From: Mycoemilia scoparia
Lineage: Eukaryota; Kickxellomycota; Kickxellomycetes; Kickxellales; Kickxellaceae
Direction: 5' to 3'
Length of the DNA: 64,000 nucleotides
Assembly (NCBI GenBank): GCA_027575805.1
Contig: JANBPU010000033.1
Coordinates: 56,994 to 120,993 of the forward strand
Shown here: piece after piece, positions 1 through 64,000 of the stretch
How the letters are laid out: every line of letters begins with the position of its first letter
How positions within the stretch are numbered: the first letter of the stretch is position 1
The notes under the pieces: generated by a model
The model's database searches: none
What the model was told of the DNA's origin: nothing
What the model saw: the letters and a program-made list of their open reading frames with translations, nothing else
Program-made: the position numbers and the translations under genes

Positions 1-388
1 TTGGTCTTGAAGCATTTTCATGGTAGCGACTAGGGTGATGGTTGTGATGTTCTCTTCTGCTAACACTGTAAGTATTACTAGAGGAGCTAGGGTATCTTCT
101 GTCTTCCCATCTCCTGTCTCTGCTTCTGCTTCTAAACTCTCTGTCATTACCTTTCGAGTCATAATGCGATGACCTATCTCCTCCTCTGACCATTCTGCCA
201 TGCTCACGATTTCTTCTTACACTTTTACTATCCATATCTATGTCTTCTGGTTGCTCTCCTTCTTCAAGTTCTTCCATCATATATGATCGGTGGTTTGGTT
301 CTGGCTCTTTAGTGTCAGTAGGTTTTGACTGTGAAATATTAGACTGCGGATCCTCACTAGGGTTTTTAGAAACTCCCTGATCACCCAT
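1..388 (-). CDS. Partial RS/RE-rich nuclear protein, N-terminus only
   Basis: A minus-strand reading frame opens with an ATG at 388-386 and stays open to the window edge (129 codons), so the gene is cut off. The start reads MGDQGVSKNPSEDPQSN. An acidic patch (MEELEEGEQPEDIDMD) follows, then a stretch rich in Arg, Ser, Asp and His with RSRSRDRR and RRWEDRR runs. This RS/RD composition is typical of SR-type splicing regulators and other nuclear RNA-binding proteins. No RRM or other folded domain is visible because the rest lies outside the window. The ATG is the first in frame. The family cannot be named from this part. Confidence 0.5.
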   Translation of the reverse strand, partial: MGDQGVSKNPSEDPQSNISQSKPTDTKEPEPNHRSYMMEELEEGEQPEDIDMDSKSVRRNREHGRMVRGGDRSSHYDSKGNDREFRSRSRDRRWEDRRYPSSSSNTYSVSRREHHNHHPSRYHENASRP

Positions 389-793
389 TTAGCTTCTTTT
401 GCTGTTGTACTTTATATGACAAGTCTTGAGATACAGCTTTGGGTAGTAGTTTAAAATATAAATTATAAAAGGAAACAAAAAGGATTATTTTATGATAATA
501 TACTATTTTGTTAATTTTGGGAACCAACTTTTGCAAACTATGAAGAGATGAAGCTTTATGGGTTTTATATTTTGGAGTTGATTTATCACCAATAAAATTA
601 ATTCCAATTCCTTGATTCTGTAACACTTTGCAAGGTAATAAATAATGTTTTCAATTATTTTATTTAATCTCTTTCTGTAATATCCAATTGCTTGAAGGAT
701 CATAATAAACCAGCTGTCCATTTACCAGTTCAACTAAAAGGATAAAAATAAAAACATAAAGCACCCACTTATCTCAAAAGATTTACTATTTCT
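389..793. other. AT-rich intergenic spacer
   Basis: About 400 bp between two minus-strand genes. It should hold the promoter of the RS-rich gene and the 3' end of the small gene at 794-1149. I see no RNA gene, repeat or convincing coding stretch. Confidence 0.5.
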
Positions 794-1149
794 CTAGCGA
801 AGAAACCTGTAGCTTGTACAACCTTCCTTTTGTTCAGAGCCACTGTACCAGGTGTAATTAAACGATACATCTTTGTGGCCACGGATATCACTTATCAACA
901 TTGAATATATTTCATCTACACTACGATATTCACCTTTGAAGTAAATTGAATGCTTAAATTTAAATATAAAAAACAGGCATGAGCATTTCTGATGTTTAAA
1001 GAAAAGATAGTGTGAGTTTATAATAGTAGCAATTGCTTACCTACCTGAAGCATGTCGGATGTGCAATTGTCAAAATCCTCGAGGATGTCAGAACCATTAA
1101 CCTCATGACCAAAAACATTTATATAAATGATATCTTTGAGGTCGTCCAT
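794..1149 (-). CDS. Small two-exon protein of unknown function (82 aa)
   Basis: Exon 1 is 1149-1041 and exon 2 is 933-794. The 107-nt intron has a canonical GTAAGC donor and an AG acceptor, and the frame is kept across the junction. The product starts MDDLKDIIYINVFGHEVNGS and ends TSYRFLR. It is acidic at the N-terminus and has no membrane segment or motif I recognise. An alternative donor four bases upstream (GTAGGT) would give an immediate stop, which favours this model. The gene is divergent from RRN7 and shares a roughly 760-bp promoter region with it. A spurious reading frame is possible. Support is the matching splice sites and intact frame only. Confidence 0.4.
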
Positions 1150-1911
1150 AACTGATTGCTAAAACTTGACTTTGGCGAAGGTTAATTGGTGTGAGTTTAT
1201 GGGTAAAGCTGGAATGATATTACAATGAAGAGAAAGAATAGAGGTTTAAAGTTAAATTACATAGAGAAATTGACAGTATTTATACATGCTTTCTGGAGAG
1301 TGTTTGAGAAAATTCAACTTTAATTCCCTCTAGTTTTCAAGCAAAAAGCGTGATTGTGCTTACTTTTCAACATTATGCGTTAATCAGCTCATTTATGGCA
1401 TCATAGCATAATTGGCTGTCTAATTTTTTGAAGGCTCTTTGAATAAGAAACTTTCAATGCTTATCTAAACCCGCCATGTTTCTTATAATCACTATAGGAA
1501 GAATTTATAAAGTTTAATTATTTCAACTCTACCTGTAAAGTATATCATTCTTTGTGTGTGTACTAACCTTGGGTGTATGCTTGCTCACTATTGTCTATAA
1601 CTTATACTAAATAACTAGCATTAACTTTAAACTTTTGGTGAGTACTGATGCCAATGCTAATACTATTATGATAGCCACAGCAACATTCCTTTTACTGATA
1701 TTTGCGATTATATTATATATACACGCTTTAATTTTTATGGTGATATTTTTTGGGAACCCTTTTTGTCTATTGTGTTGCGAAATAATGACATTTATGAGCC
1801 CATAATAAATTTATACTGCAATCAAAAGTGTTAAATGAAGCTTTGGATAATATTTTTGATATTTACACAAACTATTTGTTCCTGAACTCTTTTGAGTTTT
1901 AACATGACGAT
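1150..1911. other. Divergent promoter region
   Basis: AT-rich spacer between the minus-strand small gene and the plus-strand RRN7 gene. It contains pyrimidine-rich and A/T-rich tracts but no element I can name. No coding stretch is supported. Confidence 0.45.
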
Positions 1912-2049
1912 ATGAACTTTCAAGGGAAACAAAGACTGAAACCGTGTCCGGTATGCCGCTCTAGAAAATGGCGGATGATCAGTGGCCGCTTGGAGTGCGA
2001 ATCGGGCCACAACTATGAAGTATGAAAATTTTATAAAGATCTGGAACAC

Positions 2050-2083
<34 letters not shown>

Positions 2084-4723
2084 GAGACACCGGTTGTATG
2101 GGAAAATGCATGGATCATTGTAGGGATTTTATGAAGAGGCATTGGAGGATTATGCCCATTCTGGAGTTAAAAGAAGGAAAACGCATATCGCAAGAGAAGA
2201 GAAGGAAAGGGTAGAGAGTAAGAAAGGAGATAAATTTTCTAATATTAGATATCATATCCATAACTTTGCACTCATCTTATACATACGCAATAATGATACT
2301 TTAAATTAGGGGTATTTGGCGCTAGGGGTCGGTATCTTTTGGTGAGATGTCTTCAGTATATGCTTCAGTTGCAAGTAGACACCCTTATTCATGAATTTCA
2401 GGCACCAAAGGAACTGGATGTAAGTTTAATTCAAAACAGATGGTATAACTATATCATAATTCCGGGCAAGTTGAACTGACTAAAAGTTGCCTTCAGAATG
2501 TCGTGAAGGAGCTTTGGTTGTTGCTTATAACAAAGGTTGATGTGCAATATTCGGCTGCTACGAGCGATAACGAATTAATTGATGATGGAAAGCATGAAAT
2601 TTCCTCGGATTCTGATGTAGGGGCAGAAAACTCCATTATTTCAGGAATGACTAGGGAAGCATCTCCAGATCTCATGATGACTGGCGATGAGAGCCAGGAG
2701 CTAAGTGATTTTGACGCTCAAACAGAACCCAGTGGCACTGAGATAAAGGAACTGTCAAAAAATCTAAAGTTGATGGAGTCTATTTCTCGGAATGAGGACC
2801 AAGAGTTTTTAGACAAATATAAGGAGACTCGATCTTTAACCGTAGATACAGAAGATCCTAATGGCGAAGATGGCCAAAGCAATAAAGGAGTGGAGGTTCA
2901 GGGTGTCAACAATTGTAATGATGGACACAGATCACAGAAATATAACCCAAAAAAGAGACACCTTGATCAATACAAGCGCAAATTAAAGGCTATTCCAAAT
3001 GTTCACTGGCTTCCTGTTATTTGTTATCTTGGAATGGTATGGCTTAGGTGCCCAGTAATCCTTGGAGACTTCTACAGGCTAGTCCAGGAGGAGAGGATAC
3101 CATTTCACGCTGCTTACAGGCAGCTTCCACGACGTTGGCGTATGCAGTGTAGCAGTGAGCAATATTACAAGCTTCGGCCCAATGTAAGTTGTCAAAGTCA
3201 AATTACAGCATGTTATGCTCTAACTAGTGTAATTCTAATGATGAATTTCTATGACTATAGTTTTGCAAAGGGTGGGATTATATCAGATTTACCATTGGGA
3301 CCCTTACAAACATATATAAAGTTGAATATAACATCGGCTTTCCAAAGGGCAACAATCACCTTATCCTATACACATTGATCCAAAAGCTTAAAATAAGTCG
3401 TAAGTATTTTTAGCCGCTCGTATGTTGTTCCTGCGCCCAATAGTGACATTTTATAGATTGAGTACTTTCATTCATTATAGCAAACTTTTATATGCTGGCC
3501 CGCCGACTTATGGAATACCTCAAGATCGAGACTACATATTTGCTGCGAACAAGCTATTCACCAACACTCAGAAAATTGCCAGAGTATTGTATGGGCGCTA
3601 TTCTTATCATAGCGCTCAAACTCCATTATGCCTTTGATGGCATTGAAAGGTAAATATTGTAATTCAAAATGATTCAAATATAAGGATAAATAGGAAAAGA
3701 AGGAGAGAGAAATGGGTTGCCATTATATAATTGCAAGTTCTTTTTATTTCTACCGATGGTCTTTACTACAATAGATTCCAACCATCAGCCGAGCTGGGCA
3801 GTATGCCAAAAATTACTGAATTTATGGAACAGTGGATAAAGGATTTTAACCAAGAACTGTCTCCTGCTATCTGGGGGTAAGAGAGTCTTTAGAGCTCAAT
3901 TGTTTTATGCTCAAAAATTGCTATTAATCGAACCTTTTCTTCCTATAGCCAATTGGGATTGACGAATCTGGGCAAGCAAAAAGAGTTCATAGACCTCTGT
4001 CATCGCTTATTGCACTACAATCCAAGACATCGAGGGAAAAACGGTAAGTAATTAGCCCATCTCTGTTTTTTCCATACAATTATTGTTCTAAATATTGTAT
4101 GATAAAATATAGTTCGTGATGAGGCTTGTAAAACATTCAACAGGCTAATTGAGGATTATACTACAAGGGAGCAAAAGAGAAAGACAGCCTTTCAGCGCAA
4201 TACATCAAATGCCAGTTATTTTGAACCTGATCTGCTACATATTCCAGACACTTTCAATTCGCAGGGATATTTTGGACTTGGATTAGCAAGCCAGGTGGCC
4301 GATGACGAACAAGGCTTGCAGGGTTCCAATCATAAAAATTCTGCCGATAAAGGAAATCAGGATGTGTTCACAGGAATACCCAAAATTCGGCCACAACTTT
4401 CAAACATATCGACACTTAAACCTATATGTGGTAACCAGTACGTTTTGTATGATGAGTTGGGCAATTTCCATAGTGAGTTTTCAATGGTGGTGGCTCGCAT
4501 AGCCTTAATGGTAGGCTGCCTTCCAAATGACTTGGTCCGAATAGTTATGGCATTTGAAAAGCAGCTGACTGAGGACATTGACATAGTATCCACCCTAGTT
4601 GATCCACAACATAACCCATCATTCAGCAGTGTTATGAAGCTTTCAGAAAACGATATCTCAAAATGCAAGGATAAATTAAAATCTAGTACAAGAAAGTACA
4701 GAATCAGGAATCAGGTTTTGTAG
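1912..4723 (+). CDS. RRN7: RNA polymerase I initiation factor Rrn7/TAF1B
   Basis: Nine exons: 1912-2019, 2124-2217, 2310-2419, 2497-3183, 3261-3399, 3481-3649, 3775-3876, 3949-4043, 4113-4723; predicted product 704 aa. All junctions are GT-AG and keep frame. The N-terminal zinc ribbon is visible (C12, C15, C29, H33; CxxC...CxxxH). A conserved helix with CLQYMLQLQ and a KELW motif follows, then an acidic linker of about 140 residues. Two cyclin-like halves come next (around residue 265 HWLPVICYLGMVWLRCP; later YNIGFPKGNN and LIIALKLHYAFDGIER). In this family the TFIIB-like protein bridges core factor or SL1 to Pol I at rDNA promoters. It is longer than yeast Rrn7 (about 510 aa) because of the acidic insert and a long C-terminus. 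The gene converges on NELF-C/D. Confidence 0.93.
2053..2080. repeat. (AT)n microsatellite in RRN7 intron 1
   Basis: An uninterrupted AT dinucleotide run of about 28 bp inside the first intron of RRN7. Likely length-variable and not functional. Confidence 0.9.
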
Positions 4724-4809
4724 AACCGCTTTTCATAGTGATTTTCCCAATTCAATTAAACAACATATTCGTTGATGAACATTTATTTATACTATAATTC
4801 ACGCTTTTA

Positions 4810-4968
4810 GAGACCTTATGTGAAACTCGTTTTTGGGAGAAAAGCTGCATTTCTACAATAACTCTCGTCATTTTCATGCGATGATACAAGTTGGTTAGCA
4901 GAAAAATAGTGGTTACATGGTTACCAGTATTTTGTAAAAATGTAGTTGTGAAATTTACATAAGGTCTC
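4810..4968. repeat. Terminal-inverted-repeat element between RRN7 and NELF-C/D
   Basis: The left end at 4810 reads GAGACCTTATGTGAAA. The right end near 4952-4968 is its near-exact inverse (TTTACATAAGGTCTC). A third related end (TCACACAAGGTCTC) lies at 5022-5035, suggesting a nested or duplicated copy. No coding capacity is seen inside, so it looks like a short non-autonomous transposon (MITE). It differs in sequence from the TTTTTGAAGGG family elsewhere in the window. It lies in the spacer between the convergent 3' ends of RRN7 and NELF-C/D. Confidence 0.6.
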
Positions 4969-5155
4969 ATTGAAATTTATGAAAAGTGCAAAATAAGTCG
5001 CTAATAGGATGTTGTAAATTTTCACACAAGGTCTCTTACAGCAAAATTTCAATTAGTATCGAGCAAGAATAACCCCCATGTGAGCTGACATCGACCCATT
5101 TGTTTATAAAGAATCATTGGCTACAACACATATACTGCTCATTAAGCAATCAAAA

Positions 5156-7502
5156 CTATTTGTTTTTTATGCTGTTTCTGAGCTGAGCAGCAAGCTGTAT
5201 ATAGTCAACACCAATTTCGCCATGTATCTGGCTTCCATTATTCTTTTCGACCGCCTCTACATAGAGGCAAAGCCACCATTTGATGGTTAAATTTTAGCTT
5301 TAACATATATATAGAATACACGATAAATAAAAAATCTCAACACCGCTTACCTAGGAAACACCGCAAATTAGAAATGTCCTTTGCATCCCTCATTACAAGA
5401 GCATGCACTACTCTGTTTATAATGTGGAGCATAAACTCTACTACTATTGCTGGGTAGGGCTGATCGATAATCTCAAGAAGCTAAATATAGATGAAAGTAA
5501 CATTGAGAGTGTGCAAAAATTCTATATAACTATAGCAGCAAGTATTTACAAATCAAGTGGGGTTGACTTTTTTGGACCTACCTTGCTAATAAAGTAAACA
5601 ACTTGGCTTTCATCCATTGATACTTGCTTTCGATGGATATAACGAAGAATGGGAATAATGTGCCCCATTTGAATGAGGCCAAGAAGACGATCGAGAATCA
5701 TCTTTTGTAGAGAAAGCTATTTTAAAACAATGTATAAATGGTAGGCAGATTAGGTTATCCTAAGCTATTTGCGGGGTCATTACAGAAGACATCTAACAGA
5801 CACCGGACTAATACGTACCTCGAGTTCTGACATCATGTTGGGAACACGAGTCTCAAAAGAGTCCAGATATATCCTGAAGATGTGCTGTTGCAACAAAGGG
5901 TGACGGTAGGCAATCTCCTCCAAAATCATTAATGGTACAGGAATCTCGGTTGAGCGGTAATACATCTGATAAAACGAATATTGATCATCTTTTATCAGAG
6001 CCTGGACCCAGGATGCAACAACCATGGCCGTGATGGGAATGCTATAATTTGGAAAGAAACTTGAGAAAGGCATGTCCATAATAATGCTATTATCGATCAG
6101 AATAAGGCTTTCTAAACTTACTCTATCCATTTTAGTATCTGTGACATTGCCCGATTTATATTTATTGTGGTCATTTTGGCATTTAGCACCCGCCTGATAG
6201 TTTTGAGAGCCGACATGGTTTCTTTCATTTCACTGTCAACCTGGTCTTTGGGTATGTCTTCAGAGTACGACGTGGCATATGCAATTAGCCATATGTAATG
6301 GTCTATATGGTCACCAGGAAGACTTTCGGAGCCAATGGCAGTATTTCCGTAGAACTCAAATAATTCCTGTAGCAGCGGCTCCATTACGACTGGATCACGA
6401 AGTAACTCGGCTGGGAGGTGCTGGCCATTATGATCATATGCCTCTCTGTATGTTTTAGATAAGCCAATTACATCTCCAGGCTTTGCGCGCTGCTCCTTGA
6501 TTATCATGGCGATGGACTTGGCTACCTGGTCTTTGGACCCGACAGGAAGGTCGTTGATAAGCAGATGGATATTACCGATCAAGGCTTGGCTGCGATTCTT
6601 GTGCATGACATATCTCTCTAGGTCTTCCTCCAATCTTGCTATGGGCAAAGCAGCTTTGCCGTATCTTTTTCTGACAGATCTCAGGATATATTTTGTCATA
6701 AAGTACATGAACTCCCTTTGGCCGCCAATGTCCTACAATAATATTGTATAAGCTGTATATTAGGCTTTGCCATTTGTCTAGTGACTATTCATTGCAATAA
6801 TCATTGGCTATATCGAACCTACCACCAACTCGCCAAACCGGTATTTCAAATCGTCATCGCTGACACCCTGTAGTCTCTCAATAGCCTCGCTTAACATAGT
6901 GTAATAGACGTGTGTGTACATAGAGGCCGTGCTGAGGCTAGTCATCTCGTTTTGGTAGCCTTTCTCGGAGATACTTTGTATAACCCTTGAAACAAATGAG
7001 CACTGTGTATGGTTTTCGCTGAGGTCATAAAACACTTTTCTCCAGTATGCTTGACCTGTTAGCGTGTCTACCCATTCTGGTAAGGCCTCTGTTGATGGGT
7101 ACCTCCCATCAATTTGTATAGGATCGAACTTTTTGGTCAGCGTGTCCTTGACGGCATCCAAGATAACCGAATCGGCATTAATACCAAGCAGCTGGAAAAC
7201 CTCGCTGCCCAACTTGTTCGTCATTTCGGCGTATCCATTATAGCTATCGACGAGGGAGCTTATAATCGTAAAAGGCGGTCCACCAGCATCCACGAATTGC
7301 TGGGCGGCGTCGATAGTTTCTCGGTTCACGATGGCATCTAAAACAGATGCGATATTAGCACCAACATTTGTTTAGCGCCTACTGTGTTATTAAGCCCGGG
7401 TTTCTAGGCTTGAGAGTAATATGTATTTTTCCATTACTTACCAGGGACAAGAAACAATGCCTTAGATTTATCAAATATGTCTTGTTTTTCTTCAGTATCC
7501 AT
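5156..7502 (-). CDS. NELFCD: Negative elongation factor subunit C/D (TH1 family)
   Basis: Seven exons on the minus strand: 7502-7442, 7337-6823, 6732-6122, 6041-5819, 5716-5582, 5480-5351, 5256-5156; product 591 aa, essentially the length of human NELF-C/D (590 aa). All junctions are GT-AG and keep frame. Family features occur in order: an early FVDAGGPP segment; FDPIQIDG followed by LPEWVDTLTGQAYWRKVFYD; ISEKGYQNEMTSLSTA; PGDVIGLSKTY; HYIWLIAYATS; IPITAMVVASWV; ILEEIAYRHPLL; ILDRLLGLIQMGHIIP; and a C-terminal DQPYPAIVVEF block. In animals NELF-C/D pairs with NELF-A and binds NELF-B and RNA, holding Pol II paused near promoters. Yeasts lack NELF, so a complete intron-bearing copy here is notable. 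The introns and fungal neighbours argue against contamination. No other NELF subunit is in the window. Confidence 0.92.
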
Positions 7503-8350
7503 TTTGAAAAGTATCTATATGTGCGTTTAGTGATAAGATTGCTTTATAGCGGCTTTTCTTTTTTAGAATAACCTAGAAAACGTGTAGGACATATATGCTG
7601 TGTATACTTTCAAAACTCAATATTTTTGAACCCAGGAGCTTCTAACCCTTATACCAACTGTGAAAAATGCGAGAAAGGCTTATGGGTTTCCAATTCAAAT
7701 GTAATTGAAGCAGCCAAAAGCGCTTTCTCTTTTTAGTCTATGTTGCAGATAGCTCCCTCCTAAAGAGTAACAAAATGCTTTATCATCATTAGCTAATAGA
7801 ATTTTCTCCAAAAATACTTTTAGGACATACCATTCGGCAAGTTCTCCACCAGAAGGGAACATACAGACACCCCCATACATTCTCTGCAAATCAGCCCATA
7901 ATCCAAATGTTTTAGCTGGAGTCTCAGTGATGATTGGCTGATATCTGGGGAAGAATCCTAGTACCATCCTTTTAGAGAAGACTCCTTTGCCGTTTATACA
8001 AATGAATGTAGCCAGCTTGCACAATCTTGTAAAGGCCTAGGTAAATAATGAAGACACCACTGAAATAGGGGGTATGAGTAAGGTTCATCCAATGGGATCC
8101 TCCACACCACAAACGATTTTCGATCCTTGTGGAATCTGAAAAAATTGGCAGCACAAAAGGCTTTCCACAGATAATATCATTAGTTGAGCCTCGACAATAA
8201 TCAGGAAATCCATTCCAAGATTAGCAAGTGCCTCCCCCACTTGTGACGTAGCAATTTTTTCTTTACTTTCTTCTTGTGCTTAAAGCCTATAGTGTGAACT
8301 TTATACACCTTTATACCAAAGATAGAGGGTAGTCTTGCCGAAACCTGGTC
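7503..8350. other. Divergent spacer between NELF-C/D and bZIP gene
   Basis: Holds the 5' regions of the minus-strand NELF-C/D gene and the plus-strand bZIP gene. Most of its middle is the dispersed repeat described at 7739-8024. Confidence 0.5.
7739..8024 (-). repeat. Dispersed repeat copy with a decayed or unknown ORF
   Basis: Read on the minus strand, a 110-aa open stretch (including MVLGFFPRYQPIITETPAK and GGELAEWYVL) ends near 7695. About 100 bp of it (7840-7975) reappears at 33258-33363 with roughly three-quarters identity, including the end GAGAACTTGCC. That end is also present at about 20600. Another part (7741-7793, around AGTAACAAAATGC) recurs near 23667 and 57322. The copies differ by indels and stops, so this is an old repeat rather than a gene. 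The element class is not recognised. Confidence 0.5.
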
Positions 8351-9835
8351 ATGTCTAATAACACTTCAAAAAAGATACTAGAGCCCACTGAAGAAAAGCT
8401 AGAAAATGATCTTACAACGGGACTTGGAGAACAAAAAACAGAGCAATTTCCAACATTAGAAGAGGAGGACAGCATAGAAATTCCAAGCGTAACGATAACG
8501 GGCGGCAGAGAGAACCAAAAGGCAACCCAAAGCAGTATCCCTCTGCAAAGACAACCATTTACACCCACAGAAGCACAAATGCTCAACATTGTTAATTCTT
8601 ATGGCGGTGCAAAGCGTCGGCGTAGTAGTGTGGAAGCAGTTGCAGCTGCCAGCTCTGTACTAGCATCTTTTGCAGCCAGCGCAAAATCACAGATGAATGC
8701 TGCTGCCGCTGCCGCCGCCGCCGCTGCAGCTGCAGCGGTGACAATGTCTCCCACTCAATCGACGGAGGCTCAATATGGCAGCTATCCGTCAGTCATGAAC
8801 CAGATATCACTGTCTATGCTGGAGAACACCACAGACAAGGGGGTAAGCCCATCAAGGCTGAACCAGTCTCAGGACTTTGACCTTGCAGCGTTTGCGGGAC
8901 TTCCCGCGCACGCAGCATTTGCAGACTCGTCCGCAGGACCCACAATGATAGCACCAGCCAGCAGCGTGGTCGCGTCGACTCCTGAGAAAAATGTATCAGG
9001 GCTGCAAATAAGAGTTGACAACAAGTCGCAAAAGGGCTTTGAAAAGGATACAGATATTGACCCACTCAGTACGACATCGTCAGGGATGCCACTCACGCCA
9101 GATGCGCCAGGGTCGGGTAGGCCTGGCTCCCTGAGGCATCTCACAGCAGAAGAGAGGCGCTCACGGAGGCTTCAGCGCAACAGATTAGCAGCAAAGGAAT
9201 GTCGACAAAAGAAGAAGCAGTATATCAGGGATCTTGAAGAGAGGGTTGAGGCGCTGGAAAAGGAAAACGTTCAGCTACTCAAGGAGCTCAACGAGCTCAA
9301 CGCAAAATTCACGCTGGGGATTATGCGGACTGGAAACACGCCAATACTCGGAAACTCGACTCCCATCAGCGGCATGCCGAGAGATGTTTGTGTGGACCCT
9401 GCGGCAGCAGTGGCCTCGGCACTTCGAACAACAACTGCTGCTGCCAGCGTTGCCGAGCCAACGGGTGCCGTTGAGAATACCATGAACTCAACAACAGCGT
9501 CAATAACCAACCCGAATGTTAGTATGGCGATGACCCAGGCCACGGATGTCCTGCTCTTTTCAACAATGCCACAAGACCAGACTCAAATGACCAAAAGCCC
9601 ATCGCCAGATCCGGTGAGCCTCCTATTCTCTATATCCTCACCGCCTTCACCGGCTGTAACAAACAAAAGTATCACAAGAGGAAATACAAACACTCCGCCA
9701 GCCCCATCCACCCCGAACTCAAAACGTCCAAGCAATCTAAACCCCAGAGGATCCTCAAAAGCCGCAAAGGTTAACGCTGTGCATTCCCCAACCAGCAACT
9801 CGTCCCGGCTGTCCAACACAGGCCAGGTGGCGTGA
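8351..9835 (+). CDS. CREB/ATF-like bZIP transcription factor
   Basis: Single exon, 494 aa, ATG at 8351. The basic region and leucine zipper lie at about residues 268-322. The DNA-contact signature NRLAAKECRQKKKQYIRDLE matches the CREB/ATF class (N..AA..CR with the Lys-rich extension), and zipper leucines follow in the segment ALEKENVQLLKELNEL. The remainder is low-complexity: an acidic N-terminus, a polyalanine tract (about residues 117-129), and Ser/Thr/Pro-rich flanks with many SP/TP sites suggesting phosphorylation control. A KRRRSSVEA segment near residue 88 resembles a basophilic-kinase site and could be a PKA target; that is inference. Expected to bind CRE-type palindromes as a dimer in the nucleus. 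Confidence 0.9.
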   Translation: MSNNTSKKILEPTEEKLENDLTTGLGEQKTEQFPTLEEEDSIEIPSVTITGGRENQKATQSSIPLQRQPFTPTEAQMLNIVNSYGGAKRRRSSVEAVAAASSVLASFAASAKSQMNAAAAAAAAAAAAAVTMSPTQSTEAQYGSYPSVMNQISLSMLENTTDKGVSPSRLNQSQDFDLAAFAGLPAHAAFADSSAGPTMIAPASSVVASTPEKNVSGLQIRVDNKSQKGFEKDTDIDPLSTTSSGMPLTPDAPGSGRPGSLRHLTAEERRSRRLQRNRLAAKECRQKKKQYIRDLEERVEALEKENVQLLKELNELNAKFTLGIMRTGNTPILGNSTPISGMPRDVCVDPAAAVASALRTTTAAASVAEPTGAVENTMNSTTASITNPNVSMAMTQATDVLLFSTMPQDQTQMTKSPSPDPVSLLFSISSPPSPAVTNKSITRGNTNTPPAPSTPNSKRPSNLNPRGSSKAAKVNAVHSPTSNSSRLSNTGQVA

Positions 9836-10266
9836 CTTGGTGCACACTCAAGCACTCACTGCCACCACGCTGTGGTCGATACACTCCAAAACCTCATGGC
9901 TGACCCATCCTTAGATAAAGGCAAAAGTCAGGCATGATACCGATCACTATTGTTTAGGAACATAAACAGAGTTCCAAGGCTATTTCCCAGCCTATTAGAT
10001 ATGTAATATCACTATGTGTAAACTATTTTGCTAGCTGTTGTGTATGTTTAGCTTATTTGTTGGCCTATGATGGTGTAAATGATTTTCAATATTAATACAA
10101 GTAGTCTAACTATTAAAAACTCTATCCGCAACAAATTGCGCGTTAAAGTCTATAAACATGCAAAAGCAAATGTCTAAAAGAAGGCACAATGCCTAATTCC
10201 CCAACATAAGTGGCGCCTAGTTCTTATTGATGTTCTTGAAAGTTGTAGAACGCTGGGACAGGACAT
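9836..10266. other. Intergenic, 3' flanks of convergent genes
   Basis: 3' region of the bZIP gene facing the 3' end of the small minus-strand gene. It is AT-rich in the middle. Nothing else recognised. Confidence 0.5.
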
Positions 10267-10488
10267 TCATTTTTTCAGTGGCCTTATCTCGACTTTGTCA
10301 TTTTGGTGGGCCTTGAGCTCCTCAGCGGAAAGCGATTCGTCGTCTAGCAGCCGACGCTTATGATCAACAGCTGGGCATGGCAGTACCGTGGGCGCTATGA
10401 CTGTAGCAATCACCGAAACCACCCCAAGCATGAAAAGCCTGTTGGTTATTCTGTGCTTCTGTGTTCCTGTTAGAGTACGAAACAACAT
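10267..10488 (-). CDS. Small single-TM, possibly mitochondrial protein (73 aa)
   Basis: Intronless frame with ATG at 10488-10486. The N-terminus is basic (MLFRTLTGTQKHRITNR). One hydrophobic segment follows (residues 18-37, LFMLGVVSVIATVIAPTVL), then a CPAV motif and a charged hydrophilic tail. A short basic leader before one membrane span followed by a soluble tail is common among small inner-membrane proteins of mitochondria, but I cannot assign a family. Composition and topology look like a genuine gene. No paralogue is visible in the window. Confidence 0.55.
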   Translation of the reverse strand: MLFRTLTGTQKHRITNRLFMLGVVSVIATVIAPTVLPCPAVDHKRRLLDDESLSAEELKAHQNDKVEIRPLKK

Positions 10489-11115
10489 TGCCTGAATTTG
10501 TCTATAACTCGCACATTCGCACTGTGATCGTTAAAGCTGAATCTGGTATAGACCTGGGAAAATAGGTAGACCTGTGGGTGGAAATATATGTGAAACCAAG
10601 GTATACCCCCCTTTATTTCTCGAAGGTAATAAAAGACAGTGTATTAAAAAGACAAAAGAGCTGAAAACTAAATTGGTTTTGCATAACACTCATCTCATAC
10701 TACCACACACTAACCTCCTTAAAGATCTTTTGCCTCCTCTTATACACTTGTTAAGGGGGGAAGAAAATGGGCAATTCTCCTATCACCGCAAAAATTCAAA
10801 AGTAGCTGATTGGGTGATCGGATCAACCAACTATTGGCACTCGGACAAGATTTCATTTTGGCCTAGACCAAAGTTAATTGGGCTATAGATGTGTTCTTCT
10901 CAAAAGAGAAGTGGTTTGTACAAACGCCTATAAAATATTTATTTTTGTGGGAGGGGTTAGTTTTTTTTTGTGTATCAATAAACGAAGGCAAGGTGCAATA
11001 TAGAAAGAAGGGAATAGATAGAGAAACTAGCAGTTGCAAATAATACCTGATCTGTAACTAAAGTAAGTAAAAAAGTTATACTATTCATAGTGATATAATC
11101 AAAAGCGAAAACTGC
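10489..11115. other. Intergenic spacer
   Basis: Contains the promoter of the small minus-strand gene. A 104-codon plus-strand open frame here (10574-10888) has no protein-like features and is not called. Confidence 0.45.
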
Positions 11116-11121
11116 AAAAAA
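11116..11121 (-). terminator. Pol III terminator of tRNA-Val
   Basis: Six consecutive T on the minus strand, four bases beyond the 3' end of the tRNA. Confidence 0.8.
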
Positions 11122-11125
11122 GAAG

Positions 11126-11199
11126 TGTTTTCGCCCGGGTTCGAACCGGGGACCGTCTGTGTGTTAGACAGACGTGATAACCAACTACACCACGAAAAC
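11126..11199 (-). tRNA. tRNA-Val (AAC), intronless
   Basis: The minus strand folds as a standard cloverleaf. The acceptor stem is GTTTTCG with CGAAAAC, the D arm contains GTGTAGTTGGTTATCAC, and the anticodon loop CTAACAC (anticodon AAC, decoding GTT valine) is flanked by a GTCTGT/ACAGAC stem. The T arm is CCCGGTTCGAACCCGGG, a consensus B box. The discriminator is A, no CCA is encoded and there is no intron. A T6 terminator follows. Confidence 0.95.
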
Positions 11200-11615
11200 T
11201 TGCCGTTAAGCTTTACCGTTAAAGATTTTGAAAAATTTTTTTATATATGTCTTTTGATCTATACATAATAGATCAACTTTTTGTCAATTTAATACTAAAT
11301 CTTAAAGAAAAATATCTATAATCACATGTATATGTGCGTATGGCTACCTGACAACATCATTTTACTTATATCTGCTATTCATATTTATCATTTCGACTTT
11401 TTTTAACTTGTAAATGTTAAAAAACACTAAATTATATATCAAGCTTGACATCCCATAACTGCAAATTACATAAGCAACATAGAGTTTGAGAACACATCTT
11501 AGTCTACAATGGTGTAAAAGGAACCATATGACCGCTTTCATTCTGCTGCTGCTTTAGTTAGCTCTTTCTTAATTGATTATCATACCCTGTACTAGCACCA
11601 TTTATAATTCCTCAA
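11200..11615. other. Promoter region of the Las17 gene
   Basis: AT-rich spacer upstream of the WH1-domain gene. No recognised element or coding stretch. Confidence 0.45.
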
Positions 11616-13310
11616 ATGCCATCAGTCACCCTTCCAACTGCTGGGGATAAGGACATTATTAGGGCAGCCCAGCCTACAGGAGCACATGTAAGCTATTATG
11701 TATATACTCAACCTATATATTGCATGCCTTTGAATCTGCAGTGTTATTCTTTGCAATGTTTTACTAAATGTATACCTTTTATTACATTTATATATCAATA
11801 GAAAATCCTTACTGCCACCGTAGCAAGACTTTATGTGGCCCATCCTGATCCCACCCAATGGAAGTATACAAAGATTTGGGGTGGCCTTGTTGTTGTTAAA
11901 GACAATTCAAATGGTGTATACTTTTTAAGAATAATTGATATGAACGGAAAGGGTGTTGTTTGGGAGCAAGAGCTATTTGAGAATTTCCAATACCGCAAGC
12001 TCTTGCCTCATTTTCATGCATTTGCTAGTAGTCAGTATGTATTTGGACTTGATTTTGTTGATGTGGGAGAGGCAGATACCTTCATGAACAGAGTATTAAA
12101 GTCGTCGAAGAAAGTAACAGATCGTAAAGTCCGAAACCTGAATGGATCTGCTCAAGGCATAGGGCCAGTAAAAACTGCTGCTCAGAAATCTGCTTCAGGC
12201 TTTGACATACATAATAGGAATGATCCCCGCAGAAATAGACTTTTGTCTAGTCTGGTCCACTATGGAATCACTGAGGATCAGCTACAAGATGAAGCAACTG
12301 CTCAGTTTGTCATGGAATTTATTGAAAGCCATGGTGGTGTGGATAGTGTTATACAATCAGCAGAGGCCCAGATGAAGAGCCATCCACCTACAAGTGCTCC
12401 ACCTCCACCTCCACCATTGACCCAGCCACCATCACTTCCATCTCATCGCCGGCAGGGTAGTCAGCAAGGGCCACCGCCATCAGCTCCACCTCCACCTCCT
12501 CCTGCACAGCATTCACCACAACAACAGAGTAGAGCACCTCCACCAGCACCCCCAAGAAATAGGAAAGCAAAATCACCTGTTATTCAGGCCAGTGCACCTC
12601 CTGCACCACCCCCTCCTCCTCCACCACCTCAGCAAAAGAGTCCACAAGTGCCACAGTACCCTACAGAGACCAAAATTCCAACTGCTGCACAATCTGCTCC
12701 ACCTCCCCCACCACCTCCACCACCTCAACAACCAAAGGCTGCCAAAGCACCAGAGTCCAGACCATCTTCTCAATCATCTGGTGGTCTACCTGCACCACCA
12801 CCTCCACCACCACCACCTCCTCCTCCACGTCAAGCACCATCAACACCAGAGCAACCAGCAGAGACTAAGGCACCAAGTGCTGCTCCTCCACCGCCACCGC
12901 CACCACCACCCCCACCTTTATCCTCAGGTTTGCAATCATTGGCAGTACCACCCCCACCACCGCCGCCGCCACCTTCTCAACCTGTACAGAAGCAAACAGC
13001 ATTGCCTTCTACACCCCAAAGCCAGGATCCTGGATCATCAACACCCAAATTGCCAGAACCAAGTGGTGGAAGATCTGCACTTTTGGCAGCAATACGTGGC
13101 TCAAGTATAAATAATCTCCGTAAGGCTGATTCTAGTACAGTACCATCGCAATCCAAGGTAACCAAGAGCCCAAGCCCTCCACCAGTGGAAGGTGGTAGTG
13201 CTGGTGGAGGAAATCTTGCCAATGCTTTAGCAGCAGCACTTTCACGCCGCAACAAGGCTATTGCTGGCAGTGACTCAGAAGGAGATGACGATGACGAAGA
13301 ATGGGATTAA
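11616..13310 (+). CDS. LAS17: WASP/Las17 Arp2/3-activating protein
   Basis: Two exons, 11616-11687 and 11802-13310, joined in frame across a GT-AG intron; product 526 aa. Residues 10-130 form a WH1/EVH1 domain (KIWGGLVVVKDNSNGVYFLR; WEQELFENFQYRK). Residues 154-210 resemble the distal part of the WASP GTPase-binding/autoinhibitory region (GFDIHNRND, GITEDQLQDEATAQFVMEFI). The CRIB core that binds Cdc42 (ISxPxxFxHxxH) is absent. Then come about 250 residues of polyproline runs, a WH2-like motif (RSALLAAIRG, near 447), a second short amphipathic basic helix (LANALAAALSRRNK) and the acidic DDDDEEWD end with the Trp that contacts Arp2/3. Expected to drive actin patches in endocytosis. Confidence 0.93.
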
Positions 13311-15552
13311 TGCTGAAATCATCATATTTACTTGTAGCCACAGACAGCAGCACTACTCTTATTGTTATTGCATTTTTTTGCTTTGATTTTGAATTGAATA
13401 TAACAAAATTATATAAACCCAGTTATATTGTCTAATCCAACAGTAGCCACAATAATCATCGCCAAACAAAGAAAGGTGTGAGACTATTCAAGCTCTATTA
13501 AGACATCTATTCAATTTGCTTTGGCTCTTTTTTTTGAAGTCATCCCAGACTGATGCATTAATTTAAATCAAAAATAAATAGTAGAAAACATGTTTGAAAT
13601 CTAAAATACATGTCTTGACTTGGAGAGAATCCAAAACCATATCAAAGAATATCAACTTGTTATATAGGCAGATAGCGATTCAGCATTTTAAACCACTTCT
13701 CTATCTGTATTTCTATTATATTCCTTAAAGTGTTGCAGAAGAATTTTTTATTACGAAAAACTTTTGAAATTATTTGGATTATATTCTTCTTACAAAAATC
13801 GATATGAATTTGACTAGGATTGCCCAGCTGTAAGTCAGATAAATAGTGCAATACATTAACTTTAAAGTGAATATTTATACACTACTAATATATATATAAC
13901 ATGTATTGTTTTATTGTTTGAGTGCAGTTGTGGAATATTAGCAGCATTTTGTGAGTATTTACGACGGATATACAATGTTACTTTTCGTGCTAAAATCAAG
14001 TGTTTTAAAACTTATTCTGTTGTCTAAAAATAACGCTAGGCTTGGTACCAACATGTGTTATTTCATTTTTGCACATCCATCTCTTTTGGCTTGGTATTAT
14101 CACCATGTAAGTTAAAACACTTGGTATATGAGTAGTGATGTATTTTGATGAGTACCTTTTGATGGACAACACCTGTAGGGGATGTTGCAGCCAAATATGG
14201 ATCATAATTTTTGGTGGCCACCGATTATAGGGGCAATCCCAGCCAAATGAGTGACTCTATAGCCCTTCAAAATTAACTACCCATATATGACACCATTTAT
14301 TAGTAATAAATGCTCATCCTTGAAAAATTATCGCACATACCCTTTTTAAATAATAAAATGAGTCTACTGAGAAACTAAGCATTTGGTGTCTATTTCGGGA
14401 TAGATTTCTCATCTTATGTATATTTGCTCTAGAAGCGTTTTCGGTTTTTAATGTAAGTAGTGCTTCATTTATAATGTGCATATATCATTGTATTTCACTT
14501 GGGATCAGAGATATGCATTAGGCAGAAATAGTGGATCCCTATCTGATTTTATCCCAGCTATAAGCCAATACATATACAGCCCAACCGGGCCTATATTTAC
14601 CTAAGGCTTTATTAATTCTGACCATATTCGTAATGAAAACCAGAAATATCATTCATTTCGAGAAGGAAAAAACACCCGATATATCCATACTAATGTCATT
14701 TTCTTGGATTAAATATCATCATGCCTAACAACTTTCATGTTATTTTTTGTTGTTTTATATGCCATTGAAAACATCATTTCAGTGTGGGGTGTAAGTTATT
14801 ATGATTTTATATTGAAAGATCTAAAGGACTCGATGTTTATTATACCACAGACACTAATGCAATATAAAATACTTTTAGTTTCAGGTGGCTCGATGCTAAA
14901 AGTAGTCCAATCTTAAAGGGCGCATTTTACACTATGTAAGTAAGATCTAAGCTTATTTCAAAGTTTCCATAAGTTCTTTCCATTCAGCTAACAAAACATT
15001 GAAAAATTCGTGTAGCGTATTTATCTTTTACTTCACAATGGTATTCATGTCAACATTGTTTTCTATTATTGCCATGTGCGGTCTGTTTATAGCTGCCTCG
15101 TTGAATAGTAAGTTGCTTTTAGCAAAGCTATATGAGTCTCCAATGAACTATTGTTTTGAATCTCACCAAATTTTTATAAACTTTGTAGTTTATTGCGCCA
15201 TCACCTCCAGAAAAAAAGTAGCAATCATAACTGGCAAATAAGTCGAATAGTTAATATTCAATTCCACTTTTATAGTTTTAGACAACACCTTTGTACCAAA
15301 ATAAATGTATAAAATCTTTCTACAATTACCATCAAGTTGTTTGTTATGAAAACTAGGTTACCCACTCTGTAGAGAGATTAAGGAACTGGCATTTTTACCA
15401 TTAAATAGCTGAAAGCGCATTTGGAAAAGCTATAAAGGAATGAATAATTTTATTTTATAATCAAGGTGTTTTTGGTTTAGAAATAAAGTCGTACAACAAA
15501 AGTTTATAAGTATGTATTGTTAAGGAAAAGAAATATATAAATTTGTAGGCGT
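13311..15552. other. 2.2-kb gene-free spacer
   Basis: Very AT-rich. It holds the MITE-like copies at 14155-14283. Short open frames (for example 14999-15241) lack start context, family features and splice support, so no gene is called. Confidence 0.5.
14155..14283. repeat. MITE family copy, tandem or nested remnants
   Basis: The complete-looking right part (14198-14283) starts TGGATCATAATTTTT, carries the type-B interior in reverse (GATTATAGGGGCAATCCCAG) and ends AGCCCTTCAAAATTAACTACCCA, flanked by TA on both sides. Its left inverted repeat lacks the GAAGGG part. Immediately upstream, 14155-14197 repeats the same interior (TTTTGATGG ... GCAGCCAAAT) in degraded form, so one copy probably inserted beside or into another. 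Confidence 0.65.
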
Positions 15553-16379
15553 TTAGGCAGCAGGGTTGATGGCAGCGGTGCTAGCAGGCTTTGCTGGCTC
15601 TTCGTCCACTTGCATCATGCTGTCAAGGTCGCGGTCAAGCTGCTCCTTTGTGGGGCGACCTTTGTTCTGACGTCCACCGCGGCGGCCCTGAGTGCGACCT
15701 CCTCCCTGGCGACGTGTTGACTTTGAGACGCCATTGTTGGAGCCACGAGATGATGTCTGTCCAGCAGCAGGTACTGGAACACTGATGAGCTGTGGCTGCT
15801 GATAGTAGTGCAAACCAGGCTGAGGAGCGCCTGGTGCATAGACAAAGCGAACCTTCATGGGACGGTTATCTAGAAGGCGGTCATTGAAATCTTGGACAAA
15901 GCGGGCAGCATCTGCAGCGTTTTGGAAGATAACATTGGCCGTTCCCTTTGAGCGACCGCTTTGGTCATAGTTCATGTCTAGACGACGAATTTTTCCATAC
16001 TCGGCAGCAAGAGTCTATAAAGGAGTGGTGGATGCAAACATTTGGTTACACAGATCCATGAAGCTCATTCTAGAGACAGAGTGAAAAGCTTGAATGAGGT
16101 ACTTGCCTTGAGATCGTCGGCCGTAACATCATACTTGAGGTTGCTGATGCTAATTTCGTTCGAAGTCTGTGGAGCAATGCCTTGCTGAAGGCCTGTGAAA
16201 GGAACTGGAACCTGAACTTGAACAGTGGTTTGTTGGCCCTTAGCACGACGGTCACGGTTGTATGGTGAATTCCGATTATCACGTCTTCCACGACCGCCTC
16301 CTCTGCGGCGGGATCCACCCCTTGGTCCAGAAGACTTGATGATGGAGTCGAGAGATTGGTCAAGATCGAGAGCGGACAT
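15553..16379 (-). CDS. YRA1: mRNA-export adaptor Yra1/ALYREF
   Basis: Two exons, 16379-16107 and 16014-15553; 244 aa. The N-terminal LDQSLDSIIKSS is the conserved UAP56/Sub2-binding helix of REF proteins, followed by an RGG-type tract (GGSRRRGGGRGRR). An RRM occupies about residues 78-150 (ISISNLKYDVTADDLK with the RNP2 motif; GTANVIFQNAADA around RNP1). A glycine/arginine-rich region and a second acidic helix (KEQLDRDLDSMMQVDEEP) at the C-terminus complete the REF layout. The intron has a GC donor (AAG/GCAAGT) and an AG acceptor. If retained, translation would stop at 16065. The protein couples splicing and TREX to nuclear mRNA export. Confidence 0.93.
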
Positions 16380-17540
16380 TCTTATTGTTGGTAAAAGCTA
16401 TCAATTTAATATATACGTGCATACATGTGTATAGTTTTGGAGATTGTACCCAAAATATATGTAATGCAGCAGGTTGGAAAAACAAAACGTTTGGTAAGCA
16501 CGTGTATATGGATAATTTGAAGAGGTGGGTCTAAAATGAAGGGCTAGTTGCTGCCCCCCTCCTTCTATAGATTCCCAGCTGCCAATGAGCCATCACAGCA
16601 TACATAAATAGTGGAGGCAAAGAGATGTCTAAACATTTAATCGAGACGTAAATATCACAATCCTTTATCCACCCAAATAGCTACCATTTGCCAAAGCCAC
16701 TTATCCAAGGATTCTGGTAGTGATTGTCCTCTAGCAATGACTCATTGACATGCCTTTAGTCACCATGTTGCAGGATCTCGTGTGAGAGTATAATGCCACT
16801 AGAGGCGGTGCTGGTGTTCATATAAGCATTGGAATCCGCATTGCCACCATTTGCACCTTCAAATAGCATGTTTGTGATATTGGGGCCTGGAGGTGTCGCT
16901 GCATGACTTCAGAAACATGGGTTTCGAAAAGTGCGCAATAACGCACTCACTGCAGCTTATGATGATACCGTTCGTAGAACAGGTGAAGGAGGGAGGCTAG
17001 CCGCCAAAACTTCCACACAGAAAACACCGAGGACAATAGTGACTGATCATGAAGAATGAGACACTGAGACGCGAAAATAAAGAGAGTGAGAGGCGTTGGA
17101 ATACTTTAGTACCTTAAGAGTAGGTTTGGGATAGTCACAAAGTTGTTGTAAATTGAAAACTTGAGAGGATTAGAGTTGTAATTGAAGCAGAAGAGATTCG
17201 GAACGCGTGAAGAGTCAGAGAAAAAGAAAATACACCAGATTGTAGAGTAAAAAGGGTGGTTGCGCAGCTGGCTGGAGCCGAGTTTAAAAAGAGGGACATG
17301 CCCTTTGGCACTGTGGGCAGTTGATCATTGAGGATGTGCCATGATTGGCCGAAACCAAACAATGTGTGTTCCACAAAGTAGTCCAGCAAAGTAACGCAAC
17401 AGATTTAATCCATTCCCAACATAATCAAGCAGCCATTAAAAGCAATATTTTCCATAATCAAAAATGCCCTGGTTTTGTGAACAAACTGAATTGGCAAAAT
17501 AGCCCCTTTTATCAGGATAACTAGGAAGCAGGAATACACT
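16380..17540. other. Divergent promoter region of YRA1 and release-factor gene
   Basis: About 1.16 kb between two divergent genes. The only protein-like signal is the minus-strand stretch at 16756-16915, listed separately. Confidence 0.4.
16756..16915 (-). other. Possible orphan coding exon
   Basis: Minus-strand open stretch of about 50 codons ending in TAA at 16758-16756, reading ATPPGPNITNMLFEGANGG and ending SHEILQHGD. It has no usable in-frame ATG, so it would need an upstream exon. A candidate AG acceptor lies at its start (TTCTGAAG). I could not build a convincing complete gene, so it may be chance or the last exon of a small gene. Confidence 0.2.
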
Positions 17541-18535
17541 TTGAACAGCAAATTAAGCTTATTTGGGATGCGATTGATAAGAGCGGCCGGCCACCTGTCT
17601 TTATCTTTCAGGATCATCTCTAATGGGTATAGGAAAAATAGCTCACCCAAGGGCTTCTTCACACCAATTTACCTGGGCTTCTATAGGCCTTTTTCAAGAC
17701 AATCAGTCCTGAATAAAAACGTAAATAACAAAACTTCACCATCTACACAGGACGTTGGGGATTCTTTACCTATAGAGCAAGTATAAAAGAAGTATTATGT
17801 CTTATTTACTGCTCTATATCTGCAAATAAACAAAGTGCAACATCATAGCCACCAACACATTAATGTGAAATGTAGAAATGACACAGATCATGGTTCGAAT
17901 GATGATGCCAATGTTAGTCAAAAGGACGAGATGGCCAGGAAGGCACGAGAGTTTTTTCTAAGCATTTGTCTCCCAGAAAAACATTCTGCGGATGAGAGGG
18001 ACTATATCCCACCAAAATCTGCAAAAACAGCTGGTTCGTTAAATAATAATAATAATAATAAGCCTATTCGGATCACAATTCGAGATGAGGATTTGGAAGA
18101 GAAGCAGATCCGTGGATGGGGCAATGGTGGCCAGAAAGTAAACAAGACCAGTAATTGTTCCCAAATTACTCATATTCCAACTGGAGTCGTTATACAGGCA
18201 AGCCAATATAATTTATATAAATGAGTATATACTATTATATGACCCTTGCCATCTATATTTATGGCTGTGCTCTTGTATAGTGTCAAGATACCAGGTCTTT
18301 ACAGGCCAACAGAAAAATTGCACGAAAGAGACTGGCTGATAAACTCGATGAGTTGGTTAATGGAAGACTGTCCAAGCTAGCCAAAAAGGTCGACAAGAAA
18401 AAATCGCAGAAGCGTAAACGCCAGCAGAGAGCAAGAAAAAAGTATGGCGCTGCTTCATCAAAAGACGAGAAGGTGCAGGATATAGCCGAACCAACCAATT
18501 TTGCAGAGAACATGGAGTCAAATGTCAACGCTTGA
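17541..18535 (+). CDS. Mitochondrial class-I release-factor homologue (C12orf65/mtRF-R type)
   Basis: Three exons, 17541-17780, 17925-18197, 18281-18535; about 255 aa. The N-terminus is rich in Arg, Ser and Phe without acids, like a mitochondrial presequence; an in-frame Met at 17569 is an alternative start. The catalytic domain contains GWGNGGQKVNKTSNC with the peptidyl-tRNA-hydrolysing GGQ motif, then HIPTGVVIQCQDTRSL, the usual continuation in this family. The Lys/Arg-rich C-terminal helix (KKVDKKKSQKRKRQQRARKK) is the ribosome-binding tail of stalled-ribosome rescue members. No codon-recognition domain is present, so it should act in rescue rather than normal termination. Intron 2 has a GC donor (CAG/GCAAGC). 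The exon 1/2 junction is the least certain. Confidence 0.8.
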
Positions 18536-18795
18536 GGCTAGCAACACTTATCATAGCCCAAAATCCATTGCTAAATGTATTTCCGCGCACATTTTACTTA
18601 TGATAAAAGTATTTTATTTAATAAACTGCGCAAAGCATCTGAACTTGTACAAATAATGATTGACTTTAAACTGCGAAATGGCAGATTTAGGAAACTAAAT
18701 AGATAAGCTGGGTAAAAATAGACAATTTGAAACTGTTTTGTCGCCGTGTCAAAAAACATTTGGGTGAATGGTGGCCGTCGTCGTGGCGTTTATTA

Positions 18796-21002
18796 TTAGG
18801 CAAGTGAGCCCATAGGGTCCCAAGGAGGAAGAACAACTGGCTTCTGCTCAAGAATGCTGAGGATATTGTCAGGAAGATCTTTCTTTTCGAGCACGACTTG
18901 GTACACATATTCATCAAACCAGTTCTCGGTCATGACAAGGTAGCCACTAGCGCCATAGTTGGGACCCCAAGAATTTTCAACTCTCCAGCGAAGCCTCTCA
19001 TCGCCCTTGTAGTGCACTCCCGTCAGAACCATGGCATGGGTCATAAGGCTTTCACCATACTGCAAACGCTCGCTCTTGGACAAACCGAACTTAATATCGA
19101 ATCCCTTGTCGTAGTCGATAGAGTTTGGGTCAAGAGTGCCCTTTTGCCGAGTCAGGAACTTGCCAACGTCACAGCCGAACCAGACAGGACGCTTGTCTAT
19201 GATGACCTTGCTGCTGAATTCCTTGATCTTGTCGACAGGAAGGTTAATGTAGTGAATTGGGACACCGCCAACAACATTTCCGAGGTACTTGACTGTGTAT
19301 AGCTTGTAGTAATCATTGCGAGGATCGTTGATGAGAGAGATCGTACCTCCAATATCAAACTTGACAAGGTCCTTGAAGAACGAGTGGGGTGTGAGGTTCA
19401 AATACTCCTTGTATTTGGCGTCCTTGTCTTCGAAGGTCCAGTCGAAGCTTTTGGGTGGCTCACCAAGAGAAATGGCCAAAATCCTGTAAATGACCCTAAG
19501 CATGTCTCCCTTAGCCTTCTGGAGGCTGTCAACAGACACGCCATTTGAGTGCTGCTTACGAAGCTGAGAGGCAAATTCACGAAGCTTGACGGTGATTAGC
19601 CTAAAAGTTTGTTTCGCATATTCGTCAGTATACACATATAATTGTTAATAGGGGTATTTTGGCATAGTTATCTGAAAAAGATCTCCATATTTCTATACTT
19701 ACCAATCCATCTCTGACGAATTGGAAGAATGGTGTGATTCAGGGAAAGCATCTATTTAAAAATAAATTGAATGGAATTTCAGGTTTAGCATCCAATTCCA
19801 GAATATTTTTGCATATGTATATGGCTGAATTTCACTTGAGACCAAGTGCAAGATCGACAGAAATGGGCCCAGGGGTTTTGTGGTCCAGTCACCAGCCATT
19901 TCTTATGTAACTCCTGGGGACCAGACCCACTTTTGCCTAAAATCTTGTGAACTTTGAGCATATAATAAACTTACATTGAGGGACAACGCCATACTTCTGG
20001 ACTAGGGATACAAACATATCCCACTGGCCACCATCACCAATAGGATCAGAGAGCAAGTACTGAACAACACGGCTGTCCAAAGGCTCGTCAAGGGTATCTA
20101 TGATGTTCTCAAGGAACCAGTTGGACTTCTCAATCTTGTCAAAGAAAAAGAGGTAGGACTGGGAGAATTGGAAATCGTCGAGATTATTCTCCTTCATGAC
20201 TGCCTGACGCAACATGTTGAGGCCAGCGAATATCCAGCAGCGGCCACTGCTCTTTTGGTCGGTTATATTTACTATTGGTATGTTCCAATGCAGCCATGGT
20301 CAGAAAATACAATGCATAAGACAAGGCGGTATTTTGTCCGTTGGATGCTACTATACTAACCTTTAATCTCGGTGGTATGCGAGAATACAGGGGGATTTGC
20401 ATTAAGCACCTAAACGAAGCATAAATGATATCAGCTTTACTGGTACTGGTGAGGCTTGGTGGGAGATCACATGCACAAAGTAAATGACATATAATCTCCT
20501 CTAAAAGTGTACCAAAATAGTCTCTCCAATGCCAGTTTAGAATGTACGACCTAGGGTCAAATTTGCTGGAATGCGTGAAGGTACATTGTCTGGCACACTT
20601 TTGATGGAGAACTTGCCAGATATAAACAAATGCTGGTTATACCGTACCGCTTTATTCTCAAGAGAACGATTGTATGAGTCGCCTGAAATGGTCAGGGATG
20701 CCAGTTGGCTCTTCAAGTCTCCACCTAAGCTCTCCCTACAGGTTTGTTAAGACCAGGTATACATTAATAATACTGTGATGGGCCAGAGCAGCGCCGCTTT
20801 CTTGCGCACAGCAGTCCTCATATTGAACAGCAATACAACAATACGATACCTACTCATAAGTTTGTAGCTGTTTCTCGGATACAGGCAAAGGGGTGTGAGT
20901 GACCGAGGAGTTACTGTCCTTGGTCTTGCCATTGAGCTGCTGCTGAGTCTGCTGCCTATAAGGCGACTGGACTTCCTGGTCGGATACAACGATAACTGTC
21001 AT
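18796..21002 (-). CDS. LAP3: Bleomycin hydrolase (peptidase C1B)
   Basis: Six exons: 21002-20854, 20735-20648, 20409-20361, 20271-19975, 19751-19703, 19600-18796; 478 aa, close to yeast Lap3/Blh1. All introns are GT-AG. The active-site Cys lies in DQKSSGRCWIFAGLN (about C107), His in MTHAMVLTGVH (about H399) and Asn in VENSWG (about N420), giving the papain-fold triad. Other hallmarks are FSQSYLFFFDKIEK and DGGQWDMFVSLVQKYGVVP. The C-terminus ends in MGSLA; family members process their own C-terminus, which reaches into the active site of the hexamer. Cytosolic aminopeptidase, also active on homocysteine thiolactone in yeast. Intron 2 (20647-20410) contains a short match to the dispersed repeat seen at 7.8 and 33.3 kb. 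Confidence 0.93.
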
Positions 21003-21590
21003 GCTGGCGCAACAATAATGGATAGATGGCTGAAGTGATAGAAGAAGAGATGGTATAGAAAAGTAAAAGTTGTTTTGTAAAATAAAAGAACGCGGATAAA
21101 AAAGAGAATGGGCACAAGAAGCGAAGGGAGGGTTAATATACCAACCACCGTAGAGAATGCGAATTGCAGCACAATAAACAAGCCTTCAGGCAATTTAAGG
21201 GTGTCAAGTTTGATACCATGCACAATGCCTGGTATGGGTGAATCAGGAGATAAATCCTACACGCAATGCTCACATTGTGACCAGTAAACATGAGCTCTAA
21301 AACAAAAGAGCGTCACGGGACCAGCCACCCCTAATCCTAAACTGTCGCCTCTATGTTTTCCCTACCACAGTGCCTTGGATCCACACACGCATCATCCCCT
21401 CACTCTAGCAAAAAACATACGCAATTATGAATTGCACCTATTATCGATAGTTTTTGCCATTCTTTGCATAGCATAGCATAGCACGTTAGACACAAAGGAG
21501 CTAGCAACATCCTCGAGAAACAAGCACGGCCTTATCTGCATCAGCAGCCTTGTGTGTCAGTGACTTTGGGAGTATGCAAAGGTGTCATCT
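21003..21590. other. Bleomycin hydrolase promoter / FANCL 3' flank
   Basis: About 590 bp between two minus-strand genes. It contains a short TAGCA tandem (around 21472-21483). No other feature recognised. Confidence 0.45.
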
Positions 21591-23510
21591 TCATTTGCGA
21601 TTGAAATGGCCTGTCCCGCCCGCACTGACTATTGTTCTCATGTCCGTGTTGCAATACGGGCACTGGCCAAAGAGCACATTTAGGCTCTGCTTCGTTGACT
21701 GGTTGGACCGCAGCCACTTTGGGATTCCCCGTAGCGCAAACCAAAAAGAACACGCCCGGCATAAGCCATACAAAAAGAAATTTGTGCGCATGTGTGAGAA
21801 GCGGCTTCTGGACTGACTTCTTCAAGTGCGAATATTGCAATGGCATTGCTACTTACCTTTGTCAAGCACGTGGTGTGGAATGGCTGGGCACACCTGTCGT
21901 TTGGACAAAGCTGGCCCGGCTCCTCATCTTCGGCAATTCTGTATGAATAGCAAATCCCACACTCAAGCTTTGTCTGCGCCTGCTGGTTGTTTTTCTGGGA
22001 AGACATGGAAAAGCTGTCCTGTGAGTCCGAAATGAAGGAATCTTCGTGGCCTGATTTATGGCTTGGGACATGCATCCCGAGAATATTGTGGATGTTGTCT
22101 CGGGCTGATCGGTGCGACTTCCTGCAAAAGAAAGCATTGTTTTTGATCAGCTACAATCCAGCCACGCCTTTTTGGATATTCGTTCTGTATACACATAATC
22201 AAAATGGGGTATCATTGTTGTGCTCCTGGACGGCGCTGAGGCTCGCAGGCTTACCAATTGGACCTATGCTGTCCGATCCGTGTGATAAGAGGTGCCGTCG
22301 ATGCCGGCGGGCCATGCGGTATGAGCTCGGGAGGCTGGGCCGGGTAGCTTCTTGGGACTCGCAATGTCAGAGTCAGGAGACTGCCAAGAGCGATTCTCCT
22401 ATGCCAATCAAGAAGCGTGGGCTTCTCGGGATGCACGACGCATGTGGTGGCATCCAGGTCTTCTAGAAGGCCGTGTATAATCCTGAGCTTATTCAGACAG
22501 CTTTCAGCATCTTTGATGTATGCCTTGAGCCAGCCTGGATCCGCGCCCTGGCCTATCCTCATTTGGAGCTGTCTGACATGCTCAACCTCGCATCGGCACA
22601 CGAGGCGGCCGCCCTCAGAATAGACAATCTCTGCCTTCCATTCTCGCTCGTCAAGGTCTCTAGTTTGCCAAAACAGAATGCGTTAGCACGGCTTACCGCC
22701 CTCCACACATGGCCGTGTGCCCACTAAGGATTGGGGCGAAATGCATGACGATGATTCCTGTACCTGATGGTGAAGCACACAGTCCCAGTAGTCTCGCAGA
22801 ATGATCGAACGCATTCCCACCCTATAATATCAAACTCCGACACAATCGCTTCGTAGTATTCTGGTTCAATCCTTGCCTGTGCTGCCACCTTGTCGAAGTG
22901 TAGGTCCTATCCCCATTTGATGCCAAGCGTGAGATGTAGACTATGCCCTGTATAACCAAGCTAGTGTGGCTGCTGGTTTAGGCAAGATTGGCACCTCGCC
23001 CAGCCCCACGTCTGTATGCATGCGAGCCATGTTTGTTCCTTTGTACTTACAATAACGTCCTTCACTATTTCTAAAAAGCCTAATTGATCCATGCATCCAA
23101 ATGCTCTCTATAATGAAGAATCCATTATCAAATAATCTGTTCTCTTTATTCTGTGCCGCCATCATGGGAACTCGGCTGAAATTCACAAATTTAATGCTTT
23201 CTCCCCCCCCCCTCTCCCCTTTTGTTCCCACCACAACTCTATTTGAAAATTAGGAATTTATAGAATTTGTGCTACTTACCTTTTCAATTGCATTATGCTC
23301 TGAGGCCAGTATCCGTGCTACATCTGGATTAGTTGATTCTACCATTGTCTTGGAAAATTCCCATCCCTCATCAAATTTTAGCGTGAGAGGAATCATCACT
23401 CCCCGTACTTTTATAAATCCTCGTAGTAGCCGCCAGACGCACGGCTCCTCCATGGATTCTGGAACAAGCAATGGATACTCCTCAAAGAATTTCAGCGCAT
23501 TCACCTTCAT
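21591..23510 (-). CDS. FANCL: Fanconi anaemia E3 ubiquitin ligase FANCL
   Basis: Six exons: 23510-23280, 23107-23051, 22906-22764, 22659-22255, 22121-21857, 21716-21591; 408 aa (human 375). The frame is kept at every GT-AG junction. The N-terminal ELF/RWD-like part starts with EEYPLLVPESMEE. The central URD region has SEFDIIGWECVRSF and later EDLDATTCVVHPEKPTLL followed by RRIALGS. The C-terminal RING/PHD-like finger begins near C333 with CGICYSYRIAEDEEPGQLC, continues RCAQPFHTTCLTKWLR and ends FGQCPYC, so all eight metal ligands are in place. FANCL with UBE2T monoubiquitinates FANCD2/FANCI during interstrand crosslink repair. Most ascomycete yeasts lack it. The exon 2 acceptor (19 codons) is the least certain junction. 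Confidence 0.9.
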
Positions 23511-23802
23511 CGGAACCAGAGTGGGCCAAAGCAATCGCCAGCTTTAATTACAAATACGCTTAATATGACAATGCCCGCCACCATGAATGCTTACAAGCCT
23601 TTTGTACGGGATTATGGGGCTGGGTGGAACACACACACGCTGCCAGACTCGGCGCATCAATATGTGGCATATAGCTGCCTCCCTAGGAGTAATAAAATGC
23701 TTAATCATCTTGGCATCAAGTTTGTTTAGGTTGATTTATTTGACAAAGGAAGTATGAAAAGCCATTGATTGCGTGCTTCAAATCATAAAATAACACAAAA
23801 TG

Positions 23803-26337
23803 CTACGCGCCCCCATTCCGCTGCACATGAGACTCGTCCATCCAGACAATCACTGTCGTATCATCGCTGCAGGAGGCAAACATCGGTTCCGGGGACTTGT
23901 AATTCCAGCTACATGACCCAACCGGCTTTGTATGATGCTTTAGAACTGCTATTGAGAGCCCCGTATGCCTGCTCCAAATGCAAATACTGCCATCTACACA
24001 GACCATTAGAAGACCAGAATGCATGTTATTTATTACCTGCTACATGTCTGCGTATTTTGTGTTGAAAAGAATATGGCTTATAGCAAACTTACCCTGGCTG
24101 CCCGATATAATAAACGAATCATTGGGCCCACCAAAGCATGACCGGATCACACACATATCCTGCCCATCTGTGGGATTGATACGGAATCCATTTTGAAGGT
24201 CCCCAACTATCTCGCGACAAACAGACTTGGCATTCATGTCTATAAGCGTCATTTTCTAAAACAATTCATATCGACGATTTGTGGTAAGCTGGTAAGGTAA
24301 CTCAGACCACAAAGGGCTGGTATTAATGTGGAGAGCCACATCAGAGTGATTATTTTTGAAGGGCTAAACTTTACTAATTTCAACTTGCATACTAATCACC
24401 ATATATTTTCATTGATAATACTAGTTTAGCCCTTCAAAAATAACTACCCATCAGTCTAAACATCATCGCCATCATCAACTTACATTATCTTCGGTGCTGA
24501 CAAGGCAGAATTTGCCATCTTGCGACAAGAATACAGACATAATGCTGCTGGCCAGTGGTATGCCCCTATAAACCCAAAAATCAAATAGTAAACATATATT
24601 ATCCCCCTAGGTATGCGGATGCCCACTTCCCCTTGCATCAAATCGGCGGCTACTTACGCGACCTCAATGTCTCTCTCCAGATCATATATGTGGATGCTGT
24701 TCTCGTTGTCAGCAACAACGAGAGTTTTTCCATTTTGGCTTAGAACTATGTCGTGGACACGGTACTTTTTCCACTCCTTTATAAGTGTCCCTTCCAGATC
24801 CCACATCGTGAGCCTCCAGTCCAGGCTCCCCGTAATAAAGTGCCGTCCATCAGGGAACCACTTGCAGGACGTTGGAGGCTCCAAGAATTTGTTGATTTTT
24901 ACAACGCTTTGTCCAGTCTAAACCACAGCAATCCACAGCACATTTACAAATTACTATATCGCGGCGCGTCTCCAGCTATATACATATACAACAACCAGGG
25001 CGTGGGCTTACCTCTACATCCCATATCATCACCGACTTGTCGTTGCTGACTGTTGCTATATGGCTGTCGTTGGGCGACCAAGAAATGTATGATATTTCCG
25101 AAGAATGGCCTGTCAGGACTTGATGCGTTTGGAAAGTCTATATAATATACCCCGTATTTTAGCAAGTCGGTCTATACACACAGATTAACAGCTGCTTTGC
25201 AAGATAGCCACCGGTTACCTTTGTATTCCATATGATACATGTCTTGTCTTTGGATGCAGATGCAAGGTACTCGCCGTTGTTTGAAAACCCAACAAACCAC
25301 ACTTCGTTTGTGTGTCCTCTTAGGATATGAGCAGCCTGTCTTGGGAATGTAGATGGTTTGCACTCGTGGTCCATATATAGATGCGGCGTTCCACAGCTTA
25401 TATGGTATTTGCAATTGTCTGTCTGATGCTGGACAGCTTGCTGCAGCAAACTCTCCAATCTATGTGGCGGTACCATTTTGTTTGGAGAGATGAACTTTTG
25501 CAGGGATTCCAAAACCAACATTCGGGAACCACCATTCACGCCCTTCCAGTTTGCGATGCTCCGCAACTCGTTTGGTGTTGAGCACATTAAAAGCCCAGAG
25601 AGGTAGTGAAGCTGTGAGGGGTTTTCACATATCTGAACCAAATCCTTTTGTAACACCGCTAACGCCTTTTTGATTTTTTTGCGCTCAAGAAGCTCGAGGA
25701 AATGTTGTTGCCGAATGATTAGCTTGGCCGATAACTATATTATAATAACATTTAGCATTGCTTGCAGCCCTCTTACATTGATGGTTCTAGCTTTTCGCCA
25801 TTGTACCCCATATGCTTACCTGTTTCTCATAGTCTGATATAGCATCTATAATGTACTTTTCTGCATCGCTCCACTGTCCATTGAGGACATTCCTCCTGAA
25901 GGCAGATATATGGGACTGCTCAAGCTGGTAGCCAGACTCATTCTGAAGTGTGGCGAGCGCATCTCTACAAGAACAGCAATATGTGCATTATGTGGTCTCA
26001 GCACGTCATGAAGATAAAAATGAAGGCTAATGGCATCATAGTCACGAGGCAATGTGGTGATGGTGCTGTGACTCGGATTGCACCAAAGGATTGACCATGT
26101 AGCGGAAACTTACGTGTAGCCCATGTCTTGCAACTGCTGCAGCATCAGGCGGACGACCTCTTCCTCATTAAACTTGCCAGAACGGAGGGGAATTCTTGGG
26201 CATTGGTTGTCTGTGTGAGGATATCTTAGGTACTGGGTTGGCTCGCCAAGCTCTCGAGAGAAGCCAAGCTTCTTGGAAGGGCTGTACTGCTCGTTATTGA
26301 CGCCATCCGTCTCTGGCAAAGGGGATGTGGGCTTCAT
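23803..26337 (-). CDS. WDR26/Gid7-type LisH-CTLH-WD40 protein
   Basis: Eight exons: 26337-26114, 25964-25820, 25734-25219, 25137-25012, 24917-24658, 24565-24484, 24255-24093, 23993-23803; 568 aa from the first in-frame ATG. The frame stays open upstream to about 26557 without an ATG, so a further 5' exon with Ser/Gln-rich sequence is possible. LisH lies at about residues 58-90 (EEEVVRLMLQQLQDMGY). CTLH/CRA follows (WSDAEKYIIDAIS; FLELLERKKIKKALAVL). A WD40 propeller comes after that (HILRGHTNEVWFVGFS; SASKDKTCIIW; SNDKSVMIWDVE; SCSDDTTVIVW). This is the supramolecular-assembly subunit of the GID/CTLH E3 ligase, which degrades metabolic enzymes in yeast. Intron 6 hosts a MITE (24345-24451). 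Confidence 0.9.
24345..24451. repeat. MITE family copy inside a WDR26 intron
   Basis: Inverted ends GTGATTATTTTTGAAGGGCT and AGCCCTTCAAAAATAACTAC bracket a type-A interior (ACTTTACTAATTTCAACTTGC). It sits wholly in the intron between exons 24565-24484 and 24255-24093, leaving the splice sites intact. Confidence 0.8.
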
Positions 26338-27191
26338 GTTGTCGGTGCGTGTGTGGGTTGGCTGTTGTGAGGTATTTGAGGTAGAAGCAAAGGAATTGGC
26401 GACGAGGTCTGAATTGGCACTGTCAAGTCGCTGCCTCTTGTTTTCCCGGGCGGTGTCAACCGAAAGACTGCTTAAAGTCCTTGAATGACCTTGAGCCTGA
26501 CCTTGGCTGGTTGTACTGTTTTGGTTAGAATTATCCAAAACTGCGAGAAATGAGGAGTCTGCGGAGAAAGAAATTGTGAAAATGCAAAGTGGCAAGTGGC
26601 CAGGATTCAAATATGAAAGACGGGTCTAGAATTTGCGGGTTAGTATTCAATGTTGCTGTAGTGCTTGGGGGTGTATCGTATGAAAGTATTTTATGCTAGG
26701 TTCTATATGGCCAGAAGCATATAGCATGAAAAGAAGGCTTTGATACGTGAATTTATACCAATGGCTTGGGAAGGGTTGGTGTTGGCTAGTTTATGACGAA
26801 AGCAGCAAGCTATAAGTACATATGGGTTTGGGCCCAAGATATTTAAACTCGCAGAGTACAAATTGTTTTGCAAAGTCTTATGAGAGAGCTGTTGATGCTG
26901 TTGTATTGATAAAACGTAATAGGCGAGATTATAAAAGAGGCAATGGGGAGATGGAAGCAATAGACACTTGGTAACCCTGTTTTATAATATGGAGATGAAA
27001 GCATGGTGTTTGGCAGCTGATGTAAGGTGAGTAAAATGCAGTGACAGCAGTAATGTGATTAAATGCTAACAAGAATCTAGAAACAGTGACAGTATGCTTG
27101 TTTTCCCTAACATGCTCCTAGAGATCTTTCCCAGTAGACGCACACTATTGATGGGCAAACATGAGGGGAATGTGGAGTTGTAGCCCCGAGC
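26338..27191. other. 5' region of WDR26 gene
   Basis: 26338-26557 is an open, Ser/Asn/Gln-coding continuation of the WDR26 frame with an AG acceptor near 26558, so part of this stretch may be coding through an unseen first exon. The rest is AT-rich with no recognised feature. Confidence 0.4.
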
Positions 27192-28328
27192 CTAGTGCCC
27201 AAATGATATGGCCAACACGAATGGCAAGAGCATCCCGACAACCAGCAAGAGAGCATGCAGGGGGCTCAGTCTGCCCGGGCCCATTGCATCCATGGCCTCT
27301 GGAAGAGTATGGCACAGAGCCACATAGAGGAAAGTGCTGGCGGAAAACAGCAGAATTCGGCCAGCCCAGAGGGTTACTTTGAAAACTGAGGTCTGAGGGT
27401 CGGGCAGAACCAGAGACAGAAGCAAATACGAGACAATGGATGACAGGGGCGTGATGAGGGCGAAAATAAGCAGCCAATGCTTCATTCGGTGTTGGGGGAA
27501 GCCTCCCTGAAGAAGCGATGTTACCAGTCCAAATGCCTCCGGCGCCTTGTGTAGTGTCAAGGCAATGAAGATGATTATTTCAACCGCCGGCTCTGAACCA
27601 AGCGCGGTTGCGCCCATGGCCACACCGTCGGCAGCAGCATGCACCATGACGCCGATCAAAGTGCTTGGAATGCCCAAAGGCCAGATTTCGTTCGAGGATG
27701 GCTGGCCAGCAGCATTGCCGACGGCACTTGCTCGCCTGCTTCTGTTCATGCTGCAAGACCCCAGTCGCGAAGAGCTCACTGCAGTTGGAGGATCATCATC
27801 GGCACAGCAATCTCTGGTAGCCTCATCAATGTCATTTGAGTTCTTGTGCCTTGATTTTTGAACAGTCATCTCTATGGTATCTTGGAATTCCACCTGGCTG
27901 TAGGAGGATGAGCTGGGTGTTTGGGCAGAAACCGAGGGCCGCGTCCGCGCTGAGGCCGACTCTATATCGGCCGGAGGGCTGTGGCTGTGGCTGTGGTGAG
28001 AGTGGCCCCCAATGCAGCGATCAATGGCAAGCATAATAACAAAGCCAAGCATAAGCATAAGCCCAACCTCAAGATGGGTGTTCACTTTAGACGCATCTTC
28101 TTTGTCGCTACCTTTAGTGGCGGCTATCTCTGCAGCATGGAATATCGACTCAATGCCTTCTGGCAATATCACAGAGAGCACTGCGCCTACCAGCAAACCA
28201 GCCCCAAATAGCGAAATGTAGTTGAAGCCTCGCGGCGAAAATTTGAAAAACAGGGGAATGCTGCCGGCCGCCAGCGACCCCAGGAGCATTGCTAGGGAGA
28301 GCAGAATCAGAACAAGGATAGGAGACAT
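27192..28328 (-). CDS. ZIP-family metal transporter (ZIP9/SLC39A9-like)
   Basis: Single exon, 378 aa from the ATG at 28328-28326, which opens directly into the first membrane span (MSPILVLILLSLAMLLGSLA). Eight hydrophobic segments are visible. A His-rich loop (GGHSHHSHSHS) lies between TM3 and TM4, as in ZIP proteins. The transport-site signatures are in TM4 (HAAADGVAMGA) and TM5 (LHKAPEAFGLV); HKAP rather than HEIP marks the ZIP9/Atx2 branch. Members of this branch sit in Golgi or plasma membrane and move zinc, or manganese in yeast Atx2, toward the cytosol. A Ser-rich disordered insert lies in the central loop. It runs on the same strand as the WDR26 gene, 0.85 kb upstream. Confidence 0.92.
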   Translation of the reverse strand: MSPILVLILLSLAMLLGSLAAGSIPLFFKFSPRGFNYISLFGAGLLVGAVLSVILPEGIESIFHAAEIAATKGSDKEDASKVNTHLEVGLMLMLGFVIMLAIDRCIGGHSHHSHSHSPPADIESASARTRPSVSAQTPSSSSYSQVEFQDTIEMTVQKSRHKNSNDIDEATRDCCADDDPPTAVSSSRLGSCSMNRSRRASAVGNAAGQPSSNEIWPLGIPSTLIGVMVHAAADGVAMGATALGSEPAVEIIIFIALTLHKAPEAFGLVTSLLQGGFPQHRMKHWLLIFALITPLSSIVSYLLLSLVLPDPQTSVFKVTLWAGRILLFSASTFLYVALCHTLPEAMDAMGPGRLSPLHALLLVVGMLLPFVLAISFGH

Positions 28329-29461
28329 GGTGCGAGGGTTGGGAGGAGCTGGACGAGTGAATGCGATGCTGAGATATTGGCGCAATTAATCTACTGGATG
28401 TGGAAGAAACCTCGGATTGGCGTTACAGTTACGTTCTTTGTGGAACCGGAGGATTTAAAGGTGTATACAAATTTATCCCAGTGCCGGCTGCGATTATGCA
28501 TCCAGTGCTGAAAACTCAAAGTAATATATGAAATGTTTTGGCTACAATGTTAAAGCATTGGGCTTCATGCAAACAAAGACAATGAACACTCCTGCTGCAA
28601 GGAGGCAATTATGGGGAGCTTGAACAAAATATCAGCCCCTTATGGAATTCCCTTCCCCCACTTAAAATATACTGGCCGGCTGTTCCCCCTTTAGGCCCTA
28701 AATGCTGGCAAAGTCGCGTGGCACAAGGCAACATTAAATTTATGGCATTAAAGCATAGAGTGCCACATGCTTCTGAAATTTGGTTAATATTTGGCAACAT
28801 GGCTTTTGGTGATCACCCCAAGCACCTGATGAAACACGAATATTTGGGTGCCAAATGGTGTAGAGATCGGCAGTAAAGGCAGTCTCGGGTATTATGCATC
28901 ATATGTCTGGGCTTGCAGTAGGAGCGTTTCCACAGCAACAATGATTGTATACACCGTAGCCTTATATCGGCCTTTAATACTCGTGGGCATGAATCAAGAG
29001 TAACAGCATTGCTTTGTGAAACTCTTAATATTGGGGGAAATCCTGTTTTACTTTGATCTCTTTCGATGTTCGCATCACACACCAAACACCTTGGCTGATC
29101 ACACATCTCCATACACGTTTCCCTGGAGGCTGGCCCAATCGACTGCAGGTGCTAAAGCAAAGAATGTAGCGATATCGCCGGCCTGTGCCTTGTATTTCTT
29201 GGCTTGCATTTAGCCGCTCTAATAAATACTCGACCTCACCCCAGAAACACCCTCTGCTGATCAACTTAATTTCACTTTCTTCGTTGTCTATGCGATAGCG
29301 CTCTCTTTTCTGGGCCAACTTTCGCATTCTTGAGCCATTTTTGATTATTAAAAAGGATACGGGTATTGCCTCGGCGACAACCGCCGCGCGCTTGGTACAT
29401 TAGTAAAGAAACCTTAATCGCATCTCTCTCCTGAAACAGAGACTGACAGCCAAGCCAAAGA
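28329..29461. other. Divergent promoter region, ZIP gene and trypsin gene
   Basis: 1.1 kb without supported genes. Open frames here (for example 28813-29112 minus and 29025-29327 minus) show no family features and are not called. Confidence 0.45.
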
Positions 29462-30583
29462 ATGACACCAAATATGGCTCGATTTGGAGACTCACAGCAT
29501 ATACAGTCGCCCTTTCTCATGGCCAAGAAAATTCCTTTTGCATTCTACGTGATCATCGTCATCCTAACCACATTTGTCACTGGAGGGGCTGCTCTCAGGA
29601 ACAAGGCCAATTCCAACTCACTGCATCGCCGTATTTTTGGCGGCGCCAGAGTTGGTGACGTGGAGGCACCGTTCGCTGTAAAAATCACTATAGACAGTGA
29701 AAATGGCGGCTCAACTTGTGGCGGAACGATCCTGTCTGACCAGATCATCCTCACCGCAGCCCATTGTTTGACGCAGAATCGCTCTTCAGAGATCATCAAG
29801 GCTACCAACATCGTCATAGGGGCTGGATCCCCCAACTCAGATGAGCAGAGTATATTCCAGGCAATTGATGTGTCAGTGCATCCTGACTACAACCCCGAGA
29901 ATGCCCACAACGATATCGGCCTTATTCAGGTATCGAAGCTAAAATTCAGCGACAAGATCAAGCCTGCCGTGATCTCAACAGGGAAAGTGTCGGAGGACGA
30001 GGTGTTCTATGCCTATGGTTGGGGCCGTACTTCGAATGAATCTCAGGACCCCAGCGAAGTGATGCTCAAGACAACGCTCAGAACAGGCGATACTCAGACC
30101 TGCCAGGAAATGACAAAGGAGTTTGATCCGGAAACAATGCTCTGTGTAGACAATAGGCTTGCCCCAGGCAACGACACATGCTCAGGTGACTCAGGCGGTC
30201 CGCTCATCTCTCTTGATGGTCTTCTTGTCGGCCTGACATCTTATGGCGAAAACTTTGAAGATGCCAGCTCTGATATATGCGGCACAGCAGATGGCGGTAG
30301 CTACTACACACGCATAAGTGCATACCTCGACTACATATCCGAGGCCACTGGAATGCCATTGGTAAAGGACAGCAAAAAAGGCATACACACTTCAAGTTCT
30401 GATGAAAACGAGTCTGGGCTTCTCTCAGAATCTATCAAGTCTTCAAGCGATAGTGATAAAAACAAAAATAAAGATAAGGACGAAGAGGGATCAGCTCCAC
30501 CAAAACCATTAAACTCGGAAACCTCTATACTTTTTGGTTGTGCCCTTTCTGGAATAGCTATGGCCCTAACTTTTCTGTTTTAA
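29462..30583 (+). CDS. Trypsin-like serine protease (S1A), probably GPI-anchored
   Basis: Single exon, 373 aa from the ATG at 29462; a second Met at 29519 is an alternative start directly before the hydrophobic signal (IPFAFYVIIVILTTFVTGG). The zymogen cleavage site is HRR|IFGGARVGD (R57/I58). Catalytic residues are H101 in LTAAHC, D151 in HNDIGLIQ and S244 in CSGDSGGP. Asp238, six residues before the Ser, is the S1-pocket acid that gives Arg/Lys specificity. After the catalytic domain comes a Ser/Lys/Asp-rich spacer and a C-terminal hydrophobic tail (ILFGCALSGIAMALTFLF) with no following charge. That tail is the layout of a GPI-attachment signal, so the protease is probably tethered to the cell surface; a plain membrane anchor is the alternative. 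Confidence 0.9.
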   Translation: MTPNMARFGDSQHIQSPFLMAKKIPFAFYVIIVILTTFVTGGAALRNKANSNSLHRRIFGGARVGDVEAPFAVKITIDSENGGSTCGGTILSDQIILTAAHCLTQNRSSEIIKATNIVIGAGSPNSDEQSIFQAIDVSVHPDYNPENAHNDIGLIQVSKLKFSDKIKPAVISTGKVSEDEVFYAYGWGRTSNESQDPSEVMLKTTLRTGDTQTCQEMTKEFDPETMLCVDNRLAPGNDTCSGDSGGPLISLDGLLVGLTSYGENFEDASSDICGTADGGSYYTRISAYLDYISEATGMPLVKDSKKGIHTSSSDENESGLLSESIKSSSDSDKNKNKDKDEEGSAPPKPLNSETSILFGCALSGIAMALTFLF

Positions 30584-31527
30584 ATTTGAACCTTTAGCTA
30601 CAACATGTATAGGCACACAGGCACATATATAGTGCCCAGTTTTCATCTTTTCTCGCACAGTTATGTGATATATATGTCCCTCTTTCAAAACTATTTTTCT
30701 AAATCTTAGCACTACTTGCTTTAGCTTTTATGTTATAGACCAATGTCCTGTTTTTAAATGCATCTAAATCTCTTGCTTGATAAATTTGCTAGTATATATA
30801 TATATATATAAATAATATGAAGACCTTGGGATCATAACAAAAAAGCTCATTTCTTTTGGCTCGGTCTCTTTGTCTGCTATTGGCAGGGACTGTTTACCTG
30901 AGGCTGTCCCACCTCTCCTATCTTCTTTAGGGTGGCTTTGATCCTCAGAAGTTCTCAAAGGCTGCTTACGAGCAACAACCTTGGCATTTTCGGCCTTTGA
31001 GACGAGCAACTTATTTTTAACCAAAGTTACTTTTCCCCACCATAGTGACCTTACCCCAGCCTCTTTGTGCGCATTAAAATATATGCGTGTTGGACCACTT
31101 TTTTGCAAACTGAGGGCCCAGTGTGCTTATAGCCACACTCCTGTGCAATTCTTGTTACTGGTTTTTCCTGTTATTGCCAAATTGGCCTTCTTATCCAGCT
31201 CCACACACAGACAATAATGCTGCTTGTGCCTTACTTTGGGCTAGCATTTGCTTGAATCTATTTATCTCTTTTTATCCTGGCTGTGCTTCTGCGCATTTTT
31301 GGCTTTTCTTTTCCTTGTCCATTCTATCTTTTTATTTTCTATCCTTCTACGGCATATTCCCTGTATCATACATTAACTCCTCACTGTTGAGTAAAGCCAA
31401 CCCTTCAGCATTATCACTCTTCTCCTGCGGTTTAAAGCATAGCATACGTATATATTGGATTGTAGCCCAAGTACCTATCATACATATAAACACTTTACGG
31501 CATATTGACAGACCACAAACCGGTACC
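30584..31527. other. Spacer and pyrimidine-rich 5' leader
   Basis: The last part (about 31120-31527) is open in frame with the downstream gene but is T/C-rich and reads as a likely 5' untranslated leader. A Lys-rich minus-strand frame at 30764-31108 lacks an ATG and is not called. Confidence 0.4.
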
Positions 31528-33018
31528 ATGACTGACGCAAATAGTCACAGTAGTCCGTCTTCTACAAGCTCAAAGACGAGCATGCTCAAGCCGTGGAGAA
31601 GCTCGTTTATCAAGCGGGCATCCTCTAAATTTGTTTCATCAAGAATATCCGCTGCCTTTGGACGTTCTACACCCACTCATACACCGCCAGCAGCACCCGT
31701 GAGCAATACATCTGCCTACACTGATGCACAAAAGCGTACAGCAATCCAAGCTGCTTCATCCAGTCCCTCTGCCTTTAGAGGAGGAGACCAAGACCAGGCA
31801 CCCCGCACTAGTGATTCTAAAACTACGCATATTGGTACCACATCAATGTCGCATATGCCAATAGCCAGAGAACCATCCCTGCCTTCATCACGCACAAGCA
31901 TGGCAGCGGGAAGGTTTGGTCACAAATCTCGCCCAAGCACAGATGAGAATGTGAGCTGGGCTCCACTCCAGTCCCTGGATTCTCGATTATCAACAATAGA
32001 TGAAACCCTGTCAGGGACAAAGACCAAAGGGAAAAACAAGCGGAATGCGATAATACAGAACCGTACGCCGCTTGTTGAGCTTGATTCGAATGCACTTGAT
32101 GGTGGATACCGTATCTCCCTTGACCAGCATTTCCAGATACCAACGGTTGCCCAGACTGCATCACCAGCCATGATGCTCAACCAGTCAGATACCTTTGTAG
32201 ACGGAGGAAATAACCCATTCAACACAGCTGTAGGCAATGACGCTCCCCCTGTTGCTACAGCAGCTTCACCAGCAGCAAGATCTAGGTTATTGCGTCGACC
32301 CCCTATCAACAGCGTTGCCTGGGGCTCATCAGGTACAACATCTACATTAATCGGACCACGACCTCCTCGTGAGAGGGCCATGAGCGTGGTAGGCTCTGTT
32401 TCTGGTATAATGAACGGGACTCGGAAATCGGAAAATTTGTCAATGGTGATTAGTGGGCCAGTTAGGAGGAATACACTTCGAGATAGAAACCTGTCTTCAT
32501 CCACATCCACCACTCAAAAATCTTCATCAACATCAAAGACAACAGCAACAACGAGTACAGCATCCATATCATCAGCCTCTTCGCCCCACAGAAGGAACAG
32601 CGTTTTGGCTCGACACCGTGCCAGCTCGCCCTATGCGAGGTCCAAAAGGATCAGCATGTCACTTCGGTCGCCAACATTCAATCCTGTCACAATGCCACAA
32701 ACTAGTGAAGGAGGCCACAACCATCCATCAGCACCAGAAAATGTATTTGAAAATAAACCAAACAACAACATGAGCCCATCACGCCCTCCCAGGAACAGGA
32801 CAAATGGTGTTTATGGAAATTGCGCTGGAATGATGGATGTGGATGATTTAGGAGGCCAGAGCGATATGGACGAGGATGAGGATGCTCTTTCCCTCTCAGA
32901 ATTCGCCTCACAGCTTCCGATTTCCCAGGAAATGATGGCGGGCAATGGTACACACAGCCAAGCTTCTAGGAACAGGATTTCCCTAATGGCTGTGTCGCCC
33001 ACATTTGAGAATCACTAA
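31528..33018 (+). CDS. Ser/Thr-rich disordered protein, function unknown
   Basis: Single exon, 496 aa from the ATG at 31528 (MTDANSHSSPSSTSSK). In-frame Met codons upstream encode leader-like Phe/Leu/Ser-rich sequence in pyrimidine-rich DNA, so they were not used. The protein is dominated by Ser, Thr, Pro, Asn and Arg. It has many RxxS/RRxS patches (RRNTLRDR, HRRNSVLARHRASS, SKRISMSLRSP) that look like basophilic-kinase or 14-3-3 sites. An acidic block (MDVDDLGGQSDMDEDED) lies near the C-terminus. No folded domain, membrane span or coiled coil is apparent. A signalling or cell-cycle target protein is plausible, but that is inference only. Confidence 0.75.
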   Translation: MTDANSHSSPSSTSSKTSMLKPWRSSFIKRASSKFVSSRISAAFGRSTPTHTPPAAPVSNTSAYTDAQKRTAIQAASSSPSAFRGGDQDQAPRTSDSKTTHIGTTSMSHMPIAREPSLPSSRTSMAAGRFGHKSRPSTDENVSWAPLQSLDSRLSTIDETLSGTKTKGKNKRNAIIQNRTPLVELDSNALDGGYRISLDQHFQIPTVAQTASPAMMLNQSDTFVDGGNNPFNTAVGNDAPPVATAASPAARSRLLRRPPINSVAWGSSGTTSTLIGPRPPRERAMSVVGSVSGIMNGTRKSENLSMVISGPVRRNTLRDRNLSSSTSTTQKSSSTSKTTATTSTASISSASSPHRRNSVLARHRASSPYARSKRISMSLRSPTFNPVTMPQTSEGGHNHPSAPENVFENKPNNNMSPSRPPRNRTNGVYGNCAGMMDVDDLGGQSDMDEDEDALSLSEFASQLPISQEMMAGNGTHSQASRNRISLMAVSPTFENH

Positions 33019-33410
33019 GTTGTACCAAGTGTGATGAATGCATAATACGTTTATGTCACAAACATTCATTTGCCATTTATGTCAATTTTCTCTACATTTG
33101 TGTAATATTTCTCTATTCCCCACTATAAATTATTATGACATGTATTAATCAATAGCTTGAGAAAATTAAGTTTAAATGTGTGGTAGAAATCTTTTAGTGA
33201 TTGGCTTGTTAAGAGCGTAAGGGCTGCTATCTACTATTTGGCTGAGTTTCCTTTAAAAGAATGGTACTAGGATATTCCCCTGGATGCTAGCCAATCATCG
33301 CCGAGACTCTAGCTAAAATGTATGAGAGTACCTGTCTGTTCCTTTTTGGTAGAGAACTTGCCAATTGATCAAAGTAAAAAAGGATTTGGAATTCTTGAGA
33401 TTTTAGGTTG
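33019..33410. other. Spacer with dispersed-repeat fragment
   Basis: Includes 33258-33363, a second copy of the repeat seen on the minus strand at 7840-7975. The shared blocks are AATGGTACTAGGAT, GCCAATCATC.CCGAGACTC and GAGAACTTGCC. It carries stops, so it is not coding. Confidence 0.5.
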
Positions 33411-33416
33411 AAAAAA
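33411..33416 (-). terminator. Pol III terminator of 5S rRNA
   Basis: T6 on the minus strand directly after the 3' end of the 5S gene. Confidence 0.85.
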
Positions 33417-33417
33417 G

Positions 33418-33535
33418 AGATTGCAACACCAGGTGTTCCCACTTGGTCCCCCACAGTAGTACTCTCCTGGCCATAACGTGCTTGGTTACGGTGATCGGAC
33501 GGGAACCGACATTTTCTCGTTTGTATGGTCGCAAT
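33418..33535 (-). rRNA. 5S ribosomal RNA, single dispersed copy
   Basis: About 118 nt on the minus strand. The 5' end ATTGCGAC pairs with the 3' GTTGCAAT to form helix I. Core 5S sequence is recognisable: CCCGTCCGATCACCG in loop B/C, AACCAAGCACG in the box A region, GAGAGTACTACTGTGGGGGA and GTGGGAACACCTGGTG. A T6 terminator follows at once, which suggests an expressed gene rather than a decayed copy. There is no tandem neighbour, so 5S genes are dispersed at least in part in this genome. Confidence 0.9.
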
Positions 33536-33961
33536 TAATCAGTGTTGAAATTGTATAGCAAATGGCTTGTGATTGAGCCAAAATCCGAGGATTCATTATT
33601 TCTGCCTATTTCATGCTTGATCACTATTGAATTTCCATCATATCATTCGGCACATTGTGATTTAAACAGGATATCGATTTTTATAAACGATCATAGTTAC
33701 ATTGATAGGGAAGCAAATGATCGTAAATAACGGTTTGTTCACATGCGATATTGACTTTATTAGAAAATATAGGAAAACAGGAAACGAAACAAAAAATTAT
33801 GACCATAGAATAACTTTAAAAAACGATAAATATAGACAGATGGATGTTGTGTATATAGAGATAGACAAAGCTCATTATGTTGAATATAGTTTGCAATTAA
33901 TTGCTGCGGTGTAAACCCAGCTATTTTGACGAAGGATAATATGCTAAAGGCAAGGAGATGA
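33536..33961. other. Intergenic spacer
   Basis: AT-rich DNA between the 5S gene and the 3' end of the chitinase gene. Nothing recognised. Confidence 0.5.
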
Positions 33962-34735
33962 TTATTCGTCGTAGCAGCCGTCTTCGATGGGTTCCTCATC
34001 AGGGCTGAAGACAGCCAAGATCTTGGTGTAGACCTTGAAGCGCTTCTTTGCCTTATCAGTGCCTTCAGGATCGCCACGACATTCCAAACCACCGTTCACA
34101 ACATTGGTGCTGGTTCCGAAGTGGCCTTTTTTGTATTCGGGCTTCTTGACGATATTTTCGGACCAGTACCAGAAAGCACTGTCCCAAGCAACATTGATAT
34201 CAGAGCTGACAATATCGGGGTTTTCTAGCAGCCTGTTGTCATTAAACAGCTTCTGAGAGCAGCCACCATAGTTGTAAGGATAGGTCAGCTGGATGTATCC
34301 ACGCCCAAAGTAGTTTTTTCCGGGAACAGGGTGGAAGTCGCTATCGCCCTTGTTGTTGTATTGGAGACAAGGCTGGGTTTGGCACTTTTTCTCTTCGAGG
34401 TTGTTGAAACCGCCGGTCTCCCAGAGACTGTGGGTGAGAAGTGTGGCAGCCTCGGTGTTAGTCATGCCGTCAACATTCTTTGCTCTGCCGATGAAGTTGT
34501 CGCAGGGATCTCTGGTTCTGTTGGTTTTTGGGAAGAGCGCAAGCTCATCAACAGCATCAAGGGCTTTGTTGAAAAGGTCGCAGTTGATCGAAAGGGTCCT
34601 GTCGCCGGAACCTACGTCCAAATTAACGCCGGTGCCAAGATTCAGCCCTATTCCAACAATCGGTGCAGCCAAAACATTAGTGATGGCTGAGCCAAAGGTG
34701 ACGGCGATGACAGGCAGAGACTTGATAAGATGCAT
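33962..34735 (-). CDS. Secreted GH19 chitinase
   Basis: Single exon, 257 aa, ATG at 34735-34733. Residues 1-24 form a signal peptide (LPVIAVTFGSAITNVLAA). The catalytic domain has the GH19 signatures: HSLWETGGF carries the proton-donor Glu (about E106), and KNYFGRGYIQLTYPYNYGG is the substrate-cleft block, followed by NPDIVSSDINVAWDSAFWYW. Paired cysteines fit a secreted fold. No chitin-binding domain is attached. GH19 hydrolyses beta-1,4-linked GlcNAc polymers with inversion. It is common in plants and some bacteria and rarer in fungi, whose chitinases are mostly GH18. Likely roles are wall remodelling or attack on chitinous prey or hosts. The position of the second catalytic acid is not assigned. 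Confidence 0.9.
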   Translation of the reverse strand: MHLIKSLPVIAVTFGSAITNVLAAPIVGIGLNLGTGVNLDVGSGDRTLSINCDLFNKALDAVDELALFPKTNRTRDPCDNFIGRAKNVDGMTNTEAATLLTHSLWETGGFNNLEEKKCQTQPCLQYNNKGDSDFHPVPGKNYFGRGYIQLTYPYNYGGCSQKLFNDNRLLENPDIVSSDINVAWDSAFWYWSENIVKKPEYKKGHFGTSTNVVNGGLECRGDPEGTDKAKKRFKVYTKILAVFSPDEEPIEDGCYDE

Positions 34736-36061
34736 ATCGTTGGATGTCAGGAGGATTAACGAAGATAGATCGATGGTGGTGGTGGTTTAGGTTTATACAA
34801 ATTAACAAGATAGATGTATGTGCAAATATACAACAACAACAACAACAATAGGAATCAACAGGTGTTTACAAAATGGAAATGAGGCTAATGGATAGCCTTG
34901 AATGTTAATATTAGATATATTAAAGACAACAAGAACACAATAATGGACTATTTTGCTTGATGGTGTGGGGGTGGTTGGTGATAATGATGGCGATGGCAAA
35001 TTCTGGGGGGAATTTATGGCGAGTTTATATAGAAATTTCAAAGGCGCCTTTGGGATGTAGGAAAAATTCTGGTAGTGGTATTCTTTGCAACGCATCGACA
35101 GCTGGTTTCGATGCATCTCCCGCCCTGGCTTTAAGGAAAAACAAAAATAGATCGACGCTGGGGGGTCATAAAGTATAGAGTGAGGGAAAATACCCAGCAT
35201 TTTCTGCAAACAAAGAGGTCCGCCATTGCTGCTGGTTGTGGTGGTGGTGGGGGTGCTGAGGGGTGCTGTTACTGTTACCACGACCACATTTGCAGACATC
35301 ACTCTGCATGTATGGATAACAGTATCGATTTATTTCTGGATTCTACTTTTAGTCCTTGGCCACATGCCATCGCTTTTGACTTGGAATTATGCACCTCCAT
35401 TGTATTCATTTAAATATTGAACGCATTCCAGAAGTGGTGTATATATGCCAGGCTGCTACGCCTTTGAAGGAGACACTGCCAAATATTCGAACGTGGGTTT
35501 GGGAAAGTTAGGCTGAATATCTCTCTTGGCCGTCGCTGGGAATTGGGATGCGATGTATATTAAAGCCATCTCTATAGAATGGATGGCTGTATCAGAAGCC
35601 AAGCTAGCCACATCCAACACTAATATTTCCAATGTTTTGATAACGTTTTTATTACTAATAATAGCCTAAAGCGACGTCCCCCACTGACAGATCAGTGTAT
35701 ATTAAAAATAGTTTTGGCGGGAACCACCAGTTGTGTGAAGATGGACCCCAATGATAGATGCAAACGCCCAGTTACAAACTCAATGGCAAATTCACGTCCA
35801 CAAAGAGAAAGATGCAATGCAGCGTGCATATGGGAGATTATTTGTGATAAACACCATTGAATATTAAAGAGATGTAGAGAAAATCCAAGCATTGGTTCCA
35901 AAGCCAAACTTGTTAGTATCAATCTTGGGGCCTTTACAAGCCATCAAAGGTGCCATCCATGTATCAAATAAACCGTTTAGCAGGTTGCATCACCAGACAA
36001 TTGATGATACACAAAGCATGGGGCTTTGTTACTACGTTGTCACATTATTTAATTTTAGATA

Positions 36062-36177
36062 ATGGATCATTATTTTTGAAGGGACAATTTTTACTAGTCG
36101 GTCGGTTCAACTTGCATATTGGCCAGCACACATTATTATTTATACTCTGCTTTTAGCTCTTCAAAAGTAATCGCCCA
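36062..36177. repeat. MITE family copy (type A)
   Basis: Starts ATGGATCATTATTTTTGAAG and ends AGCTCTTCAAAAGTAATCGC. The interior carries TTTACTAGTCGGTCGGTTCA and CTTGCATATTGGCCAGC, shared with the copy at 38668. Confidence 0.8.
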
Positions 36178-37368
36178 AACGACACAGCATTCCGTAGCAT
36201 TGCACAAAAGATGCTGCTTTCTCTACCAACAAAGTAGCAGCAGAGAAGCAGTTTACTAACTTTTCACAAGAACTACATTTTCCCTCCTTTATCTCTTAGG
36301 TGTGTCGAGCCTTGCAATTTGTCTATAAATACAAGTCTCAATGGTTCAAAAGAGATAGCGACTTGAGCTTATATTTAGTCCCACATCCCTTTATAGATAA
36401 AGCAAGCACCACACACGCGCACACAAATGAGCAATGGGAGTATCAAAGATGTTCAGCAACGGTGCTTTAAATATAGAACGACATCTTGGGAATGTTTGCG
36501 TTCCTGTTGAGAACAGGTAACATTGCGGTACCTCATTTTCCTACACAGTATATTATACAGGTAAACACACACGCACACATACCAACATTTTATTTTTATT
36601 TTATACACCACACCAACATACATTCCTGTGCTCTCTCTCCCTTCCTCACACACTTTGCCTATTTGTGAAAAGCCACCCCAGATAATAGCGGCGAGCTATG
36701 GAAAATGAGTAGATCAATGTGGGTTTGTTCAACATGCAAATCTGCAAAAACCGAACGATTATTAATAGAACTCAATTATATAATAATAAACACATCCTCT
36801 TCTCGCTTTTAATAGCTCAGAAGAGAATACAAATAGATGTGGGCAGTCTGTGGTACAGAAAAACAACAGTGTTAGTAATACTTGTAGTACTAACTATTAA
36901 GCAAATGAATATTGGACAAGACTCTTTGGTACTGAAAAGTTGAATAATCGACTTTGGTTACAGAAGGTGTTGGATCCATATGTTTCTAGAACGCTGGAAT
37001 GCCAGCTGTATATATATATATATATACACACACATATACACGCCTGTGAGAATGCAAATATGTGGCCGAGCCGGATATTCTCTCTCTCTATACAAACCTA
37101 TTTCTAAAAATATACTAATATAAACTGCATTGCTTTAAACACATTCAACATGTACTGGCCAAAACCAAATGGGCATTTAGCCATATTATCGCCGTCTTCA
37201 GTTGAGAAGATGGATCATAGCAAGAATGCTGGAACGGATATAAATATATGTGTGTATGTGGGTGCCACACTTTGAAGGGTATTTTTAGAATTCGGATGTT
37301 ATAAAGCATCCAGCCTCTTTTGTCCTTTGGTGAGCGTATATCTTCGCAGTGCAATCCTTTCTTGAATA

Positions 37369-37485
37369 TGAGTTATTATTTTTGAAGGGTTGACCATTTA
37401 CTAACAAATGGTGATCACCAATTTGGCTGTGTTTGCCCCTATAATCGTTGGCCACCAAAAGTCACCCTTCAAAAATTATGCTCCA
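37369..37485. repeat. MITE family copy (type B) with TA duplication
   Basis: Begins TGAGTTATTATTTTTGAAGG and ends CACCCTTCAAAAATTATGCT-CCA. It is flanked by TA on both sides. The interior has the type-B block TTTGGCTGTGTTTGCCCCTA and GTTGGCCACCAAAAG. Confidence 0.8.
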
Positions 37486-38070
37486 TATCACCACCACTAC
37501 TTGGATCGTATTGGACATGGCGATTGTCACCACACGGAAATATTCAAATACCAATAAAACACACATATTCCCAAAATACCACATCTACATAGCACAAGTA
37601 TGCTTGTGTTGTTCTCTCTCTCACAAGAAACAGCTAATCTATAAATAACATATAGACACAAACACAAACACAAACATATGTATAGCCCAATGCTGCTTAT
37701 TATAAAAGGGGGAGGGGGGTTTTTTTGTTTGTGATTATCCATGAAGAGTGTAGGGAATAATAGTCAGACTAAAATCAAGAGCATCTTTCGATAGCTTTGT
37801 AAAATCCCGGCTTAACTACTCCCGCCATATCTACTATAGAGATATTCCGTTGGTCTCTGTTACTCTGAGAGGGGCGCTGTCCGCATTTACCAAAAATGGA
37901 GACAAAAAAGAACGCGACATTCTAGATCATCGTCATAATCGGCACTAAGACGGCATATCAGAATCTGTTGACCAATTCTTGCAAATCGATCAAGGATAAT
38001 GAAGTGTCTGCAGAAATAACCATTTTGTTATAGAGCCAGGTCTAGTTGGGACTCAGTGTGTGTGTGAATA

Positions 38071-38178
38071 AACCCACCGAGTTAACCGGTTGGTGCTGAT
38101 TATGGGAATGCTCTACTCTGGGTTAATAAGCTGAACGGGGATCCCGCTGATAGCGCGAGTTCGAATCATGGTGTGATA
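38071..38178 (+). other. tRNA-like (type II) sequence, decayed
   Basis: Contains a D-arm-like CCGAGTTAACCGGTTGGTGC, a long-variable-arm-like GGGGATCCCGC and a B-box-like GCGAGTTCGAATCA in the order expected for a Ser/Leu-type tRNA. The acceptor and T stems do not pair cleanly and the anticodon arm is unclear. It is more likely a degraded tRNA or a tRNA-derived repeat than a working gene. Confidence 0.3.
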
Positions 38179-38667
38179 AGGGGATTTGTAAATCGATGCA
38201 TAGGCGTGGGTGGTGCTGGTGCAGCTGGCTCCACACAAACAATACCAGTATACAGATCGAGTAGATAATTAAGCAGAGTGGCAGCTGGTTTGAGTAATGG
38301 GGAGGCCGTGCTGCATGTCCGACTTTGGTCGATTAATGGCAAAATGTAGATAGGCCACTGTATAAGAACGTAATGTAGCTAGGCTCAACTATTTGGAATC
38401 CAAAACTGATGACTACCATGGCCTTATCATCTCTCAGTACGAGCAGTGGCCCGATGAAAATGACATTGGAATCAAGTCAAATGCAAGCTCAACTCCAATG
38501 CCTGTATAAATTACATCGTCATGTCAAGCCTCCCAGTTGGTAGGAATCGTACTACAATCGCAGCAGAGGCACTTGATGTTATTACACGAATCATACTTGT
38601 GTTGTGGCTATTTGTATATATGCCTTTAAAGGCTTATACTCAAATAACTAAACAAAAATGCCTGATA

Positions 38668-38783
38668 TGGATCATTATTTTTGAAGGGCTGATGTTTACT
38701 AGTAGGCCGGTTTCAACTTGCGTATTGGCCAGCCTATATTACCATTTATACGCTGATTTTAGCCCTTTAAAAATAATCTCCAA
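38668..38783. repeat. MITE family copy (type A) with TA duplication
   Basis: Begins TGGATCATTATTTTTGAAGG and ends TAGCCCTTTAAAAATAATCT-CCAA, flanked by TA on both sides. The interior (GGCCGGTTTCAACTTGCGTA, TTGGCCAGC) matches the copy at 36062. Confidence 0.85.
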
Positions 38784-40782
38784 TAAGCTAAGTAGTTTGG
38801 CCATATAAAACCCATGAACATGCACCCACACCAGACAAGCCGATGTAAAATCCTACCACCATCCAAGCACTGTGTGTGTGTGCACCAAACCAAGAACACG
38901 CAGGGTCTTTAGAAATCGATTGATTCTCACCCGCAATAATACCAAATCTTTGCATCATTTATTCATCTTTTTTTTCTTCTCACAAAACACCTGCTGAATG
39001 TTTCCCCGCTTTTTGTGAAATCCAGGAAACAAACAGGACCTGGTAGAAATGCTCAAAGGGGACTTTTCTTGTTTTGGACTTACTTTTACATCCAACCACA
39101 AAGAAGATGTTGCTGTTGCTGCTGCTGCAGAGGTACCAGATGAGACAATTAGAATTGCTCAGAAACCTGGGTTGGTGGTGGTCTCTACATTAGGAACAAA
39201 GACATCAGGATCAAAACTTGGTTTGCACAAAGATGAAGATGGAGATGAGGAAATGGCAAAATTAAGAGTGCAAGGCCAGACCGGGACCGGTGAAAATACA
39301 GGTTTGTGAAAAAGAAGTCAGGAGCCAAAGCTGTTTTGTTGCTGTTTGTTGTGGCAGAAACATTAATTGTCGGCAAGTATAAGCAGATGGCAGGTTCTTC
39401 TTCATCAAAAGGAAACATCCTGTATGATGATAATACACTATTTATTTATAACAAGAAGCTTCTATTGCACCAAAAGGAGGCATCCTGTATTCTCATGTCT
39501 CATGTAAATTTGGCCCATAAGCTATGCGTCTTGGGCCGGTATTGCAGAGATCATTCTGGTGTGCTTTTAGAGGAGATGTATAAAGACGTGGTAGCGGGCT
39601 ATTTTCAAATGAAACAATGAGAGGACACCTTGGGAATGGTGATGGAGGTAGTAAAAAGTATATGCCATGGTTAAAACACATTGTGTTTGTATGGTCCCAG
39701 ATTACACCGCATCAGATACTTTGCCTGTCTTTAAAATCGCACTTGCATTTTAGAACAGCCAGGACATACACGTACACATACACATACACCTGCATATCTG
39801 CAAGCATATGTGTGTGCGTGTAGCCAGGGAGCCAGCACTGCAACAGCTGCAACAGCCATTGCTGGCTATAAAGGAGAGTCAGCCAGTTGTTTAAAGAACA
39901 AAAGATCGGAGCGACACAAGCCAGGGGAAAGCAAGCATGGAGTTACTACTAATAAAACACGATAACCATTCTACAGAATCCAAGTCACAATCAGGATTTA
40001 TAAAAAACAACCACGCCTACCACAGCCATTCCAAAAGAAAGAAAGAAAAAGCCTGGGCAAAGTAATGCACCGAAAAAATAAAGACTTCCAACGCATTGTC
40101 TTTCTCTGTATGTTTCTTTTGTGATGGACAAAGGGAGAAGAGGAGGAGGAGGAGAGAAGAACAGATTTGCTGCAACAATGTAAGTCTATAAACAAAAAGA
40201 GCCGAGGTTAAAGCAGCAACAAACCGACTCTCGGATGTGGCATGTATGACTAACCTCATAATCGCCTGGAATGTACCTTTATTTGCATGCATGTGTAACC
40301 ACCAGCCCCACCCCATTCAAGTTTTTAACTCCGTAAGCTCACAAATCTTGAGTTGAAGGCTTGTTTGTTGTGTGTAATCCTGTTTGTATCCACTCGTCCT
40401 CAAAAACATGTGAATTGGCAAGCAAATCTGTTCAGTGTGCTACTTTTGCTCCTACACCATATCTGCGTAATGGAAAATGGGTCATCAGAGAGGATATTAT
40501 TATTAAACAAAAAGTATTATGAAAATAAATTAAGTACAAGTAAGTAGTAGTGTAGTGGTAAAGCAATGGAAATTGAAAAGTACAAAACCAAATAGAAAGT
40601 AGAGTGTTATAGAGTTAGTTAATTTAGTTTGTGGATGTTATGTGAATGGTCACACAAAAACACAGGTGTTGTTGAACGTTTTTGTGTATACAGAAATTAG
40701 AGAGAGTGAGAGAGAGAGAGCATTGGAGAACAGTTTGTAGATTATTATAGGTGTTTTTGATGACATTGTTTGTATATGTTGT

Positions 40783-42270
40783 TTATGAATGATGGTAGCC
40801 AGTTGCTGAATTAGTAGTTGGCGTTGAGGTGGTGGCGGTGGCGGCTGTTGCTGCTTGTTGTTGTGCTGGAAGCGAGTTTTCAACATGCCTCAAAACATCC
40901 AAAGTGTTCTGGCGGAGTAAATCCATGGAGCGGATCTGTGCGTCCATTTTGCTAAGCTGGCGACGCAGGAGGTCGATCAAATAGCCTGGGTGCTGAGAAT
41001 GACCCTGTTCTGCCGATCCAGAAGGTGGTGCACCGCCGCCCACTGCATTTGCTGGCTCGGTGGTGGTGGTGGTTGTTGTAGATTGAAGGCTTTCTGCTGA
41101 AACTAATGGCGAGGGAACATCCGCTGTGCTAGAAGATTTGCCCGTATTTTTATGGTTGGGAACTGGGCTGGAAGTGGAAGACAACAACTCAGGAGTTCCT
41201 GGCGAGGATGGGTAGTGGTGAGGATGCTGGTGAGGATGGAGGAGGTTGTGGCCGTACGGGCCGTGAGTTGTAATGCTCAAATCCTCGTCAGAAGGATGAG
41301 GATGAAGCGTTGCAGCGCTTTCTTCCGATGTGTCACCACGGAGAATGGCTGCAACATCATCAAAGAAATCAAATGTCCATCTGGCCGCCCCCTTTTCTTT
41401 GTTATGTATGACAACGTCTTTGTAATCACTGAGGACCTTTCCCCACCGATCTTGGCTGGCCTTCTTTGATCTACCGGGGAAGCGGGACGAGTGCTCGTGG
41501 TGCACCTGTCTCCAGACACTGCTGCGCTCCTGGTTGGTCTTGCACTGGCGGAGCTTGGCATAGTTCTTGCCGATGGCGCGGACAAGAGAAAGCGTCTCCT
41601 CGCGGCTCCAGTTACGGGCAATGCGGGAGGTGTCTGTGGTGTTGTTGGCTGGCGAGTGGTCGCTGGATGTCTTTGGTGTGGAGAGAGGTGGGGTCAAGGC
41701 GGCACCGGGATGTTGTTGATGGCGAGAATGGACGCTGCTATAATGGGCGTGTTGGTGGTGCTGGTGGTTGGGGGTGTAGCTACGATGGTGGTGGTAGCCA
41801 TTATTGTGTTCGCCATTGAAAGTGTTGTTGTTGTATCCAGCAGATGAGTACGAGCGCTCGTGCTGCTGTTGCTGCTGGTGATTTGGTTTGTTGTAGATGA
41901 ATGGGGGGCTTTGTTTTGCTGGGCTTGCGCCATCGCTTGCTGCTGATTGAGGAGAGTGAAGCCCGGTTTGGCAACCACCATTCTTTCCATAATTGGATGC
42001 GGGGAAGCTTGTGATGCAAGTAAGAGGTGGCTGTGGCGAGGCCAGGCTAGCAGTGTGGGGGTGGTGATGGTGGCTGTGTGCCAATTTGCGGCCACCGTCT
42101 AGAGGAGACCATGACTTGTTGAGTTCAGGGATGAGACGAATGGATGGAAGAGTGGTCTCGAGTGGTCTGCTGCGCTTGGCCGAGGGCGCAAACTCAGAGC
42201 TATGAGCATCGCTATCAAAATGGCCATAAGACCTTTTGGGTGAGCCAACTAGGGACTGTGAAGAAGACAT
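40783..42270 (-). CDS. SANT/Myb-like (trihelix or MADF-type) DNA-binding factor
   Basis: Single exon, 495 aa, ATG at 42270-42268. One folded region lies at about residues 215-300. It begins ARNWSREETLSLVRAIGKNY and runs through SSVWRQVHHEHSSRFPGRSK to SQDRWGKVLSDYKDVV, the Trp-spaced three-helix pattern of Myb/SANT-like trihelix domains. The rest is disordered and unusually rich in His, Gln, Ser and Asn, with repeated HH runs (SHHHHPH, HQHHQHAH). A short helix near the C-terminus (YLIDLLRRQLSKMDAQIRSM) looks suited to dimerisation. Expected to be a sequence-specific nuclear regulator with unknown targets. It is flanked on both sides by large gene-free regions. Confidence 0.85.
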   Translation of the reverse strand: MSSSQSLVGSPKRSYGHFDSDAHSSEFAPSAKRSRPLETTLPSIRLIPELNKSWSPLDGGRKLAHSHHHHPHTASLASPQPPLTCITSFPASNYGKNGGCQTGLHSPQSAASDGASPAKQSPPFIYNKPNHQQQQQHERSYSSAGYNNNTFNGEHNNGYHHHRSYTPNHQHHQHAHYSSVHSRHQQHPGAALTPPLSTPKTSSDHSPANNTTDTSRIARNWSREETLSLVRAIGKNYAKLRQCKTNQERSSVWRQVHHEHSSRFPGRSKKASQDRWGKVLSDYKDVVIHNKEKGAARWTFDFFDDVAAILRGDTSEESAATLHPHPSDEDLSITTHGPYGHNLLHPHQHPHHYPSSPGTPELLSSTSSPVPNHKNTGKSSSTADVPSPLVSAESLQSTTTTTTTEPANAVGGGAPPSGSAEQGHSQHPGYLIDLLRRQLSKMDAQIRSMDLLRQNTLDVLRHVENSLPAQQQAATAATATTSTPTTNSATGYHHS

Positions 42271-45146
42271 ATCTAAATTGCAAAGGGAAGAAACAGAGAA
42301 GGAAGAGGAGAGAAAACAGAGATTTATAAAAGTTTTGGTTGTGAAGGTAATACGAAAGGAGCGTAGGTGCGAAGCCTTTATAGTGCTGCGTGTTAAAGGC
42401 AGGAAACGAGTCTATGAAGGAGAGAGGAGGACGATAAAGATCAGGGTTTTGTGGAGAAACAAATCCTGGAGGACAGGGCGCGGCTTTAATACAAGTCGCG
42501 AGATAGTAGGAGAGGCATGAGCGCCAGGGTGTTGAAACAACTCATTTGGGCGGCAAAGATGACCATGCTTTACATATGTTGAGCATGGCTGATGTTGGTC
42601 AAAACAAGAGCCTGAGTTGGCCGACAATGGCAATCAAAAAATCATTTCCGAGAGCACTCTCGACCGCAAAGCGGAAACAGGGTTGTCCAAGAGACTCGAG
42701 CTGGCGACTAAAACCCTTGCATTCAAAAGAGCGCCGCCAATTCCCAAAAGTGTGTATTTTTGTGTACTTGTGTGGGGAGGGCGCTGCCTAATTTCAGCAA
42801 CAACAACAACAGCAAACCTTTCAAAGCGCAAAGCACACAAGCCTATATCCAAACTCAGTAAGGATGGCTTCGACTGCAAAGACCTATCAGCACTCTTTCT
42901 GGAGACGAGGCGCAAGTCTGTCTCCACACATATCGCCGCCACCTCCACATCCTTTATACTCTGGCTACCAGCCACAGAACTTTATCATCGAATTTTTCAT
43001 TCACTATCCAAACCCCGCTCGCACTCAGATAACAGGCCCTGCCTCCACCATGCTCCGCAAAAACAACCAAATTTGGCACCCATTTACAAACATAGTTACC
43101 TGGTAGTTGTGCTCGTGTTCTAAAGAGATAAATCCCTCTGCCCATTTTGCATAGAAGGACCATTAGGCCCCACAGCCCAGAAGGCCGCCTGCAGATCGAT
43201 GCCTCAAAATGAAAATACAGGGTGTTTGTGTCCGCCTGCTAGTGGCCCAACACATACACACACGCACACCTTTGGAGCTCTCTTTGTGGATGTGAATGTT
43301 AAGATTATAGCACTATGTGCAGAAGCACCGATGGTTGGACAAACGTTGAGCCTCAAACACAAATCTATGTAAGGGGACAACCATGTTTTCTGGTCATCGG
43401 GACAATTAAAACCGTCAGCCCCATTACTTGCACAATAAACTTATCCAGGCCCTGAATCTGAGGCCGATGCACTGTGGCAAAGGATGTCTTGGGCAGCAAT
43501 CCGAGTCCTCTTTCTTTCTCTTGGCTATCTCTCTCTCCACTACCTCAATCCAAAGGACATCACATTGATAGGGTGGTGGCAAACAGACAGACAGTGGGCC
43601 TCAATGAGCTCGCAGCCTTGCTTGTTCCGAAAAGAAGCGATGCATGCTGGGGCCTATCATCTACATCCATGAGATCCTTTTGGGCATGCAAAGGAGCGAA
43701 GGTTGGGACCGGAAATCCGAGGCCCAGAGTCCAGTGGGAGAGAACAAAAGGCATTAGAACAGGATTTGGACTGCTTGAACTTCATCCTCTGCTCTCGATG
43801 TTTGATGATTCTCGCTTACATGCAAAAACACTTGTTCCTTGGATCCCCACGGCCCCGCTGCAGTGCACACTTTCCATGAGCATCCGTGTGTGTGTGTGCG
43901 CGCGTACCTGTCTGTGTCTGCAAATGTGTATCGATAGCTGGCAAGACCAAAAACACGAATCTGGCGATCAAGGCCTCTGGGATGCAGGGGATAGTCTCAA
44001 GAATCAACAATGGCGAGCGGCAGAACCGGCAGCCGCAAGCTCATCCCTCTGTAGCAGAAGCAGAAGCCTCAGTCAGGTTCTCTGCTCAGTGAGGGAGGAG
44101 CAGCAGCAACGAGGCAAAAGGCAGCGGGCCAAACCCACATGCGCGTGGAATCCACGACGTCATGGGCGCTGCGTTGTGGCAGACGACGCAGAGAATTGTT
44201 GGGCATGTGTGTACACATCCTGGTAAATGTGTACCCAGGTTTCTGTGCCTCTCAGCATTGACAACCGTTGTTTTGGTCCGGATCGTCCTTTTGAACACTT
44301 CATGGTAGGAAATCTTCACAGGACTTCGGTACCCTCGAACCAGTCTCCAGCCTTTCATCCCGGCTGATTCGGATCGACAGGCAACACTGACCTTGTTTTC
44401 AATCAGGTTTTAGCCTTCTATTTTCTGTCTTGCGACTGGTGCTACTCCTCCAATCCTCTGCTTGGCACTTCGTATCCTTTGAGTTTTAATTAACCGGCAG
44501 CAGGTACTGGAGAATTGTTCTGTTCTTTTTCTCCCCCACTCCCCATCCTTGCACGCATGGTCTGCTACAGTCGCTCTCGGCCGAATTCTTCCGTCCGATG
44601 CGGTCTGTCTGCCCATCCCTCCTCCATTAGCCAAAAAGGCCCCTTGTTCTTTGATGCATCACTCCTCCCCCATCTCCCCTACCTCAAAAGCTCCATGCAA
44701 CGGCTGCCTTGCCGTCATTCCCTGAGTGTCGTTTCAAGCAGTCCGCTTTGTTGCTGCAGGCCACCCAAAATCGCTCCATTGTCTCAATTCCTGGCACCTG
44801 CCCTGCCACTGTTTTAATTAAAGTTATTACTGGTTGACTGAAAGAGATATTATAAACTAATTATACACTGTCAAAATGATGGTCTAATCACACAGAAAAA
44901 TGGTATGCACACAGAAAATGCTGGGGAAATTAAAGATTAAAAGTTGCAGTGGCGTTGGCCATACCGCGTATTGGGATAAGTAAGCCTATAGCACGATATG
45001 CAGTCGGCGATTTAAATCGGTGGGGATAGTATATGAAAATAGAGTTATAGTCTATAGGCTTTTATGCTGTAAAACAGACAATATAGTGGCACAGTATATG
45101 TATGCGGAGGAATATCAGCCGTCTGGAGTTGATGCCCGGGTTGATA
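42271..45146. other. 2.9-kb gene-poor region
   Basis: Promoter side of the SANT-factor gene and 3' side of the arrestin gene. Open frames on the plus strand (42617-43123; 43474-44226) are compositionally irregular, contain GT-repeat coding (Cys/Val runs) and show no family features, so they are not called. Confidence 0.45.
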
Positions 45147-48100
45147 CTAACGGCGAAAGGCACCGGACAACGATAGACTGATGCTTGGGCGGGATGTGAA
45201 TGAAAATTTAGATGAGTTCGAATGTACAGATGCCCTGCTGCTACTGCCGGCCAGCGATTTCAGAGTGTTGGTGTGGCTCAATGGCACTGTTGGCATGGCT
45301 GAGTCTTTGTCATTTCCGCTGCCTGCTGGCTCTGGCGGGATTGGTGGCAGCTCTTTGAACATGCTCTTACGCAGTTCCTTGCTTACCCCGGGAGATGCTA
45401 ATGGTGACTTTGAAGACGAGTGGTGTCTACGCCTCTCGCGATCCTTGCTGTGAGCGGACCCCTCGGACCGTTCATGGTGGTGATGGCGATGTCGCCGACT
45501 ATGACCGTGTGGCGATTCAGAGGTGCTTGTGCGGGATGACTTTCTATGTACGTCACCACTGTTGTCCTCTGTCTGTTTGTCGTCTTTGTGGTGGTGGTGA
45601 TGGCGGTGACGAGAAGAAGATGATGATGATGTGACTCCCTTCTTCTTGTGGCTGGATGATGATGTACTACCGCGGGGCTTCCTGTGTCGCTTGTGTTCCT
45701 CCTCTTGGCCAGTGCCTCTTTCACTTTCCTCCTTGCCATTGTGCTGCTCATGATAGTGGTGGTGGTGGTGATGCGTATGATGGTGTGTGTGATACTCAGC
45801 CTTCACTGCAGACGAAAGGGCCGTGGCTTCAGCAAAACCGTCAACAGTATCCGGAGCACTGGAAAGCTCACCAGTGTCGATCATGATCGGACCCAAAGCG
45901 TTGGTTTTACTGTGCTTTGCTAACCTCGTCTCCACACCCTGTACGCTGGCTTGCCCACTATAGATCTCCCTAGGCTCATATGGAGGTGGATCTTCGTCAT
46001 GAAGGAAATCATCGGATGAACATTGTTGCAGAATTGATGGTGACTGGGCTTGTGCCGCCTCTGCGCCTTCTAAAAGGAAAGTCTTCAAGTCTATCTTGGC
46101 AGACATGTTGGGCTCAGAGACAGTTCCTCTCTCTAGATCTATGGGGCTTTCTCGCACCTTTCGCCTACCGGCCATTTTTTTCAGCAATGATTTTGAGTTG
46201 GAACGAAGTCCTGTGGGGGCGATGCTTTTATTAATCACCGCGTCCATTTCTTTGGCCACAAGGTCTCTTGATAAGCCCTCAGTGCTGATACAATGAGGTA
46301 GAAGAGGCTTGTGGGATTTTGCTCCACTTCCGACGTCATTTTTGCTGAATGGAGGCTGGGATGTTTTCTTCACTGGATCAGCAGTCTTTTCATTTAAATA
46401 AAGTCTCCCCTGTAAATCAGCGGCAAGTTCTTTTGGTGAAAGTATTCTAGTCTTGGTACTCACAATGGTTGGGTAGACATGGATACTCCTCTGGGTATTT
46501 GATATGTAAAAATTCATCGACTTGCTCTTTCTCGGCATTATTGCTGCTAATGGATCAATAGCTACATCATACGCCAGGGATTCGGCATCCTCAATGGCAT
46601 CGACATTTCGTTGAGAGCCAGGTTTAGCATCTGCCTTTGGCTCATCACTTGGCACCACTGATGTATCTTTGACAATGCCGCTTGTTTTTTGTGGAAAAAC
46701 AGTCAAGTCTGCGTTAGTTGTAGACAAGCTACTAAGGGACCCATTGTCACACACTTTCTTTTTATCATCAGCACAATCAGGGGTAACTGGGACTACAGCT
46801 GGGGTAGCTTTTTCCGAAGAATAAATTATCTTTTTAATTGAAGAGTCCTCTTCGTGTTTACATGCTTTTTCCGTCTTGTTCTTTGTATTCGATCTTCTTC
46901 TGTGCGATGTCGAGGGCTTATGTACATGATAACGTCTCTGGCGTTCTTCTCGTTCGGAATTCTCATCTGATGCTTTGGGTGTCTCAATAATTTTACCTTC
47001 CTCTTTCGCTATAACAACCTCCTCCTCAAATACTTTTGGATCAGTGAATATCTCCACAGGTATAGGTAGCTCGGGGAGAGGTTTGCTGATAACATACTGT
47101 GAGCCCTCGTCCTCCTTGCTAACGGACTTCCTATGTCTGCGAAACAGCTTTCGCGGCGAATTACGATGTTGACCGCTGTTGGACCTGGCTGATGTTGGGC
47201 GTTCTGAGCTCTGATGCTGACTGGATTTGGAGCGGACCACCTGGTTAATATTTACACGAGAGCTTGAGCGTGATTCGGCTTGATAACTTGGCCTTGACTT
47301 AATAGGTGTATTGATTTGGCTTGACGACACTGAGTCAGACTTTCTATGTTTTCTTGTACGAGAGCTATTCTCATGTTTTGTGGACATTGATGTATCTGTT
47401 GGCTGTGGCTTATATCTGCCTGGGTAAGCAGTTTCAGGGTGAGCGCTCCATTGACTGCCGGTGGGCACTGGTGATTTTTCTAGGTCGTCTCGCTTTGACA
47501 AAGCCTGATGCTCGCTAGCAGTGCCAACTAGAGAAGGTCGCCTGATACCGCCAACTACAAGCGGCATGGTAGGCGGCACAGAGGCATCCTTGCCCTTTGG
47601 TACTGGGACTGGTGGGTGGTCTATTCTATCAATACGAATCAAAGTCGGTGGAATTCTGTCAACTGATTCCAAGTTGTAATACATGGAAGGAAGGTCGTCA
47701 AGAGAAAAATTGGGATCGTTTTGGGCAAGATATGCTTCCCAGCTAAGCTGTGGATCAACTTCTAGTGGGTTAGCGTCTGACAAATTACTTGGAACTTGGT
47801 GAATGAGACACCCGTCACTAATGGGCCTTATTCCCTCTTGCTCCCGCATACGTGCTACAGCCTCAAGGATCATTTCGTGATCAATATCTCGCTTGCTCAT
47901 TCTTGCGATCCTCCTTTTCATTTTTTTCTCGTCGCTTAGATCAAACGAGCTATCTGAAGGCGAGCTTGGGATGGAAATCCCAAGATCTGTAGTATATGTT
48001 TCTGCATTCTCGATCTGTGGAGGTGGCGTAAACATAACAATCTGGGTATCAATTGATACTGTTTGTTCTCCAGATAGCCATGAAGGAACGCTCAGTGTAA

Positions 48101-49314
48101 TTCGTAAATAGTGAGAAAAGCGGATATAATCGCTCCCCACAGATCCAACAGATATAGGTGGGACTGGTAATACCAGTGTCCTGAACTCGCCATCGCTTGC
48201 AGAATGTACATTATCACTTTCTTTTGGCGTTGTTGAACTAATGGAGAATCCATTGTTTCCGCTGCTCTGTATTTTTGGAGAAGTAACAGAGCCGACGTTT
48301 TGAGAAACACGTGAAATGACTCGATCGAATTCGGCAATAGGATTCTGAAAGCTAGACAAACAGCTTTCTCGACAAACTATATGCTCATATAGAGTAGCAG
48401 TAACCTTGCTGACAGAATTGCTGGTTTGGGATCTAGTTCCGTAGTTTATAGTAATGTTGGAACCAGGCCAGGCTTCACACCCCTGTATGTCGGCATACAG
48501 ATGGACAAGTGGCTTTACTTTGTGGCCACGCTTTTCAGTAAACAGAATTTCGTCAATCTCGGTACTACTCTCCGGATGCATTGATGGAATCAACATTGGA
48601 ACGTAGACAATTTCGCGCTGGCAGTTAGCCAAAGACTCTTCCATAAAATCTGAGGTAAATGGAATGGATCCTAAAGGACTGACCATTGGTGGTGGGGTAT
48701 TTTGATCTGGTTCAGGAACTTTGGTGACCTCAGCACAGATTGAATAGCAGAATTCACAGTGCTGAGTTTTTATAGATGCTGGGTAATTTATATTTGGCAT
48801 TTTTGCTTTGAAATAAAATACATGCATTCCTTCCAGGAGTGTTGCAGTATCTATAACATATAAGTGGATATATATATATATATAATTATAAGGTGACACC
48901 GTATAGACAAAACGCATATTTTTGACTTTTGCATAATAAACTGAAATAGTTTATATATCTCAGTTTTACAATAGGCAAGTAAATTAAATTTTAAGCTCAT
49001 GATGATGATGATGATGATGATATTGGAGTCATGTGCTATTTCTTACCTTTATTGGCTATGCTTTTGCTCCAAAGCTGTAGTGGAACATTGAATAGGCTCC
49101 GTTCTTGAATATCATGGATAGATTTTTCACTCAGCCGAAACCTCTCAATACCCCGTAAAGTTAACGAAACCTTTGCATTTTCTATGGGAGCACTAAGTTG
49201 TAGTTTGACTTGGCCATCGAACTTTGAGTTTGGGCGGATAGGTTTAGACACGCTGCAACCGATGCCAGAAGACAAGTGGATCCGTATTAGGTCCACAGGT
49301 TTTCTTACAATCAT
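45147..49314 (-). CDS. Large alpha-arrestin (ART-like) with PPxY motif
   Basis: Two exons, 49314-49047 and 48850-45147, GT-AG intron, frame kept; 1323 aa. The arrestin N-domain spans exon 1 into exon 2 (GQVKLQLSAPIENAKVSLTL; LLEGMHVFYFKAKMP; YPASIKTQHCEFCYSI). The C-domain follows (YIRFSHYLRITLSVPSWLSG). The remaining ~900 residues are disordered and rich in Ser, Arg, Lys and His. They include a DPPPYEPRE motif near residue 1045, the PPxY ligand of Nedd4/Rsp5 WW domains, and a His block (YHTHHHTHHHHHHYH). Family role: recruiting Rsp5-type ubiquitin ligase to plasma-membrane transporters for endocytosis. It is much longer than most yeast ARTs. An (ATG)n trinucleotide run lies in the intron near 49000. 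Confidence 0.88.
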
Positions 49315-52300
49315 CAAAGGCTATGAGATAATGGAGCGTATATTATAGTGAAAACTCAACTTTATGGCTATTACTATAATGCGGTGAGCTTGCAGTGCTA
49401 AAGCAATATCTGCACAGCAGCAAAGAAGGATACAATGTTAGTATGGTATAAATGCGGTCACCAGAAGGCGTCACGAGGCTTTCTGGTTTTGGTACAAGTG
49501 CTTGATTGAAACAGTTAAAAATAGGGACAAAAACAAACTTTGGGAAGAGAGTGGGTGAAAAGGCAATAATAGAGGTAGATATAAACAGTATTAGATAAGG
49601 ACAAAAAAGAATAAAATATATAAAGTGCAATAATTAAGAGAAAGGTAAGTATATTCTTGATGTTAATTAAAATGGAGAGTAAAAAGGGTGCAGCAGAGCA
49701 ACCTCTACCAAGGAGATGAGGGTGAGGGTGAGGGTGAGTGTGAGTGTGAGAGAGATGAAATGGTATTGCGAGTGCAATACTGTGTGGGAATAAATTATGT
49801 GTTGTAATTTATACATAAACACACGAAAGCAAAAAGGGAAAGAGTGGTGGTGGAGAGGGGATCAATGAATGAGTAGATAATAAAGGCAATTGCGGTGATC
49901 GCAACATTGTATGATGCATACTTAAAACAGGACCAACCCAACAGGAGGAGCAGCAGCAGCAACAGACGCAACACAGACACAAAATGGGCGTTACTCACCT
50001 TCTCACTCCAGGAAACAAACGTATAAACAAATATTGCAGAAGAAACTAGACCCTGACAACGAAAACCAAACCTCGTGAAACGAAACACAAAATGGCAACA
50101 CAATTTAAAAGATGAGTGGACGAGGCTGTGTAGAAAATTGTACAACAGTAGGCGAGGCAGGTGTGTTTTTGCTATGACTGTCGGTTGTACTAGTAAATGA
50201 AAAATATGCTGGATGTGAGGGATTATGTATGTTCAAACGTCGCTCACTACTATTCTAGTGCCAAACAGCCACTATCAGGGCTTTGTTGTTACTAATTTAC
50301 GTTACAGGAAATGGATGTGGGTTCCAGGAGGTTCAAATTACGGGGCTACAATATTTGACAAATTAACGATATCCCCTTTGGGAGTTGTAGATATCGAAGC
50401 AAAATATGATGATGATGGTGGTGGTGGCGGACTTGGTAACAGTGGTACTGGATAGATGTTTGTTTATTTGCCAGGGATGTTGTGCGGGGATGACACACAA
50501 AACAGTAGAAGCCAAGCAGCATACACACTCACACTCACACACGGATACACTGATGATAGGAAAGCACACAACTCTAGTAATAGTAAATACACACGGGCGG
50601 GTATTTTGGAAGCACAGGCTAAATAGGGGCAGCTTAAACCTTGCAAAGACCAGCAGTGCTTAGTAAGCGTGCGAAAAAGACTGTAAATGGGAGTTTGTAA
50701 TCGGTAACGAGTTCTCTGGTTAGCAGAGAAAATGGGATATATCCTGTGGGGTATGGCTGGAGCCCTTTGGAAAGATTGATTTGTTGGTTAGCAAGTATGA
50801 AAATAAAGTCACGGAAGAAATATAAATGAAAAAGAGAGAGTGAGAAAAAGAGAAATATAGAGGTATTTACCAAAGCTGATTGAAGATGATATTATAATGA
50901 TAGGGCGGGAGTATGTATCATATATGCGTGCTGAGGCTGTATGCGTGTGTGTGTGTGCGATAAAACGGAACGGAATGCTAGAAGATGCAAATGCTTTCTT
51001 TATAGACTAGCGCGGAATGTGAGAAAGCAGAGTCACCACCACTCCAACCAAGAAGCTGTGCAGGCCAAATGGGTACAGCCACAAAGTGTACCGCGAATAG
51101 CAGCATGGAGGCCGTTTGTTATCTGCGCAATAAACTCCCAACCCAGCATTCGCCCACACATCTGCCTCCCTCTGACATTTGTCCACTCACTTGGCATAAT
51201 GAAAAAGAGTGTTTCTGGCTTGCATAGCCGGCGGCGATAGCATGGGTCCTGGGGTTACTTGAGAACAGCCACCGCATCAACCGCCAGCCATATTCCCTGT
51301 ATGGAGTAGAGGGATGGCCGTGTGACATTAAGGGTTAATTTATAGTGGGCGCAGAGATACACTCGGAAAGCCATCATCTCCGAGAGAGAGTGTGTGTGTG
51401 TGCGAAAAATAAAGAAACAAAGAAGGCCCAAGGCGTATAGCTTGCTGACCTAACGAACCAACGTATGGTAAACATCGCACCCTTATTTTTGTCGTGTCAG
51501 CTCTCCAGCAATAAAAAGACATTTGTATGCAGGACGACAAAGCGCCTTAGGATTACATACTTGTGGTACGTACATCTTGATAATGCTTAGCAAGCATAGT
51601 GTGAAAGAGTGAAGGGTGGTTGCGTTTGCATGGGCTCTTTCAAAAGTCCGCCTGAAGGTCCGTCCTTTTGCATAATGATAGGCAGTATTGGAGTGCAGGA
51701 GCAAAAACAAAGTCGCAAAGATGGGTGTACCCTGGCTGTCACAGCTGCTGTTACCACTACAGTACATCGCCTGTCCGCCTGGATACCTTTGGGGCTCGTC
51801 GCTTGTCAACTCAAAAATCGCAGCCCAGCAATAACAACAAAACGGCGTGCAAGTCTATATTTGATACAAGGTTTATATAATTCTACTGACAAAAAGCACC
51901 CTGGCTTGAGGCTGGTGTACCTCTGGTGTTACGCGAGTCTGGTGACGATCCAGGTTCAAACAAGCAAAAATCTGGGCCGATTATTAAACGGCATGTATTC
52001 CCTGAACACTGTTGGTGGTATCAGAACAATAAACTTATGCACTCTGGCGCTCAGTTTGTCATGGCTATTTCCTTTTTTGGTCGCCTTGATTCCACTCCCT
52101 TTCTCTGTCTGTTCGGATTATTCATCGTTGGTCCACACTTGCAACCTAATTTCTCTTCATTTGACCCAACAACAATCGCCCCCTTTTATACCACATCCGC
52201 ACGCACACCTACCAACCATTGGGTGACATGGTATGGCAATAGTACTATTAAAAAGAAAGCAAATTGCAATTTTTTGATAGCATAGGATTTGCTAAAGTCT

Positions 52301-53781
52301 ATTTTTAGAAACTACAGCATCCCTTGCTAAAGTGCACAAGATATATACAGTTGTTGTATGGCGCACATATTATTTTATGGTGTATGTTACCGATATTTGG
52401 CTATGAAAGGCTTTATGTTTTAGGTGAGCAGCATGCAGGCACATAAAAGGCTATCTTGTTATTTTAACATCCAGAATACATCAAATGAATGCTGCAAGCA
52501 TAGATGTTGGGTTTTATTATAAAATAGAGGCTGTGGACTATACAAATGTTAGTTTTTAATCCTCGGGGTTGATGTAATGCCTTCAACCACAATACAACAA
52601 AATGAGGTTAGATGTTCTAGAAAAATTCTTTTCAAAATGATGTGGCGTTTTTTAGAGGAGATGAGTTGTTTTGGGTGTTGTAATAGCAGGCAGCAGCAGC
52701 AGTACTTATCAGGGAACCCACATCTCTCTTCCAAGGGTATGCCGGCTTCATATACCCGGATGATAAAAATACTTTTTGTTGTTCTTGTTGATCTGTGCAA
52801 TACTATGCTATCTAATTGTCATGGAAAATCTCGGGTGCAAAAGGAAATGCCCACTAATGTAATAGAAATGATAATTAAATGTGTTTAAACAAAGATACTA
52901 GCACAATTGTGACTGTAGTTTTGGGTTTGTTCCTCTCTCTCTCTCTCTCTCTATCTTGCTTTCAAGCCTGTAAACTTTATTTTGTTGATTTGTTTACAGA
53001 CTCACCAACATCATTATCAACACCTTTTTTTCTTTTAAACATCATGTGAGCAATTGCTTGTGAATGTTATTTCTTTTCTAATTGTATTTTAGTATTTCTT
53101 TTTGAAGGGCACTGGCACTTGTCTTTTGGAGGCCGTCAATGATTATAGGGGCAGCAATCACAGCCAATTGTGTGTGGCTAGCCCTTCGAAAATAATCTTC
53201 CAAATGTCCATGGGAATTGATGTTACAGCCTGTGTTATGGTTTTTTCAGTAAGTTGTAGTAGTATTGGTAGCTGGGCTATTAATAGATAAGTGCCAGAAT
53301 ATCGGTTGAGTATGCTGGTGAGAACAAAAATAAACAAGTTAGGGAATTTTTATTGAATGAACTAGCAGCTACAAAAAGTTCTTGGCATATTATTATTGCT
53401 TTGGAAAACAGTATTTTTACAGCCACTCGGTCCAAACAGAAACGAATAAATAGGTCAAATGTGTAGTGATGGCGAATCATTCCGGATCAACAAAACTCAA
53501 TTTACACGACATTTTTATATGGAGAACTGTTGGTAAAGTACTAGTGAGAATACTGACAAGCAATTGCAAGGGTACCACGATACTTCCCCAAGCAATAACT
53601 ATGTGGAACAACGCACATCAACTCAAGATGGAATACTGTGATCGGCTTAAAAAATGTGACTGGAATACCATCTTATTAGTAATTTATTAATCAACAGCAT
53701 TTAGTTAAAGAAATGGGAAAATAGAGAGAGAGAGAGAGAGAGAGCATGTTTATGTTGTAGGATTTGTAACAGCAAAATATG
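49315..53781. other. 4.5-kb gene-poor region
   Basis: Upstream region of the arrestin gene. Contains GAGGGT/GAGTGT hexamer repeats (about 49719-49752), a CT run (52933-52952), a GA run (53723-53744) and a MITE (53091). Open frames at 51609-52226 and elsewhere show no recognisable protein and are not called. Confidence 0.5.
53091..53202. repeat. MITE family copy (type B, inverted)
   Basis: Left end TTTCTTTTTGAAGGGC, right end TAGCCCTTCGAAAATAATCT. The interior TTTTGGAGGCCGTCAATGAT then TATAGGGGCAGCAATCACAG is the reverse complement of the type-B core at 54720. Confidence 0.75.
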
Positions 53782-54468
53782 TCATGGTCTGTATCCATAA
53801 ATCTCTATACATCTATCATTAAATGCTTTGAACATAGTCTGGCAAACAGACTCCATTGCTACCTGAGACAGAGCCGCGTATAGCGGTGACTTGAATTCGA
53901 AATCAACATGAAATTTGACTAGTGTTTTGGGTGTATCCAAGCATTGTGGAATCAGCGTCCATGTGGAGTTCAATTCCTTGAAAATACTTCCATCCAGCGC
54001 CTTGGCGTTTACCATCCACGGCTTTTCCATAGTCACAAATGATACGTACTTTTCAGCAACCGATTGAAACCCGACCTCCATCTCTGCCTCGACCTCTGTG
54101 TACTCGACTGTGGCTTTATTAGCCTGCCGGATTGTACTAACAATATTTTGGGATTTGCGTGTATTTTCAAATATCTGTGAGTGTGTGCACCAAGGGAGGA
54201 ACTTGTGGTATTGGTTGACATCTGATACGACTTGGAATAGTTCTATTTGGGTATATTTTAATATCGCGTCTTTGTTGTACTCGATTCTGCTGCTTGGGCC
54301 TAGCTTTGATGCAATGCTTCCAAGGTCTAGGAATCTGGGATTTCTTGATCCTGAAAATAGCCTACTCAGTGGGCCATTGATGCTGGTAGACTTGGAACCA
54401 AATCTGTTATTTATTGCCACTGATACAATATTAGCGCAGCATGGCTTATTGCTAATCACCTTTAACAT
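53782..54468 (-). CDS. COQ10: Coenzyme Q-binding protein COQ10
   Basis: Single exon, 228 aa, ATG at 54468-54466. The N-terminus is Arg/Ser-rich without early acids, fitting a mitochondrial presequence. The START/polyketide-cyclase domain begins around residue 75 with the family signature QVVSDVNQYHKFLPWCTHS. It continues with EAEMEVGFQSVAEKYVSFVT, STWTLIPQ and KFHVDFEFKSPLYAALSQVA. COQ10 binds ubiquinone in the mitochondrial matrix and supports its synthesis and delivery to the respiratory chain. Length and motifs match the fungal family. Confidence 0.95.
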   Translation of the reverse strand: MLKVISNKPCCANIVSVAINNRFGSKSTSINGPLSRLFSGSRNPRFLDLGSIASKLGPSSRIEYNKDAILKYTQIELFQVVSDVNQYHKFLPWCTHSQIFENTRKSQNIVSTIRQANKATVEYTEVEAEMEVGFQSVAEKYVSFVTMEKPWMVNAKALDGSIFKELNSTWTLIPQCLDTPKTLVKFHVDFEFKSPLYAALSQVAMESVCQTMFKAFNDRCIEIYGYRP

Positions 54469-55308
54469 CAATTATTGTTATACTGGTCTCTATGAGTTTG
54501 TGTGTATATATATATGTGTGTGTGCGTGCAATTTAGAACAAAAGGATTAGAGTCAGTCAAAAAGCAAATATTATTAAAACAAAGAAGACCGGAAACACAA
54601 GATCTGTGGGTGCTATAACCTGGAACTATTGAAGAGATTAGAAAGGGTTAATCCGCGCACATTGGTACAATTATGGAAACATCAAATGAAACCTATCAAA
54701 TGCCATAGTTTTGATCATTTGGGATATTGTTTTTGAAGGGTTAGTCACACACATTTGGCTGTGATTGCTTCCCATATATAATCATTGATGGCCTCCAAAA
54801 GGAGTCTGTACCCTTCAAAAATTGTCACCCATTTTGTTTTAAAGAGCTTAAATTGATAGCTTTATATAGCATCAGTTATCTGGATTAAATAAATTTAAAT
54901 TTGGGACTTTTTATAACCAGCAAAGATTTACGATTAAAGACAGTGTTGAAATAAAATATTGTAAAGGAGATCGAAATGGCTATTGTTAAACCCTGACCAA
55001 CTAAAAAAAGACTTTATAGAGCCACTATTGGCAAAATGGTAAGCCAATATAATGACCAGATATAGAAACAAACCAGTGTGTGTATGTGTATGAAAGTGCA
55101 CATAATATAAGCTAACAAATATCGATAGGGGCTATTCTTTTTTAACCAGACAGTCTTCTTTGGCACTTTCAACTGTACATGCTACAGCGATATATAAATG
55201 TTTATATGTGAGTATGTGTATAAGGGACTAAAGATAAGGGTTGTCTACTACAGAGTAAGGAAAGTGTTTAATGGTGTGACTGTCCAGAAATGAAGATCCC
55301 GAACCAAT
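54469..55308. other. Spacer between COQ10 and ARF1
   Basis: COQ10 promoter side and ARF1 3' flank. Contains a MITE (54720-54831) and CA/TG-rich tracts. Confidence 0.5.
54720..54831. repeat. MITE family copy (type B)
   Basis: Left end TGGGATATTGTTTTTGAAGG, right end TACCCTTCAAAAATTGTCAC. The interior ACATTTGGCTGTGATTGCTT and GATGGCCTCCAAAAG aligns with the copies at 37369 and (reversed) 53091. Confidence 0.8.
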
Positions 55309-57534
<2,226 letters not shown>

Positions 57535-60500
57535 TTATAACAAATGCGGAAGGCACTCAAAGTCACGCACAGGCTGAGTTTGCTCCATATCCAAGGCATA
57601 GGCCATAAATTCTTTGGCTCTATTCCATCCAGGATTGAGTGTTTTCTGGCGACGCTGTTGGGGTTGTTTTTGGTTGGATGGATCAATAGGACTTAGATCT
57701 TCACTGCTTGAATTATCTGATGGCTTATACGTTTGTATTGGTATTTGGAATATAGTTGTAGTGTTGTTGACCAAACCATTCATCATATCGTTGCTGCCAC
57801 CTCCAACGCCTGGTGCAGATGTTGAGGGATCTCCACTTCCAGCATTATGATGTGATTGAGAAGGCGGGGGCGAGCGTGGGGGAGACGATGGTGCCTGGTG
57901 ATGATACTGCAATTGTTGCTGTGGCTTAGAGATGTGAACAGATTCTGGTGCTGACGCCGACATGTCTTCAGCAAGTTTTCTCTCAATAACACCCAGCCAA
58001 TACCAGGCTTCGGGGTTATTCCACCCCTTTCCACTTGTCAAACTAATAAGCAATCCAGCAGCAGCTTCTTTGGAACCACACTCACACCTGGTTCGTGCCA
58101 AACCCATTGTAGATTCGGGCTCGCCAGGCGAGATCGAAAATGCCGCATTGAATTCTGCTGTGGCTTCATCATGTCTCTGCTGCTTGAGATATACTTGGCC
58201 TCTGGTAGAAAATACAGCCGGTGATTTTGGATTTGCTGTTGATGCTTCTTCTATGGCTTGGAGGGCATCCTCGTATTGTTCAAGCTGAATGAAACATGTA
58301 GCTGAAAACAACCATAGGTCACAGAGTAAATTTGTGGACTGTTCCTTACGGAGACGAGATCTGGTGATCGTAGGTCTATAGTATACGTTGTATTCCTGTG
58401 GCAAGGATACTGATGATGCTTGGTCTACAAGGGAGGCTGTTGCTAGTCCTTGGTTTCGGTATTGCAAAGACAATGTGGATGCGTTGGTGCAGAGGTGATC
58501 AACACTCTGGGAAAGGGCATTTGCGCTACCATCTCTGAATGGTGATGGGCATGATAAATTGCCTCCCTGTGCGATATTGGGATTGCTTGCAGCAAGACTA
58601 TCTGCAATCCCAGGAGTGGTGGTGGTGCCCCCATGGCTGTTTCTACGACCATGGATACCAAATGCGTGCATGCTTTGGCGGAATCTTCTGCTGAACTTCT
58701 TCTTTTCAGTACCAGCAATGCTCACAGCCGTGCGCTCATCATTGCGTTCCTTTCCACTCAGCGATTTAATGATTCCACGCCCAGACTTGATACTTTGGGC
58801 TAGAGATTGGGCTATTCCTTTACCTGCTGAACGATATGACGGGACCGACTTCTTTATATCCCCTCCTAGTGCGCCATCTTCTCCAGAAACACCAAGAGAG
58901 AGTCCTGTAAAAGAATTACGGCGACTGGTCTTTGAATTTAAGTTAGGTAAAGGCATGGTGCTACTAACCATCAGTATCGCATACGAAGCGTCATCAAGTG
59001 TAAGCTGCTGCAGAGCTCCTACAAGCCTGCCATAAAGCAAAAACAAATGTGCATGAGTTCTTAATGAAGACTCTGGACCGTCGACTTCACGCTTAATAAA
59101 AGAATACGTCAATTTGAGGCTTAGATAATCGATTCCCTCTTCAACTGGTCCGGTCTTCAATGGGGCTGATGATGAGCCACCCAAGGATGCCGAACGTGTA
59201 TGACGATGTTTGGCCATTGTCAGGCTATCATTTTCTACTTGATCACCATTGCTATTATTCTCCAAAGGTCCACTTCCAGATTTAGACAGGCGGCCTTTTT
59301 TATTCTGCTGCTGCTGTTGCTGTTGTCCACTAGATTTTTGAACCTCCTTGTCGATAGAGTACCATTGTGATGCGCGCTTGAAAGCAAGCTCGCAGGCTTG
59401 GAGTGCACCAACGTAATCTTTTCTGGCTGTTATTAGCAAGACCAAAAGGTGCCAAGCACGCAGATTGCTTTGATCTAGGTTGACTGCCCGTTTAGCTAGT
59501 TTGAATGCCACACTAATATCTCTTCCGCCTGATGCGTGCTGGAAGGCCAGCTGAATCAGGATTTCAGGATTATCCGGTTCGGTAGTATTGGCAATTGATA
59601 GATTGTTAATAGCCTTTTGATGGTGTTCCAGGCGACTGTCTCGCTCCTCAGCATTGGCCGCCAGCATACCATGCGTGACACCTCTCCACAGATGGAGTTG
59701 GGTTACAAGCTCCTTGGGAATCTGGTCAGAATACTTTTGCTGCAACTTGGTTCCGAACTTGTGTAGACGGAGGCTTTCAGTCCCGTCATTAAATGCTGTC
59801 AAAAGAACCTTGGAACCAGCTACAATGACCTGGATTATATGATGGATTGACTCTTGGTCTTCATTTTTTGGCGGCGGTGATGGGGCCTCCTTTTTCTCAT
59901 CAAATGGCGTAGAGCCAGTTCGTTTCGGATCATTGGCATTTGGCCCTTGAGTTTCCAGCTGCCTCTGGACTAAGCCTATATACGTGTTGAGTGCCAGCTT
60001 GACTTCGTGCCAGTCGCCAAACCTGATCAAAGTATTTATGAGGTGGCGGAACACGCGAGGCGAGTTGAATGTGAATTGGGAGGCGCTGTATAGAATCTGG
60101 AGCAGTCGAACCAGATCATTGGGCCCATTGGCTTTTATTAGCTCCCAGTCAGAAACAGCCTGGTCGACGGCTTCCAGAACCGGCAGATTGTAAGTATCTG
60201 CCGCTGGGAAATCGAATCCAACCCGGAGCAGGGCCGTGTGCTCGCAATGAAGAAGCACCAACTCTTGACGAACTGAGTTGGGGACAAATGGGGCGTTGGG
60301 TACATTCTGGGGACCGCCGTGTGGCTCATATTCGCCCTTGCGGTGTGCATAGGGAATCGCCCTAATCAGGGTGTAGGATGCCTGGATGCGCCTGTGGATG
60401 CGGAACTGGGGCGGTGTAACATTGGCCATGTGGTTGAGGTAGTCGTAGAGTCGCTGGTATGTCTCCCGATGAGCACCCAGCTTAAGGGCTACAAAGCAGC

Positions 60501-61557
60501 GACGATACAGAAGCTCGTCTGCCCAATTGACTATCTCCTCGGTGTGCGAGCTCATTGTTTTTGGGACCACCAAGACGGCCTTAGAATCTAGCTCTTGGCG
60601 ATAGAATCCCAATGTAGTTTCATATATATCGTTGGCTTTCTGCCACTGGCCCGCCTTTTCCATGATGATACCTGTGTATACATAGGCACATGTATTTCGT
60701 GTTAGCAACTATTTAGCAGATCTAGCTATACAGCACACAAAGGCCTTTAGAGGGGTGTTGCCAGCCATGATTACCTTGTATGACCATTCGCATCAAGTAT
60801 AGGTGAATACTATAGGCTGGCGATAGCCTGTTGTGAGTAAAGTCGTTGTTCAGTGATCCCAGCGTTTTGCCGCACTCGTCAAGTTTGTTAGTGTGGAAAT
60901 AGAGCCTGGCTTGAAGAATGTTAAATTGCTAAAAGCACATACACACCAAAGGAAACCATTATCAGGGATGCGGGTAGAAGGTTCGATATAGCCAATCAGA
61001 CATGCATTGCAAGCTTTATTTAGAGAACAATCTTTACCTCTAGTTCCTCTGGAGTCATTTTTTTGCGAGAAATATAATCGAGTTGGTTTTGGATCTTCTT
61101 TGTCTCTGTGCTTTGCTGCAAGATAGGTGGGATCGCAGGGGCTGATACCTGCCCCGTTGCATTTGTTTTCCCATCAGAGATCCAATGCTCCTTTGGGTTC
61201 CATTTTATGTTGAGGAGCTCTTCTTCGAGCAACTTTTCTGTCAGCAAGATAGAGCTGAATGCTATCAAGAATATCAGTGAATATAGAGTGAAAGTAGTAT
61301 GCCAGTGGCTATTAGTGGTTGCTAGTACTCCTTTAGGCTGTATAAATTGTCCGGTATAGGGCCGAAGCGTTTATGCAGGTCTTGGACCCCACATGGTGGA
61401 TAGAGGGGTCTTTGGCTATGCCATAAGCCTTACCTTCGTTGCTCTCAGTGACTGTTTTGCTGTATCTGGAGCTAAGGTCGGGAATAATATGCCACTGACC
61501 AACGCAGCGGACAGTGTCTATTTCACGGATTACCGCCTGCAATTTGGTGCTGGACAT
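57535..61557 (-). CDS. YPP1: TTC7/Ypp1-type TPR subunit of the PI4-kinase complex
   Basis: Four exons: 61557-61434, 61261-61038, 60928-60775, 60671-57535; 1212 aa. All GT-AG with the frame kept. The start MSSTKLQAVIREIDTVRCVG with CVGQWHIIPDLSSRYSK resembles the N-terminal helix pair of TTC7. TPR helices follow through most of the protein (FNILQARLYFHTNKLDECG; QWQKANDIYETTLGFY; AFQHASGGRDISVAFKLAKR). Clear C-terminal repeats come last (YEDALQAIEEASTANPKSPA; RHDEATAEFNAAFSISPGEP; EAWYWLGVIERKL). Long Ser/Gly/Lys-rich inserts interrupt the repeats. In yeast and animals this subunit joins Efr3 and Stt4/PI4KA at the plasma membrane to make PI4P. Divergent from ACL4. Confidence 0.85.
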
Positions 61558-62028
61558 TGTTTTATGCAAAGTGTAGAGTAGAAGAGCAAAAGTGGAAAAT
61601 GAAAGACGGACAGGGCGGAGCAACAACAGTGGCGAGGTTATGATGCATCATACTCGTGCCAAAAGCAGCACCAACAGTTGTGGCTGTTGTTGCAACATGA
61701 TTTTGTTCATGTTGTGGTTTATCTCCTCAGCTTCGGATATCTCAATGCTGGCTGGCATGATACGTGGATCAGATTGGGTTGATTTTGGACGACATCACAC
61801 AATTAGAAAATTTACATTCCCCAAGATCACTTTTTTGCTTTGTGATTTTTATGGCCTTGCATCTTTTACCCTCATTTTTAACTTTTGTACAAATAAGAAA
61901 ATAAGGAGAGTCGTGATAGACAGTCGAAGTAACAATCCACGAACAAGGCTATTCGACACTTCAAGTCTATTTAGTATTGGCAAATCGTTATTGAAGATAC
62001 ACAACCGTATACTTTTATAGCTCAAAAG
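61558..62028. other. Divergent promoter region, TTC7/YPP1 and ACL4
   Basis: About 470 bp shared by the two divergent genes. No element recognised. A plus-strand frame at 61592-62020 is a chance opening without family features. Confidence 0.5.
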
Positions 62029-63372
62029 ATGTCCAGCAACAGCGAAGAGCCCAAATTCACAGTAGACCAGCTTCTCGAAAAAAGCCAGGATCTAGTCGAT
62101 GATGGCAACCTTGAGTTGGCTCTTCAGCTCTGTGCTCATGCGGGCCAGATGGAGGCTGACAATACCAAAGTTCTCCTCCAGGCCGCAACTATTCAGCTTG
62201 AGATGGGTGATATCGAACCGGCCTACAATGTAAGTCTGATACTCATTGTGAATTATATTTATCTATTATAACAAACGATTTGGATAGCACCAATTCGCAC
62301 AATAATGATGACAAGCTTTTCATTAACCACCATTTTCCAATACAAAAAGTGTCTTATGAAATGCGTTGACATTGAACCAGATAAAGGCTATGTTAAATAC
62401 TTGTACCTTGGCCAGCTATCGGGTGGTTTGGAGGCCATTAATTATTTCCAAAAAGGAATTGAAATTATGATGAAGGATTTGAAATCTGCCAACCCAAACT
62501 CATCTGAACAGAAGGATTTAAAGCGGAAGGCCGCAGAGGCACATATATCAATTACAGATATTTACCTAACAGACTGTTGGTAAGAACGTCCTAAATAAGC
62601 CCAATTTTTATTCCCCAAAGAAATCAATATGAAAACATGGACAAGTCTCTAAAAATCTTCAAATACCTGTAGTTTTGAGGAGGATGCCGAAAAGCAGTGC
62701 GAGGCCAACCTAGACAAAGCCATTGAAATCGACCCCGAATGCCCTGATATCTACCAAACATATGCATCGGTCCGCTTAAGTCAAACCCGTGTGGATGACG
62801 CAAAGGCGTGCCTGCAAAAGAGCATTGATCTGTGGAAGGATTTGGAGCCTGGCCATCCTAATATTCCGTCATACGATACTCGAATATCTCTAGTAAGACT
62901 TTTTTTGGAATGCCAATTGCACGAAGATGCTCTTGATCTGCTAGAAGCCCTTCAAAAAGAAAACGATCAGTCTGTAGATCTGTGGTACTTGTATGGCTGG
63001 ACATATTTTATCCAAGGTGAAGACGTCGATTCCCAAGAAGAGAAGCACCGTGTTTGGAAAGATTCCAGGACATGTCTTTTGCGCGGTCTAAAGGTAACGT
63101 CACTTTTATATATCTAAATTCCAAATTCTTTTACACTATATTTCCTTCAACTGCTAAAATCTCTTTGGTGTGTAATGATAATATAGCTTGCGGTGCAACA
63201 GGAATATGATGACAAGGCACTAGTAGATCATTCAAACGAACTCATCAACAGCATTGAGAAGGAATTCCCAAATGTTGTCGAGGAGGGTGAAGAAGAGGAT
63301 GCTGGTCAAACTGATACAAAGGGCGACTGGGAGGATATGGACTCTGATGACGAAATGGAGACTGAAAATTAA
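62029..63372 (+). CDS. ACL4: Ribosomal protein L4 assembly chaperone Acl4 (TPR)
   Basis: Four exons, 62029-62229, 62350-62579, 62673-63093, 63187-63372; 345 aa with the frame kept. TPR-like helices are visible throughout (LLEKSQDLVDDGNLELALQL; EANLDKAIEIDPECPDIYQT; RVDDAKACLQKSIDLW; QLHEDALDLLEALQKEN; VDLWYLYGWTYFIQGED). The acidic C-terminal tail (VVEEGEEEDAG; GDWEDMDSDDEMETEN) is a hallmark of Acl4, which shields the long internal loop of newly made uL4 (Rpl4) until nuclear assembly of the large ribosomal subunit. Yeast Acl4 is 387 aa. Another TPR protein with an acidic tail cannot be fully excluded. Confidence 0.85.
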
Positions 63373-64000
63373 TATTATCTAAAACACGAATAACAGCATC
63401 ATTAGTAGCAGTGGAGTTGACAGTAATAATACACTTTAATTCATTTACATTTTTCCATTTCAAATGAGATTGCAAACACCTTGCTTTACTCTCTAAAATA
63501 AAGTCAATTAAATAATTTAAAAATCCATCAAGGTAATGATGTATTAGACAAATCAATAGAACAGAATTCAAGCGTTTTACATACTTTCATTTGCAAGGGA
63601 ACGAAAATTATCCCTAAAATATTAATAATCGATAGAAGCCCAGTCAAAACCCCAGGGCTTGTGGATGAGTTTTCCCTACTAATTGATAACATTGGGAATC
63701 AAGCAGTATACAAATCCTGGAAATTATTTTCGCAGCAACAGCAGTTTTCAGGGAATACATAGAAACCCCAGCAAACACATGCCTCTAAGAATACACGCCA
63801 AAATATGCTGATCAAAGCCTACTATAAAAACAGCCCTCCTATTCGCAATGCTTGCAGCGTCCACTAATTAAGTGCTCAGTTTGCCACTTTCAAAATTGAC
63901 TCCAGTATTTTGTAAATTACCTGAATATTTCAATATTGATGGAGTTGGCTACTTGTGGTATACATTTGCTTTGCCTCTGCTCCTCACGAGATGGACTTTT
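63373..64000. other. Right-edge spacer
   Basis: AT-rich 3' flank of ACL4 and unknown sequence to the window edge. A minus-strand frame at 63245-63571 overlaps the last ACL4 exon and is its shadow. No gene supported. Confidence 0.5.

Follow-up and report, generated by a model that had tools for sequence, protein, structure and literature searches.

The negative elongation factor (NELF), which pauses Pol II, was considered an animal or holozoan trait in an earlier note on this DNA, a premise that is out of date according to excerpts of three publications (PMC4940160; PMC10591015; PMC11482795). Homologs of NELF-A and NELF-C were reported from Dictyostelium and Chlorella in 2016, with the suggestion that NELF existed in early eukaryotes and was later lost (PMC4940160). 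The available part of a 2023 article states that orthologs of NELFB and NELFC, without NELFA and NELFE, occur in Fungi (PMC10591015). In the available text of a 2024 preprint, NELF-B and NELF-C/D are described as widely distributed among eukaryotes; the last ancestor shared by all eukaryotes most likely had them already, and secondary losses apparently occurred in the yeasts S. pombe and S. cerevisiae, in C. elegans, and in land plants. The same text mentions that some unicellular eukaryotes have apparent homologs of NELF-A and does not specify which fungi have NELF-B and NELF-C/D (PMC11482795). An excerpt of another paper gives NELF as absent in Paramecium and states the same for S. pombe (PMC12716044). 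Two other statements of the earlier note agree with these excerpts, namely that budding and fission yeasts lack NELF (PMC11482795) and that an old core predated fungi and animals and was lost later (PMC4940160; PMC11482795). Our literature search retrieved nothing on NELF under the term "early-diverging fungi", and for Mucoromycota only a review spelling out the abbreviation (gliotoxin passage).

The 64-kb window, i.e., the whole stretch of DNA analyzed here, is part of contig C256 (120,993 bp) in the assembly of Mycoemilia scoparia (21,160,063 bases in 466 contigs), which NCBI taxonomy places in Kickxellomycetes, Kickxellales. Splicing of the open reading frames of the window joined seven exons in frame on the minus strand (7502-5156, Table 1), resulting in a protein of 591 residues, as the earlier note had proposed. 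All six introns are of the GT-AG type and 80-104 bp long. The deposited protein H4219_002220 (Mycoemilia scoparia; "TH1 protein" in UniRef) is identical to the spliced product (100% identity over 100% of the length). An alternative acceptor of intron 3 would create a 35-bp intron and 15 additional residues, likewise in frame; it was rejected in favor of the 80-bp intron, as the deposited protein and ten aligned relatives carry no insert there. The gene indeed resides between genes for RRN7/TAF1B and a bZIP protein, each identified by its Pfam domain. The frame 4106-4723, which has no Pfam match, presumably belongs to the same RRN7/TAF1B gene; a zinc-ribbon-like stretch near 1915-2040 was recognized by eye only. 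Elsewhere, the window contains its sole 5S rRNA gene (33418-33536, minus strand; Rfam, 93.6 bits) and a tRNA-Val (AAC) gene (11125-11199, minus strand; ARAGORN, also a tRNA by Rfam).

Table 1. The NELF-C/D gene of M. scoparia and its two neighbors, in window coordinates.
Feature	Position	Strand	Remarks
NELF-C/D exon 1	7442..7502	-	ATG at 7502
NELF-C/D exon 2	6823..7337	-	exons 1 and 2 form the N-terminal part matching 8jj6_D (solved NELF-BCE complex), protein residues 16-145
NELF-C/D exon 3	6122..6732	-	within the region equivalent to human NELF-C 183-590
NELF-C/D exon 4	5819..6041	-	conserved stretch LEEIAYRHPLL; invariant positions across 11 fungal-type sequences
NELF-C/D exon 5	5582..5716	-	C-terminal half, the HEAT-repeat part in human NELF-C
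NELF-C/D exon 6	5351..5480	-	
NELF-C/D exon 7	5156..5256	-	stop codon TAG at 5158-5156
RRN7/TAF1B gene, part	2449..4723	+	neighbor; Rrn7_cyclin_N (3.3e-14) on frame 2449-3375; ends approximate
bZIP transcription factor gene	8336..9835	+	neighbor; bZIP_1 (1.9e-15); start approximate

The 591-residue protein is almost certainly a fungal NELF-C/D, as judged from its sequence. TH1 (PF04858) is the sole Pfam family reported for it, with an E-value of 3.1e-81 and a score of 274.3 bits against the curated cut-off of 24; the match extends over residues 3-562 and covers positions 30-575 of the 579-position profile, in keeping with the complete N- to C-terminal TH1 layout described previously. NCBIfam, whose profiles are made for genomes of bacteria and archaea, returned no match. 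The best sequence match in the PDB is human NELF-C/D (2.4e-51), whose chain 7ycx_g has 590 residues, so that the nearly human length noted before is also correct. Eight of the nine matched PDB sequences are NELF-C/D, the ninth being a designed protein at 7.7e-4, and residues 16-145 match the NELF-C chain of the NELF-BCE complex (8jj6) at 5.9e-12.

We also modeled the structure with AlphaFold2 from an input of 24 aligned sequences (mean pLDDT 83.1, pTM 0.65). Among the 405 Foldseek matches of this predicted model in the PDB at E<=10, all 11 at E<=0.001 come from NELF-C/D entries, with chains 8jj6_C and 8uh*/8uis W assigned to NELF-C/D by inference. The C-terminal half of human NELF-C contains HEAT repeats according to an excerpt of PMC4940160. 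An unrelated HEAT-repeat protein mistaken for NELF-C/D was considered as an alternative, and from rank 12 onward the Foldseek matches are importins, CAND1, and other solenoids (E 0.012 and weaker). This misreading has practically no probability left and was ruled out by the Pfam, PDB sequence, and Foldseek results together, including the profile check that could have pointed to such a family and returned TH1 alone. The superposition of the model on solved NELF-C/D structures gave TM-scores by target length of 0.77 for 5l3x_B, 0.79 for 8uis_W, and 0.59-0.67 for full chains. By query length, the ten long matches superimpose moderately (TM 0.53-0.59, rmsd 4.7-11.5), which leaves the arrangement of the parts of the model with respect to each other uncertain. 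The family assignment is decided by the sequence evidence, above the structural model.

For the descent of the gene, we built a tree from 34 hand-picked sequences out of 91 NELF-C/D sequences collected in the two protein searches described below, the other 57 including fragments, near-duplicates, and most of the unnamed rows. Except for M. scoparia, the group labels of the tree rows (Kickxellales, animals, other fungi) are presumed ones. Nine Kickxellales, the M. scoparia protein among them, form a group at 100/99; the 21 fungal rows are joined by one unnamed row in a group at 100/100, apart from the animals, and the 11 animals group at 100/99. The earlier note had proposed a TH1-family tree; ours contains no named protist, and so it informs on fungal nativity, not on how deep the family reaches. 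Fine placement is unsure owing to long end branches, namely those of Ramicandelaber (2.53), an unnamed EukProt row (1.68), another unnamed row (1.21), and M. scoparia (1.06). Contamination by an animal, or horizontal transfer from one, is exceedingly improbable, since the same contig carries the RRN7 and bZIP genes, the gene has six introns, and the tree places it among Kickxellales with the fungal rows separate from animals; on these grounds both were ruled out, and the gene is native, as stated earlier. By its sequence grouping, M. scoparia NELF-C/D is a vertically inherited fungal ortholog.

The same gene has already been deposited from other fungi as "TH1 protein" or "Negative elongation factor C/D" (Coemansia, Basidiobolus, Umbelopsis, Mortierella, and others), and we saw no substantial difference to these entries, apart from the fairly long branch of M. 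scoparia. In a first protein search, 17 of the 18 matches listed were named fungi and one was unnamed. In a second search with six queries, three of which (P0001, P0002, and P0018) are themselves missing among the matches listed, named fungi accounted for 28 of the 76 matches listed and animals or nameless rows for the other 48; 19 of these 28 are entered in NCBI or UniRef as Negative elongation factor C/D. The named fungi among the matches listed include Coemansia, Linderina, Dipsacomyces, Spiromyces, Ramicandelaber, and Basidiobolus as well as Umbelopsis, Mortierella and its kin, Phycomyces, Parasitella, Bifiguratus, and Calcarisporiella; no Dikarya appear among the named matches listed in either search, each of which covered 7997 scored candidates. 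In view of this range, the earlier proposal that part of NELF survives in some fungi is correct and rather modest. Since fungal NELFB and NELFC have been published and fungal entries already carry the name, fungal NELF-C/D is known from databases and print, and the M. scoparia gene is genuine but ordinary, and to be expected in this genome.

The partner NELF-B, which the earlier note suggested looking for, is encoded in the same genome. The COBRA1 (NELF-B) profile matches three exons on contig C250, where five exons could be spliced (6933-4543, minus strand) into a 663-residue model matching COBRA1 at 5.7e-47. Residues 22-455 of this model match NELF-B in the PDB at 2e-47 and the NELF-BCE complex 8jj6 at 2.1e-47. 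The aligned stretch stops at human residue 453, short of the last 60 residues. According to the available text of PMC10591015, NELFB without its last 60 residues no longer binds NELFE, and without its first 78 residues binds neither NELFA nor NELFC. The retained N-terminal part and the unmatched C-terminus of M. scoparia NELF-B would therefore fit a B-C core without NELF-E. At least five NELF-B matches were listed from 7996 scored candidates, including four relatives (Martensiomyces pterosporus and three Coemansia), and Coemansia sp. RSA 1813 has relatives of both NELF-B and NELF-C/D among the matches listed. Intron 2 of the NELF-B gene (locus L008; C250 6064-5963, minus strand) begins with GCAAGT and ends with TAG, resembling a GC-AG intron. 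The deposited NELF-B, H4219_005519 (652 residues), lacks 11 residues at this intron; because the four relatives have them, the public model is probably slightly wrong there.

Compared with human NELF-C/D (PDB 7ycx, 6gml, 5l3x, and others), the M. scoparia protein is alike in its near-full TH1 profile and predicted fold, and it matches the N-terminal part present in the NELF-BCE complex, with 130 of 502 aligned residues identical. Excerpts of PMC4940160 describe patches 1-4 of human NELF-C as nucleic-acid binding and patch 5 as a conserved polar patch, in which K494 cross-links to NELF-B. When mapped via the PDB alignment, five of the nine patch 5 residues are identical in the M. scoparia protein. 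For patches 1-4, identity is three of nine, slightly above the overall value, and RNA binding may have been lost because so few of these residues are kept.

The human protein has a known partner in NELF-A, with which its residues 183-590 were crystallized and which carries a Pol II-associating region (excerpts of PMC4940160), whereas none was detected in M. scoparia. Exon-by-exon searches of the genome with Pfam PF23553, which represents the N-terminal domain of NELF-A, returned no NELF-A candidate at E<=0.001 or E<=10, nor did a genome search with residues 1-266 of human NELF-A. HEXIM and 7SK RNA had no match in the genome at E<=1. As positive controls in the same genome, Spt5-NGN was found at 2.9e-22 and Spt4 at 9.9e-6 (profile positions 12-47 of 77), and human NELF-C 50-560 matched one exon at 6.7e-19 and three other stretches at 0.0013-0.0092. 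Since this last control was weak on three of four stretches, a diverged or exon-split NELF-A (146 domain positions) could escape detection; the empty results for NELF-A, whose search the earlier note had also suggested, and for HEXIM and 7SK are compatible with absence and do not prove it.

Taken jointly, the identity as NELF-C/D and a role of the NELF-B/C core in Pol II transcription appear very likely. The N-terminal part of NELF-C would pair with NELF-B to form the core heterodimer, which would act on Pol II-DSIF soon after initiation and make early elongation slower. This would amount to a weak version of animal pausing, carried by the core alone and with no detectable NELF-A, HEXIM, or 7SK. 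Pol II-DSIF as the target is consistent with the Spt4 and Spt5 domains in the genome. That the M. scoparia core slows Pol II is, on its own, reasonably probable. NELF-A not being found, patches 1-4 at three of nine, and the moderate TM-scores count against the joint reading. The fungal pair might instead act apart from Pol II pausing, in some other, older role such as cytoplasmic signaling, with pausing added later in animals. The available text of PMC10591015 argues that NELFB and NELFC may serve pausing-independent functions in organisms without NELFA and NELFE, and the poorly kept nucleic-acid patches and the empty searches for NELF-A by profile and human sequence are in line with it. We consider this alternative rather unlikely. 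Against it, the two M. scoparia proteins match those portions of NELF-C and NELF-B that are present in the NELF-BCE structure, and, according to the text available from PMC11482795, species possessing the B-C/D core show higher pausing indexes than those lacking NELF. The core NELF described there is a close counterpart: both subunits are likewise present in M. scoparia, with NELF-A and HEXIM undetected in the searches above.

M. scoparia thus provides a checked Kickxellales example, with both core subunits, gene models, and a tree, of a known fungal pattern. In practice, fungi that carry NELF, among them Umbelopsis, Mortierella, Phycomyces, and Coemansia, could serve to study the function of the NELF core in the absence of the animal additions. 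More tentatively, and with some doubt on our side, early-branching fungi might possess a minimal NELF-B/C without NELF-A, NELF-E, HEXIM, and 7SK, which alone would give a measurable slowdown of Pol II near start sites. If true, early-branching fungi would be a natural experiment for studying and removing the NELF core alone.
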